The notes beneath the pieces were generated by a model that saw only the letters and a list, made by a program, of their open reading frames with translations, had not been told where the DNA came from and did not search any database. This document shows positions 1 through 64,000 of a stretch of DNA of 64,000 nucleotides, piece by piece (position 1 is the stretch's first letter; each line of letters opens with the position of its first letter). Source of the DNA: Cokeromyces recurvatus. Its lineage: Eukaryota > Mucoromycota > Mucoromycetes > Mucorales > Mucoraceae. The DNA is taken from contig NW_026251408.1 in NCBI RefSeq assembly GCF_025118155.1, forward strand, positions 1-64,000. The letters are read 5' to 3'. Made by a program: the position numbers and the translations under genes.

Positions 1-450
1 ACCACAAAGTCCAGATTTAAACCCTATAGAACACATTTGGCATCACCTGAAGTTGAAGCTTAGTGCTTATCCAACCAAGGCTGAAGGAGTCCATGAATTA
101 TGGGAAAGAATTGAAGAACAATGGGCTACTTTTACAAAAGAGGATTGCCAAAAATATATTGACTCTATGCCAGCAAGAATAAAGGCAGTAATTGATGCTA
201 AGGGTGGTTATACTAAGTACTAAGGAAATTTTGATGTACCTTGAAAAATGGTCCGGATGTACACTACAACTTCAACCTCTGATTTTAGTATATTTTAACC
301 AATCATATTTTTTGAAATTTATATCAATAAACCTAGACAATTTTCTCTTTTAAATACATTTTGTTCTGTGTCATTTGCTTTATTTGTTCTTTAGTTATAA
401 GTGTTTTTGTCATTTTTGTCAAAACATCCGGACCATTTTTCCGCCTACTG
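1..450 (+). mobile_element. 3' end of a Tc1-like transposon (family A)
   Basis: The window opens inside a Tc1/mariner element whose left end lies before position 1. It contains the last 73 codons of the transposase (2-223) and then a non-coding tail. The right terminus ends with CCGCCTACTG at 450 and is followed by the dinucleotide TA (451-452), as expected for Tc1 insertions. The subterminal block about 397-450 occurs again at about 2059-2111 in the same orientation, which helped to define the end. Confidence 0.75.
2..223 (+). CDS. Tc1-family transposase, C-terminal fragment
   Basis: This is the C-terminal part of a DDE transposase that cuts and pastes its own element. Visible are the SPDLNPIEHIWHHLK block, whose glutamate is the third catalytic acidic residue of Tc1 transposases, and the typical family ending AKGGYTKY before the stop TAA at 221-223. 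The reading frame is open through the fragment. The same ending is present in the complete transposase at 14560-15582, so both belong to one subfamily. The N-terminal DNA-binding region and the first two catalytic aspartates lie outside the window, so whether the gene is intact cannot be told. Confidence 0.85.
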   Translation, partial: PQSPDLNPIEHIWHHLKLKLSAYPTKAEGVHELWERIEEQWATFTKEDCQKYIDSMPARIKAVIDAKGGYTKY

Positions 451-452
451 TA

Positions 453-2056
453 TATGCGATAATTGTATAGAAGGATATAGTAAATTATATATTGTCTTAA
501 AGAGAAAATTAATGGCATTCTAATACAAGTGTTCATTAAAAAATTAACAGTTTTTATTGCTTTAATATTAGTGTTTAAAAGTGCGGAGTCTATTTGAACA
601 GTTTTGCACCCGCCTTCCAAATTTCAATTAGACCACAATGTTGATTTATTAATAGGATGTCCAGTATCCCTTTGCTTTGATACACTCTTCTATACGTCTT
701 GGCATAGTGTCTATTACTTTTCTACACTCTTCTACAGTGATTACATTATACCAAATATGTACAACGCGCTCGTATAACTCATTCATGCCTTTGGGCGGTG
801 TATCATACTCATTAAGTCTAATTTTTAATAGTCTCCACATGTTCTCAATTGGATTAAGATCAGGAGATTGCGCTGGCCACTCCATTACTTGATACTCTTG
901 TGCTGCAAGGTAATCCATGACTATATTTGAGGTGTGTTTTGAATCATTATCTTGCTGAAAATGAATTTGATTACGACGCAGACGTAATTTTTCACAGGTA
1001 AAGGCAACCATCTTATTAAGATTCTCATCCAAAATGTCTTTGTATAGATAACGATCCATAGTACCATCTATCTTACAAATCCAGCCAACTCCAGCGTACG
1101 AGATAGCGCTCCAAAACAGGAGGCCACCACTACCATGCTTTCTGGTTCCCTTGACATGATGTGATTGCAACTGCTCTCCATTACGGATCCAACCCCAGAC
1201 ACGTCCGTCTGAGTTAAAACGATTAACTTTAGTCTCATCCGACCAAATAACTCTTCTCTAATCGTCTAAAGTCCAGTCACGATGAGCCATGCACCATTCA
1301 AGTCGCCTTTTTGCATTGGTTGTGCTAATGGCCGATTTTTTTGCTTCTCAATTGCACCAAGGCCAGCACCTCTGAAAGTACGGTGAATTGTATGTACACT
1401 TGCATTGACACTGAGTTCCCTTTTAAGCTCTTGTCGCACTTTTACAGCGTTATCCATACGATTTCTAGTTACTAAACGTACACAGTAACGCTTATCCGCA
1501 TTTGATAAGACTTGTGGTCGTCCCACTTTTCCCTTTTTTTCACTCCAGACAATACTTTTGCCCGACATTTGAAACAGTTCCAACACTTACTCCGACATGT
1601 TCAGCCACTTTACGAACTAATTCACTTGATTGAAGAAGAGAAACAATACGATTACGTTGTTCAGATGTAATTCCACGCATACTTACTAGTTAATTCTCGA
1701 ATTATTACTGATTATGTGGTGTGTTAAGCAAAAAAAGTTTATGGAGCAAAAATTTGAGAATTCTGAACGTTTCCTGTTCGATTATATGCTGTCTATACCG
1801 CGATACCAAATTGTGGTATTGAGTTTTGTGAAGATTACATTTCGGGAGCAAAACTGTTCAAATTTACCCATCCACTTTAAAACCAAAATACAAAAATTAT
1901 CGGAGATTTAATTCTACAAAAAATATATTATCTAATAGAGCGGAGTTTAACGAGTAAAATGATACTATTTTTGTGGCATAACCCTGATGGTTTGTATGGG
2001 AAAAAATTAAGAATGTCAAATAATGCTAAGCATTTGAACAGTTTTGATCTTCACTG
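453..2056 (-). mobile_element. Decayed Tc1-like transposon (family B), left end unclear
   Basis: The block holds a broken Tc1 transposase (649-1680, minus strand). Its right side ends at 2056, read as TTGAACAGTTTTGATC then TTCACTG, followed by TA. That terminus resembles the ends of the larger element at 9731-16981 (CAGTGACTCACAAAACTG). Internal copies of the AAAACTGTTCAAA/TTTGAACAGTTTT motif at about 590-610 and 1850-1866 suggest the inner/outer repeat layout of IR/DR-type Tc1 elements. No matching outer left end is present before 590, so that end seems deleted or replaced. Confidence 0.6.
649..1680 (-). pseudogene. Tc1-family transposase pseudogene
   Basis: A transposase reading from ATG at 1680 down to 649. 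The N-terminal helix-turn-helix (SEQRNRIVSLLQSSELVRK) runs into an in-frame stop near 1545. The conserved second half of the DNA-binding region continues in another frame (1266-1586), and the catalytic domain in 649-1170. The HVKGTRKHGSGG block, the catalytic QQDNDSKHTS block and SPDLNPIENMW are readable, and the ending is AKGYWTSY. At least two frameshifts and a stop separate the pieces, so it cannot make a full transposase. It is closest to the transposase at 14068-16729, with which it shares whole blocks. Confidence 0.85.
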
Positions 2057-2111
2057 TATAAGTGTTTTTGTCATTTTTGTCAAAACATCTGGACCATTTT
2101 TCCGCCTACTG
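2057..2111 (+). repeat. Second copy of the family-A Tc1 right terminus
   Basis: This block (TAAGTGTTTTTGTCATTTTT onward, ending CCGCCTACTG) repeats the right terminus seen at about 397-450 with about one mismatch and in the same orientation. It is followed by TA and then directly by gypsy protease-region coding sequence. Two same-facing right ends bracket the family-B element. That could reflect insertion of B into an A element followed by a rearrangement, or two adjacent A insertions. Confidence 0.65.
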
Positions 2112-2113
2112 TA

Positions 2114-4079
2114 CATCATAAATGTTTTTCTTTGCTCTGGTGTGCCAGCCGGGGACTCATCAGGTAAGTACTTTTTATCTTCATCATGATTAATATTATT
2201 AAAATTGTCTACGTTCTCTTTGTGGTCATCATCCAGTTTATATGCTACACCATGAAGTGGAATAGTTAATTTTGTAAGTATATCAACTCATAATAATACA
2301 TCAAAATTGAATTCTCGATTGAAATTTATAATCTTAAAAGAATGTTTAAATTTGATACCATTTGTATACTTAACAGTCAATGGTTCAGTCTTAACAATAC
2401 GAGAAACATTATTATTATCATTTAAAAAGTTATAAGTAATATTAAGTTTTATTATTTTATTTAAATTCAGTTTACTTTTAAGGATATTTGCATCAATGAA
2501 ACTAACAGAGCTACCAGAATCAATGCGACCATTTAAGATTGTCCTCTCTATCCTAATAGGAGTCAGAAGATTAAATGGATTAGTTTCATTTTCTTTATTA
2601 CTCATTCTATTTTTATGTGGAAACCTACACTCATATTGATCTTCCATTATGGTGTCTTTTGAATTGTTATTAATAAAAGGTGTTTCTACCATATTTAATT
2701 CCTTTTCCATTGCCTCGATATCCTTCTGGACAGGACCAGAAGCAACAGCGAGAGCGGTCTTACTTTTAGGTTTTTTTACACTTATGACTAGGTGCGTACG
2801 TTTCACCACATACAAAACATTCGTTCTTCTTTACAGCTTTTTTAGGTTCTGTAGGCTTCGAATTTTCTTTGGCTTTAGAAGTTAGGAAGAAACATGTTTC
2901 TGAGCTAGGAGTTCGGTTTTTTCCATAATGCTTACAAAAATAGGATTCAGGTTTTTGAATTTTGTTGAGTTTATTTCCTTTTATATGTTTCTTTTGATTA
3001 TGTTTTCTATTCTTGCTATAGCCTTCCTCAATCACAGAGTAAGAGCCTGGGATTAAACTTGTAGCATACTTGTAGGCTGAATTGTCATCACCTAAGATGT
3101 TTCTGGCTAATTCCGTAAGACTTTCTACTGTCCAGTCTTTAGTGCTTTCTTCCCCGACACTCCTCTTGGTGCTGGCAATAGCCATTCGAATAACCGTTTG
3201 TACAGGAATTATTAAGGAAGCTAGAAAACGGTCAGCTACCCGTCTGCCATCACGAGGGATTCCTGCATTGTACATAGTTTGTAAAAATCTTTTTGAATAT
3301 TCAACTATGCTCTCCTTCGGATGCATTTTCATTGTAAAAACTTGCTCAACAAATCTTCTTGTCGCAATTGTCGATCCATGATGCGTGCTAAAAGCGTCTC
3401 TAGCTTCTTTCCAATTTTTGCATTTCAGCAAAGTATTTTCTATCCACAGGTCGTCACCAGGTGGTAAGCACAAAGGTAGATACTTTTCCCATACGTTTTC
3501 TATAGCAATTGTAGATGAAGCAATGACTTTTTCAAAAGTTCTCAAAAAATGTTCAACTGACTCAAAGAACTTTTCATTAGGATAGTGCTTGATAACCGCA
3601 GTACTCAATTGGAACTTTGGCAAATCTCTTCGGTTCAAAGTAAGGCCAACTTCATTATTAATGCTGTTTGAATTTTTATTCAAACGCTATTCATTGTTGA
3701 CAAGGGTATGGTATTCCTCGATGCTCTTTAGAGCTCGTTTAGTTTGATCCATCCTCTTTAACGCTTCATCGATTGCCTTTTGATCACCTTTGATTCTTGC
3801 TGAGATCAAGGTTTTAAGTATGTCATTCATCTCACTCCTAAATTCTTCAAGGGCGGATGCGACGATAGATTTAGGCTCTTCAACAGAGGCCACAGAATTT
3901 CCACTGTCTAAAACCATCGGTACAGGAGACTGAGATTCCAAGAAGTTATCTACCATGGCAGCAGAAGACAAGGAAGAACCATCTGGGAAAGAATTATCAC
4001 CAACAGAATCAGTAGCAATATAAGAAGCAGTACCAGTTTCACCAGAAGCAGAAGTAGGATTCATAGTTATGTAATTCAC
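2114..4079 (-). pseudogene. Ty3/gypsy-type gag and protease region, cut by Tc1 insertion
   Basis: Minus-strand LTR-retrotransposon coding region. It starts at about 4079 with an N-terminal gag segment (3687-4079), then a stop, then the main gag (2766-3683) with the retrotransposon-gag helical region and a zinc knuckle CFVCGETYAPSHKC near its end. The next frame (2288-2815) overlaps gag by about 50 bp and holds a retropepsin-like motif, DSGSSVSFID, as in the pol polyprotein. Coding potential runs on past a further stop to 2114, where it is cut exactly at a TA next to a Tc1 end. Reverse transcriptase would lie beyond the inserted transposons, left of the window. Gag packages the RNA and the protease processes the polyprotein. 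Confidence 0.8.
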
Positions 4080-4088
4080 AGAAAAAAA

Positions 4089-4633
4089 TGTTAAGAAAAA
4101 ATAAAAAGTCTGCGAAAACTTTATTCAATTCTTTTATTTCTAAAAATCACTCTTTTTAAAGTTATACAAAATGGATCCTTATTTATATCTTCTGGAAACA
4201 TGTAAAACTTCTTGATTTAATATTATAAAACAATAGACAAATCCAATAGATAATTATGAATTTCGTCTAACCTTGATAATGAGGAACCTGACTGATCAAT
4301 TAATCTCAACTGTCAATTATGTTTCAAATGCTACATCTGATTCAAACAATAAGTTACCAATGGTATCTTAAATTTAACTAAAATATTTTTTTGAACTTCA
4401 GAATGGTCTCGAATTGATATAATATTGTTTCTGTATTGAAACATATATCTTTATCATCTTCTAATCAATTCCTCAAGTTTCTATTCTACAACTATTCAGG
4501 GATTGTTTATAATTGCGCATAATTATACTCAAGATAGTGCTTCTTATAATTAATTCATTTTTCAATATTAAGTGTTTTGTATATTGATTAGCAACTATTC
4601 TTCCTTCATGTTTAAGACATCTATTACATAACA
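4089..4633 (-). repeat. LTR of the minus-strand gypsy element (LTR family 2)
   Basis: Directly upstream of gag lies a segment bounded by TG...CA (TGTTAAG at 4089; TACATAACA ending 4633). Read on the minus strand it starts TGTTATGTAATA, like the LTRs at 17548 and 19506. It contains a TATA box and start-site region (GATATAAATAAGGATCC on the minus strand near 4170-4190) that is also present in the LTRs at 20192 and 22170. It would be the 5' LTR driving gag transcription. About 545 bp long. Confidence 0.7.
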
Positions 4634-4793
4634 TCTCTGTAATTTTATAGTGTCATTCTAACACAAGTGTGTCTCATATACTAGAGTAGATTAATATCAT
4701 GTACATGAAATGCACCACTAATATATATGATAACGTCTTCCCACTTTGATAATGATTGAATCTCTATACTATATTTTGCAACATATCATCACA
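4634..4793. other. AT-rich spacer between two LTRs
   Basis: A short non-coding AT-rich stretch between the minus-strand LTR ending at 4633 and the plus-strand LTR starting at 4794. I see no coding potential or repeat here. Confidence 0.5.
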
Positions 4794-5413
4794 TGTCATG
4801 GTTGTAAGATTTAACTTAATTCAATAAGATAAATAGTCATAATAGATATATAGTGCATTTGTATAATAATTCTATCTATAAACATATTTAGTATATTTAC
4901 CATTGTATAGAAAAATAACTAATTAATAAAAAGTCCTACATCTAAAAAATAAACTTTCTTTCTTCTATTATTGTTCTGCTGAATATAAATTTATAAAAAT
5001 AACTTTATACAAGTTAAACTGGGGTAAACTAAGAATAATACAAATACGCGTAATAATTGATTCTACTCAGAATACACGTATTAGTTATAAAAATAAATAT
5101 ATACAAAAGACATGAATCTATATCTATATCTATAATTATAACTCTTAGTAATCATTCTATAATTATATTATCAAATACAATTTGTTATATTTTTATCTTC
5201 TTATTACTCATCATCCTTATCCACAAAATATATAAATACCCTTACATTATTCACCCTTATTTTGTATAACTCATAACTGATAACTAATAACAATACTTGT
5301 ATTGAATTAACTCTCAATAAACATATTGACAAGTCTCAAGTACTTCTTCTGTCTTATCTTCTTTTTATTTTATTTCTTTTATTTAATTACTTAAACCTAC
5401 CTAAACCACAACA
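4794..5413 (+). repeat. 5' LTR of the plus-strand gypsy element (LTR family 1)
   Basis: A 620-bp LTR beginning TGTCATGGTTGTAAG and ending ACCACAACA. The same sequence forms the LTR at 21512-22106, and its 3' third recurs at about 53065-53250. It contains a TATA box (AAATATATAAATACCC near 5226-5240), an AATAAA signal near 5315 and a pyrimidine-rich 3' end. It precedes a gag start at 5440, so it acts as the promoter LTR of the following element. Confidence 0.8.
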
Positions 5414-5439
5414 TTTTTTACGTTGAATTCTGTGTTAAT

Positions 5440-7899
5440 ATGTCCTCTAATCAATCTGTCTCTGCTGAATCTGTTTCCACTCCTGTTGCTCAAGACATGG
5501 CTACTCCCATGGTCCTTGATGAACCTCCTATCCTATGGTTACAACTCCTTCATCTGTTTCCGAATCTACTATGGATACCCCTGCTGATGAAGTTGATATC
5601 CATACCAACACTACACCTGAAGAAGTAATCAATAATGCAAAAATCTCATTGAAGAAAATGAAGTCCAAGTCTATGATCTTGTTGGCTAACTTGATGCATC
5701 TCCAAGAGCATCAACCTGACTCACCTGAAACGACAAGAGCATTGGAAGCCTTCCAAACATATCAGAAGTGATATGAAGATGTCTTAGCTGCTTACAATTC
5801 TTTTTTCTGCTACAAATTTTAAAACAGAAAAGAAAGACTCTGCCTCAATCCGCAAGGATACTCTTGTTCCTCCTGACTTAGCATTCTTACAACTCAAGAC
5901 TGATGCTACTATTACAAAGAAGAAATGTGAAGTTTTCGATAGTGTCTATGATTTTTGCGACCAATTTAAAACTATCTTGGAAGCACACTCTCTACCTTTG
6001 GATGAACATTAAGAACGTCTCTTGCCCCCTGTTTTAGTAAAGAAGCTAGGTCTTGGTTGGAAGAAAAGCTCAAACATAAGAATCTCACTTGGTCTGAAGC
6101 TGAAGCAATGATATTGGATCATTTTGATACTCCTTATCGCAAGTTCGTGCTGATGACTAAGGTATGGTCTTTAAAACAAGAAAAGTCTAAATCTGTTAGG
6201 TCTTATGCTGCCAAATACCAAAAATTACGTCGTCAAGCTGATCTAGAAGATGGTATCCAACTGGTACTTAACTTTTGGTGCTCTCTTCGGGAAGAAGTAA
6301 GGAATGTCTCTTCAGTTGCTGTTGCCTCTCACTACGGTACAAAACTACCTACCAATATTGAATCCATGATTGACCTAGTGATTGCTTCTACTAATGACTC
6401 TGATTTGGTTGCTTCCTCTTCTTCTGTGGCTAGTAAAAATTTTGATTCTGAGATTTATAAAGGACATAAACGTCATAGACGTAGTTCCTCTCCTCATAAA
6501 GATACTAGTAAAGGAAAATATAATCCTAATAAAGTATCTAAGCTACAAGCATCTTCCAAACCCTGCAATTATTGTGGTCGTGTTTGGGTAAAAGGTCATA
6601 AGTGCAGTGAATTCCTTGAATATCGCAAGAAACTTAGAATCAATAAAGAAAATATGAAGGTCTCTAGAATGGCCATGATGTCGAAACATGCGGTATATGA
6701 TGAAGATGATATAAAGGATGCTGATGACATCAATGAAAATATCAACCGTATGGCTTTACAATAACATTCTCATTAATGAATTGCGCTGCTAACTTTTCTT
6801 CTTGTGATATCAATTTTTGTATAAAAAACAAAGTTCCTATTAAATATTTTAATAATAAAATAATAAAGATAATAATACTATTAAGTTAGCTGATAAAAAT
6901 ATGTTTGTTAAAAGAATTGGTACTTGCGTATTAACTGTTCAATGTAACAATAAAAGAATTCAACGTAAATTTGAAATAATGAATCTAACAAACAATAATA
7001 ATGAATATGAATTCAGTATTGGTTTAGATTATATGTTTATCTTAGGAATTGGTTTAACTGGTTTACCTATTATATTTGATGATAGTAATTCTGCTCAAGA
7101 AATAATCGAAGCTGATAAACGTTATAATAATAAAAGTGATTTACTAGAATCTATTGAAAAAGAAAATAAAGCGTTAGTAAACTGCCCTGTTGGTTCACCT
7201 TCTGAAATTAAAGAAGCTATGGATTTTATTAAGCCATTTACAAATAAGAACCGTGATATTCCTAAAGGATCATTTTGTACAATACCTGAAAGTGTAGTCT
7301 CTTTAGAAACCCCTCCGGATGTTGTTGCTTATAGAAAGCCATATCCTGTTCCATTATCATTAATGCATGTCGTTGATGAACAAGTTAATGAATGGTTAAA
7401 CGAAGGTACTATAAAAGGAGCACTTGTCAACACTAAATGGAATACACCTTTGACAGTGGTAAAGAAAACTAATTCTAGAGGTGAAACTACTGGATATAGA
7501 GTATGTTATGACCCCAGACATATTAATAAATTATTAAAAAGTAATGATCGTATGCCTTCATCTATAATAAGTGAACTATTTGAAGAATTAAAAGGTGAAG
7601 CTGTATATTCCACCTTAGATTTAAATATGCTTTCCATTCATTGAAATTAAATGAAAAAGATCAACATAAATTGGCGTACTACACAATATGTCCCTATACC
7701 TTGTGTATTCGCTATAACATATATCAGTAGTTTCTTCGAAAGAATAATGAGTATAATTCTCGAAGGTATGCCTTTCGTACGTTACTTTATTGATGACATT
7801 GTTTGTATGAATTCTAACTTGAAAGAACATAAAATACATTTAAAACAGGTGATCCAAAGATTGACTGAAGTAAATTCACCGTCAAATCATGACACATAA
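5440..7899 (+). pseudogene. Degraded Ty3/gypsy gag-pol (gag, protease, start of RT)
   Basis: Plus-strand retrotransposon remains downstream of the LTR at 4794-5413. Gag begins at 5440 (MSSNQSVSAES), shifts frame near 5535, is damaged between 5771 and 6057, and resumes at 6057-6764 with the zinc knuckle CNYCGRVWVKGHKC. The 6901-7644 frame carries the protease-RT linker and the first RT blocks (NTPLTVVKK, RVCYDPRHINK, YSTLDLN). A further frame (7651-7899) holds the RT active-site motif FIDDIVC. Frameshifts near 7625 and stops show that it is dead. RNase H, integrase and the 3' LTR are absent, so the element is truncated at about 7905. Confidence 0.85.
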
Positions 7900-7904
7900 T
7901 TAGG

Positions 7905-9728
7905 TTTATCAGTGATTTAATGTAGTAAACATGAAGAAGAAATGAAGAGTGTGGCACAAAGGTAACAAAAAATCCCCTTTATTTATACTACATTATATAG
8001 TAATAATTTTGATTATTTATTATAAACTCTCTAAGTAATATATATTTTACTAGACTACAAAAATTGAGTGGGAAGTAAAAAATTAATAAATATATATTGT
8101 TAAATAGATTTTATAAAAATAAGTCACGAAAAACGGCATAGGTAGTTACGTCGGCATAGGTGGTCAATGTAGTTTTTTGACATTTATGTGTTGATGTATT
8201 TCGAAGTCCGAACACAGTAAGATAAGTAAATAAGCCTGAGTCATTTTATTAAGCTGCTAATATTATTTACTCATAAGCAAGTAACCTTAACAGAAACTGA
8301 CAAGTTTACTTAATAATAGCATAAAATGATTTCAAAACTAACTTATTACTGATAAAATTGGAAGCTCCTATTATTCGGACAACTGTATTTTAATAAACCA
8401 TACAGTCAGACCTATGGAAACTGTCGTTTTCTTAAGCCAAAACTAAATATCCGCTTTAGAAAATTTTTTGTCATAAGTTTAGGTTATTTTTGGCAGTTTG
8501 TCCGAAAAAAATGACGCGATTTGCCAATTAAAACCGTCATCTCGTCAATTGTATTTTAAATACTCCCTCACCAAAAATTATTCTAATACACTTTATCCCT
8601 TTTTGCTGTGGACATTTACAAACACCATTTATACAAGTATTTTGCTGATAATTCAACTTAGATCCCTTGGGTTCTTTTCACTTGTTTTAAATCTTTCCAT
8701 TCTTTTAATCTTTTACTGTTTATTAGGGCCATAAAAACACAAGAAGGCAATTATGACGAATTAAACTACCCGAATAATACTGGCATCACCCAAAGGAAAG
8801 TAGAATAGCTCTAAAGTTTAGAGAATTTCAGCGACAATTTCAGCTGTATCCATTTCAATCTTGAAAGAAACTCATGTCCCTAGCCGAGTCATGGCGCTCT
8901 ACTATACATATGAATCTTCGAGAGGATTTTAAGTTGATTGACTTTGTCGACTGCTTAAGCCTGTTGATTGTGACAGCCTCTGACATCCTGTTGAATAATG
9001 TACTACAATCATTGGGCTGTAGTTTCATCCTGGGTAGTCTGATTGTTCAATCCTTCTTTATGGAAGAGTATTGTAGACTGTTCTAAAAATGTATCATTTT
9101 AGTTTCGTTTAAGATTGGTTTAGATAATACTTAAACATAAAACCACTGTTTATATGGTTTATAAGATTAACTTGTACTAGCATATATACATATTGTAGAG
9201 TCTGATAAGTTAGTACTTTGGTTAGTATAATTGATGCCATTGATGGTACCCCCGACATTTACGTAGTAAGCCACTTCGAAAAGTAATAAAAAAAAAACCC
9301 AACTAATCCAGACATTATATGTAAGCTAATGACGAATATTGCTCGGCTAACTCTCAAATGTGAAATGTCCTTGACATTAGGAAATAATTGGAACTCGCAA
9401 TGATATTCTTTTCTCAAGATATTGAAATTATTATCTGATGTAAGGGAGTTGGAATAATTGATATAAATAAGAAAGTGGTTGAGAAAACAAAGACAGAATA
9501 GAAGTTCCATGACGAATACAATAGATATTCTAGTTGCTGCTCACCACAACCATCTTATCTTACATGAATGGTGAGCGATAAATGCGAAAAGAATACTCAC
9601 TTCACATATGAAGTAATAGCACGTTTTTTTTAATAGATATGTCGACTAAAAGACAGTGAAATCCATCTAGAAAAATTAGGGCATAATGCGTGAAAACATA
9701 TAAATTATATTAGTACTTCTGGCGATAT
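7905..9728. other. Gene-poor AT-rich stretch with an orphan transposon terminus
   Basis: No convincing gene is present. At 8405, after TA, a sequence starting CAGTCAGACCTATGGAAA, with TTTTTGGCAGTTTGTC about 90 bp further in, resembles the left end of the 7.3-kb element at 43851. I found no matching right end. Short open frames at 8498-8734, 8874-9086 and 9259-9510 have no recognisable motif and are probably chance. Confidence 0.5.
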
Positions 9729-10110
9729 TACAGTGACTCACAAAACTGTTTACATTTTCCGAAATTTTACGGATATGAAAAAATTAACATTCAAAGTTAA
9801 AACAGTAAATTCACATATAATATACCAATACTAATTGAAAGCTTTACATCTGCTTGATTTGTATATAATCATACTACAGTATTATTCCAAATAAATAGCG
9901 GCTTATGAAATATAGTTTTGCGTTTCTGGAAATGTAATTTTGCGATTTTTGAAATTTAGTTCGCGGTCTCTGACCTTAGACTTTGCGCCCACTACCATTA
10001 ACTTTGCGCCCATTGCCATTTAACCAAAATTTCCCAGGTACCAAAAATAACACATTTATCTATTAAAAAAAAATAAAAAAAAACTAAAGCATATTCTCTA
10101 GCTTAAGACA

Positions 10111-11584
10111 TCACTCAAAAAAGGTAGTTGAATGGCGAATCCACCCTTCGCAATCAGAGGTACTGACTTGTTTTGCTGCTTCTATAATTCGTGGTATAAG
10201 ATTAGCTTTGTCAGTAAGACCATTTCTTTTGATGCCATATTTGATTTTTGACCACATTTCCTCTATTGGGTTTAAAAAAGGTGAATACGTTGGCAAGAAC
10301 ATATACTTATACCCACGCGACACCACCAAATCCTGAATTTCTTTTGACCGATGGATAAGAGCGTTATCCATAACCAAATATCGTCCTTTCATTCCTGCGG
10401 CATCCAGCTCATCCATTGTTTCATTCAAGAACGCCATAAAATGTTCTGTACGAGTTCCAATCTTTCCATTTATACCGAGTTCAACATCTCTGTCAAAGTT
10501 GATTTTTATTTTCTTCTTTGAAATTACGGCCGTGGGTTTTTTCACAGTAAGATTTACAATACCAGATTCGCATATGGCACCAAGGATAGTTATGTTTATG
10601 CCTCTAGTAGTAGTAACAAGCGATTTAGCTGGCGTGCCTTTAATGGATCTACCATAGTACCTCCTCATGTTCATATTGAACCCGGCTTCGTCAATGAATA
10701 CACAGTTATTGAAGTAGCTAAAATCGGGAAGATTTTGCCACTCCAAAATTTTGTCTTTCCGCTTTTCAATGGTTTCAGGATCATTCCTTTCCAAACAGAC
10801 CACTTGCAACTTCTTCATTGTCAAGTTACAATGCTTTCTCAGATGTTTTCCAACTGCATTTGGGATGATTTTCATTCCTTCAAAGGCACATATCAAAGCA
10901 GCATGGACCTGTTCTAATGTATATGTAGGGTTTGCTTCATAAAGCTCCAAAAAGAACTTTGTATGAGCTTTAAAGAGCTTCTGATTACCACACTTTCTTT
11001 CTTTTGGTACAGTAGGGACGGTGGGCTCAGCTTGTTCTTCGTCACTATTTACCTCCGTAATCTCTACAATTCTTTCTTCTTCGACAAGCTTTCTGGTCCT
11101 TGAGCACATAATCTTGTGCAGTTCGCTCCTTGATCCCAATATCTCTGGCAACATGTGCAGCGATTTCTCCTTCAACTAAGCATCTATAAAGGAGACTATT
11201 AATCTGCTCTTCGGTATATTTGCGGTAGCCAGTTTTAAAAAGGCGACTGGCCAGAGATGGTTGTTCCTTTTTAGACCTTTCACCAGAAGTTTAAGCCTTT
11301 TTTGGAGCAGAAATATTATTTGATTTAGATGCTCCGCTAGGTCTGAAAGTAGAGAAGGCCAATATTTTTTCTTGGCCATTGTTACTAGAAGACCATTCCA
11401 TTGATGCACTGGTAAGTAACTGATTATCGGGCTGAGGACGTTGAACTCTAATTTGGAGATCTTGAATATCATTATCAGCGTGAAAAGGGAGGACATCTTC
11501 CATGGGGGTACAGCTAATAGACTCGGAATTCAAGAGGGCATTGTGCTTGTCCATAACAAATTGATAGGTTTGATTAGATGACAT
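10111..11584 (-). pseudogene. IS630/Tc1-superfamily transposase of the two-gene element
   Basis: A DDE transposase reading from ATG at 11584 to 10111. In order: a poorly conserved N-terminus (MSSNQTYQFVMDKHNALL), a helix-turn-helix (TEEQINSLLYRCLVEGEIAA to IKERTAQDYVLK), an acidic linker, then an RNase H-like catalytic domain. The catalytic blocks are FIDEAGFNMN, YLVMDNALIH and LPTYSPFLNPIEEMWSKIK, i.e. D, D and E. The copy is broken by an in-frame TAA at 11291-11293 and by a frameshift near 11090-11115, although the catalytic domain from 11175 onward is uninterrupted. The second family member is at 17973-19022. Confidence 0.85.
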
Positions 11585-12822
11585 TATGTAGCTATCAAAA
11601 AAAAAGTTATTATGAGTGAATTATTGATGTTAAATTTATCTTCTCAACTTACAAAGGGTTTAAAAGCGATAATTAGATATTGTTGCTGCTTTGGTAAAGA
11701 AAGACAACCAGTCAATCTGATATTTATAGTTTTTTTTTTGAGTTGAGTAAACTGCATGTTCTTTGCAATTCCTGTTAAGGAAGTTGTGAGACACAACAAG
11801 TTTGTTTTTGGAATAATTGTAGAAAAAAAACTATGAATTTGTGATACAAGTATTAAAAGATTTATGTAATTCAAGTTCAAAACCGTAGATGAATAAATAC
11901 ACAAATTTATTAGCGTAGGCGTTTAGTTATTGGATGCTTAGTAATATACATTTATGAACATAGCATATAGTTTTAAAGGTACGGAAAAGCAATGCACATA
12001 ATTAAGTAGTAAAATAATTACATAAACATATAAGAACATTGCGATGAATAAATAATCAGGTACTACATCAGCACACAATTACATAACCGACATAGTAACA
12101 TAGTAAAATAGTAACATAGTTACGTAGCTACATGGTTTCCTAAGAGTACAGTTATAAACATATTAGTACAATGCGAAGAAAGCATTAAGTAATGCATATG
12201 AAGGATTGTGATATAAGGCTTTTGTGCCATGAGAATATAAACACATTAGTTTTTAAGGTGCAAAAAATATAAGCATAAGCCAGTACGTACATAGGCTTAT
12301 AAATATTATTATAATGAGATATAAGGACGTTGCCAAAAAGAAACAAAATATTGATATTTAGAAAAATAGATAACAGGAATATAACATTTTAAAAATATTG
12401 ATACATGAACATAAGCGCGTAGGCATAACTATCAAAACATCAGGGTCTTAGAAATACGTAAATAGAACGAAACACAATAGATTTTCGGTGTTGAAACACC
12501 TGCAAATATAAAGCATCATTGCCGTTATTATCAAATTTTGATTAAATAATGACATGCAAGCTCTTAAATAAACTGCCTTCTCATGAAATATAGAAAATAA
12601 CTAGTACCTTTTTCGCATTCGGGTTACCATTGGTGCATAACTTATAACTGTGTTTCGTACTTTGCTTATTACAACATGAGAAAATAAGTACCATTAAATT
12701 ACTACTACACGACCATCCGGTCGGAATTAGTGAAAACTTTTTGTGTGTTACGAAGTAAAACCCATTTAAATGTAACTTAATTCATTTTATAACATTTACA
12801 ATCAAAACTTACACTAAAAAAT
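11585..12822. other. Non-coding internal region between the two genes of the transposon
   Basis: About 1.2 kb between the divergently read transposase and the helix-turn-helix gene. It is very AT-rich with many loosely repeated words such as AACATA, ACATAA and GTAATA, also seen upstream of the related transposase at 19030-19330. It probably holds the two divergent promoters, but I can name no specific site. Confidence 0.5.
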
Positions 12823-13215
12823 ATGTACTTCGGTGAAAAGAGCATCATTTTCAAAGAAACAAACGAATTTCGAACAATTATGTCTACCGTAGTAGACAAA
12901 ATGGAGACAGATATTCAAGCTCTCCAACTAGATGAGCTTTCCAGGAATCAAGTTTCTGCTCCAACTTCTTCTACGGCAGAGCCTACCGTCAAGCTTCCTG
13001 TAGCTCGAAAAAGATTCCAAGCAACAAGAAAGAGACGATTCTACACTGAAGAAGTCGTAGAGACGGTTCTAAAGCTGTACTATGTAGACAGATTTCCAGC
13101 TACAAAAATTGTCCGAGGTTTAGATATTCCAGTATCCACTGTAAGGGCAATTGTAAAAAACACGAAGAGTTTTTTGAGCCTGTTGTTCACAGATCGCTTC
13201 CCTTGCCAAATCTAA
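12823..13215 (+). CDS. Small helix-turn-helix accessory protein of the transposon
   Basis: A 130-codon plus-strand gene inside the two-gene transposon. The start could be ATG 12823 or the internal ATG at 12880 (MSTVVDKME). A basic patch (RKRFQATRKRRF) is followed by a predicted helix-turn-helix (YTEEVVETVLKLYY to DIPVSTVRAIVK). The protein at 20797-21276 in the related copy has the same layout (KRRKNYTKKYTH to ITGMCIGSIQLRVKKQ). The fold resembles the N-terminal DNA-binding domain of the neighbouring transposase (KYTEEQ to KERTAQDYV). I infer a DNA-binding regulator or helper of transposition, possibly a repressor derived from the transposase. Function is unproven. Confidence 0.6.
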   Translation: MYFGEKSIIFKETNEFRTIMSTVVDKMETDIQALQLDELSRNQVSAPTSSTAEPTVKLPVARKRFQATRKRRFYTEEVVETVLKLYYVDRFPATKIVRGLDIPVSTVRAIVKNTKSFLSLLFTDRFPCQI

Positions 13216-13700
13216 TCAAAAAAAATAAAATAAACAAACTACAACAGCTTCAGAAAAAAAAGTTCGCTTTAGTTTTTATATTTAGTCTTATTAAATTTTT
13301 TAAATAAACAAATCTATCCTTGAGTTGGTTGTACCAGCGATTTCTTTTAAGAAACTTTTAAAGGGCTCTAAATATAAAAGAAAACATTTTGAAAAATAGA
13401 ATAGAACAAATTAACCAATAATAAAAACTAGTTTAGCAGAAGCCTTCAGAAGTAAAAACAACAACCTTTAAATACATTCAATCTAGTATAAAAGAAAACA
13501 AAAACATTGTATGCGACCCTTCTGAAAATAGCGGCTCTACCTCCACGTTAGCACAGCCGATTTTCTTAATATCAGGTTGAAGAGTTTCTACATTTTTTTT
13601 AAGAAAAATTGCGCACTTAAAAAAAATGCAAAGCTGAATAATTGTGTCAGGAATTTCGGTTAATTGTCATTTTCAGAAATGTCTCCACAAACTCTTTTAT
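13216..13700. other. Non-coding tail of the two-gene transposon
   Basis: AT-rich sequence between the helix-turn-helix gene and the right inverted repeat. I see no further gene. Confidence 0.4.
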
Positions 13701-13847
13701 CCGGTGGCCGCAAAGCTAAATGGCAGTGGGCGCAAAGTCTAAGGTCCGAGACCGCGAACTAAATTTCAAAAATCGCAAAATTACATTTCCAGAAACGCAA
13801 AACTATATTTTATAAGCCGAAGCCGTTATTTATTTGGAATAATACTG
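13701..13847 (-). repeat. Right terminal inverted repeat of the two-gene transposon
   Basis: Inverted copy of about 9877-10020. Shared words include GCGCAAAGTCTAAGG, GCGAACTAAATTTC, AAAATTACATTTCCAGAAAC and the terminal GGAATAATACTG. A few substitutions separate the two ends, which fits an aging copy. Confidence 0.8.
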
Positions 13848-14335
13848 TATTCTAACTGGAGGACTACGGAGTCTAGAATCTGGCTTTCAAATTAACATGT
13901 CCGTGTAAACAGTTTTGTGACCGTATCTTAAAAAACTAAAAAGTCGTTACCACAACTCGGTTTTTGATATATATCGGACTGCTACTTAGCCAGCATTTAG
14001 CTTCTTGTATCATTTTTACTCTTTATTATTAGGTTTTAACTTCAATATATAGGTACGTTTATTGAATATGGCTGCAATTCCTGCAGATCAACGTGATAGC
14101 GTTATTCCTCTCTTGAAATCTGGAGTCAGCACAAGAGAAGTAGCTAAAAGGGTTGGAATTAGTCTTGGTGGAGTATCCAAAATTGGAAGACAAAATTGCT
14201 TTAACAGAGATAAGAATAAAGGCGGAAGACATAGTATCTTGACTGCAGCAGATAAAAGGCATTGCGTGCATTTAGTAACCAAAGGGCGTCTAGAAAATGC
14301 GGTTGAAGTCCAAAAACAACTAAAAATGGATTATA

Positions 14336-15951
14336 CACTAGGTGAAAAAACTGGTGCATAAAAATAATTTTTTTAATTTTTTGACTATATCTCTATGAGA
14401 ATGCATAGTACATATATGAAAATAGGCTAAATATTAGCTATAAAGAGCTCATATATGTTTGTGAAATTTAAACAAGATTGGTAAATTTTAATTGGACAAA
14501 ATATACATTAGAAGCTTTATTACGTAATCAACATAGAAACAAGGAGAAGGTAAACTTAGTTAATATTTTGTGTATCCTCCTTTAGCTTTAATAACGACCT
14601 GAACTCTTGATGGCATACTCTCGTAGTAAGGCAACATATCTTCTTTCTGGAACTTATTCCATTCTTTGTCAATTCTATTCCATAATTCATTAATGTTCTT
14701 TGGATGTGTTGGATATTCTGCCAATCTTATCTTTAAGTGATGCCAAAGGTGCTCTATGGGATTTAAATCCGGACTATTAGGTGACCATACATGCATATAG
14801 TTTATACCTTTTGTTTCAAGCCATTTTCTAGTGAATTTTGATGTGTGCTTTGTGTCACCATCTTGTTGAAGGATAACATCTTCTTTACTCCACCCATAGT
14901 ACTCTGATGTATCCATGTATGTAGTCCCTAGGATATACGTGTATCCTTCGGAATCAAGAGTTTTATCTTCTATTTTACATGCATAACCTAGTCCTTCGGC
15001 TGTCATACAGCCCCACATCAATAAAGAGCCGCCACCATGCTTTAAAGTTTGTTTATAGTGATGAGGACGAGTAGGATGACTCCTTTGCTTCCAAGTATAT
15101 TGAACTCCATCTGACCCCCATAGATTTATCTTCGTTTCATCTAAGAATATAACTTTCTTCCAGTCTTCAATTGTCCATTCTTTATATTTCTTAGCCCAAT
15201 AAAGTCGTTTCTTCATATGCTCGTATCTGAGAAAAGGTTTCGATTTTTTTAATGTTGCATAAAGGCCAAGCTGATATAAAATTTGAATTGTTCGACGATA
15301 ACTGATATTTATATGATTGTGCTTCAGCCATTGGTGGGCAGCTCTGGCTGTGGGTAAAGAACCATACCTAACTTTAAAACGCAATGTAACTGCTGTTGTT
15401 GTGCTTAAATTAGAGGTTCTACCACCAGAGGGTCGTTTATAGCTAGGGTTAAGCTTCGTTTTCAACCTATTAACTGTCCATTTTGATACCCCAGTACGTT
15501 GAACAATATCAGCAGTAGACACTCCATTAAGACTAAGTGCTTTGATTGAGTTGTGAGTTTCTTGACTATGTGTAAAAAGCATTTTATGAATAGTAGTGAT
15601 AGATAAAAAGATATAAAAATTAAGGCAAAATAAAATAGGTGAACCCTGCTTATTTATATATCTCATTAAAGTGAAGCAGTGCCTCCGTGGTGTGATCCAT
15701 AAATAATGACGTAACTATACGTAACTATGATAATATAGTCATAATTTGTAAATATGACGTATTTTTTAGAGTGTCAGAAAAATGAGTTTATTATAAGAAA
15801 TCACTATGACGTAATGTAACGTTACACAAACGTCACTATCCTGTCTAGTGTTTTATACTCTTTCAATTGCATTTTAGATCAACTTTCTATCTTAAGGGAA
15901 ACACGAGATACAACAATTCTACGTTTTATGCACCAGTTTTTTCACTTACTG
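14336..15951 (-). mobile_element. Intact-looking 1.6-kb Tc1-like transposon
   Basis: Inverted repeats start CACTAGGTGAAAAAACTGG at 14336 and end CCAGTTTTTTCACTTACTG at 15951. The outermost 28 bp match with about three differences. TA flanks both sides (14334-14335 and 15952-15953). The element encodes one uninterrupted transposase and belongs to the same family as the element whose end opens the window. It lies inside the transposase gene of the older Tc1 element. Confidence 0.92.
14560..15666 (-). CDS. Tc1-family transposase, apparently complete
   Basis: An uninterrupted DDE transposase that would catalyse cut-and-paste movement at TA sites in the nucleus. The open frame runs from 15666, but the likely start is the internal ATG at 15582 (MLFTHSQETHNS), giving about 340 residues, the normal Tc1 length. 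Domains in order: a paired-type helix-turn-helix (STADIVQRTGVSKWTVNRLK), a second DNA-binding helix region, then the catalytic domain with IFLDETKINLWG (first D), LQQDGDTKHTS (second D) and SPDLNPIEHLWHHLK (E). It ends KGGYTKY. No stop or frameshift is visible, so this copy may still be active. Confidence 0.92.
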   Translation of the reverse strand: MRYINKQGSPILFCLNFYIFLSITTIHKMLFTHSQETHNSIKALSLNGVSTADIVQRTGVSKWTVNRLKTKLNPSYKRPSGGRTSNLSTTTAVTLRFKVRYGSLPTARAAHQWLKHNHINISYRRTIQILYQLGLYATLKKSKPFLRYEHMKKRLYWAKKYKEWTIEDWKKVIFLDETKINLWGSDGVQYTWKQRSHPTRPHHYKQTLKHGGGSLLMWGCMTAEGLGYACKIEDKTLDSEGYTYILGTTYMDTSEYYGWSKEDVILQQDGDTKHTSKFTRKWLETKGINYMHVWSPNSPDLNPIEHLWHHLKIRLAEYPTHPKNINELWNRIDKEWNKFQKEDMLPYYESMPSRVQVVIKAKGGYTKY

Positions 15952-16983
15952 TACCATTGATGTCAGTGTTAAGACTATTCGTCGAGCGCTAAAGGAAGCT
16001 GATTTGGGGTCTTTCGAAAAGGAAAGGAAGCCTGCCCTAAGCGATACAAATGCAAAAAGGAGACTTGAATGGTGTCTTGCACATCGCAATTTGATTATAG
16101 ACGATTGGAAGCGTGTAGTATGGTCTGATGAAACAAAAATAAGTAGGTTTAATTCTGATGGACGTGTCTGGGCATGGATACGAGACGGTGGGACCCTTCA
16201 GCAGCAACATGTCAAGCAAACACGAACGCATGGTGGAGGCGGTCTAATGTTTTGGAGTGCCATTACCTACGCAGATGTCTACGCAGATGTAGGTTAGATT
16301 TGCAAGATCGAAGGAACAATGGACCGTTATGTCTATAAAAGCATTTTGGAGGAAGATTTGTCATATACTATTCAGCATACATGTGAACAAATGAACCTCA
16401 GACGTGACCAAATCATTTTCCAACAAGATAATGACTCAAAGCATACGTCAACTGTAGTCCTAGAATACCTCAATAGACAAGATTATCAGCTTATGGACTG
16501 GCCTGCACAGTCTCCTGACTTGAATCCAATCGAAAACATGTGGTATTTATTAAAGATTCGTCTAAATGAATATGATACGCCTCCAAAAGGCATGAATGAG
16601 CTATATGAACGGGTATTATATATATAGTATAAGGTAATCACTATAGAAGAATGCCGAAAGGTTATTGAAAGTATGCCACGTCGTATAGAAGAGTATATCA
16701 AGGCGAAAGGTTACTGGACGAAGTACTGAAATCTCAATTTCTTCATAATTAGCAGTTTCGTTAGGGCCTCACAAAACTGTTCACGCTGTATACTGTAGTT
16801 TGAAAGCCGGTTCAATAATAATTAATAAATTTTTTCTATTAAACTTTTCTATAAATAAAATGTCTGACTCTTAAGCTCTCTAGAAATATAAGTTTTATAT
16901 ACTGCTGATATATAATATAATTAATAAATGTCACTAATTATGTAAAATTTGCAAATTCGTGGACAGTTTTGTGAGTTACTGTA

Positions 16984-17547
16984 GATAATCCATAGATCAG
17001 TCTCTTGAATCAACAAGATGTATACCTGAATACTAACACCATTTCATGACTCATGTTCTTCGACAGCTATTTTTATTTCTTTGATTCAGGATTTATTAGT
17101 ATAAATACAAGTAGTGGCGCAGACACAACATAATCTTTAACCTTTAATTCATCTATTTCATTTTTTATTCTTTTTCATTGAATAAAAACAGTCTCAAACT
17201 ATACTTCCTTTTGTTCTCTTTTTATTTTTATTTATTATATAACGTTCCATCACAATTGTTGTGATTGTGGTAGCCTTTATAATTAAGTTAATAGAAATAA
17301 ACCATCATTTATTACATAATAAAGAGGTTATTCAAATAAAACTAATATATCGCGCTTCACAGCATAATATTCATTCTACTCTCAGTTTTGATAATAGTCA
17401 TTGTTTGAGTATTCAAGCATTAAAAATAATTATATACATTATATTATGTAATAATAATAATTCAATACGATTATGACTGTTATATTCAATTACATAATTA
17501 TTTATAAGTCATACATATTATATATAGAGAGCTATAAAGATAAATAT
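16984..17547. other. Gene-free stretch with a probable LTR 3' fragment
   Basis: No gene. Around 17095-17250 the sequence has LTR features: a TATA box (AGTATAAATACAAG at 17098), an AATAAA signal near 17181 and pyrimidine-rich sequence after it. No TG/CA ends or target duplication could be fixed, so I treat it as an undefined LTR fragment. The remainder is plain AT-rich DNA. Confidence 0.4.
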
Positions 17548-17972
17548 TGTTATGTAATAATATCTTATAGGATAATAATAATAGTAGCATATAAATAATT
17601 GGTATTGCTATAGCTGACATATTCACTGTGAATTAATATTGACGCGTCGCTTATCCCAGAAATAATAATTTAATATTTTTAGTAACAGCGACAGCTCAGG
17701 CAGAAAAGAATAAAAATAGATTTTATTGTAAGCAGAATTATTCGGAGAAAATATTTATGACTAATGCTTTATTATAGCAATATTTGCTTATCCAAATCAT
17801 AGTTCTATTAATATCACTTACCTTGCAAAAACATATAAATAACCCTTTACATTTTCATATAATTTTTCCTTGTACAATTTTTTGTATTATTTTCTTAATA
17901 AAAAACTACACGAAGTTTTCACAGACTTGTCTTTTGTCTTTTCTCTTTCTTTAACTTTTTGCTATCAAAACA
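17548..17972 (+). repeat. LTR family 2, short copy
   Basis: Begins TGTTATGTAATAATATC and ends GCTATCAAAACA, with TG...CA termini like the LTRs at 4089-4633 and 19506-20341. It has a TATA-like CATATAAATAACCC at 17831 and AATAAAAAA downstream. It abuts the broken IS630-like transposase at 17973, whose 3' half is missing. No matching target duplication is seen, so insertion was probably accompanied by a deletion. Confidence 0.55.
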
Positions 17973-19022
17973 GTCACTTCAATCTTAGCAGGGGAACCAC
18001 TGACAGAGCGACCAAAGGTTCTTTTGATGTTCATGTTGAACCAAGCCTCATCTATGAAGACGCAGTTCTTCATGAAGTCAAAATCATCTAGGGAAAGCCA
18101 TTCCAAAACCTTTTACTTTCTCTGCTTCAAAGTTTCGGGGGGGGTATTACGAGCCTTGGGAAGCTTCTCCAACTTCTTCATGGTCAAATTGCAATGTTTT
18201 TTTAGGTGCTTCGAAATTGTAGAAATATCAATTTCTAAACCAGGAAAAGCCTCCATTACCGCCTTTCTGGCTTCATTGAGGTTGGCATCGGCACGTTTCT
18301 CATAAAAATCAAGAAAAAAGAGAGAGTAGACCTGAAAGAGCTTCTGGTTACCATACTTGCGCTCCTTTGGAGGAAGTGGCTCGGTGACTTCAACTTCTTC
18401 ATCACTATCTACCTCCATTGTTTCCTTCTTTCTTATTTCCTCCATTAATAAATGGGTCTTGCACACATAGTCTTGCCCAGTGCTAACAACTATTCCCGTT
18501 TGCCTGGCAGCCTCCGAAGCGAGCATTCCTTCCAAAAAGACCAAACGGAAGAGTTCATTGACCTATAGAAAGACGGTTAATGTTTGGTTTTTTTTTTTAA
18601 AAAAAGTGAAATAAAATTTTAACCTGTGTCTCGGTGTACTTGCGATACTGGGTTTTGACAATTTGATCAGCCTTAGGGATCGAGTCAATGTTCATGCCAC
18701 CAGCAGAATTATTTTTTGTTTTCTTGGTTTTGGTGGTGCATTGGGTGACAGCTTTGGACAGAAAGTTGGACAAAGTCAAGAGCTGTTGAACCTCAGTGTG
18801 AGGACTGGTAGATTTGGTCTAATCCATGTCAACAGCGTGGACAAAGTCATCTTGAATTTTGCGTGCCTCGATTGGATGAACAGCGTCGGTATTAAGATCA
18901 GAGAAGGATTCCTCAAGAAGAGCACAGTGCTTGTCCATGACGATTTGGAAAGAAGAGTTGGTATTGCTTGACATTTTGTATTGATAAGAATGTATATTTA
19001 GAAAAAGAGATGTAACTGGCAC
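17973..19022 (-). pseudogene. Truncated IS630-like transposase
   Basis: Starts at ATG 19022 (MSSNTNSSFQIVMDKHCALL), clearly related to the start of the transposase at 11584. There is an in-frame TAG at 18819-18821, a probable intron at about 18566-18623 (donor GTTAAA, acceptor CTATAG) inside the helix-turn-helix region, and a further stop at 18113-18115. The N-terminal region, the acidic linker (DSDEEVEVTE) and the first catalytic block (CVFIDEAWFNMN) are recognisable. The rest of the catalytic domain has been removed where the LTR begins at 17972. It cannot be functional. Confidence 0.82.
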
Positions 19023-19500
19023 AAAAGCAGGAACTATTCATATTTATAGAAAAATCTGACTGCCGGCATCTTGTCAAAATTGACAGCTATGATGGTAATG
19101 TATGTAATGAACATATAAAATGACGTCTTTAAAAGGTGGTGCAAGGGTGATAAATACAATGATGAGCGCAATGAACGTAATGAACATAATGGTGCAATAG
19201 CGAAGGGAAAATCAAAAAGGTAATGCATAAATATCTTAATGAACATAAATAATGTAACACGCATAATACCTAGTTGACGTAGCGTAAGAGTATGAAAGTA
19301 GTAAAAATGGCAATGCACATAACTATACTAATGAACATAATGATGTTAATACACAGCACAAAACGTCAATGCCTTGCAATACAAGAGCACAGTTACTCTC
19401 ATATTTTTGTGGAAACAAACTCTATAAAACGAAGCATAAAACTCACATAATTTATGTACCTAATACACTTAATGAAACAGGAGTTGAATTGAAATTAAGA
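19023..19500. other. Transposon spacer, non-coding
   Basis: Sequence upstream of the broken transposase, with loosely repeated AATGAACATAA/AATGCATAA words like the internal spacer of the 3.97-kb element. No gene is supported. Confidence 0.4.
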
Positions 19501-19505
19501 GGCTT

Positions 19506-20341
19506 TGTTATGTATATAATGATGTATTACATAATATCTTATAATGTACAAATCAGAGTCATGAAGAACCGAATGATATTATAGTTATTAGTTATACACT
19601 TTATGCATACAATATTATTTGATTTCAGTTTATAAGACATTCTTGTGATGAGAAAAATAATGTTATAATAAATACTAACTCTACGAAATAATGATGAGAA
19701 AAACATAGTGTAAGGAGTTATTAATGATAAAGATATATGAGTTATAGATTATACCTATTAGTTATATATGTGCATTATTATTTAATATTGTCTAAAATAC
19801 TAACTTATAAATATAATCATATACAATCTATGAGAGCTCTATTCTAATTGAATACACTATATAATATAATGAAATTCATTTAAGTAGTACATTGAGGAAT
19901 GAATATAATATAAAGAAGCTGATTAGAATATAAATCTATATATCAAAAGTGTCTTTCCTATATCATTCACAAGTATGAACAAACGAGATTTTATTATTTT
20001 GTTTCAAGAAAAATAACCGGCTGGATCAAGCACCAATAATTTAATATTTATTAGAGTTAACTGAGATTAATTCTCAGTCAGGGCAAAGACTAGAGCTCTA
20101 ACACAATAATTTTAATTATTCTATGGGAAAATATTCTTCTTTCAAGTTATCTTCATTCTTTTCCTGTCGCGAAGTAACCCGTTCTCCACAAGATATAAAT
20201 AAGGATCCATTTTGCACTCATCTTTTGAAAATTCAGTTTTTTAAAGCTTTATTTTTAAATTTGATTGATAATAAAAGTCTTATACAAAGTTTTCACAGAT
20301 TTATTCTGTCTTATTCTTTTGTTATCTTTGTCTTATCAACA
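19506..20341 (+). repeat. Solo LTR (family 2) with GGCTT target duplication
   Basis: An 836-bp LTR starting TGTTATGTATATAATG and ending GTCTTATCAACA. The 5-bp sequence GGCTT occurs directly before (19501-19505) and after it (20342-20346), the signature of an integrase-mediated insertion followed by LTR-LTR recombination. It has a TATA box and start region (AGATATAAATAAGGATCC near 20192) and AATAAAAG near 20270. Its 3' part is duplicated at 22107-22322. Confidence 0.85.
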
Positions 20342-20796
20342 GGCTTATGCACCTTTTTAAAAATAATATTTTATCAAAGAAAGAAATAATGTTACACTTA
20401 TGAAGAAAATAAATTGTCGCTACGTCACTTTTATTTTAAAATTAGTAGAAGTTGGTAGAGTGCAACACTCAGAAATGTAACATAATTTCCTTTTTTGATG
20501 CTACACTATTTTTGAGAAAGTGTACAAGTGCACATTAACCTAAACAAGGCAATTAACAAACGAAGCAAAATACAAAATGGGACAGGGTGTTATAAGAAAA
20601 AACCAAGACCAAATACTTTAAGTACTAGTATTGCTGTGGTCGTATCACTAATTTGCTTCCCAAAATTTAACAATGAAGAGAACAGTCGCTGCCTGTAATT
20701 TTGATAAAATAATACTATTTATGTATAATACTAATCTTTAAATCACAACTCTACCTGGCATTCACTTATTTAAATTTTTATACTTGTTTTGCATTT

Positions 20797-21276
20797 ATGC
20801 GTTTCTCAGTTCTAGGTAAAAAAAAGAAGCAAGTTAGCTTCATTCAAGACTCTAGTGAACAAGTTGATAATACAGTTGAAGCTCCAATTGATTGCCGTTC
20901 AAATGAAAAGATAGATGACTATATGTTAGCTGCGCCCATTGTTGAACTTAATTCTTCTTTTAAAAGAAAATTTCAATTAGAAAATGGCATTGTTACCACA
21001 GATGAGGTATCTAAAGAGCAAGAGAAATTTAGGTGCGCCAAAAGAAGAAAAAACTATACAAAGAAATATACTCATAATTGTCTTCATCTGTATTTTGATA
21101 TGGGATTGACAATACGAGAGATTCATTACATAACGGGGATGTGCATTGGGTCTATCCAGCTACGTGTTAAGAAACAACGATCAAAATACCCAGAAAGGCA
21201 TAGAAACGTAAAGATGACAAACGAGATGATTGAAAGCCTTAGACAACTCTGTATACAAAATTCAAAAGATCAATAA
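20797..21276 (+). CDS. Helix-turn-helix accessory protein, second copy
   Basis: A 159-codon open frame inside the broken two-gene transposon copy. It has a basic N-terminus (GKKKKQVSF), a middle region without motifs, a basic patch (CAKRRKNYTKKYT) and a helix-turn-helix-like segment (GLTIREIHYITGMCIGSIQL) followed by KKQRSKYPERHR. The arrangement matches the 12823-13215 protein, although the two have diverged strongly. The open frame persists while the neighbouring transposase has several stops, which hints at selection or a more recent origin. A DNA-binding or regulatory role in transposition is inferred only. Confidence 0.55.
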   Translation: MRFSVLGKKKKQVSFIQDSSEQVDNTVEAPIDCRSNEKIDDYMLAAPIVELNSSFKRKFQLENGIVTTDEVSKEQEKFRCAKRRKNYTKKYTHNCLHLYFDMGLTIREIHYITGMCIGSIQLRVKKQRSKYPERHRNVKMTNEMIESLRQLCIQNSKDQ

Positions 21277-21511
21277 AGCGTATTTGCAAAATAACCTAAT
21301 AGAAGTTTATTTTTTTAAATTTTTCATATCAAATGGCATTTGCATTAGAAGCCCAACATATTTCTCTACTTATACAATAATTAAACATCTTTTCTAAGTA
21401 TAAATCTGCAGCGGCTAAGTAGATTAAAGTGGTTTTCTTGTATTTCTTCTGTGCAATAGATAGAGAATCACAGCATATACACCTATAAAATTATTGCATA
21501 ATAATTCGGAT

Positions 21512-22106
21512 TGTCATGGTTGTAAGATTTATAACTTAATTCAATAAGATAAATAGTCATAATAGAATATATAGTGCACTTGTACAATAATTCTGTCTAT
21601 AAACATATTTAGTATATTTACCCTTGTATAGAAAAATAATTAATTAATAAAAAGTCCTACATCTAAAAATATACTTCTTCTATTATTATTCTGCTGAATA
21701 TAAATTTATAAAAATAACTTTATACAAGTTAAACTGGAGTAAACTAAGAATAATGCAAATACGTGTAATAATTGATTCCACTCAGAATACACATATTAGT
21801 TATATACAAAAGACATGGATATAGATCTATAATAACTCTTAGTAATCATTCTATAATTATATCATCACATACAATTTGTTATGTTTTTATCTTTTTATTA
21901 CTCATTATCCTTATTCACAAAATATATAAATACTCTTACATTAATAACACATAATTCATAACTGAACATAACAATACTTGTATTGAATTAACTCTTAATA
22001 AACTTATTGACACGTCTCAACGTACTTCTTCTGTCTTCATTTTATTTTATTCCTCTTTTACTTCTTTTGTTTATATTTAATCCTTAAACTTACCTAAACC
22101 ACAACA
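21512..22106 (+). repeat. LTR family 1, solo copy
   Basis: A 595-bp LTR from TGTCATGGTTGTAAG to ACCACAACA, about 90% like the LTR at 4794-5413 by eye. It contains a TATA box (AAATATATAAATACTC near 21920) and AATAAAC near 21997. No internal retrotransposon sequence adjoins it. The flanks (CGGAT before, ATGGC after) do not match, so recombination has altered one side. Confidence 0.8.
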
Positions 22107-22322
22107 ATGGCAAAATATTCTTCTTTCAAGTTATCTTCATTCTGTTCCTGTCGCGAAGTAACCCGTTCTCCACAAGATATAAATAAGGATCCATTTTGCA
22201 CTCATCTTTGAGAAATTAAGTTTTTTTATTTTTAATTTTTTTTACCGATAATAAAAGTTTTATACAAAGTTTTCACAGATTTATTCTGTCTTATTCTTTT
22301 GTTATCTTTATCTTGTCAATAA
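22107..22322 (+). repeat. 3' fragment of LTR family 2
   Basis: This repeats 20120-20341 almost exactly (for example GTCGCGAAGTAACCCGTTC and AGATATAAATAAGGATCC). It abuts LTR family 1 at 22106, so LTR 1 probably inserted into or recombined with this copy. Confidence 0.8.
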
Positions 22323-23028
22323 CATATTTTGAATCAAGAAATACAAGTAGTACAACACTCTCTTTTCAAACGTTTCTACAATCACATTCAGGTATGCAAC
22401 AGATACTTCAACATACGCTTCTGTTAGACATTGAGTGTTGCCACTAGCCAGCTTTACTTTATATTTAATAGTATTGTGTTTTTTTTTGGAAGTTGTCCCA
22501 ATCATCAAGTAATCCAGATGGGGTTGCAGCGCTGTTCGTAACACGTTCGTCCCTGACTAACTGACACATAGAATACCAGAATGACTGTTGAAAAATAGAA
22601 GCTGGGATATTTTCATTTGAATGGAGAATGATGTAATGATTCACAAATATTTGAGCTCTAAAAAGTAACTGTCAAACATCTTCACTAGCAGAGAGAATCC
22701 TATTTTTAAGTACACTTCTGTACCGATCATTTACACAGGTATCAAGTGGAAGTTTTCTGGTGAACGTTTGAAACCCTGTCCCCAAGTTTTCGGTAAGAAC
22801 CTCTAGTTTACTAAGTATATGTTGAGAGCAATCAGGAGAACGTTTTGATTTATGACTGATGCTACCATAAGATCTACATTTTTTGTTTGAATCCACTTCT
22901 ACCCGCTGCCGCTTTGCTTGTATCTTGATATTTTTGGTTTCTGAACTTTGTCGTTTTCGGCTTGTACCGACTATCAAAAAAGAGTTACAATGCATAAAAC
23001 TTATCAGTTTGTGTTTACTCACCGTCAT
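22323..23028 (-). pseudogene. Relic of an unclassified transposon protein with a zinc-knuckle-like motif
   Basis: Minus-strand coding remains. The upper part (22672-23028) includes a basic region (QAKRQRVEVDS) and a cysteine/histidine pattern KKCRSYGSISHKSKRSPDCSQH-like in spacing (C-x2-Y/C-GS-x2-H-x6-DC). After a stop at 22672 the frame continues as RAQIFVNHYIIL and FWYSMCQLV. A third segment (22308-22544) contains AYLNVIVETFEKR. Such blocks fit multi-copy proteins of mucoralean mobile elements as I recall them, but I cannot name the superfamily. It is cut by the LTR fragment at 22322. Confidence 0.45.
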
Positions 23029-24072
23029 CTGCTTTGTCTTCTTTATAAAGTCTACATTTATAATAGTTTTTATTATAATGTCCGATTTGTTTATAATCCT
23101 TGCATGTTGGCTGTGATTTCTCTACCAAGTAGATATAGTGCTTATGAGAAACAAAGCAGCTTTAAACTATCTCATACTCTATACCTAACGCTCTGCTTTC
23201 TTTTACTGATTCAATCTTGTTAAGAATTATTGATTTATACATTTTCTTGGGGTATTAAAAAAAAATACGCGAAAACTAACTGTTGTGTGTCTGAATTGAT
23301 CTATCCATTCTTCCAAAAAAAGGTAAGCCAAATGTCTAAAAATTAATTTTAATTCGTGCAAAAAAATACTAACATCGTCTAATTTTAAAGTAGAAATACT
23401 GTATTATAAGATCATCCCTTCCATCCAAATGAACTCTTCACACGCTCACATAGTTTTTCTTGTTTACGTGTGCATAACCGCCTTCAAATGCCCCAAATCT
23501 ATTGAAGATCCACTCTCTTTTCTCTTGAATCTATTACCATCAACATTCCATACTAAGAAAGTGAGAAAATCAATTAATGCCTGGCTCATATGCTGGCCTT
23601 CTATATATGTGCAATTCTGCTTGGAGATGGATTATCTAGCTTCACTCCCAAATCCCTAAATCCTCTGACCATCATCTTCTTTCAATACAACAACGAATTT
23701 TTGATAGTTAATTATTATCACTTATACATACACTTTAACATTTTCCCTTTTATCCCAAAAGGGTTTTTCTTTCCTTTTTTTTTCCATAGCGATCTGACCA
23801 GGGCAAAACAGCATATAAATGCTATGTGCTCATTGGTCATTTTTTAATTTTTAAATAAAATTCTTCTTAATCGTATTATAAGATCAAAGGATGCTAATTT
23901 AATTTAAAAGCCCGTCAAAGATATGGAAAAAAACCAATATTTTCCTGAATTGTGCGATACTCTTTTCCAAACACATACGACACTGGGGTTTTTTTTTTTT
24001 AGAAGTGCATCACTTTATTTTTTTTTTCTTACGACATCATTTTGGCAAAAGGTTTACTATTATAAAAGAAAA
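23029..24072. other. Intergenic region upstream of the FPK1-like kinase
   Basis: About 1 kb without a convincing gene. The open frame at 23429-23659 has a vaguely protein-like composition (DPLSFLLNLLPST, AWLICWPSIY) that could be a remnant of a reverse-transcriptase-type element, but I cannot support it. The last 200 bp have poly-T and CT-rich tracts that may form the kinase promoter. Confidence 0.4.
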
Positions 24073-25977
<1,905 letters not shown>

Positions 25978-26181
25978 AAAAATAATCTTTTATATCTTAA
26001 AAAAAAAAGTGAAATTAATATTTTAAACCAAAAAAGGTAAAATAGCTCCCGGGAAGAGCTGAAGAAAAAAAAACATGTTAGTAATCATCATAAGATAAAG
26101 AAAAGTACAACTATAATTTCTTTTCCTTTTTCTTCTTCTTCCTTCCTTCTTTCCTTTTTTTTTCTAATCTTTATTATTATC

Positions 26182-26502
26182 ATGTCTTTAAAAAATACGA
26201 AACAAGATCCTTTATTCGATAATAAACTGGCAAATAGTTTATCCAATCTACCTACAACACCTTATGATTCAAGATTATTATCCAGATTTAGAACAAATTT
26301 TGCTACTAGGGTAACGACAGAAGTAGCAGTAATAGATGATGATGATGAATTGTTTATGGGAGATGATAGCGATTCCCTCTATGAAACCGTACTTGCATCT
26401 AATACTGAATTTTTAAATTGGTTAAATAATAATGATAACATATTTCAAAATAATGTACAAAATAAAAGATTAAAGATGTTATTAGAACACTTGAAGCAAT
26501 AA
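26182..26502 (+). CDS. Small acidic hypothetical protein
   Basis: A 106-codon single-exon frame starting at ATG 26182 after a long pyrimidine-rich tract (26105-26175) of the kind found upstream of fungal genes. The protein has a run of acidic residues (VIDDDDELFMGDDSDS), a conserved-looking hydrophobic end (NTEFLNWLNNN) and a lysine/leucine-rich tail (KRLKMLLEHLKQ). It has no signal peptide or membrane segment. Its stop is only about 13 bp from the 3' end of the convergent GH16 gene. I do not recognise the family. Confidence 0.55.
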   Translation: MSLKNTKQDPLFDNKLANSLSNLPTTPYDSRLLSRFRTNFATRVTTEVAVIDDDDELFMGDDSDSLYETVLASNTEFLNWLNNNDNIFQNNVQNKRLKMLLEHLKQ

Positions 26503-26515
26503 TAATAATAAATAT

Positions 26516-27635
26516 TTATTTTAATAAATGAAATAATAATATTATTAAAATTGTTGGTTTCATCATAATATTAGATGAAGAAGCTTGACTTGATATTTTT
26601 TTAATCTCATTCTCGTCAATAGGTAATAATGTGTCATTATTTATAAGTATAGTTGAATCACTTAGTGTTTGAATTATATCTGCATTATTATATAATATTA
26701 CATTAAAAGAAAAAAGAAAAAGAAAACCAAAAATATACCTTTTTTTTTTTTTTAAAAAAAAAGAAATTACCTTCTATATTACATTTTATGTTCGTATGGC
26801 TACATGACATTTTATTACTTGTAGTTTCATTAAAAAAGAATGTCATATTTTTAACATACATACTTGCATTCTCTTTTACAGGACCTTGACTAAATTTTGG
26901 ATTCCCATCTGTCCAATGATTTAACATAACACGACTTGGTACCCTCATCACATTGGTCGTTGATCGATACGCTTCATATCCGTCCAAATAAAAGACAACT
27001 AAACCAGGAAACCAGTCAATACGATATTCATGAAAATCATGAGTAGGATCAGAATTATTAAAGGGTAATAATAACCTAGCTGAGCCATGTGTAAGTACAG
27101 ATGCTTTCCCGTTACTTTCAAATAAATTTGGATGAATTGCAAAATAGATTGGACGAGGCTCTGGTAGAGCACTTAGGATCTCAATATCAATTTCTGCGGT
27201 TGGACTATTATAGATATAAAAGGCAGAGACAGTACCATGTACATGTGTAGTTTTAATATAAGCCCGAAAGGATCCAAATAAAAAATTATGACGACGTGTA
27301 CCTACACCTCCACATTGAATGATATCTGATCTAGTAATCATAATCTCTAATGAATCTTTAGTCAAACGAACATTATCACGATGAAAAATACGCGAGTATG
27401 GATCATTATATTTAGCTGGAATAGTATAATTAGCGAAAAAAAGGTCTTGACGATGATTATTATAAAGAATAGAATGATTATTAGTGGATAACGACGGATG
27501 TTGGAAATTAAGGTGATACATAGTAGACCAGACAGCGTTTGTAGATGAATCAAAATAGCCACAGTCACAATTAAGCGATAAGGTAAAATGAATAGTATTT
27601 AAAATCAATAGTAAATATTTTAATAAAATTATCAT
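26516..27635 (-). CDS. GPI-anchored GH16 family glycosidase/transglycosylase
   Basis: A secreted cell-wall or beta-glucan-acting enzyme of family GH16. Two exons: 26771-27635 and 26516-26679, with a 91-bp intron (donor GTAATT, acceptor TGCAG), giving 342 residues. The N-terminus is a hydrophobic signal peptide (LLKYLLLILNTIHFTLS) followed by NCDCGYFD. The jelly-roll region contains the catalytic signature AEIDIEILS (E-x-D-x-E) at about residue 150, and HEYRIDWFPGLVVFYLDG. Several N-glycosylation sites are present. Exon 2 supplies a small-residue stretch (SSQASSSN) and a hydrophobic C-terminus (PTILIILLFHLL), the pattern of a GPI-anchor signal. Without the intron the frame would run into poly-lysine junk, so splicing is well supported. 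Substrate is uncertain. Confidence 0.88.
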
Positions 27636-27780
27636 TTTGTTTTATGTATGTAAATAAAAAAAAAAAGAGAGAGAGAAAAAGAAAGGCTTTTTGATTTAAA
27701 ACTACAGTATTTTCGGTTGAGTTTGGGACGTTTTTAAAAAATTTTGGGAAATTTTGAAAATCATTTCGAGGACCTCATGT

Positions 27781-27815
<35 letters not shown>

Positions 27816-27829
27816 GCTTGGTAGTTTTC

Positions 27830-28090
27830 GATTGGACTGTCGTGCCTGGAAGTACATGCCCGTCACCTCTATTAAACTCGTCCAAAAGCCTATAAGCTAC
27901 TTGAATGAGGTATGCCGTATACCGCAGCCGCTTTAGGAACAGATAATACCTCTTCTTGGAGGATCTTAATGAATCTTTCTTTCTATCTGATCTGCTACAT
28001 ACTTTTTATATATTTCCTCATATTGAGTTTGACTTTACTCATGTCAACTGTGATTTCCTCTAGTAAGTCTTCCATTGGCTGAGATTCGAT
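27830..28090 (-). pseudogene. N-terminal relic of a DNA transposase (helix-turn-helix)
   Basis: On the minus strand a start-like MEDLLEEITVDMSKVKLNM is followed, after frame changes, by ILQEEVLSVPKAAAVYGI and LLDEFNRGDGHVLPG. This is a helix-turn-helix of the type found at the N-terminus of IS630-like transposases. The rest of the transposase is missing and the frame is broken at least twice. It presumably belonged to the element that owns the inverted repeats. Confidence 0.45.
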
Positions 28091-28476
28091 TACTTGTTAA
28101 TTTAAAGACTCAACATGAACAAACTAAATTATTCAATGTACCAAAATCAAGCTCATAATTATCATCAACTTCCATCTCATACTGTGCTCTTAGCAAAGGT
28201 TCGTTTTGTGGGTTGTATTTTACTTAGTCCTGTCATGAGCTGATTTATAATGTCATGTTTCTTGATTAAACACGTGAATTATAAAATTATTTAAGGAGCT
28301 CTATCCAAATCTTCCTGAAACTCTTTTGATCCACTCCATCAAATATTATTAAAGCTTCTAAGATTTCATTATCTATAACATATCTTATTCGGTCGTTAAC
28401 TAACACTTTTCTGATTCACATCTTGTCTCAGACCTCTTTAACAAGTCTTATAAATACCCTATCAATTTAAATTCAA

Positions 28477-28502
<26 letters not shown>
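28477..28502. repeat. AT dinucleotide microsatellite
   Basis: An uninterrupted run of AT units at the edge of the integrase remnant. Confidence 0.9.
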
Positions 28503-28508
<6 letters not shown>

Positions 28509-28559
28509 AAAAAGACAAAAAAATGTCAACGACGATGGATCTATTCTTACATCTCGTGT

Positions 28560-29577
28560 GATGATGCCCTGTTGATTTAATAACACCAGCACTAGAAGAA
28601 GGATTAAATCTACTGATAAAAACTCATTTAGAAGGACATCGTGATGCTCAAGCTATGGTAACAGCTTTACATAATGAATGAATTCATTGAACAAAGCTTA
28701 AAGAAGATACTCTTGACACAGTAAAAAAACTGTCCCGATTGTCAAAACATGAATATCATCCATTAAAATCAATTTATGCTAATGCTCCATAGGGTCATAT
28801 TTGTATTGACGCCGCTGGACCCTATAACACTGTCTTTACAAGGAAATAACTACATCCTTCTAGTTGTTGGTATATTTACTAGATTTTGTGTACTTGGAGC
28901 AATCTCTGATAAATTATCCTTAACAATAACACTTACGATAAGAAATATACTATCTATCTCTAATGGGAAGACCTAAAATTATCTAAAGCAATAATGGTAC
29001 AGAATACGTAAATGAAATAGTACGACTTTATATTAAACACTCTGATATCGACCATCGGCTTGTAACAAGCTATCATCCTCGTACAAATAGTATAGTTGAA
29101 CGCTGGATATCTAAAAACAAAGTCCATCATCTATAAACGTTTACACTGTCAAAAGAAAAACTCAGGGTGGAAACTATGTATTGGTTGATGGTACAGGTCC
29201 ACTCTTACCAAGAGACGTACCTCCTTCCCATATTAAAGTGATATCGCGTAAAGTTAAATTGGCCAATACTGAAACGGATACTTATGATGAAGTTGAGGTA
29301 GTAATCAACCATAAGGGTTACTCCTGGTAATTACTTATACCAAGTCAGATGGAAAAGGTTATGGTGAAAGCGATGATTACTTGGGAGTCTGCTAGTAATT
29401 TCCTTGACTACTCTCTCTCTCCTATTAGAAAATATTGGGCACGTCGTAATGAACAAGTGCCTTCAAATGAAGCTAACCTTGTATCTACTAATGACAGATC
29501 TAATAATAATGATAACAATATACAAAAGCGTCGTCGTAACAATGCTAGTTACAATTCTAAAAGAATCAAAATTTAAA
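28560..29577 (+). pseudogene. Ty3/gypsy chromovirus-type integrase and chromodomain remnant
   Basis: Plus-strand frames read as a retroelement integrase: a zinc-binding-like region (THLEGHRDAQAMV, then a KLSRLSKHEYHPLK segment lacking the cysteines), the catalytic core start GHICIDAAGPYN and GNNYILLVVGIFTRF, then SYHPRTNSIVERW, and at the end a chromodomain (YQVRWKGYGES, TWESASNFLD, PIRKYWARR). Several TGA/TAG codons sit where tryptophan is expected, and there are frameshifts near 28790, 28970, 29120 and 29345. The integrase would insert DNA into chromatin and the chromodomain would bind methylated histone. It is clearly dead. Confidence 0.7.
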
Positions 29578-29831
29578 CATTAGCGTCCGTCAATTAAATA
29601 AAATAAAATAAATAATATATTTGTATACTACTCCATCCTACCCAAGTATAATATTATTGTATCCATCAACAACTTAAATGTTATTTAGAAACTGGACGAG
29701 AGTATTTATTATGAAAATATACAAACAAACAATTTTATATTTATATAAAAAAAAAAAAAAAATATTACATGAGGTCCTCGAAATGATTTTCAAAATTTCC
29801 CAAAATTTTTTAAAAACGTCCGAAAATACTG

Positions 29832-30144
29832 CAAATAAAATAGAAATAAAATAAAAAAAAAAACCTGAACGGACATTTAATTCTATTTATGCAAAATAAA
29901 ATAAAATAAAATAAAATAATACATGTATGTATATATTTATATATACACATACATATATTTGTATATATATATATGTATATATGTATGTGTATGTGTATGT
30001 GTGTGTGTGTGTATGTGTATACTATAATTGTTTCGGTTGTATTTACATTATTATCGTTGTTTTCTTAGATTAGAAGAAGATAGATCGCCCTAAGATAAGC
30101 ACTAATTAAAGAAAAAAGACATAGTAAATAGAAGACTGCTTATT
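29832..30144. repeat. Gene-free spacer with TAAAA and TA/TG microsatellites
   Basis: Contains AAAAT/TAAAA pentamer repeats (about 29897-29917) and mixed TATA/TGTA/TGTG tracts to about 30020. It separates the transposon relic from the 3' end of the Sds3-like gene. No gene is seen. Confidence 0.8.
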
Positions 30145-31344
30145 TTATACCTTCATATTATGAAAGTCAGCTTCTAATTCTTCTTGTTCTGTTGAAGTAG
30201 GTTGTGCATGAATGTTATGAGGTGTAGCTTGACGATCTATAGAAAACAAAAAAAATATTAATAATAATAATAAAAAGCATGTTATATATATATTTTTATT
30301 ACCTCTTCGACTACGTCTTTCTTGATGTCGTGAAGGAGATTGACTTTGACTTTGTCTTCCATTTATTACCGTCTTCCTTAAATTCCTTCTTCCATTTAAT
30401 TTTCTATAAGCATCTTTAAAGACATCTAAATCTAATTCACCGTCTTCTCTTGTCACTTGTTTTTTCTTTTCTTCAATTATTTGTAACAAAACTCCCATTA
30501 ATCCATTTCTTTCACTTTCATATTCTGCTTCTACTTTTCCCGTTTCCTCATCATAATCTTGTTTAACAACTCCCATTTCATATTCTTTAAAAAGTAAGGC
30601 ATCTTCAATTGTATTATCACGATATTTTTCAAGATCATTTAAACTTTCTTGAAATGCCGAATGTGTGCCTATATATATTTATATTCATATGTTACAAAAG
30701 GAAAATTTTTTAATTTCGGCGACGCAAAAAAAAAAAAAATATTTTTTCTTTTAAATCTGACCTTGTTGAATCATTCGAAGTTCTTCTTGGAGAGAGTCGA
30801 GTTTTTCCCTATAAATTCTATTTATGATAACAAAAAAAAGAAAAAAAAAGAAAAAAAAAGAAAAAGAGAGAGAAATAAAGAATTAGAGGTAAGTACTATA
30901 ATTTGGCTAATATATAAATATTTATTATTTTTTTCTTTACTCGTCGCATTGTTCCCAGAATTCAGTATCCATGAGACTAATGAGGTCGTTCGATTCTCGT
31001 ATTCGGCGTACAAGAACAACTTTATTATTATTATTATTATTGTTGGTTTTAAAATCTATATAGTATTGTTAATATTCGTGTGTGGCGTGGATATATATGT
31101 ATATATATAAATTACCATGCCAAGGTGAAGTTTGATCGTCTGTTATCTGATCTTTTTCTATTATTGTTGGTTGTTGTACTGCTACTACTGCTGGTGTCGT
31201 TGTTACTTTATGATCATCTGGTGGCTGGTGGTTAATAGGAGGCAATGGTTGTTGTTCAGAATGCCAAATCATATGTGGAAGTGGTGGTTGTGTGTCATTT
31301 ATTCTTGATGATGGTAATAATAATGGTTGAAGTGGTCTATATCC

Positions 31345-31392
<48 letters not shown>

Positions 31393-31545
31393 TTGTTGTT
31401 GTTGCTGTTGCTGCTGTTGTTCATCTCTTTTGTCAGCTAGAATAGGAGGAGGCAATCGTTGAGGATAATAGTAGGATGGTGGATTATTATTTGGATATGA
31501 ATCTGCACCAGCCTGTGCTACAATATAACCAAATTGAGGCAGCAT
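30145..31545 (-). CDS. SDS3: Sds3/Dep1-like subunit of the Sin3-Rpd3 histone deacetylase complex
   Basis: Five exons: 31116-31545, 30941-31055, 30762-30808, 30303-30668, 30145-30236 (sum 1050 bp, 349 residues). The family is recognised from the coiled-coil Sds3 core: DTEFWEQCDE, then KLDSLQEELRMIQQGTHSAF, SLNDLEKYRDNTIEDA and LFKEYEMGVV. Such proteins hold the Sin3 corepressor and deacetylase together in the nucleus. The N-terminus is proline- and glutamine-rich, with a stretch of about 25 glutamines encoded by mixed CAG/CAA codons (31346-31425). The C-terminus has a serine/arginine-rich patch (SQSQSPSRHQERRSRR). Joining exons 3 and 4 recreates the expected GTHSAF box. Whether it is closer to Sds3 or Dep1 is not settled. 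Confidence 0.82.
31346..31425 (-). repeat. Polyglutamine-coding CAG/CAA repeat
   Basis: Runs of GTT/GCT on the plus strand encode about 25 consecutive glutamines in exon 1 of the Sds3-like gene. Because the CAA and CAG codons are mixed, the tract is less prone to slippage than a pure repeat. Confidence 0.9.
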
Positions 31546-31748
31546 TATATAGCAAAATTCAGAAAAAAGAAAAAAAAAAAAAAAAAAAAGAGAGAAAAAA
31601 ATAAATAAATAAAATCTCCACCTTTTTTTAAAAAAAAATAATTTCTTATTGGGAGAATATCAGTTCAGAAAAAAAAAAAAAGTCCCTTAAGAAGTACGTT
31701 ATTACGTAATACTATGTATATTAAACTTTTATTATGAATACTAGTGTT

Positions 31749-32554
31749 TTAATCATCTGTATTTGAAGAAGGTGTATATATATGTTTTCCTCTTTGTTGA
31801 AATGATGTCATACCTTTACCACTACCAACAACACCAACTAATACATGTAAATTAATAAATTTTGCTATGAACATTTTTTTTTAACTATATACATATAAAT
31901 ATCTATATTTTTACCTTTGCCTTCTGGATTATCAGGCGTCTTAAAAATACTCTTCTTATTAATTACAGGCACCGCTTTTTTATGCTTCTTTTTATCTCCT
32001 GTTGCAAAGCTCAACCATGCATTCTTTTTATTTTCAAATTCTACTGTCTTTTTCTTCATTTTGCTACTATTACTACTAGCAGATGTTGTCGATGGTGATG
32101 ATGATGATGCAGCTTCTTTTTTAACTTTTTTATTACTTGCCTTTACATCTTCAAATACACCTGTCCTCTTCTTTTCAATAATAGGTTTAATATCTTCTGC
32201 TTTAACAAATTCTGAATCATTATACCCTTTAAATTTTACTGAAAAGACTTGATCGGCGCCACCGATAGCTGTAATGACGGCCTTGTAAAATTGGCCATCA
32301 CCTGACCAACGTGCCATTACTTCTTGATTGACCGAAAATGTATTGTTTTTTAAAGCCATGGTCGTTGTAGTCGGTGAGGCATCCGCATTATTTGACTTTT
32401 TAACAGGTGATGACTGTACTTGTTCAAACATGGCAATTAATTCTTTTAGATCTGCTTGTAACTTTTGTAATTCCTCATTAGTTGAGTCAGATTGTAATGC
32501 AAGTTCAACTTGTTCTAATTGGAAACGATATGATTCTAATTCTTCGGTACTCAT
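31749..32554 (-). CDS. SPF30: SPF30/SMNDC1-like Tudor-domain splicing factor
   Basis: Two exons: 31915-32554 and 31749-31837 with a 77-bp intron, 729 bp in all (242 residues, the usual size for SPF30). The N-terminus is a helical region (LQKLQADLKELIAMFEQ). A Tudor domain at about residues 75-130 reads EVMARWSGDGQFYKAVI, then FSVKFKGYNDSEFV. Tudor domains of this family bind symmetrically dimethylated arginine in Sm proteins and help tri-snRNP join the spliceosome. A lysine-rich region with a possible nuclear signal follows, then NAWLSFATGDKKK and SIFKTPDNPEGKVGVVGSG. Exon 2 ends IYTPSSNTDD, and splicing restores GKVGV. It lies 106 bp downstream of the BRAP2-like gene, same strand. Confidence 0.92.
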
Positions 32555-32660
32555 GTTGCCTTAATTTGTATAATTTTATAAAAAAAAAAAAAAAAGAAAA
32601 CAAAATAAAATAAAATAACAAATTTTGTAGACTACAAAATCGCAGTCATGCCAATTTTTA

Positions 32661-33847
32661 TTATTGGTTTGTTTCTTCTAATAATGTCATTAATTGTTTA
32701 ACTTGATCACTTTGAACTTTCCATCGTTCATCCTTTAATTCAACATTCTTTTTTAATAACTCATTATTTTTGATGAGTGATTTCTTAAGCTATATGTACA
32801 CAAATATATATATATAAGAAAAAAGGAAAATAATAATAATAAAAAAAACCCAGTAATAAGTATATGTTTACTCATGTTCCCCTTTTGTTTGTTTGTTTGT
32901 TTATTTACCAGTTTCTCTTCGGCTAAATTCTTTTGCATCACTTTATATTTTTCTTTGTAATTTTGAATCCGTTTATCTACCTTTTCTTTGTCTTTTTTCA
33001 AATCTTCCATCGCCATATCTAACGACACATTTCGATCGAGCAATACATTATATTTTTCCTTACCTTCTTCAATCGCGTCATGTATTGATTTTATCTGGTT
33101 TGTAAACACAGTCAGTTGCTTCATAAGACCTTCTAATTGTTCTTCATAATAAATACGTTGTGAATCAAGCTGAGATGTCATCATATAAGTATGATCAGCC
33201 GACAGACTATCCATCAACTTTTCATGATTATCACTGGTAGTAGATGTATTGGACAAGGATGATGTCTCGGGGGCTTGAGTCGTTCGATGCATCGACGGTA
33301 ATTCAACTAACCCACCGTCCACTGTATTCTGAATCAGTCGATGTACATAACCATCTTGAACATAATCCCAGACGCGTTGAGTATCAATTTCTAATGCATA
33401 GCTATGTTGGCAGTCACGATAATGATGATAGGCATGTGCAGATTGATATCGTCCACATCCAATATGACCACATATCATACAGATCCACAGGTTACAGGTG
33501 GAGGAGCCACATTGAAAGCAACAGCAATTTTGACGATCAAATACCAGGGATTTTGTAAGAGGCCTTTGATGAGTTGGCCTCTGAGAGTATTGGCAAATAG
33601 GACATTGGTTTTGTCCCCATTTATCAAGACAAACGCACTGTGTTGCAATATGGTGACATTGGATCGGTTTAAGTCCCGTTACTGTTTCATCAAGTCGTTC
33701 AAGACAGGTGGGACAAGTAGGTAATTCTGTATCTGTAGGTGGACCTAAAGTTTCATTCATATGAGGGTAAGTATGAGGAGCGATATGAATAGATTCAATA
33801 GATTGTCGTTGGATATAGACAACATGGCTAATTTCAGGCTAATAAGC

Positions 33848-33878
<31 letters not shown>

Positions 33879-34523
33879 TTTAAGTCATCGAACTATTCAA
33901 ATTTTATAATATTTTACCTCAGTCATATTGAATCGTCTTCCATTAAACTTGTTATAAAAGTCATGAGCACTTGCTCGACTATCAAATTTCACTAGTACTG
34001 TATATTTGTTTGGAGAATAATCTTTTATGAACCTATACTGTAGAATATGACTTTTATGATGACTACCCACAAATTGTATAAAATCAGTATCTGTCATATA
34101 AGAAGGTACTGCCAAAATACAAAGAGTATCACTGTCAGGCTCTGTTTCTTCCATACTACGATAGAGATGAAGGATACCATAACCAAGATGCCATTGCTTT
34201 TTTTTATTTTGTTTGTCGATAGAAGTAATGTGAATAGATCCTAACCGAAAATCTGTATGATTTTTAAGATAAGTGTTTTCTGTTGCATTAGAAGTCGTAG
34301 TATGACTAATGGGTGTAGGAGGGACATGTTTGATGGGATGTTGAGAGGGTCGTCTTTGCAATGATGATGACGATGAAGATGAAATTAATGATTTATTCCT
34401 ATAATCGTCAAAAAAATCAATTGATACGGGATTGATAGTTGGAAAAGAATGACTAAAAAAATTAGAGGGGAATGTGATTTGTTCTGGTGTATATAATACA
34501 CATTTCAACTGATAATAATACAT
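32661..34523 (-). CDS. ETP1: BRAP2/Etp1-like RING and UBP-zinc-finger protein
   Basis: Three exons: 33918-34523, 32909-33838, 32661-32789, summing to 1665 bp (554 residues). Domain order matches BRAP2/Etp1: an N-terminal RRM-like domain (LCILAVPSYMTDTDF; TVLVKFDSRASAHDFYNKFN), a RING finger (CPTCLERLD ... QCVCLDKWGQNQCPIC), a ubiquitin-binding UBP zinc finger (CFQCGSSTCNLWICMICGHI, then HYRDCQHSYALEI) and a long C-terminal coiled coil. In animals BRAP2 is an E3 ligase that tunes Ras-MAP kinase signalling; in yeast Etp1 is needed for ethanol tolerance and turnover of transporters. The start MYYYQLKCVLY at 34523 is the first suitable ATG in exon 1; a further upstream exon cannot be excluded. 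Confidence 0.92.
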
Positions 34524-35379
34524 GACTATAAACAAAAGGGGGGGGGGATGGGGAAGAATATTAATAATAATAAAAGAATTTTGTACATGTAGCATGAATT
34601 TACATTTATATCTTATCATCAGTGACTGTGCACTACCAAATAATTAATTTTTTGTTTTCCCCCCTTTTTTTTTCTAACAATAACTTGATGACAGGGTTCA
34701 TCATTCAACAAAACATCAATAGCTATCATAATTAATACTTATGATGCAACAAAATGGTCTTTTTTTTATTTTATGATGCTCCTGTGAATGCTTTTGTATA
34801 CTTAACAGCATTTGTACTAATGACAAAGCAAGAATGTATATTAAGTATAACATAACTGACATTTTCTATATATAAACTTGGATTCAGCTTGTACTCTTCC
34901 TCCTTAAATGTCAAGCTAAGTTGCACATCTACTAAAAATAAGAGAATGGGATTCATAGTATACTGCTATAGATGAATTTTTTTCTTAAAAAAAAAAACCT
35001 TTCCTATGTATTTTCTGAAAACAAATTTAGTTGTCAAGACTTGCGGTTCTATGTAATATCTCGAATCCTTTATTTTATAGATGGGTCGTCCAAGAGATCA
35101 CAAGCAATAGAAAAAAAATTTTTTTTTCTATGTATATATTATATACGAAAGTCTTGTATTTGAATAAAATATGTATATGTATTTACGTCAATTATGATCA
35201 TTTTCCAACTTTATAAAAATTGTATTTATTAGTGATATTTATATTTATGACATTATATTTACAAGAACTTTTTTTTATTACACAATTAATATATACAATA
35301 CATATGTATAAGGAAATTACCTCTTTTCCTTTCTTTCCTTTTTTTTTTTCCAGAAAAAAAGCTTCTCGAAAAAAAAGCT
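34524..35379. other. Intergenic region with a possible small minus-strand ORF
   Basis: Mostly non-coding. A minus-strand frame of 61 codons (34771-34956; MNPILLFLVDVQLSLTF ... SLYIENVSYVI) and a neighbouring frame at about 34630-34743 (MIAIDVLLNDEPCHQVIV) might be exons of a small protein, with acceptor-like TTTTTAG at about 34934. I recognise neither. Poly-A/T tracts fill the remainder. Confidence 0.3.
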
Positions 35380-38300
35380 TTATTCTTCATCTAATTCTGA
35401 ATGATGTATCGATGAACTGGGTCGCTGTTGTATTAAGGCTACACGTTCATTATTATTCACTTGTCTACTTAAAGCCCAGAAGTCAGGTACCATTAAGAAA
35501 TAACGTTCCATTGCTTCTCTAAATCTAATTCTATATTGCCGAGGTGATACAATCGTAGGCTCTTTACCTCCTCCACCCAAAATACCTGATTCTTTTACCC
35601 AACTCTCCAACTTTTTATCCCATGTAAAAGTTCTTATGAAATCTAGTATATATATATATATATAAATATACATTTGTTATTAACCTGCTAAAATGTATTT
35701 GAATGATATAGTTTTACCAACAATGCCTACAACTAATTCTCGATGTTCCTCATCTATACCGACGAGTAATGAATAATCCATGACATTTCTTGTTGATAGG
35801 AACAGGGTATCATTATGTAATGAGCTTCGAAGAATTTCCTTTGAATGAGCCCGAATAAATAAAGGGGATTGATAAATCACTTTAAATAAAACAAGTAAAA
35901 ATTAAGAAGATAAAGAATCCCTCCATTTATATAAATATGTATATATACATATTGACTTACATTCTACTAAATTTTCATCCAAAAGTACTTCATCTTGTTT
36001 CCCCGTAGATTGAACATGCCGATTCCTCATGGACCCTTTCAAATCAAATATCTATTTAAATATTTAAATATGCATATATGTATATATCTATTTAAAAAGG
36101 AGCTAATTTACAAACCTTCTTTATCTTTCTTTGATAAAACAAATTCTCCATTACCAATACATCCATTCGCATTGATTTACCTGTCGCTCCATTTTTATAT
36201 CCAATACTATAAAACCCAAAAATCTTGGCCAATACTGTCGGCAAATCACTAAAGAATGCCTCTGACATATATTGAAAATAGGCCGGCGCAAACCTCAAGA
36301 AGGCATCTAATTCATATTTACTCATCTGCTTCATTAATAGTCGGTCATCTTTTGTCTTTAAAAAAGCTGATCCAGACTTGCCACCTAACGAGTCCCATTT
36401 AACACAATTAGCCAACGACATAATGTAGCTCTCATGACATCCACAATTTCGTCGAAGTGCATCAAATTGCTCTGAAAAAAATATTTTACAAAAGAATTTA
36501 GTAGATCCGGTAGAAAAGTTATAGCGCATATGAGTGCCTGATTCACGCAATAAGGTCTCTTGTATGTCATCCATGTTGTCAAGCTTAAGTTCTGAAGAGG
36601 ATGCCGCCTTAATAGACGATTCAGCTGTATTGTGAATATCACACATTTTATCAATATAATCTTCGGAACTTAATGTGTAAGCAATAATTGTACTTGGCTC
36701 ATCTTCTCGTACTACTACATACGAATCAGGAAAAAGATATTCTGTAGATTGCCTATATGTATACATATATAACTTATATTAATAAAAAAAAACTTATATC
36801 CTTCATATATATATATATATATATTAATTTCTTACAATGGTAGTTCCAGTGGTAATAAGTTTCCAACCCCACTATCTGTCAAAAAGTTAGTCAATGTTTT
36901 CATAAAGGATATTTTCTCGATAGAAGAATGTCGTGTGTCATCCAAATGAACAGTTTTTGATCCTTTTGATGTTACACTATCGATCAGCAGATCAGGATGA
37001 ATGTTGGCTAAGGGTTGTGTTTTTAACAATTCAGATGCCCTTGGTAAATCTTCATCTATCTCATCCCCTGATACCCCGGATGACAAATCCAAACCATCGC
37101 TAAAGGGTCTTATCTCTTGTGGTGATGATACTTGCTTAGTATACGGCTTCATGACTTCAAGCGAATAAGGTGCCAAGTTTGAAAAGTAGTCTATGTTCTC
37201 CTCAGCAGGCGATAAATCATTATCTGAATGAAATTTAGAGAGCTCAATATGACGACGTCGTGAAAACACATCATCGTCCATAAATTCATCCATCTCTTCT
37301 TCTTGCACAAGGTCGTTTGCTTGTGTATACACCTGAATATATGTGTTTTTACGTGGTAAACGATCACGACTAGATATCAACTGTTTATCAGATTTCCAGT
37401 CTTGTTGACCAAGTGAGTAATGTCTTTGATGCTTAGTTTGTTTAGGTTTTTCATTTGATAATAGCAATGGTAAATCACCTTTACAGAATCGACGTGGTGA
37501 AAAGGAGGCCGATAGACGAGGACTTTTCTGTGTAGTTTTGCTATTTAATTCGCGCATGAGTTCTAACGAAAGTCGATGACGTATCTCGAATTGTAAACAA
37601 GAAGGCTGTTCCTTATCTTTCAGAGAGGGAGATGATGATAGGGTAGGCATCATCGAAAACTCTGTCGATTTATCTTCATTATCATTATTATCTTCTACTA
37701 GATCTTGTCCCAACAATGGTAAGTCAATAATGTCAGAAGCCATAATCATTGGCTGTACCATAGCCTCATCTCCAGGAAACATCTTTTTCAATTGAATCGT
37801 AGTGAGCTTCTTGAGTTCCCGTTCAGGTTTCAAGTAATATTGTACAAAGTCTGTATAGACACTCTCCCAATGCGTGACAAACTGAAATAAGTCGCGTTGT
37901 ATAATTTGAATTGTCAGCGTATCCAATGGATCGGATGTCGCATAGATATTTTGCAATGATTGTAAAACTTCTTTACGCTCACCTTCTGCCTCCATAGACA
38001 TTTCCTGTAACTCAATTTTACATGACTCTAGTCGTCGAGGGTCCACTAAATCAAATGGGAAATTCTTGTTACGGTCCATAATTGACTGATAAAACTTGTT
38101 GATTTTAGATCGAAGTGATTTGAGTTCGGTCTCCTTAAGATCCATCTGTGCTTGGTGGTGAATAAAAAGCTTCATAGGCGGTGGTGACACTTCCAATAAG
38201 TCAATAGAGTCATATTGGAAATGAATAGCCAAATCATTATAACCAAAGAATCGAACATGTGTCTGTGCAATATCATGTGGACAAATATCTGCACGACATC

Positions 38301-41300
38301 TTACACCCCTTTGATACAAAAAGATCTCAAGAAACTTACCAAATGAATAATTCCATGTATTTTCAGACATAGGCATTACAGGTGTATATTTATTACATAG
38401 CTTACAATAGCTCCACATTAGAAGCTTATCAGACATACCGGGTAATGGACAAGCAAAGGGCTCAATCATTACAATTACACGCGCCGTTCCATGTGCATAA
38501 GATCGATAATGCTGCATCATGGAATGATCACACATAAAGGATGAACATGTCTGCCGAGCATCATTAAATAAATCAATTAAATATTGCCCTAATGTTTTGT
38601 CAGAAGGAAATCGATAATAACTAAAGATACGGATTTCAGGACCTTGACAAGGTACGGTAGTTACGGTACAAACACTTGAATAAAGTACCACAATATTTTG
38701 ATGATAGAAAGGTGAAACTGATTCGGGATTTTCACCCATGTATACCTCCCAGGCTCTTGCAATTCGGTGATTCTTAAGGATTAATTCATGCTCAGCATCC
38801 ATCGTCATCTCTAAATCTATTTGATGTTGTTGCTTTTCGAAAACGGATCGCGTTGGTGATACTTCAATCATCTTGGACTGCCTTTGTTTTCGTATCATCG
38901 CCAACTGATCCTCTGTCTCCTTCAGCTTTACTAATAGATAAGGTGGTGGATAGACGACAAATTGTGATACAGACAAAATTCTTGTTCCATATAATTGAAG
39001 TAAATTATCAATATAATTAGAGCTATCCTTATCATTAGAAGATAACGACGACCGTGACAGTGGCTCATTTTGACTCTTTGCAAATGAATCTAGCAACAAG
39101 GAAGTCTCCAACTTGAGATTGTTAACAACAAACACCATAAAATCTAAAAGTCGTTTGATAACTCGTAGCACTTCAACACGAGCTCCACGTAATACAATAG
39201 TGCCTCCTAATTCTGGTGCACAATCATCAAATACTAAGTAAGTCTTGCGACGATTTACTATCCATTCGTGCATTATAGTCTTGATTTCAAACGATCCACA
39301 ACGTCCCATTGTGGCTTGTTGTAGTTTATCCACTGATGTCACAATGCTTGCCTGCGTACATCGTGCTACAGCTTCAATGACACTCTGTTTCACATTATGA
39401 ATAACTGGTATTTGTGCTTCCAACAAAAACTCAAGAGCCAGTCTTGAGACAGTTGATTTGACAACAATTAATGATGGTCGCAATGCAACAATACGAGCTA
39501 CTAGTTTGCGAATATGCTCACGTTCTTGCGAGATCACAGGTTCGATTGATAACAGCTGATTTTCCATTTCAACGCGAGAATAGTCAAGACTAAACATCAA
39601 AATTAAAATCTTTGGATTCCTGAGATGGATTGCCATTCTTTTGTGAGCAATGTTCTTAGTGCACATAACCCCCCTCACATAAAAACTGTCGTTTGGTAAA
39701 CCGCCTGGTATTTTTTTAATCTTGACATAATGTCGAACATCCATGTCGTCACCTGCCCTAATATCAGGTCTTACATTATTAGTTGTCTTGAGAAGCAACT
39801 CCATAATGACATCTTCCCATTCCGAATGAGATTCAAGTGCTAAAATGGGTATATCCCTCATTAATTGACGGAGAATATTACGAGCATGAGTACGGGCACT
39901 AAAACTAAGTTCAACCATTGGCTGTGGACCTGACTGACGTCGTTGTCGCGATAATGGTGGGAAACGAAAGGATCGATTCTCTGTATTATTACCATAAGAG
40001 GGTGAAAACTTATTATTGTCATCAATAAGAAAAGGTGAAAGAAAAGGATTTGGTGACCAGTCGTAGTCTGGTTGAAATGATTTGGGAAGCCCAATAGTAT
40101 TAATTTGTATCTTGACTTTCCTTTTTGAACCCTCATGACCTAATATTCATTCCATAAATGATAAGTTTATTTTATTTTCTTCCTTTCTAAAAAAAAAAAA
40201 AATCTACCTCGTAATTCCTCTGGACGCTTTGTACGTCGATCATATAATTCATCATCACTTCCATACTGTGGCAATTTAGGTGATGTAGAAGGATGGTGAC
40301 GTAATTGGTCTTGGTAAAACTCTGCTGAATAGCTATTTGCTGCTGCATGGCTATTTGTGCTATTAGATGAAAATGGACTTAGCTCTGATTCTGCTACTAC
40401 AGTGCCACCACCACAGTCTAAAATAGAAGAAGAAGATAGATGTGATCTATCGTCAAAAAGAGGTGCTGATGAAGAGGTATTGGAACGTGGTCGTGATGAT
40501 TTGATTAACAAAGATGTGCCAGCATCCAATAATCGTTTTAAACCACTATTACCGTTCAAAGGCAGGTCATTATTAGATGCTCCTGTTGTAGTAATAGTGG
40601 GGATAGTTGGTGAGTAATCAGTAGCATCAAGAGGTCTTTCTGTATCATTAGGCGAAGGTATCTCAAATGCAAATGTAGTAGTATCCACATTTCCATAATG
40701 GCCACGAGCTTGTTTAAGAGCTGTTGTAGGAATTTGCATCTTGGGAGCAACGAGTGGAGGCTTTTGTTGTGAGGGTATAATTGGAGAAGAATATGAATTA
40801 TTTATTGACGGATCATCATCATTGACTTCAGTATGTTTTGATAAAGGTGAACTGGCCATAATATATTCAGATTTCATAGTAGGCGTAGCCATTTTTGGTA
40901 TTGCTAAAGCAGATGTTGAATTTTCATTTAGTTGATGTTCTGCATAACAAAAATTGCATACTCTGACATGTCCCTTTTGTTTAAATACTTTTCCTGATAT
41001 GATATGAGAAGCACATTTTCCACAGAATATCTGACCTAACCTCAAGGAAAAGAATCGATATTTATTTTAAGTTAATAGATAGATAGTTATATGTAAGCTA
41101 CTTACCGCAAGTACGACAATGATGTTTTCTTCTTAAAAATGTAAAAGGTTTACGACACTTGTAACATTCTCTACATTGTTCGTCAGGCATCCAAAATTCT
41201 TCATCATTCCTTTGTCCTCTTAAACGAGCCAATATCTTGGAAAGTGAGTTTGAATTACTGATGGAAAAGTTAGTTACAATAGATTGTGTATCACTGTCAA

Positions 41301-41772
41301 ATGACTGTCTTTTCGGCATTGGTAACAAAAAGTCTAAAGCCTCTTGATCTTGGGATTTTGGTAAAGTAGGTGTCAAAGATTGAACAGTAACTTGAGCTGG
41401 CTCCTTCAAAGGTTGATCTTTTAATTCAAATTTTGAATTACCTACAGTTACAGTTGTAGCTGTTGTAGCTGTAGTTGACGAAGACGATCGAGGCACGACG
41501 GCAGCAGTCGAATCTAAATGGACTGAAAAGCTGCTAATAATTGATTCTTTTGTGGATGAAGAGCAAGAAGAATTTGTAGTTGCTAGATGTTTATTTAAAT
41601 TAATTGTTTCATGCAACGAATCATTAAGTTGTTGTTCAGTTAATTGTTGTCTTTTATGATTATGTAATACTCTGTCAAATATTTTTGAAAAGGCACCTTC
41701 TTCATGAGATTGATGTGTTTCGGATATTTCGAAATCAAAGGAAACTAAATTGGACTTTTTTTGCTTGTCCAT
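35380..41772 (-). CDS. FAB1: 1-phosphatidylinositol-3-phosphate 5-kinase (Fab1/PIKfyve)
   Basis: Makes PI(3,5)P2 from PI3P on endosome/vacuole membranes. Seven exons: 41106-41772, 40208-41035, 36836-40139, 36116-36752, 35961-36051, 35718-35879, 35380-35642. They total 5952 bp, exactly 1983 residues plus stop. Domains: FYVE finger at about 200-250 ([20 protein letters not shown], split by intron 1, then [11 protein letters not shown]), a GroEL/CCT-like region at about 570-880 ([20 protein letters not shown]), a Cys-rich Fab1 region at about 1030-1120 ([20 protein letters not shown]), and the C-terminal PIP kinase domain from about 1640: [32 protein letters not shown] and an activation segment with [17 protein letters not shown] domain, present in animal PIKfyve, is not seen, as in fungi. 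Length is close to yeast Fab1. It is the best-resolved large gene here. Confidence 0.97.
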
Positions 41773-42376
41773 TTGACTATTCTAAATCTCCAATGCCAAT
41801 AATAAAAATAGAAAGCATGATTTAAAAGAGAAGAGGAAAAAAAAAAAAAAAGAATAGAATAGAATAAAAAAAAAAGAATAACTTGAGACTTAATTAATAC
41901 AGTCACTTTATCACTTTAATAGGGAGAAAGGACAGTGATAGACCCAAGTGTTTCAAAAAAAAAAAAAAAAAATATTCATATATTTTTATATGTATTTGTA
42001 TATATTCATAAATAAATGTATTACATTTACATGCATATATGAATTTATTCTCCACTCAAATTTTTATTTTTTTTTTTTTTCCCTTTCAGCATTATTCTTC
42101 AAGCAATACAATAAGACATTATATATTTGTATTCAGCTTAATAGGAATCAATTACATGTAGCTACATCAAATTATAAAGAATAAAATAGTGTCTGTATTG
42201 TATTCTGTATTTAATATTTTGACATAATAATTAACAAATTTCTTTAATGAGGCTTTGGGAAGTGAATATCTAAAATAAATCGGGCTGATAAATTTTAATT
42301 TTTGAGCATGTATAAATTATTTGCAGTTAGATTTTTATATACAAATGTCCTTTTCTCTTTTATACATGTATTTACG
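41773..42376. promoter_or_regulatory. Divergent intergenic region between FAB1 and the orphan gene
   Basis: About 600 bp between two divergently transcribed genes, so it should hold both promoters. It contains poly-A/T tracts (41838-41854, 41956-41972, 42066-42080) but I can name no specific binding site. Whether the orphan coding sequence begins at 42308 or 42377 is open. Confidence 0.4.
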
Positions 42377-43057
42377 ATGAACACAGTATTCCATTATAAT
42401 AATAAGACAACAACAAATACTACTAAAGAAGAGTATTATGATAAAGATATCCTTATAGATTATCAACCAAATATAAAAAGAAGAAGACAAAGACTATCAT
42501 CAAACAATAAAGGAAAACTGTTTATGACAAATGATTCAATTATCGATTATAATAATGTAATATACAAGCTTGAATATGACATTGATACAGGACTTATTAA
42601 ACGACCCTCTTGCTATTATGATGAATCAACAAATGAGACTCATTATCATATACCAATAACGATGAGCGTTATTCGGTCTGTTATTTTGAAGCAACATTGT
42701 AAAATAAATAAACAAGATGAATTAGAATGGTTTGAAGATGGTTTAAAATGGTTATCAGAGCAACACAGTATAAAAGATGACGACGAAAATCAATATAAAT
42801 ATTGTATTGAATTTGATAATAATGAGAAGAAGAAGAGTATAGTAACAAAGGAGGAATCATTACAGAACTTTGAACGCGCTTGTGAAGCTTATTTCGGCAT
42901 TCCTTTAAATTTATGTGAGGATCATTGGGCAGCAAAATATCTACTAAGTCAAGCAACTAAAGGAAAATGGCTACGTCGTATGATTTTAGTAAAAGGATTA
43001 TCGTTAAAGAAACTAAAATTTAGAATTATCAAAAAGTGGTTTTGTTTTAGTTGTTAA
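42377..43057 (+). CDS. Hypothetical protein, orphan
   Basis: A single-exon frame of 226 codons from ATG 42377 (MNTVFHYNNK). An earlier in-frame ATG at 42308 would add a hydrophobic leader (FLYTNVLFSFIHVF) that could be a signal or anchor segment. The protein has a basic patch (NIKRRRQRLS), an apparently globular centre (VIYKLEYDIDTGLIKRPSCYY, shortened here to the start of that block), and a C-terminal helical part (FERACEAYFGIPLNLCEDHW; SQATKGKWLRRM) ending in a cysteine pair. I recognise no family. The open length in AT-rich DNA argues that it is a real gene. Confidence 0.55.
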   Translation: MNTVFHYNNKTTTNTTKEEYYDKDILIDYQPNIKRRRQRLSSNNKGKLFMTNDSIIDYNNVIYKLEYDIDTGLIKRPSCYYDESTNETHYHIPITMSVIRSVILKQHCKINKQDELEWFEDGLKWLSEQHSIKDDDENQYKYCIEFDNNEKKKSIVTKEESLQNFERACEAYFGIPLNLCEDHWAAKYLLSQATKGKWLRRMILVKGLSLKKLKFRIIKKWFCFSC

Positions 43058-43108
43058 TAAATAAAAAAGTACTTTACATGCATATATTAAAGTTTGAATT
43101 ATATATTA

Positions 43109-43151
<43 letters not shown>

Positions 43152-43850
43152 CTTGATGTGCTTTTATATTTAAACTCAATGAAGGAAATGATTATGATTG
43201 GCACAATTATTAGGCACAGAGGTTTTTTTTTATGTGCAGCAGTAGAGTTCACTACAATACTAATTACTTACTTATATTCTCTTCTTTCTAGTACAGACAG
43301 TACAATGGATATTGTGGCAAAAGAACTTTCAATCTGTCGTTTTTATTTTTGTTTATAGTCTTTTTTAGGAAAAGCGGTATTGTCGCAAAGGTTTTTTTTT
43401 TGTAATTTTATTAAAATTTTTTAGAGAGATTCTTTATAATTTTGTTATAGAACAAGTTCTGGATATAAGCACAAGTAATATTAAAAAAGATAGATTATAT
43501 AATATAGGACGAACTATAAGCCTGAACATATAATAATAAAAGATATCATATCTTTTGTACATTCTTTGAAACTCTATTTCTTTCTTCTCTTTAAAGCCAT
43601 TATTCCTCTCAAACTGATCAAAACCTAAAGAGCCTTGTTATCATGATCATCATAAAAAAAGAGCTCAATTGTCATAATACAGTAGTAAGAAAGCTTACAG
43701 CCTAACTATTTAAAATGCATAAACCACCAAGAATATCTTGTGAAATTACAATTGAAAAAAGCGTTCCACAACACAGCTAAAAGGGAACATCCTGTAAAAC
43801 TGTAAGAAATAAAACCGCTGTATAAAATGACATTTTTTATATTATTGATA
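43058..43850. other. Gene-free spacer with a 41-nt poly-T tract
   Basis: AT-rich sequence between the orphan gene and the long-TIR transposon, including T(41) at 43111-43151. The open frame at 43158-43358 has no recognisable features. TA at 43849-43850 is the target site of the transposon. Confidence 0.6.
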
Positions 43851-44297
43851 CAGTCAAGCTTATGGAAATTGGCGTTTTCTTAAAAATAATTGGCCTAAAG
43901 TCAAAAATAAATGCCCACTTTCGAAAAAAAAAATTATCACAATATTAAACTATTTTTGGCAGTTTGTCTAAAATAAATTGTCCATAAAAAGGAGACTAGT
44001 TTGGCCGGACATTTGAGGCAACTTTGACCAATTTCTGGTCAAATAAGTCACAAAGGTTCTTCATTAAAGTGTTCAGGAAAATGCTTTATGAAATGCTAAA
44101 TGAAACTGCAAATGTTCAGCTGGAACATCTTCACTTCCTTCAACGCCCCTTGAGATAGGAGCTTCCACATCAGTCAACTCGCTTCTTCTGACTCTATTTT
44201 TCAAAGCTTTCCGAAACTGCCCAATAAGGTTGAGCTCAGGTGAATAGAATGAGAGATATACAGGTATATATTCTCGTTCAATAATTACAGGATTAAC
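43851..44297 (+). repeat. Left terminal inverted repeat (447 bp)
   Basis: Inverted match to 50693-51141. Read on the minus strand its inner part encodes YIPVYLSFYSPELN and GQFRKALKNRVRR, the C-terminal end of an IS630/Tc1-type transposase, with the usual NPIE box changed to NLIG. The outer 170 bp are non-coding, with the word TTTTTGGCAGTTTGTC shared with 8405. Confidence 0.9.
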
Positions 44298-44562
44298 AAT
44301 ATTATAAAATGACAGTAGACAAGTAATAAATATACTTTGTAACGGTTATCAAATGTTCTTATTATAAATTCAAATGTATGGATTTATATATAATACATCT
44401 TATGATTGGTAAGTTGTATGTCTTCCTTTAGTGAATGTCATTAGTCATAACAATATATGTGTTTGCCATGAGACAGAAAAGATGACATTAATTAATTTAA
44501 AATAGACAGTATTTTTTTAAAAAGAAACTATACAATAGTATATACTCATTTATGATTATTTA

Positions 44563-45966
44563 CTAGTGGCCAAATCTCAAAACACATCGGCGTGTGCTGT
44601 CTTGAGCTGTATCAATCATGGCATCCAAACTCACTAGAGTTCTTCTGTATCTTTCTTCAATTATATCGGGTTGCTTGGATTTTCTACAGAGGCTCCAGAA
44701 AACGTCACTGACCCCAAGGAGTTTTTTGATATTGATCATAGTGAAGAGAGAAGGTAAATCATCCAGGGATTGAGGAAAGCGAAAGTGAGCAATTTCAATA
44801 AAGGTATATATGCCCTTGGCAGTTAATTGTTGAAGGTAAAAAATGATATTGAAACCATGTATCTGAAAGGCAAGAGCACCATCAAGCTTATTTATATCAA
44901 TGGCATTTCTAGTGAATATTGCCAAACGGAGCGTGTCCAGACATAATGACTTGCTACAAGAACCTTGTAGGGTTTTGGCCTCACCATAACCAACACTATA
45001 TCCAAATGACATCTGTCGTTTTTCACTAATTACTGCATCAGGTCGATTTTTTCCTTTTTCCATAGGGATAGCATTAGTCCAGCGAAGATGAATGAGCCGG
45101 TCAGGATCGCTTATGAGGCAAGACAATAGGGGATCGAAGTACGTACTCCACAACTCGCTTTCACTAATTTGTTTGTAGTCATTTAAAGGTCTTGTTGGGA
45201 GTTTTTGAATCCTTAACTCGAAGCCCCACAACAAAAGTCAGTAAAATCATAATTTTTATAAAGTCCATCAAACTTACAGGTTGTTAATACCATATAGAAG
45301 CCGTTTTTGGCCATAATTCATCTGAGAAGCCAGAACTGTAAACTCCGTAATTGCTTGTTCTCTTGTTTTTTCTGCTAAGCTGAGATCCGTAAGAGTATTG
45401 GTGATTGTCATAAAATGGTTCGAGGGAAAGTCAAGGCTATGGTTTATTATCTTTTGTTCAAGGAAAGCCGTTAGTTGCTGCAGTGTTTCCAAAGAAAAAA
45501 CCTTTTCTGCAATCTCGCTATGTTGGTCTTTGCAAAGAAAAAGAATGTGGGTCAAAGACGCGAGTTCATGCACGTAGGATTCCACTGGTAGGGTCTTGTG
45601 TTTCACGAGGATTTCGCTAGTAGCAGCTTGGTATTTGCGGAATAAATGGCTAATATTAATATCCTTGAACATCCATGGATTATCGTTTGTATCTTCTTCA
45701 TTTACAAAGTTATTCATGACACTGACTAAATAGTCCTTCACTTCAATCAACAGGGTATTAGTGAGACTTGTTGGTTCATTGGGAGCAGAAGAATCATCAG
45801 AGATGTCAAAAGCAGAGGAATAATCAGAGACCTCAGGAACAGAAGAATTGCTAGAAACATTAAGAGCAGAGGAATTGCCACTAGACGCCCCGTTGCTTGC
45901 AGCAGTGGTTTGTAGAGATTTGAGTCGTTGTTCAGTCACAATGTCGATAATCTCGCTGCAACCCAA
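44563..45966 (-). CDS. Cargo protein with PD-(D/E)XK nuclease-like motifs
   Basis: Two coding blocks. Block 1 (45274-45966) has a Ser/Asn-rich N-terminal part and a helical region (HELASLTHILFLCKDQ). Block 2 (44563-45234) contains SESELWSTYFDPLL, then KNRPDAVIS, then VGYGEAKTLQG, then a helix (CLDTLRLAIFTRNAID) and beta-rich sequence. The order E ... PD ... (G)EAK fits the PD-(D/E)XK fold, so metal-dependent nuclease activity is inferred, not shown. The gap between blocks has a GTAAGT donor at about 45273, but no acceptor fits the frame cleanly, so there may be a frameshift. The block-1 frame lacks a proper ATG; the 5' exon was probably separated by the insertion at 45986. As such the gene may be inactive. 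Confidence 0.55.
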
Positions 45967-45985
45967 TTCAGTTTTAAGTAATGTA

Positions 45986-47616
45986 CACTATTTCCGGAAA
46001 TTATTCATTCATAAAAAAATAAAAAATCGTTCACAAAAAAATTAAAAAATAGTTCACAAAAAGATTTTAAAATTCATTCGTTTTTAGTGAACGAAATAAA
46101 CGAAATATTAAACTGGCTTTCGATTCAAGCAATCATTAAACTTATCAACAGAGTAGCGGCAGAAACCTTGAAGGTCACTGAGCAAAATATTGTTGCATAA
46201 ATCTCGGATTCTTGATGTCATTGTCTCTTCCTCCAATAACCTTTCTCGCTTAAGTTTACTTTTGACTACTGACCAAAATTGTTCAATAGGGTTCAATTCA
46301 GGTGAGTAAGAAGGAAGATATATGCAACGATATCCACGACCTTCAATATACTTCTGTATATCTTCGTGTTTATGAATGGGGGCGTTATCCATTACCAGAT
46401 AATAGTCCTTAAATTTTGGATGTAAATCCATGACATCTAAACAGCTAGCAATGAAGTTAAAATAATGACCAGTAACTGTGCCCCCTTTCGTTGCTTGTTT
46501 AGGAACAGGTTTACTTCCCTCTGCTTTTCTTTTTTTATTTGGAGCATGAATTTTTGGTCGTCTTACTCTAACATTAACTATGCCATGTGCACATATGGCT
46601 CCTAGTATAGTTGTTGTTTTTGCCCTAGTTTTAGGTACAACAACTACAGCCCTTTTTCCTTTTCTAGACCAAGCTACTGATCTCTTCATGTTAATATGAA
46701 ACGCAGCTTCATCTATGAAAACGCAATTGCTGAAATAATCCATATCAGTTTCAAGTATCTTTTTCACCCAGTGGTACCGCTCCTCAATTTTTTCAGGGCT
46801 ATTTCTTTCTATTGAGTGGAAATGATCTCGTTTCAGGGTGATATTGCATTTCTTGGTTACAAAGTTATGAACTGCTGATTTTTTTATTTCAATACCGGGG
46901 AATTGACTAGTGAGACCTTCTATCATTTCTTCCAATGTAGAAGATGACTTTTCGTCAATGAAATTGATCAGAAACTGTTTATGTTCCTCTGTAAGAATAG
47001 GAGGTCTACCAGCTTTTCTACCACTTCCAGTTTGTCTCAGACTCATTTCTTCATCCCCAGCAAGCTCTGCTTTCTTTTTCCAAGTTTGTGCCGTACTTTG
47101 AGGCACTTTTATTTCCTCAGCAGCGGCACGTACACTCATCCCTTTCTCATAAATAAGGTAAAAAAAGTAGTTTTTGACTTCAGGCTTATAAGTTCGATAT
47201 ATTCTTTTATTTTCATTGTTATCTTTTTTTTCTTCGTCCTTCGTAACCACTTGTTCAATCTTGGCAGGTTTTTCAGGTGGCTTCAAGTCCAAGTACATGT
47301 CGTAATTAGTAACATCCTCAAGAGGATATTCTAATTCATCAACTTCCATCTCAAGAACTGCAACTGGTTCGCCTTCTTCATTACGAAGGTTTCCTTTACC
47401 ATCTTCATGTATAAATTGGTCCATTGTTAAAAAAAAATTATTTTCGAAAAATGAACGAGATTATTTCCTACGAGTAATCAATTTTAAAATCTTTTTGTGA
47501 ACTATTTTTTAATTTTTTTGTGAACGATTTTTTATTTTATTTTTTAATGCATTTTTTTTTTCTTTTGTGAACGAAATTTTTATTTTTTTATGAACGAATA
47601 ATTTCCAGAAATAGTG
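45986..47616 (-). mobile_element. Intact-looking 1.63-kb IS630-like transposon
   Basis: Ends CACTATTTCCGGAAATTATTC (first 20 bases used) at 45986 and the inverted AATAATTTCCAGAAATAGTG at 47616, flanked by TA on both sides (45984-45985 and 47617-47618). Inside each end are repeated TTCGTTCA/TTCACAAAAA motifs, probably transposase-binding sites. It encodes one full transposase. It sits just upstream of the cargo gene's first coding block. Confidence 0.9.
46108..47424 (-). CDS. IS630/Tc1-superfamily transposase, apparently complete
   Basis: A single uninterrupted frame of 438 codons from ATG 47424. Order of parts: an acidic N-terminus, a helix-turn-helix (MSVRAAAEEIKVPQSTAQTW), an arginine/glycine linker (GSGRKAGRPP, an AT-hook-like GRPP), a second DNA-binding region, and the RNase H-like catalytic domain with CVFIDEAAFHINM (D), YYLVMDNAPIHK (D) and LPSYSPELNPIEQFWSVVK (E, spacing about 35). 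It would catalyse cut-and-paste transposition into TA. With intact ends nearby it is a plausible active autonomous copy. Confidence 0.93.
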   Translation of the reverse strand: MDQFIHEDGKGNLRNEEGEPVAVLEMEVDELEYPLEDVTNYDMYLDLKPPEKPAKIEQVVTKDEEKKDNNENKRIYRTYKPEVKNYFFYLIYEKGMSVRAAAEEIKVPQSTAQTWKKKAELAGDEEMSLRQTGSGRKAGRPPILTEEHKQFLINFIDEKSSSTLEEMIEGLTSQFPGIEIKKSAVHNFVTKKCNITLKRDHFHSIERNSPEKIEERYHWVKKILETDMDYFSNCVFIDEAAFHINMKRSVAWSRKGKRAVVVVPKTRAKTTTILGAICAHGIVNVRVRRPKIHAPNKKRKAEGSKPVPKQATKGGTVTGHYFNFIASCLDVMDLHPKFKDYYLVMDNAPIHKHEDIQKYIEGRGYRCIYLPSYSPELNPIEQFWSVVKSKLKRERLLEEETMTSRIRDLCNNILLSDLQGFCRYSVDKFNDCLNRKPV

Positions 47617-47849
47617 TATTATCGTCTTTTTACTGATTAACGAGATTTTTTTTTTGACAGAGCACAACTGGAGAGATTCACAGCTTATCGGTATTTTTCC
47701 CCAATTCTCTATTTTTTACTTGCTTTATTTCACACTATTATCTTTGATCCTATTTCAGTGTTTATAATCAGTCTGGGATCGTTCAAATAAAACTGGGACA
47801 CTCGTCTTAATTTGAAACAAAGTAACGTTTTTGGTATATAAAGAATATA

Positions 47850-50114
47850 CAGTAGGACCTCGAAATAACGATATAAATATAACGATAAATCTTGAAATAA
47901 CGATATTTTTTTGAGAAATTAAGGTTTACCAGCCAAAATAACGATACTCTTGAAATAACGTTGTGATATTTTTTTTTGAAAATATCGTTATATTACTAAT
48001 TTTTTCTGTATTTTTATTGGATAATTTGAAATATCTGAGAATGAATGTTAATTTCTTTTAAAATAATCAGCATTTAGGGTTGTTTGTGTGGTTCGATTAG
48101 AGTATTCTTCATTTCTAATATCATCCATGAAGGCCATAATATCGACAAGAAGTTGTACTTGAGAATCATTTTTCGGGATGCAAAACTCCAGGAAAGCATT
48201 ACCAGCAGTGAGAAGAACTTGGGCTCTGGTAGAAGTTGATATTTCTTCTTCAATTTCTTCTACATCGTCGGTATCTTCATCAACTCTTTGTTCAACCTCT
48301 TCTAAATCTACTGAAAAGGCGATACCAGCATCTTTAATACCAAAATTTTCATAGGCAGGAAAAAGGTCAACGGAATCATCTTCCATATCCATTAACTTCA
48401 TAGACTCTTCAATTTCGCTATTAACTCCATCGCTCTGCAATTCAACAAGCTGCTCGTCTACAGCGATCTCTTTATCGAAAAGCTTGGTATGGTTATCGCA
48501 GTTTTTGATTGTTTCTGCAGATACATTGTTCCAAGCAGCCTGGATGGTTTGCATTCCAGTCAATTGAGTTTGGTGAAAGAAATTTTTCTTTTTGTTATCT
48601 CTAAGACTAGGTGGTAGCAACTGGAAGTATCGCTCAACCAAAGAACTATCGCGAATGATAGGATTATCATGATTTTTTTTTTGACTTTTTGAGCAGCACA
48701 GTACTTCACTGATGCTCTGATGTATTGGATTTTCCTATAAATTATCATTAATTACTTCATTATAATAACTACACATCATTTAAACATACTTGTATTGCTT
48801 TTTGAAGGAAGCAATAATACCAGCATCTAAAGGTTGCAATTTCACATTTGACAGTTTCAAACTGGTATCATGCACGGATGCATTATCCAAAAGCACAAGA
48901 ACATTTCTGTTTGCTTTTCTCATTTCATTGTTGAATTTTTTGAAATAGTAGCTGAAGATTTCCTTGTTCATCCAAGCATTTTCGTTGTAGAAATAATAGT
49001 TAAAGCCATACGTCTCGGCTATATACATTGGTGCAATCAGTCTTACTGATCGAAATGGAATATCTTTTCTTGTATTTACCTGATTTTTTTTAAACGATTG
49101 AGGCTGTTTAGCTTTACCGATGATTACAGGCTCCACTTTTTCACCTTCTGCACTATACATAAATCCAATGGTTAACCGATCTTTATTGACCTTAGATCCA
49201 GAGACCTCTTCTAAAGAAATAGTTTTCTGTGGTGCTTGACGGTAAAACAACCCGGTTTCATCGAAGTTGAAAATGTCTTTGAGAGGATACTTGGTAATTT
49301 CACCTCGAATACGGTCAATTTCCGTTAAAATATGATCGCTTGTCATGTCCACCGAACCAGCCTCGCCGTTCATGATTCTGCATTTGAGGCCATTGCGTTT
49401 CATAAGGTTATCCAACCACCCATTGGAAAACGCTGGCATTTCATAACCATTTAAGAGTTCGATATGTCTCCTGCAGTAGGCCTCTGCTTGCAATCGTAAA
49501 GAAAGACCGTTGATTGCAAAGTTTTGCTTCTCCATATCAGTAACAAATGTTACGAGCTTACTTTCCAATTCCGGATATTGAGCCTTTCGTAAGTTGAACG
49601 CTTTCAACTCATTAGTAGTAAGAAGTTCAAGCGAATCATACCCCTTAAGGATACCGTTAATAGAAGACTGGGCAGGAACTTGGTCTAGAATGAACTTATC
49701 CTTTGCCCATATGCAAAGATCATTCTGCGAAATTTTTGGACCTTCAAAATATCGGTGGCATATTTCGAGCTTTTCTTCATTACTGAAACGAATGCGCTTT
49801 CCAACAGTTGGTGCTTTGTTTGAAGCTGTTCTTTTGGCAATTAAAGATCTAGATCTATTGAATGTTATGGAACTATGTCGAATGTTTCTTTCATTGCTTT
49901 TCTTGTTGAGTTTATAAGTCATTTTGTATATAAATGATTGAATAAAAGGTTAATTACTTTAAAACATCACTTAAAATAACGGTTGACTAAAAAGGAAATC
50001 AAATGTCACACACAATTATTTTGACGGTTTATTGACTGCTTTCTATAACGATAATCTTGAAATAACGATATTTTTTTTCGATTTTTTTGATATCGTTATT
50101 TCGAGGTCCTACTG
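47850..50114 (-). mobile_element. 2.27-kb pogo/Tigger-like transposon
   Basis: Ends CAGTAGGACCTCGAAATAAC at 47850 and the inverted GTTATTTCGAGGTCCTACTG at 50114, flanked by TA (47848-47849 and 50115-50116). Subterminal copies of CTTGAAATAACGATA occur near both ends (47890, 47950, 50053). It encodes a two-exon transposase. It lies within the 7.3-kb long-TIR element. Confidence 0.92.
48048..49922 (-). CDS. Pogo-like transposase (CENP-B type DNA binding, DDE_1 catalytic domain)
   Basis: Exon 1 48786-49922 and exon 2 48048-48734, joined across a proposed 51-bp intron (donor GTTTAA, acceptor TTATAG), give 607 residues. The N-terminal region has a psq/CENP-B type helix-turn-helix (EEKLEICHRYFEGPKISQND) and a second HTH (GWLDNLMKRNGLKCRIM). 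Catalytic blocks are FNFDETGLFY, VLVLLDNASVHD and LQPLDAGIIASFKK, the D-D-D arrangement of pogo elements. After it come MQTIQAAWNNVSAETIKNC, also typical, and an acidic tail. No stops occur in either exon. A GTATGT donor 4 bp upstream would give a shorter reading, so the exact splice is tentative. It may be active. Confidence 0.88.
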
Positions 50115-50115
50115 T

Positions 50116-50692
50116 ATCATTTTTGAAGATGTAAACGAGGTAAAAGGTAAAAAAATAATGTTCATCTGGAAGGCGGTGTGGACTTGCAGGTGGTTAGTAG
50201 CCAGAGAAGACTTGCTAGAGGAAACCTTGGTTTCTTCGTGTGAGATTGGAGGCGAATCCCCCTTGTCACTGGTGCGATGAATGGTTCTTGGATGTACATG
50301 CATTGGGTTTCTTCTGCACACGTGTAGAAGTTGCAATGGGAGTAGTAGTCAGAGAAATTCTTGCTAGAAAAAACTCTTGTTTTTTCTTGTAAGTTTGGAG
50401 ACAAACCTCTCGACGTTACCAATGTTATGACGATCTGTGTTCATCATCCATTTGGGTTTCTCCCTTGCTACATTTGAACATACATTAATCATTAGACTTG
50501 TTACTAATTACACTTTTTCTCTCACCACATCCCACTTGGTTCAACCTCCATCCTAATCCTATTCAAAATCCTAATACAATGGTCATCCAATATGATATGA
50601 AAACAGAAGTACCTACAAAGCCAAATACTGTCAATTAGTGGAACTTGTACTGGTATCATAGTAATGCTAATCCTCGCCCTCTATTCGCTTTA
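50116..50692. repeat. Internal part of the long-TIR element with an imperfect tandem repeat
   Basis: Two diverged copies of a unit of about 140 bp, at about 50190-50330 and 50331-50460. Shared words include AGTAG(C/T)CAGAGAA, CTTGCTAGA(G/A)(G/A)AAA, and GGGTTTCT. The minus strand has a 75-codon frame (50109-50336) that could be the cut-off 5' part of the cargo gene, but I cannot show this. Confidence 0.5.
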
Positions 50693-51141
50693 TCGTTAAT
50701 CCTGTAATTATTGAACGAGAATATATACCTGTATATCTCTCATTCTATTCACCTGAGCTCAACCTTATTGGGCAGTTTCGGAAAGCTTTGAAAAATAGAG
50801 TCAGAAGAAGCGAGTTGACTGATGTGGAAGCTCCTATCTCAAGGGGCGTTGAAGGAAGTGAAGATGTTCCAGCTGAACATTTGCAGTTTCATTTAGCATT
50901 TCATAAAGCATTTTCCTGAACACTTTAATGAAGAACCTTTGTGACTTATTTGACCAGAAATTGGTCAAAGTTGCCTCAAATGTCCGGCCAAACTAGTCTC
51001 CTTTTTATGGACAATTTATTTTAGACAAACTGCCAAAAATAGTTTAATATTGTGATAATTTTTTTTTTCGAAAGTGGGCATTTATTTTTGACTTTAGGCC
51101 AATTATTTTTAAGAAAACGCCAATTTCCATAAGCTTGACTG
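50693..51141 (-). repeat. Right terminal inverted repeat (about 449 bp)
   Basis: Inverted copy of 43851-44297. On the plus strand it encodes the transposase-like tail SFYSPELNLIGQFRKALKN followed by a stop near 50920. Confidence 0.9.
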
Positions 51142-51143
51142 TA

Positions 51144-51600
51144 GCTTATCTATTCTTATTCTTTTGGAGAATGTATGAACATCATGCTCTGTTGTGTAAC
51201 TGCATTTGACTAGTTTTGGCTTAATTTCTTTACAAGAATGCTCAATAAATTCACATGAATAAAAATACATATAAAAAAAGTAAACAAACTTCTTTTTTTT
51301 TCTTACTTTCTTGCTTACTTTCAAAAAAGATAGTAATGCTTTACTACATTCAAATAAAAGGCAAAACTTATCTCTAAAGTATTAAAAAGAAAAAAAAAAA
51401 GACAAGTAGAAAGGTAGGAGAGAAGATTTAACGCAAAGTAAATTAAAAACGCCAAGATTAAACTTTAATAACTTCTCCTTTTCGTTTATTTTTTTTTTCT
51501 CCTGAATTTTACTATAAAAAAAAAGTACATTTTTCGTTTTTTTTCCCTTTTTTTCTCTTTTCTTTTCTTTAGCTTTTTTTATTTTTCCTATTCTTCTTTA
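51144..51600. other. Gene-free AT-rich spacer
   Basis: Poly-A and poly-T rich sequence between the transposon and the possible RNA region. No gene, repeat or motif that I can name. Confidence 0.5.
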
Positions 51601-52530
51601 TTTTTACTTGAAACTATGGGTAGACATTGTCAGGGTTATGAAGTGTGCTCAAGTCACATAGCTTGGCTTACTTGAGAGTGTAGAACTGTCCGTTTATAAC
51701 ATGGCTAAAGGAGAGGGCCTAGACTCTCTTTTGGTTACTACATGCATATCCGCCTTCACCTTGGGTTATTGCAACCTTAGATAATTGATGGGACCTTATC
51801 GAATTTTGACTGCTCAAGTTTGATTTATTTCCAAAGGAGGAGGGAAATAAAAAGGATACTTGGGGTTGGAAATTGTAAACCTGTTCCTTTTTTAGGGAGA
51901 TTAGCGTACTCTTTGTCTGCACCATTGAAAGGGCTTATCTCAAGGTTTAGTTTTTCTGTTTTTCTTTTTGGAGGTTTTTCCTTCTTTTTATTTTTATCTA
52001 GTTGCTGTTTATAAAATAAAAATAGATAAGGATGCACAGCTTACGTTTCTGACCGTGGTTTTTTCATCTATTCATTTAGTTGAAGAATCCCAGCTTGTAT
52101 TTACTGTTAAGTCAAAAGTAGATGCTAGGGGTCAAAGAAGGGACATTCTCAGGTAAACAATAGTCAAGTCGTGCACTTCATGTATCTGGATTTCTTCCAC
52201 TTCGCCACGCTACAGGTCAGAATGTTTAGCCCGGCTTCCAATGAAACTTACATCCAACTGTATTTTTTTATTGGGGTAGGAAGTGAGGAATCCTATCTTT
52301 TTTTTCTAGCAAGGCTTGGGTCAGGTTGGTACTTTGCCAAGTGTCTACTAGTTGAAATTGGACGTTTATCTTTCAAGTAGAAATTTAGAGGGAGAAGAAA
52401 AAATTACAGCCCGTATCAATTTGTTTGTGTATGGGTTGTAATATTATTTTTGGGATTAGATATGCTTTCACCTTCTCGTGGTTAATCCTGTTAGTATCAA
52501 GTCTCTTCTACTAAAGAGATTTGAGAACTA
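51601..52530 (+). ncRNA. Possible structured non-coding RNA region
   Basis: About 900 bp that is less AT-rich than the surroundings yet has no open frame over 70 codons with recognisable content on either strand. It can form local hairpins, for example GAGAGTGTAG (51674) with CCTAGACTCTC (51718) and a stem around 52000-52030 (TTTTATTTTTATCT with ATAAAATAAAAATAGAT). A TTTTCTTTTC-type promoter tract and T-runs lie just upstream. I could not match it to RNase P, MRP, SRP, telomerase or spliceosomal RNA by eye. It may also be an old repeat. Strand is a guess. Confidence 0.25.
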
Positions 52531-53064
52531 AGAAAAGCATCTTTTTTTATAATATTAATAAAAATGAAAAAAAAAAAACTAATTTAATAAAAATCGTTCT
52601 ATAATAAAGTTGCTTCTCTAATAATATTTAATAATTAAGCGTATTATTCTTTTTTTTTTATAACAAAAGTGGTGAAAGACTCTAACAGCACAGTGTATAA
52701 ATATTAAAAAGATTATTGTATATTTTCCCTAAGATTTCTTTCCTCTCAAGGTAAATTCCATTTGGTTAAATAAATCCAGCATCACTAGAATGTACATTGT
52801 CATAATAAGACTAAAACTAGCCAACATTCATAATGAGCATTCATAATCTGATTGCTGTACAAAAGACTGTTCATCCTCAGAGAATAATTTGAAGTTGTTT
52901 CAAGCCTTGCCATCATAACTATTCATTATTCTATCTGGAAGCAATCTAACTTTGGTTTTCCAACTAGTGATTTTTTTTTCAACAAAAAAATGAATATGTA
53001 CATACAAAAGACATAATGATTCTTAATTAAACCGTTATTCTCTTCCATGATTCCGTTCATCAAA
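52531..53064. other. Gene-free AT-rich spacer
   Basis: No coding potential or recognised repeat. Confidence 0.5.
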
Positions 53065-53250
53065 TAAAACTTATTATCATCCTTATCCACAAAATGTATA
53101 AATACTCTTACATTATTAACTCTTATTTTGGTATAATTGAATAGAACTTAACTCTTAATAAACTATATTAACAACTCTCGATGTACTTCTTCTGTCTGTT
53201 TTCTTTTATTTTTTATTTTTTATTATATTCTTACCTGTAAACCACAACAC
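53065..53250 (+). repeat. 3' fragment of LTR family 1
   Basis: Matches the last third of the LTRs at 4794-5413 and 21512-22106, for example ATCATCCTTATCCACAAAAT, the TATA box ATGTATAAATACTCTT, TTAATAAACT and TGTACTTCTTCTGTCT, ending AAACCACAACA at about 53250. The 5' part and any partner LTR are missing. Confidence 0.75.
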
Positions 53251-53721
53251 CTTATTATTTTATATCTTTCGATTCTTTTGCTCTCTTCTTTTTCCCCTCT
53301 TGTCTCTTGGGAGATCTTTTATTCTTACAACTACTTCATAACTGGCTCAGGCAACACAGCATATTTCGTCGCTACATGCTTATTGCCAAAAAAAAAATAC
53401 TATACAATTGTATCTATTACGATTCAAATAAAATTATAATAGAATCTTTTTAGAATACGGCAAAAAGATATCTTATATCATAAATTATAAACATTGAATG
53501 ATAAAATATATAATAAGAATATACATAAATGTATACATATTATATCACGTAGTATATGTTTCATTATATTTATCTACGTTATTTCAAGTACAATAGGTAC
53601 ATTAATTATAAAAAAAAAGTAAAGTCATATAAATTTATAAAAGAAAAAGAAAGAAGCTATTTATATTTATAAATTCAACAATTAATATCCTAGAGCATTA
53701 TCATTACCACAATAAATAGTC
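53251..53721. other. Gene-free AT-rich spacer
   Basis: Very AT-rich non-coding sequence downstream of the RING gene cluster. A CT-rich stretch at 53278-53310 is the only feature. Confidence 0.4.
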
Positions 53722-54428
53722 CTATTCAGTAGCTTTCTTTTCAATTTGAACAATTAAACTATCAAATTTGTTAAGTTTTTTATCGATTAATCTGCTTGTT
53801 TTTCTAGCGATATAAAGTTGAGTCTTTTGCTTGTTATACTGCGTATGTATTTCTTTGAATAAGTTTTTCAAGTCCTGCTTTAAGTTATCCATCTTTGATA
53901 TATCTGGTGAAATAGAGCATCTCCTATTGTATTCGCTAACTGTCTTTAAAGCATGCTGATATCTTGTTTGGATCTGTGCTTTCTTAGAGTCAATTTCGTT
54001 AACATATTTTGTCAAATCATAACTGAGAGTATTGTATGTACGTGTTTCCTCAACAGAGCTTGCACGAATAGCTAGCTTAGTCTCAAGGTCTTCTATTAGG
54101 TGTATTAAAAACATATGCTCATCTGTTATGTTCAAACTCGTTTCATGTAACGCTTTAGCTTCTTCTTTTTCTTTTTCCGGGTCAACTGTGCTCAAATAAA
54201 GAGTTTTAAAAGAATCATTATGACAATCATATTTACAAAGAGGACATAAAGTTGTTACGTCAAAGTGACACTGAATGCTAATATATAGTTTGAGCTGATA
54301 ATTAATTATAATATAGAATCAAAAGCTTTAAATTGTTATGCAAACCATGTTTTATCAAAGACATGTCCACAAGTTAGAGATACTGGCTCGGTAATATTTT
54401 CAATACAAATGCTACAAATAATTTGCAT
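53722..54428 (-). CDS. RING/coiled-coil protein, tandem copy 1
   Basis: Exons 54346-54428 and 53722-54277 sum to 639 bp (212 residues). The intron (donor GTTTGC, acceptor ATTAG) splits the codon of the fifth zinc-binding cysteine. Joined, the RING reads CSICIENITEPVSLTCGHVF, then DKTCIQCHFDVTTLCPLC, a C3HC4 finger at residues 5-47. The rest is a predicted coiled coil (LIHLIEDLETKLAIRASSVE, LKQDLKNLFKEIHTQYNKQ). The layout of an N-terminal RING plus coiled coil resembles TRAIP-type E3 ubiquitin ligases. Substrate unknown. It is a paralogue of the next two genes. Confidence 0.8.
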
Positions 54429-54761
54429 TTCTATTTTGTTTAAGTAAAAGAAAAGAAATTAAAAAAAAATGATTTCTTATATTTCATGTATAGAAAGGCA
54501 AGTATTTATTTTTTTTTTTTATTTTTTAAGCAGTAAGTGTAAATCAACTCCTACTTTGCTCTCTTTCTTTCTTTCTTTTTTTTTTTTCTTTTTTTTTAAG
54601 TTATATTCTAATTTACTATGATAAATTCTAGTTCAAGTTCATTCTTTCCAAATTTGATTTATATTTATCATTAATATGAATATCAAGTGTTATTTTATCG
54701 AGATGTTATGTAAATCATCCTACTGTTAACTCATTCTATTTCTGTATTTTATCATACCAAA

Positions 54762-54820
<59 letters not shown>

Positions 54821-55229
54821 CCAAATAAAGTCAATTTTGAACATGTTAATATGCTTTTATGCATTTCCACAACGGCTTTATATATGTAAATAATTCAATC
54901 TGATATTTAACAGTATTTGTAATATATGCGTCATTGTCTATGGAGTCATTTATACATTGAATAATAGCATATCTATCTATTTAAGCAATAATATTTTATA
55001 ATGAAGATAAACAGCCTTGCTACTTTGAAATATTTTTTTTTCTAATTATTTCAATTTATTTATATGTTATCTGGTTTAAACTAAAGAAGAAAAAGAAAAA
55101 TGAATAAAGCTACAGATAACTTTTAGTTTTATATAAACAGGTTACTTGAAAGAAAGGTTAATAAAATGATTATTTTTTTTTTATTATATAGAATATAACA
55201 TAGCTTTAAATTATAGATTTTATTTTTAT
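54429..55229. other. Spacer between RING genes with a 54-nt poly-T tract
   Basis: AT-rich sequence including T(54) at 54764-54817 and CTTT repeats near 54565-54580. It should contain the promoter of copy 1 and the 3' end signals of copy 2. No gene. Confidence 0.6.
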
Positions 55230-56235
55230 TTATTCAGTTGTATTAGTCACATTATTTCTCGGTTCCATGAATAAACTCTCAATCCTTTCTCTAGAATATG
55301 CACGGTCAAATGTAGGTTGTGGTGGTGGCGGTAGTGGCAATGGTAGTGGTGGTGGTGGAGCCATACGTCTACCAAATCTCACATGCGGAAGTAATTGACA
55401 AAGACAATTTGTACACATGTTTGTATGATTCACTTCTTCTTTGAGAGTTTCAATACTTATTCGTAAAGATGAGTTCTCGTGGGCTAGCTTTTTTATATCG
55501 TCTTCTAACTTTTCATTTTTACGTACATGTCCACATATGTCTTTCATAAGCTGCGTATTTGCTATCTTGGATAAGTCTGTATCTTCCTTTAGCTTTTGAT
55601 TCTCCTTTGTTAAGGAATCATTTGCGCTTTTTAATTTAGAGTTACGTAATTTGTATATCTCATTTTCAGCAGTTAAAGCCTCATCACGAATCTTGAGTTC
55701 TCCATTTTTATTGCGTAAGGTTTCATTCATCATTGCAAGACTTTGATTAGTACGAGCAACTGCTTCATAATTTTTGCTACAAATATAGTTGTTGGCCTTC
55801 AGCTGTTCGACCTCCCTGAGGGTAGGTTGAAAAGCTTCTTTAGTGGCTTCAATTGTATTGTTAAGTTCAGCGATCTGGTTGACCATTGTATTGACAATTT
55901 GTTGATGTGATTTTAGGTCTAAGAGTGTTTTTTCCGTCTTTTGTGAGGGAATAGATGAGGTCGAATTAAGATAAATTCTATGTAGTTGTTCTTTTGAACT
56001 CTGACATTTGCAATTAGGACATAATTGAGTCACTTCAAAATAGAGCTCAATACTGTATATATATAAGTATGTTTATATGTATATAAGAATGATGAATATA
56101 CGTTATACAGAATGTATATATACATATATATGTATATATTTCTATAACAAACCATTGCTTGTCAAATACATGTCCACATCTTAAAGAAACGGGTTCTTTT
56201 ATTTTTTCAAGACAAATACCACAAATTACAGTCAT
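55230..56235 (-). CDS. RING/coiled-coil protein, tandem copy 2
   Basis: Exons 56153-56235 and 55230-56052 sum to 906 bp (301 residues). RING: CGICLEKIKEPVSLRCGHVF then DKQCIELYFEVTQLCPNC, with the intron (donor GTTTGT, acceptor ACAG) again inside the fifth cysteine codon. A long coiled coil follows (NQIAELNNTIEATKEAFQ; NSKLKSANDSLTKENQKLK), then a CxxC pair (MCTNCLCQLLP) and a proline-rich tract (APPPPLPLPLPPPPQP) near the C-terminus that could bind SH3 or profilin-type partners. It is the longest of the three paralogues. Role as an E3 ligase is inferred from the RING. Confidence 0.82.
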
Positions 56236-56370
56236 CGTTATTAATAAATAAATAAATAGTAATAATAAAAAAAATAAATAAAAGGTCAATAGAGATACAT
56301 GTGCCTTATATACAAGTATATATTATGCTTCCATAGAATGGTTTATTGTTATAAACTTTTTTTTTTATTA

Positions 56371-57234
56371 TTAACCTCTCTTGATTTGTCCCATTAATTT
56401 GTTAAATTTCTTTATTTTTCCATAAACAAGGCTTCTTCTTATATTGACGACTTTAAACTGACTTTCTAATGATTGATAATATGTATCCAAATCCTTGAAA
56501 GTCTGTAAAAGATGCTTTTGTAAATAATTGATAGAGGGTTCTTTATTATTACTAATCTCGGCGTAAACAGTCTCATATTTCACTCGAAGATCACTTCTTT
56601 CCCTTATAATCTCATCAATACTCTCCTTCAGCTTGCTTTCAATATCCTTTTTCTCACAGACAACTTTTCTTAATGTTACCAATTCATGTTGAAGGCTCAT
56701 CATGATACTCTTCATCTCAACACGCTCCCTTTCAACATCTTCGTGCGCCTTTAATAGGTTCGTATAATGTTGGACCAAGTCACTAAGAATCCAAATTTCT
56801 TTCCTTTTCTCTTCATTATCCAATGAAAGCCTTTTCATCTCTAACTGGTGTCCCTCAAGTTTATCTTGAGTTGAGCTCAAATTTGTTTTCAACGTTTGGA
56901 TTTGATCTGTGAGTTCCTTGATGTGTTGTATCTCAAATGGATCGTCTGTAGTTAAATAAAGACGATGCTGATTTACATATGAACGTCTACAAAGAGGACA
57001 TACTCGTCTGGAAAATGAGAAATGGGACCATGATTGTAAGCTATATTTATTTATTTATTGAATAAATCTGTCCCTCCCTCCCTCCCTCCTCCTCTCCCTT
57101 TGATATAATTAAGATATTCATATATATATATTTTTATGATAAATAAACCATTCTTTGTCAAATACATGTCCGCATTCTAAAGCTATTGGCTCAGTTACTT
57201 CTTGAAGACAAATACTACAGATAACATTTATCAT
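56371..57234 (-). CDS. RING/coiled-coil protein, tandem copy 3
   Basis: Exons 57149-57234 and 56371-57040 sum to 756 bp (251 residues). RING: CSICLQEVTEPIALECGHVF then DKECLQSWSHFSFSRRVCPLC, a canonical C3HC4 finger in which splicing (donor GTTTAT, acceptor ATATAG) rebuilds the fifth cysteine. The sequence after the RING (SYVNQHRLYLTTDD) and a coiled coil over most of the remainder (TNLSSTQDKLEGHQLEMKRL; KLKESIDEIIRERSDLR) resemble TRAIP-like proteins. The C-terminus (NIRRSLVYGKIKKFNKLM) matches the end of copy 1 (ARKTSRLIDKKLNKFDSL), supporting common descent. Confidence 0.84.
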
Positions 57235-57411
57235 TTTCTTTATTCGGCTATATATAAATGTATGTATATTGAAAGAAAGAAAAAAAAAGGATGGAATGAA
57301 CATAAAAAAACAGACGATTTATTTTATATATAAAAACAAACGAAATAATAAAAAAAAATGTGATAAAAAGGGAATTTTCTATTTCCCTTCTTCTTATTTT
57401 TTTTATCAAAC

Positions 57412-59526
57412 TTAAGTCCAGACATATTGAGGTCCTCCACCACCTTCGGGAACAGTCCAATCAATATTTTGTGAAGGATCTTTGATATCACACGTCTTAC
57501 AATGAATACAATTTTGAGAGTTAATTTGGAGTCTCTTTTCTCCAGGTTTATCTTCATTATCGACATATTCATAAACGCCAGCTATGTATAATATAAACTT
57601 AATATATCACTTGTGCAAACATTCTTATTACATATAAATACATATATATGTCTTAAGACTTACCAGGACAGAATCTATTTTCTGGTCCATCAAAGATTGC
57701 TAAGTTTCTTTCGACAGGAACATCTTTATCTCGAATACGCAAATGAACAGGCTGATTTTCTGCATGATTTGTGCCTGTACGTGAAACATTAGTCAACAAA
57801 TCAAAAGAAATAACGCCATCAGGTTTAGGGTATTCAATAGGTTTACATTCACTGTATATAAAAAAAAAATACATGTTGGATATAAATAAAAGATATATAT
57901 ACACATATGCTTTTGATATAAATATTTACGCAGCTGTCTTCATGTATTCCCAGTCTGCTTTTTTATGCTTAAAGGTCCATGGTGTACGACCCTTTAATAA
58001 AAGCGTTTCAATACCAGAATAAATCATACCACCCCATAATCCTAAAGGTGTATGGAAAGAAGGAATACAGTTTCGTACTTCATGTAGTTCTTTATAAACC
58101 CAAGAATTCTTGATATTTTCTTCATATGTATCCAATAAAATAGGTTGATCTTCTACTGCATCATCACCAAATATTTTTTCAAAGGCAGATTCAGCAGCTA
58201 ACATACCAGATTTCATTGCTGTATGTGTACCCTTGATCTTGGGAACATTCAAGAAACCTGCTGTACATCCAATTAAGGCACCTCCTGGGAATACTAATTT
58301 GGGAATTGCTTGATAGCCACCTTCGTTAATGGCTCTTGCACCATAAGAAATACACTTTCCTCCTTCCAAAACTGACTTCACACTGGGATGATGCTTAAAT
58401 TGTTGAAATGTCTTGTAGGGATTTAAATAAGGATTACTATAATCTAATCCTACCACGTAGCCTACTGCCACCAAATGACGATCTGCTTCAAAATGATAAA
58501 CGAAACTTCCACCATAGGTATGCATATCAACAGGCCATCCTACTGAATGAATTACACTACCTGGTTTATGCTTTTCAGGTAAAACTTCCCATACTTCCTT
58601 AAGACCAATACCATACTTTTGAGGTCCACTCTCCTTTCTTAAATCAAATTTCTTAACCAATGTTTTGGTGAGTGAGCCATGACAACCTTCTGCCAATAAT
58701 GTCACCTTGGCTTGAACTGCCATACCTCTTTCATATATATCCTTTTTTTTAAAAAAAAAAAAGAGAGAGATGACATAATTTTAGTTTACAAAATATTGCA
58801 ACAACAGCGTGGGAAAAAAAACCCTCTCTTTCCCCTACTTACTTTCGGTTCAAAGTTTTTATCCAATCCAACATCATTCAAGTTTACACCACGTACATTT
58901 CCATTTTCATCATAAAGCACTTCACTTGCAGCAAATCCAGGATAAATTTCAACACCCAATTCTTCTGCCTGTTCACCAAGCCATTTAACAAAATTACTCA
59001 AGGATACAATATAGTTACCCTTATTATTCATTTGAGGAGGATGAGGCAAAGGTATAGCCATCGTGGGCGTCAAGAGACGCATGGCATCACTAGTAACAGG
59101 TGTATTTAAAGGAGCACCTCTCTCTTGCCAATCTGGTATTAACTCATCTAAGGCTCTAGGCTCAAGGACAGCTCCACTCAACGTATGAGCACCAATTTCA
59201 CCAGCTTTTTCAACTACCATCACACGACATTCTTGATTTCGTTCATTAGCTAATTGTTTAAGACGAATAGCAGCAGCAAGACCAGCAGGACCACCACCAA
59301 TAATGACAACGTCAGTTTCATCTTCAAACTGCTCACTACGACGTGGGTCATCCTCTGGTAATTCAGACCGATCAAAGGGAAGCCAGATGGCTTGAGGTCT
59401 TGAGGTCGAAATGAGGCGTACACTATTTGTTGTTAAACGAATTGCCGTCGATGGTTGAACAACAATCGAATGACGGACATGTGGCAAAATGGCCCTTATA
59501 CGTTGTGATACTATTGTTCTAAACAT
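57412..59526 (-). CDS. ETFDH: Electron transfer flavoprotein-ubiquinone oxidoreductase, mitochondrial
   Basis: Passes electrons from ETF (fatty-acid and amino-acid oxidation) to ubiquinone at the inner mitochondrial membrane. Four exons: 58843-59526, 57930-58741, 57664-57851, 57412-57581, summing to 1854 bp (617 residues, normal length). Residues 1-50 form an Arg/Ser-rich import sequence. FAD binding is seen in [18 protein letters not shown], and further family blocks are [57 protein letters not shown] and [19 protein letters not shown]. The C-terminal 4Fe-4S cluster cysteines are in NRFCPAGVYEYV and [13 protein letters not shown]. Splicing of exons 3 and 4 restores CPAGVY exactly. Confidence 0.97.
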
Positions 59527-60430
59527 TTTGAGTAGAAAAAAAAATGTAAGAAAGAGTGAGGGGGAGGGTGGGAGGGTGGGAAGGAGAAGAAGAAAAGACG
59601 GGTAAAAAAAAAAAAGTTCCCCACATTATTATCTCCCTTTATTGTTCATCAAAGACATAATAGTTAATCCGGACATAATTGGCGGATTTAATTTGTTGAC
59701 TTTAGCCAATTAAATTGATGGTTTTGATTGAGTAAAATATCTACTTGTGTCTAACTAAATTAGACGCTTCGATTTCTTTTATCGTCTTTGAGTCATTCAT
59801 GATTCAAATATGATTAAAGCTCTATTTGAGCATATAATAAAATGAATACTGTACTTCACATGTCAGATCAAGAAAAGGAGAAATATATCTTCAAATACTA
59901 AATTAATTACCGTAATAACCATTTGATGAAGTTAGTACCAAGAAGAAGTGGGGAATTTCTTGAGAACTCTTACCATAGTGAAAGTAATCAAGTTTAAAAG
60001 AGTATATTATATATTGTAGACCAGCGAATAATCTAAGCAAAATTAGAGGAATTGTTTCGTATAAAATACCCGGCTTTCTATGTTGACTGGAAAGATAAGA
60101 TTAAAGTAGAAAAGGGATAAAAATCTGCCATAATGCTAGGCATTTGCATATTTAAACAGACAATAGTGTGATACCGGGTAAACTATTAATTTGGATAAAA
60201 GATGTAAAAAGCTTCGGGATACCATTAGTTTCGTTTATATTTATAATACCCTTTGTATATACAAAAATAAAGCAACTGTGAGTTTCGTTTATAGTACTTG
60301 ATAAAATTACAAAATTTTCTTCCATTAATAAATAAAGTCTTTGAATGATATACATCTTCCTTTAAAACTGAATTAATAATTGTTTTAGAAACTTCACTTA
60401 TTCTACCTTGAATTGCTTCATTTTTTTTTT
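59527..60430. other. Intergenic region upstream of the ETF-QO gene
   Basis: No gene. The first 100 bp upstream of the start codon contain a G-rich/poly-A strip (59555-59620), probably part of the ETF-QO promoter. The frame at 60152-60355 has no recognisable content. Confidence 0.4.
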
Positions 60431-60439
60431 TTTTTTTTT

Positions 60440-60960
60440 TTTTTGTGAGCTTATCACTACTGAAAAAAGCTTTGATCTTGAACCAACGCTTCTTTATTGA
60501 GTGAGTTCAAAAATGGTGAATAAGGTAATAAATAGAAGCGCTTAATTTCCCCCCTTTTTTCAGCATAAAATTGTAATGAACTAGTAGTATAGATTGTAGC
60601 AATATTCGTAACAATATATTTTGTGTGGATCAAGCGTATCTAACACATAGAAATATGAACAGCTCCATGAATAAAAATAGCTCCTAAAATAATAATGGAT
60701 CCACATTTTTTGATTTGGTACACCTCAATGCTTACAGGTGTAACCCCTTTTCAGACCATCCATTATACAAAAATACACAATTTTCAAGATATTCAACATT
60801 CGAATCTCTATATTTGAGTAGCCATTCTTTCCTTTGACTCAAGAATATCTTTATCATTGTGCTTCACATTAATAGGGTGAACTCTTGTAAAATCTAAGAT
60901 TCATAAACTTATAGTCTGTAGTTTTGCTCATATTTAAACCTTACACTCCTTGCACAAACA
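60440..60960 (-). pseudogene. Decayed IS630-like transposase
   Basis: On the minus strand short blocks in different frames can be aligned to IS630-type transposases such as the one at 46108: a YLENCVF block (first catalytic region), WSEKGLHL or KKGVTPVS, IIILGAIFIHGAVHIS (the conserved ILGAIC...GIVN region) and YLLPYSPFLNSLNKE (the LPPYSP.LNPIE region with the final glutamate box damaged). Many stops and frameshifts lie between. No terminal repeats could be found. It is an old relic. Confidence 0.6.
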
Positions 60961-62089
60961 ACCGTCCATTAAAACAAAATTTGTCGCTAACGAGCTCTTG
61001 ATGAATTTAGTTTTCTTACATTTTGTTTTCGCCAGTGAAAGTTATTTTTTTTTATCTTTCTCCTCTGTATCCGCCTCATACACAGCAACCCATTTCTACG
61101 CTGCTTCTGAAGTGAATTCTCATAATTCAAGCAAGCTCAGTAATGTTTTCAATAACATATGGTTGTCTCAACTGGACAAAAACGCACACACACACACACA
61201 CACACACAGTAAGCTGATCCTCTGTGTATCTTTTAAGAATCTATTTTTGCTCTTTGATCATTAGAGAGCTAGTGATTAAATTCTGTTTATCTGTTGTATT
61301 ATCTATTCACTTTTTAAAGGATATTATTATTGACACTATAAACTTTAGTATCCTTGTCTAATTCAGTATTCTGGCTTTCTGGAGCTTGTTTCAATACATA
61401 AAGATCCAGAAGTAGAGTGATGTTATATTTGTCATATTTAGCTTCCATCATGTCAACTACATCCACTATTATTTTTCCCCTCTACCGTCTCTCTGAATAA
61501 TAAAAAAAATTATTGCTGTTCATTTCAAAAATAAGGTCAAAAAAAAAGTATCGACAACAAATAAAATGGAATAGATTTTGTAATAAAAGCCTTTTTAACT
61601 GTTGTTGGTAAAATATATAACGAATTAATTTCTTGAATTCACGTCTTGTAAAACCTTCCCCCTTCCTAAGAAACGAACTATAAAATTTGGAGGGGCAACA
61701 AACCTGGGAGAATTGATAAAAAAAAAAAAAAAAAACTCGACTACAATTAAAAAAAAAAAAGACTATTTAATTAAGTTATCTATTATAATGAAACTTATCA
61801 ATTTAATCAATTCGAAAATTTAAAACGCTAAAATTATATCACAGATAGGATCTTTTCGATTAATGATAAAAAAAAAGATCTGTTTGGCTTTCTTTTTTTT
61901 TATTTTGTTACTTTTTTCTTTTTATGCGGTAGTATAGGCATACGTGTAACATTAGAATATCATTAGTAAGTAACTGAAAGAAAAAGGCTTAAAATGCATA
62001 ATTTTTTGTACTTTCTTGATACAAATTATTGTGTGAAACAAATAAAAGGGCGGATTTATAGCGGACCAAAAATGAGAAACCCTTGGACT
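60961..62089. other. Intergenic region with a CA microsatellite
   Basis: Contains (CA)12 at 61185-61208 inside a chance open frame (60950-61264), and several poly-A and poly-T tracts. No gene is supported. Confidence 0.5.

Positions 62090-64000
<1,911 letters not shown>

What the first reader, a model, noticed from the sequence alone, without database searches (positions are those of the whole stretch)
43851..51141. Long-TIR transposon with near-identical 447-bp ends and a non-transposase cargo gene
The ends match over about 447 bp with no differences in the parts I compared, yet the element has since received two other transposons. It carries a PD-(D/E)XK-like gene in place of a transposase, which suggests a non-autonomous cargo carrier moved by a related transposase. 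The terminal sequence starts CAGTC and the target is TA, as in Tc1/IS630 types, but long TIRs of this kind are unusual there.
Basis: partly seen in the sequence, partly recalled or inferred. Interest (0 to 1): 0.75.

Follow-up and report, generated by a model that had tools for sequence, protein, structure and literature searches.

The report
Fungal long-armed transposon with captured gene
In the genome of the mould Cokeromyces recurvatus a defunct jumping gene has two identical mirror-image ends around a captured copy of a nuclease-like host gene, a fungal case of a known trick by which mobile DNA picks up genes.

Summary
Arms 43851-44297 and 50695-51141 are identical over 447 bp, end in CAGTC at both outer edges and are flanked by TA. 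The host is Cokeromyces recurvatus, a Mucorales fungus.

Each arm is the 3' end of a Tc1-like (DDE_3) transposon: its terminus plus a decayed 73-codon transposase tail. Closest relatives of the tail are 62-68% identical. The full arm was found only here; partial relatives lie at 8 other places.

The cargo belongs to a Mucorales-wide multi-copy family with a PD-(D/E)XK-like motif. This copy has no recognisable N-terminus, ends at a Tc1-like insertion, and has a pogo insertion further 5'.

The nested Tc1-like copy carries 13 changes of its own per 1608 sites, the arms none: probably the arms were homogenised or copied late. A second long-armed element (1.1-kb arms, another captured gene) differs only near its arm edges, as gene conversion would leave; a third, 1.03 kb, shows no cargo.

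Verdict: a Tc1-derived, foldback-like Pack-TIR element, non-autonomous, probably dead; new variant of a known kind.

The parts
43849..43850 (.). TA target-site copy, left
43851..44297 (+). Left arm, perfect inverted repeat of 50695-51141; holds the transposase tail on the minus strand (44076-44294)
44563..45211 (-). Cargo gene exon 2 with stop (PD-(D/E)XK-like motif RPDA...GEAK); the open frame runs to 45234, splice site read by eye
45276..45966 (-). Cargo gene exon 1 (open part); homology to the C2 paralog continues up to the edge of the nested Tc1-like element
45986..47616 (-). Nested Tc1-like element, 438-aa DDE_3 transposase ORF 46108-47424, TA at 45984-45985 and 47617-47618; splits the cargo gene
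47619..47847 (.). Spacer between the nested elements; the part tested (47628-47846) is found nowhere else in the genome and shows no match above chance to the C2 paralog
47850..50114 (-). Nested pogo/Tigger-like element (ORFs of 380 and 197 aa), TA at 47848-47849 and 50115-50116; no other copy found in the genome
50122..50531 (-). 5' flank of the cargo gene, about 71% identical to the flank of the C2 paralog
50695..51141 (-). Right arm, perfect inverted repeat of 43851-44297
50698..50916 (+). Decayed 73-codon C-terminal tail of a DDE_3 transposase inside the right arm
51142..51143 (.). TA target-site copy, right

Best explanation
It is a non-autonomous, foldback-like derivative of a Tc1/mariner-type (DDE_3, CAGTC termini, TA target) transposon that holds a captured member of a host gene family. 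Inferred steps: an old element decayed to a truncated 3' end; an inverted copy of that end came to lie on the far side of a host gene (template switching or repair synthesis), giving two equal 3' ends; a related transposase acting in trans could then pair the two outer CAGTC ends and move the whole piece into a TA. Later a Tc1-like element landed inside the captured gene and a pogo element landed 5' of it. Arm-to-arm gene conversion, or late copying of one arm, keeps the arms identical. Shown here: arms, ends, TA flanks, the transposase remnant in both arms, the cargo family, the nested insertions, no second full copy found. Inferred: the capture route, movement in trans, conversion at this locus.
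For: Arms end at the family terminus and TA on both sides. Both arms hold the same decayed transposase tail; its eight best matches are 62-68% identical, five of them 434-435 aa long. L043 (C22) has the same terminus 5' of a decayed transposase, and that transposase's tail also matches the arm, so an arm equals terminal repeat plus 3' coding end. Cargo and its 5' flank match the C2 paralog locus at DNA level with a shared intron position, so the copy is DNA-derived. Clock: the nested Tc1-like copy differs at 20-21 of about 1608 sites from four copies that differ from each other at 0-2; three outgroups assign 13 of 20 changes to the window copy, 7 to the others; 7.2 arm differences expected from the 13, none seen, P about 0.0007. 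Of the 13, nine lie in the ORF, 6 replacing and 3 silent, as for drift after insertion. L041 (C43:16756-24945): all 6 arm substitutions lie in the first 47 or last 41 columns (P about 2e-7 with cut-offs chosen after seeing the data), and arm positions 951-1104 match the DNA next to paralogs of its own cargo gene.
Against: Only one full copy was found, so movement as a unit rests on the TA flanks and the clean ends; TA alone is common (9.5% of dinucleotides). The clock assumes that the 13 changes came after insertion; some may be older. L041's left flank reads CA, not TA. No empty site was available. The nearest paralog is far too diverged to be the donor (dS about 1.5-1.6).
Confidence: 0.72

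Rival explanations
1. Composite: two separate insertions of the same truncated transposon end, in opposite orientation, happen to flank a resident gene; the segment never moved as a unit.
For: Termini of this family are scattered through the genome (16 other pattern hits), and single ends without a good partner exist (L013, L015).
Against: Both arms stop at the same inner point, and neither side continues into transposase sequence. TA lies only at the outer edges; a separate insertion would need its own second end.
Confidence: 0.12
2. Local inverted duplication or assembly artefact: one transposon end was copied in inverted orientation across an existing gene, without transposition of the whole.
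For: Single copy; arms identical; in L041 one arm seems copied from the other, cargo edge included.
Against: The copied arm ends exactly at CAGTC and is followed by TA. L014 shows a small long-armed element with TA at both ends, so such builds do occur as insertions. Artefact not tested: no reads were available.
Confidence: 0.13
3. The nuclease-like gene is a regular, functional part of a mobile package, not a chance capture: a PD-(D/E)XK protein that helps these long-armed elements move or keep their arms alike.
For: Two long-armed elements carry genes with an ExK-type motif (motif in L041 read by eye); the family is under purifying selection.
Against: 0 of 17 other fetched family loci (14 places) had a Tc1-like transposase match within about 1.5 kb, although two such matches in 56.7 kb of the rest of the window make 0 only mildly informative. 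The two cargo genes are not similar. The third long-armed element shows no cargo. Here the gene is broken.
Confidence: 0.05

Closest known systems
Foldback-like elements (Foldback, Galileo, Tetris)
   Same: Very long inverted arms, transposase lost, no autonomous copy found. [quoted passage not shown]
   Different: That paper says most foldbacks seem to belong to Mutator, with exceptions; this one is Tc1-derived, carries a transposase tail in each arm, lacks internal arm repeats, and has a gene between the arms.
Pack-TIR / Pack-MULE / Pack-TYPE elements
   Same: Non-autonomous TIR transposon around host sequence. PMC8277862 (passages) describes single-copy and multicopy Pack-TIRs in animals and explains capture by gap filling and template switching.
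   Different: Fungal; the nearest paralog in the genome is old, not a recent donor; long identical arms.
Tc1 elements of Mucorales (CreTc1 and kin)
   Same: Same host and superfamily, TIRs generally over 100 bp (PMC5630946, passages).
   Different: Those described carry a transposase; here the arms are longer, include transposase coding sequence, and enclose another gene. Whether the arm belongs to the CreTc1 family was not tested.

Membership tests
Tc1/mariner (DDE_3) derivative | TA target duplication | tested here: met
   TA on both sides of the arms; no empty site was available
Tc1/mariner (DDE_3) derivative | Terminus shared with transposase-bearing relatives | tested here: met
   L043 (C22): same terminus 5' of a decayed DDE_3-type transposase; L012 (C50): terminus plus tail
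Autonomous Tc1/mariner element | Own complete DDE transposase | tested here: not met
   Only a 73-codon decayed tail in each arm; the DDE ORFs inside belong to nested elements with their own ends. Hence derivative only
Foldback element | Arms much longer than in relatives, transposase lost | tested here: met
   447 bp against a 146-bp TIR in the related L044 element; CreTc1 TIR given as 218
Foldback element | Internally repetitive arms | tested here: not met
   Only 7-9 bp self-matches in the arm; so foldback-like in build, not filed as a Foldback
Pack-TIR | Host sequence between the TIRs with related copies elsewhere | tested here: met
   C2:763386-764877 paralog plus 27 further matches at 18 other places
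Pack-TIR | Identifiable donor copy | tested here: not met
   Nearest paralog has dS about 1.5-1.6; lowers the claim, a lost donor is possible
PD-(D/E)XK nuclease superfamily (cargo) | Conserved catalytic motif | tested here: met
   E198, R203, D205, E224, K226, Q263 at 90% or more in 25 sequences; reading them as the motif is recalled knowledge; in the wider 37-sequence alignment, many of them partial, no column reaches 90%
PD-(D/E)XK nuclease superfamily (cargo) | Fold | tested here: inconclusive
PD-(D/E)XK nuclease superfamily (cargo) | Nuclease activity | not testable with these tools
   none

The most novel reading that the evidence does not exclude
CAGTC-ended Tc1-like transposons in Mucorales repeatedly turn into long-armed elements: one end is copied onto the other around a captured gene, the arms are kept identical by arm-to-arm gene conversion, and arms can grow by taking in captured host DNA (as L041 suggests). 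They would form a fungal class of gene-capturing Tc1 foldbacks, with nuclease-like gene families as common cargo.
Probability: 0.28. Interest if true: 0.55.

Novelty: new variant of a known kind. Interest (0 to 1): 0.36.

Why it matters
Gene capture by TIR transposons is best studied in plants and animals. Here one fungal genome offers three long-armed CAGTC elements, two with captured genes, and nested insertions that serve as a clock, so one can test whether long arms are kept alike by gene conversion. Arms that contain former cargo DNA would explain how very long TIRs arise.

Tried and rejected
Autonomous partner in the same genome: not found. Six long-ORF transposases match the arm's tail at 56%; one was fetched (L044) and has different ends. 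A 62% match over 45 residues (C26) is not in a long frame. Cargo as part of a general Tc1 package: not supported. None of 17 other fetched loci (L023-L039, 14 places, about 1.5-kb flanks) had a Tc1-like transposase match, but the control is weak: 2 such matches in 56.7 kb of the rest of the window. The C2 paralog, fetched with longer flanks, has one. Retrocopy: rejected, intron 1 is kept at the same place, although a second intron of the paralog is absent. The 64-bp inverted repeat around the C2 paralog occurs only there, meaning unknown. L042 (C3) as a long-armed element: ends alike over 41 bp only, not pursued. Single ends: L013 has an inverted candidate partner at 6 of 24 mismatches, of which the first 12 bases fit, L015 one at 7 of 24; neither is convincing. 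Structure: both models weak; Foldseek's own list shows no nuclease fold among the 50 rows printed.

Papers: searches gave no paper in their listings whose title or abstract start names this element or a PD-(D/E)XK cargo in Tc1 elements. PMC5630946 does treat Tc1 elements of Cokeromyces recurvatus (passages). Passages only were seen of PMC8277862, PMC3828361, PMC7928374, PMC4079207 and PMC5630946. A Muszewska 2017 paper cited there is not held. That Tc3 has TIRs of 462 bp is recalled.

Limits: 7 of the 20 clock changes fall on the other lineage; some of the 13 may predate insertion; the clustering P for L041 used cut-offs chosen after seeing the data. An exon 2 dN/dS was wrong through a misframed join and was redone.

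Full report
Where it is. The window is contig C15:1-64000 of a 28.05-Mb assembly in 64 contigs. The best protein hit of the cargo, P0001, is a Cokeromyces recurvatus entry on a contig of 423,285 bases, the length of C15, so the host is this Mucorales fungus.

The observation. The arms 43849-44301 and 50691-51143 match at 452 of 453 positions; the single mismatch is at 44298/50694, which leaves exactly 447 perfect bases inside the two TA dinucleotides. Both outer edges read TA|CAGTCAAGCTTATGG. The two nested transposons are real: a Tc1-like one at 45986-47616 with a 438-aa DDE_3 protein, and a pogo/Tigger-like one at 47850-50114 with DDE_1 and HTH_Tnp_Tc5 domains, each bounded by TA.

What the arms are. 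The arm codes for a 73-residue remnant, the same in both arms, that aligns with the C-terminal end of DDE_3 transposases. Where relatives read YSPELNPIEQFW the remnant reads YSPELNLIGQFR; that this loses the catalytic glutamate is recalled knowledge of the family. One search found 195 transposases and listed the best 120; all 120 matched the remnant at E 0.001. The best is P0055 (300 aa, no organism named) at 68% over 63 residues; the best of full length is P0069 (435 aa) at 67%; a Parasitella protein, P0064, has 65%. In the own genome six long-ORF transposases match at 56% over 64 residues. The outer part of the arm is the family's terminus: it recurs at 5 of the 8 other places and, by pattern with up to 3 mismatches, at 16 places beside the two arms, with 0 hits for the control pattern. 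In L043 (C22) the same terminus lies 5' of a decayed transposase whose tail also matches the arm. So each arm is a transposon 3' end, and this element has two.

Age and arm identity. The nested Tc1-like copy differs from four other copies at 20 or 21 of about 1608 sites, while those four differ from each other at 0-2. Three more distant copies (87-94% identical) assign 13 of the 20 shared differences to the window copy and 7 to the others. If the 13 arose after insertion, the arms, if older than the nested insertion, should show about 7 differences; they show none (P about 0.0007). So the arms were homogenised, or one was copied from the other later. This rests on one clock, and part of the 13 may predate insertion.

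Other long-armed elements. L041 (C43:16756-24945) has arms of 1121 and 1113 bp with the related terminus CAGTCAAACCTATAGAATTTGGC. Its 6 substitutions lie at alignment columns 41, 43, 46, 1081, 1097 and 1114, with two indels between; such clustering at the edges is what a conversion tract leaves. Its 150-aa ORF beside the left arm has relatives in Mucor, Benjaminiella and Cokeromyces and paralogs at C43:2457-2867 and C24:1509-1919. Arm positions 951-1104 match the DNA directly beside those paralogs at 69%. So captured DNA is part of the arm, and the right arm is probably a copy of the left. Its left flank is CA, so a TA duplication is not intact. L014 (C10) holds a 1.03-kb element with arms of about 360 bp, 99% complementary, TA|CAGTCCGGC on both sides, and no gene seen. 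L042 (C3) has ends in the right orientation but only 41 bp of arm.

Reading. The build fits a Tc1-derived, foldback-like Pack-TIR. In print, seen as passages only: Pack-TIRs in animals with gap filling and template switching (PMC8277862); foldback structure thought to arise by transposase loss and TIR elongation (PMC4079207); Tc1 elements of Mucorales, this species included, with TIRs generally over 100 bp (PMC5630946); TIRs of 200-250 bp in animal Tc1-like elements (PMC3828361); Tc1/Mariner as the largest TE group in Mucorales, over 200 copies per genome (PMC7928374). So long TIRs as such are normal for this group. Against a special link between nuclease-like genes and these elements: 0 of 17 other fetched family loci had a Tc1-like transposase within about 1.5 kb, with a weak control of 2 in 56.7 kb, and the two cargo genes are not similar.

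Verdict. Observation confirmed; interpretation partly right. A single, probably immobile element; the interest lies in the arm biology and in the second and third long-armed elements.

Noticed in passing
window 47850-50114: The nested pogo/Tigger-like element has no other match in the genome by DNA search and none by protein search with its 380-aa part (E 0.001), odd for a transposon with long ORFs; a recent arrival from elsewhere is possible.
   Followed up: partly
L041:257-8446 (C43:16756-24945): Second long-armed CAGTC element, 8.2 kb, 1.1-kb arms, another captured gene, a LINE-like ORF by eye and a transposase remnant inside; arm differences only near the edges.
   Followed up: partly
L014:1994-3022: Small 1.03-kb long-armed element, arms of about 360 bp, TA|CAGTCCGGC at both ends, no gene seen.
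   Followed up: partly
L040:892-955 and 5754-5817 (C2): The nearest cargo paralog and a decayed Tc1-like transposase are enclosed by a 64-bp inverted repeat (95%) found nowhere else in the genome.
   Followed up: partly
window 27722-27800 with 29747-29825; 9875-10012 with 13705-13849: Further inverted pairs (97% over 79 bp; 91% over 145 bp) that may be ends of other transposons.
   Followed up: no
window 8401-8425 and 10096-11004: A lone TACAGTCAGACCTATGG terminus and, 1.7 kb on, a Tc1-like transposase match.
   Followed up: no
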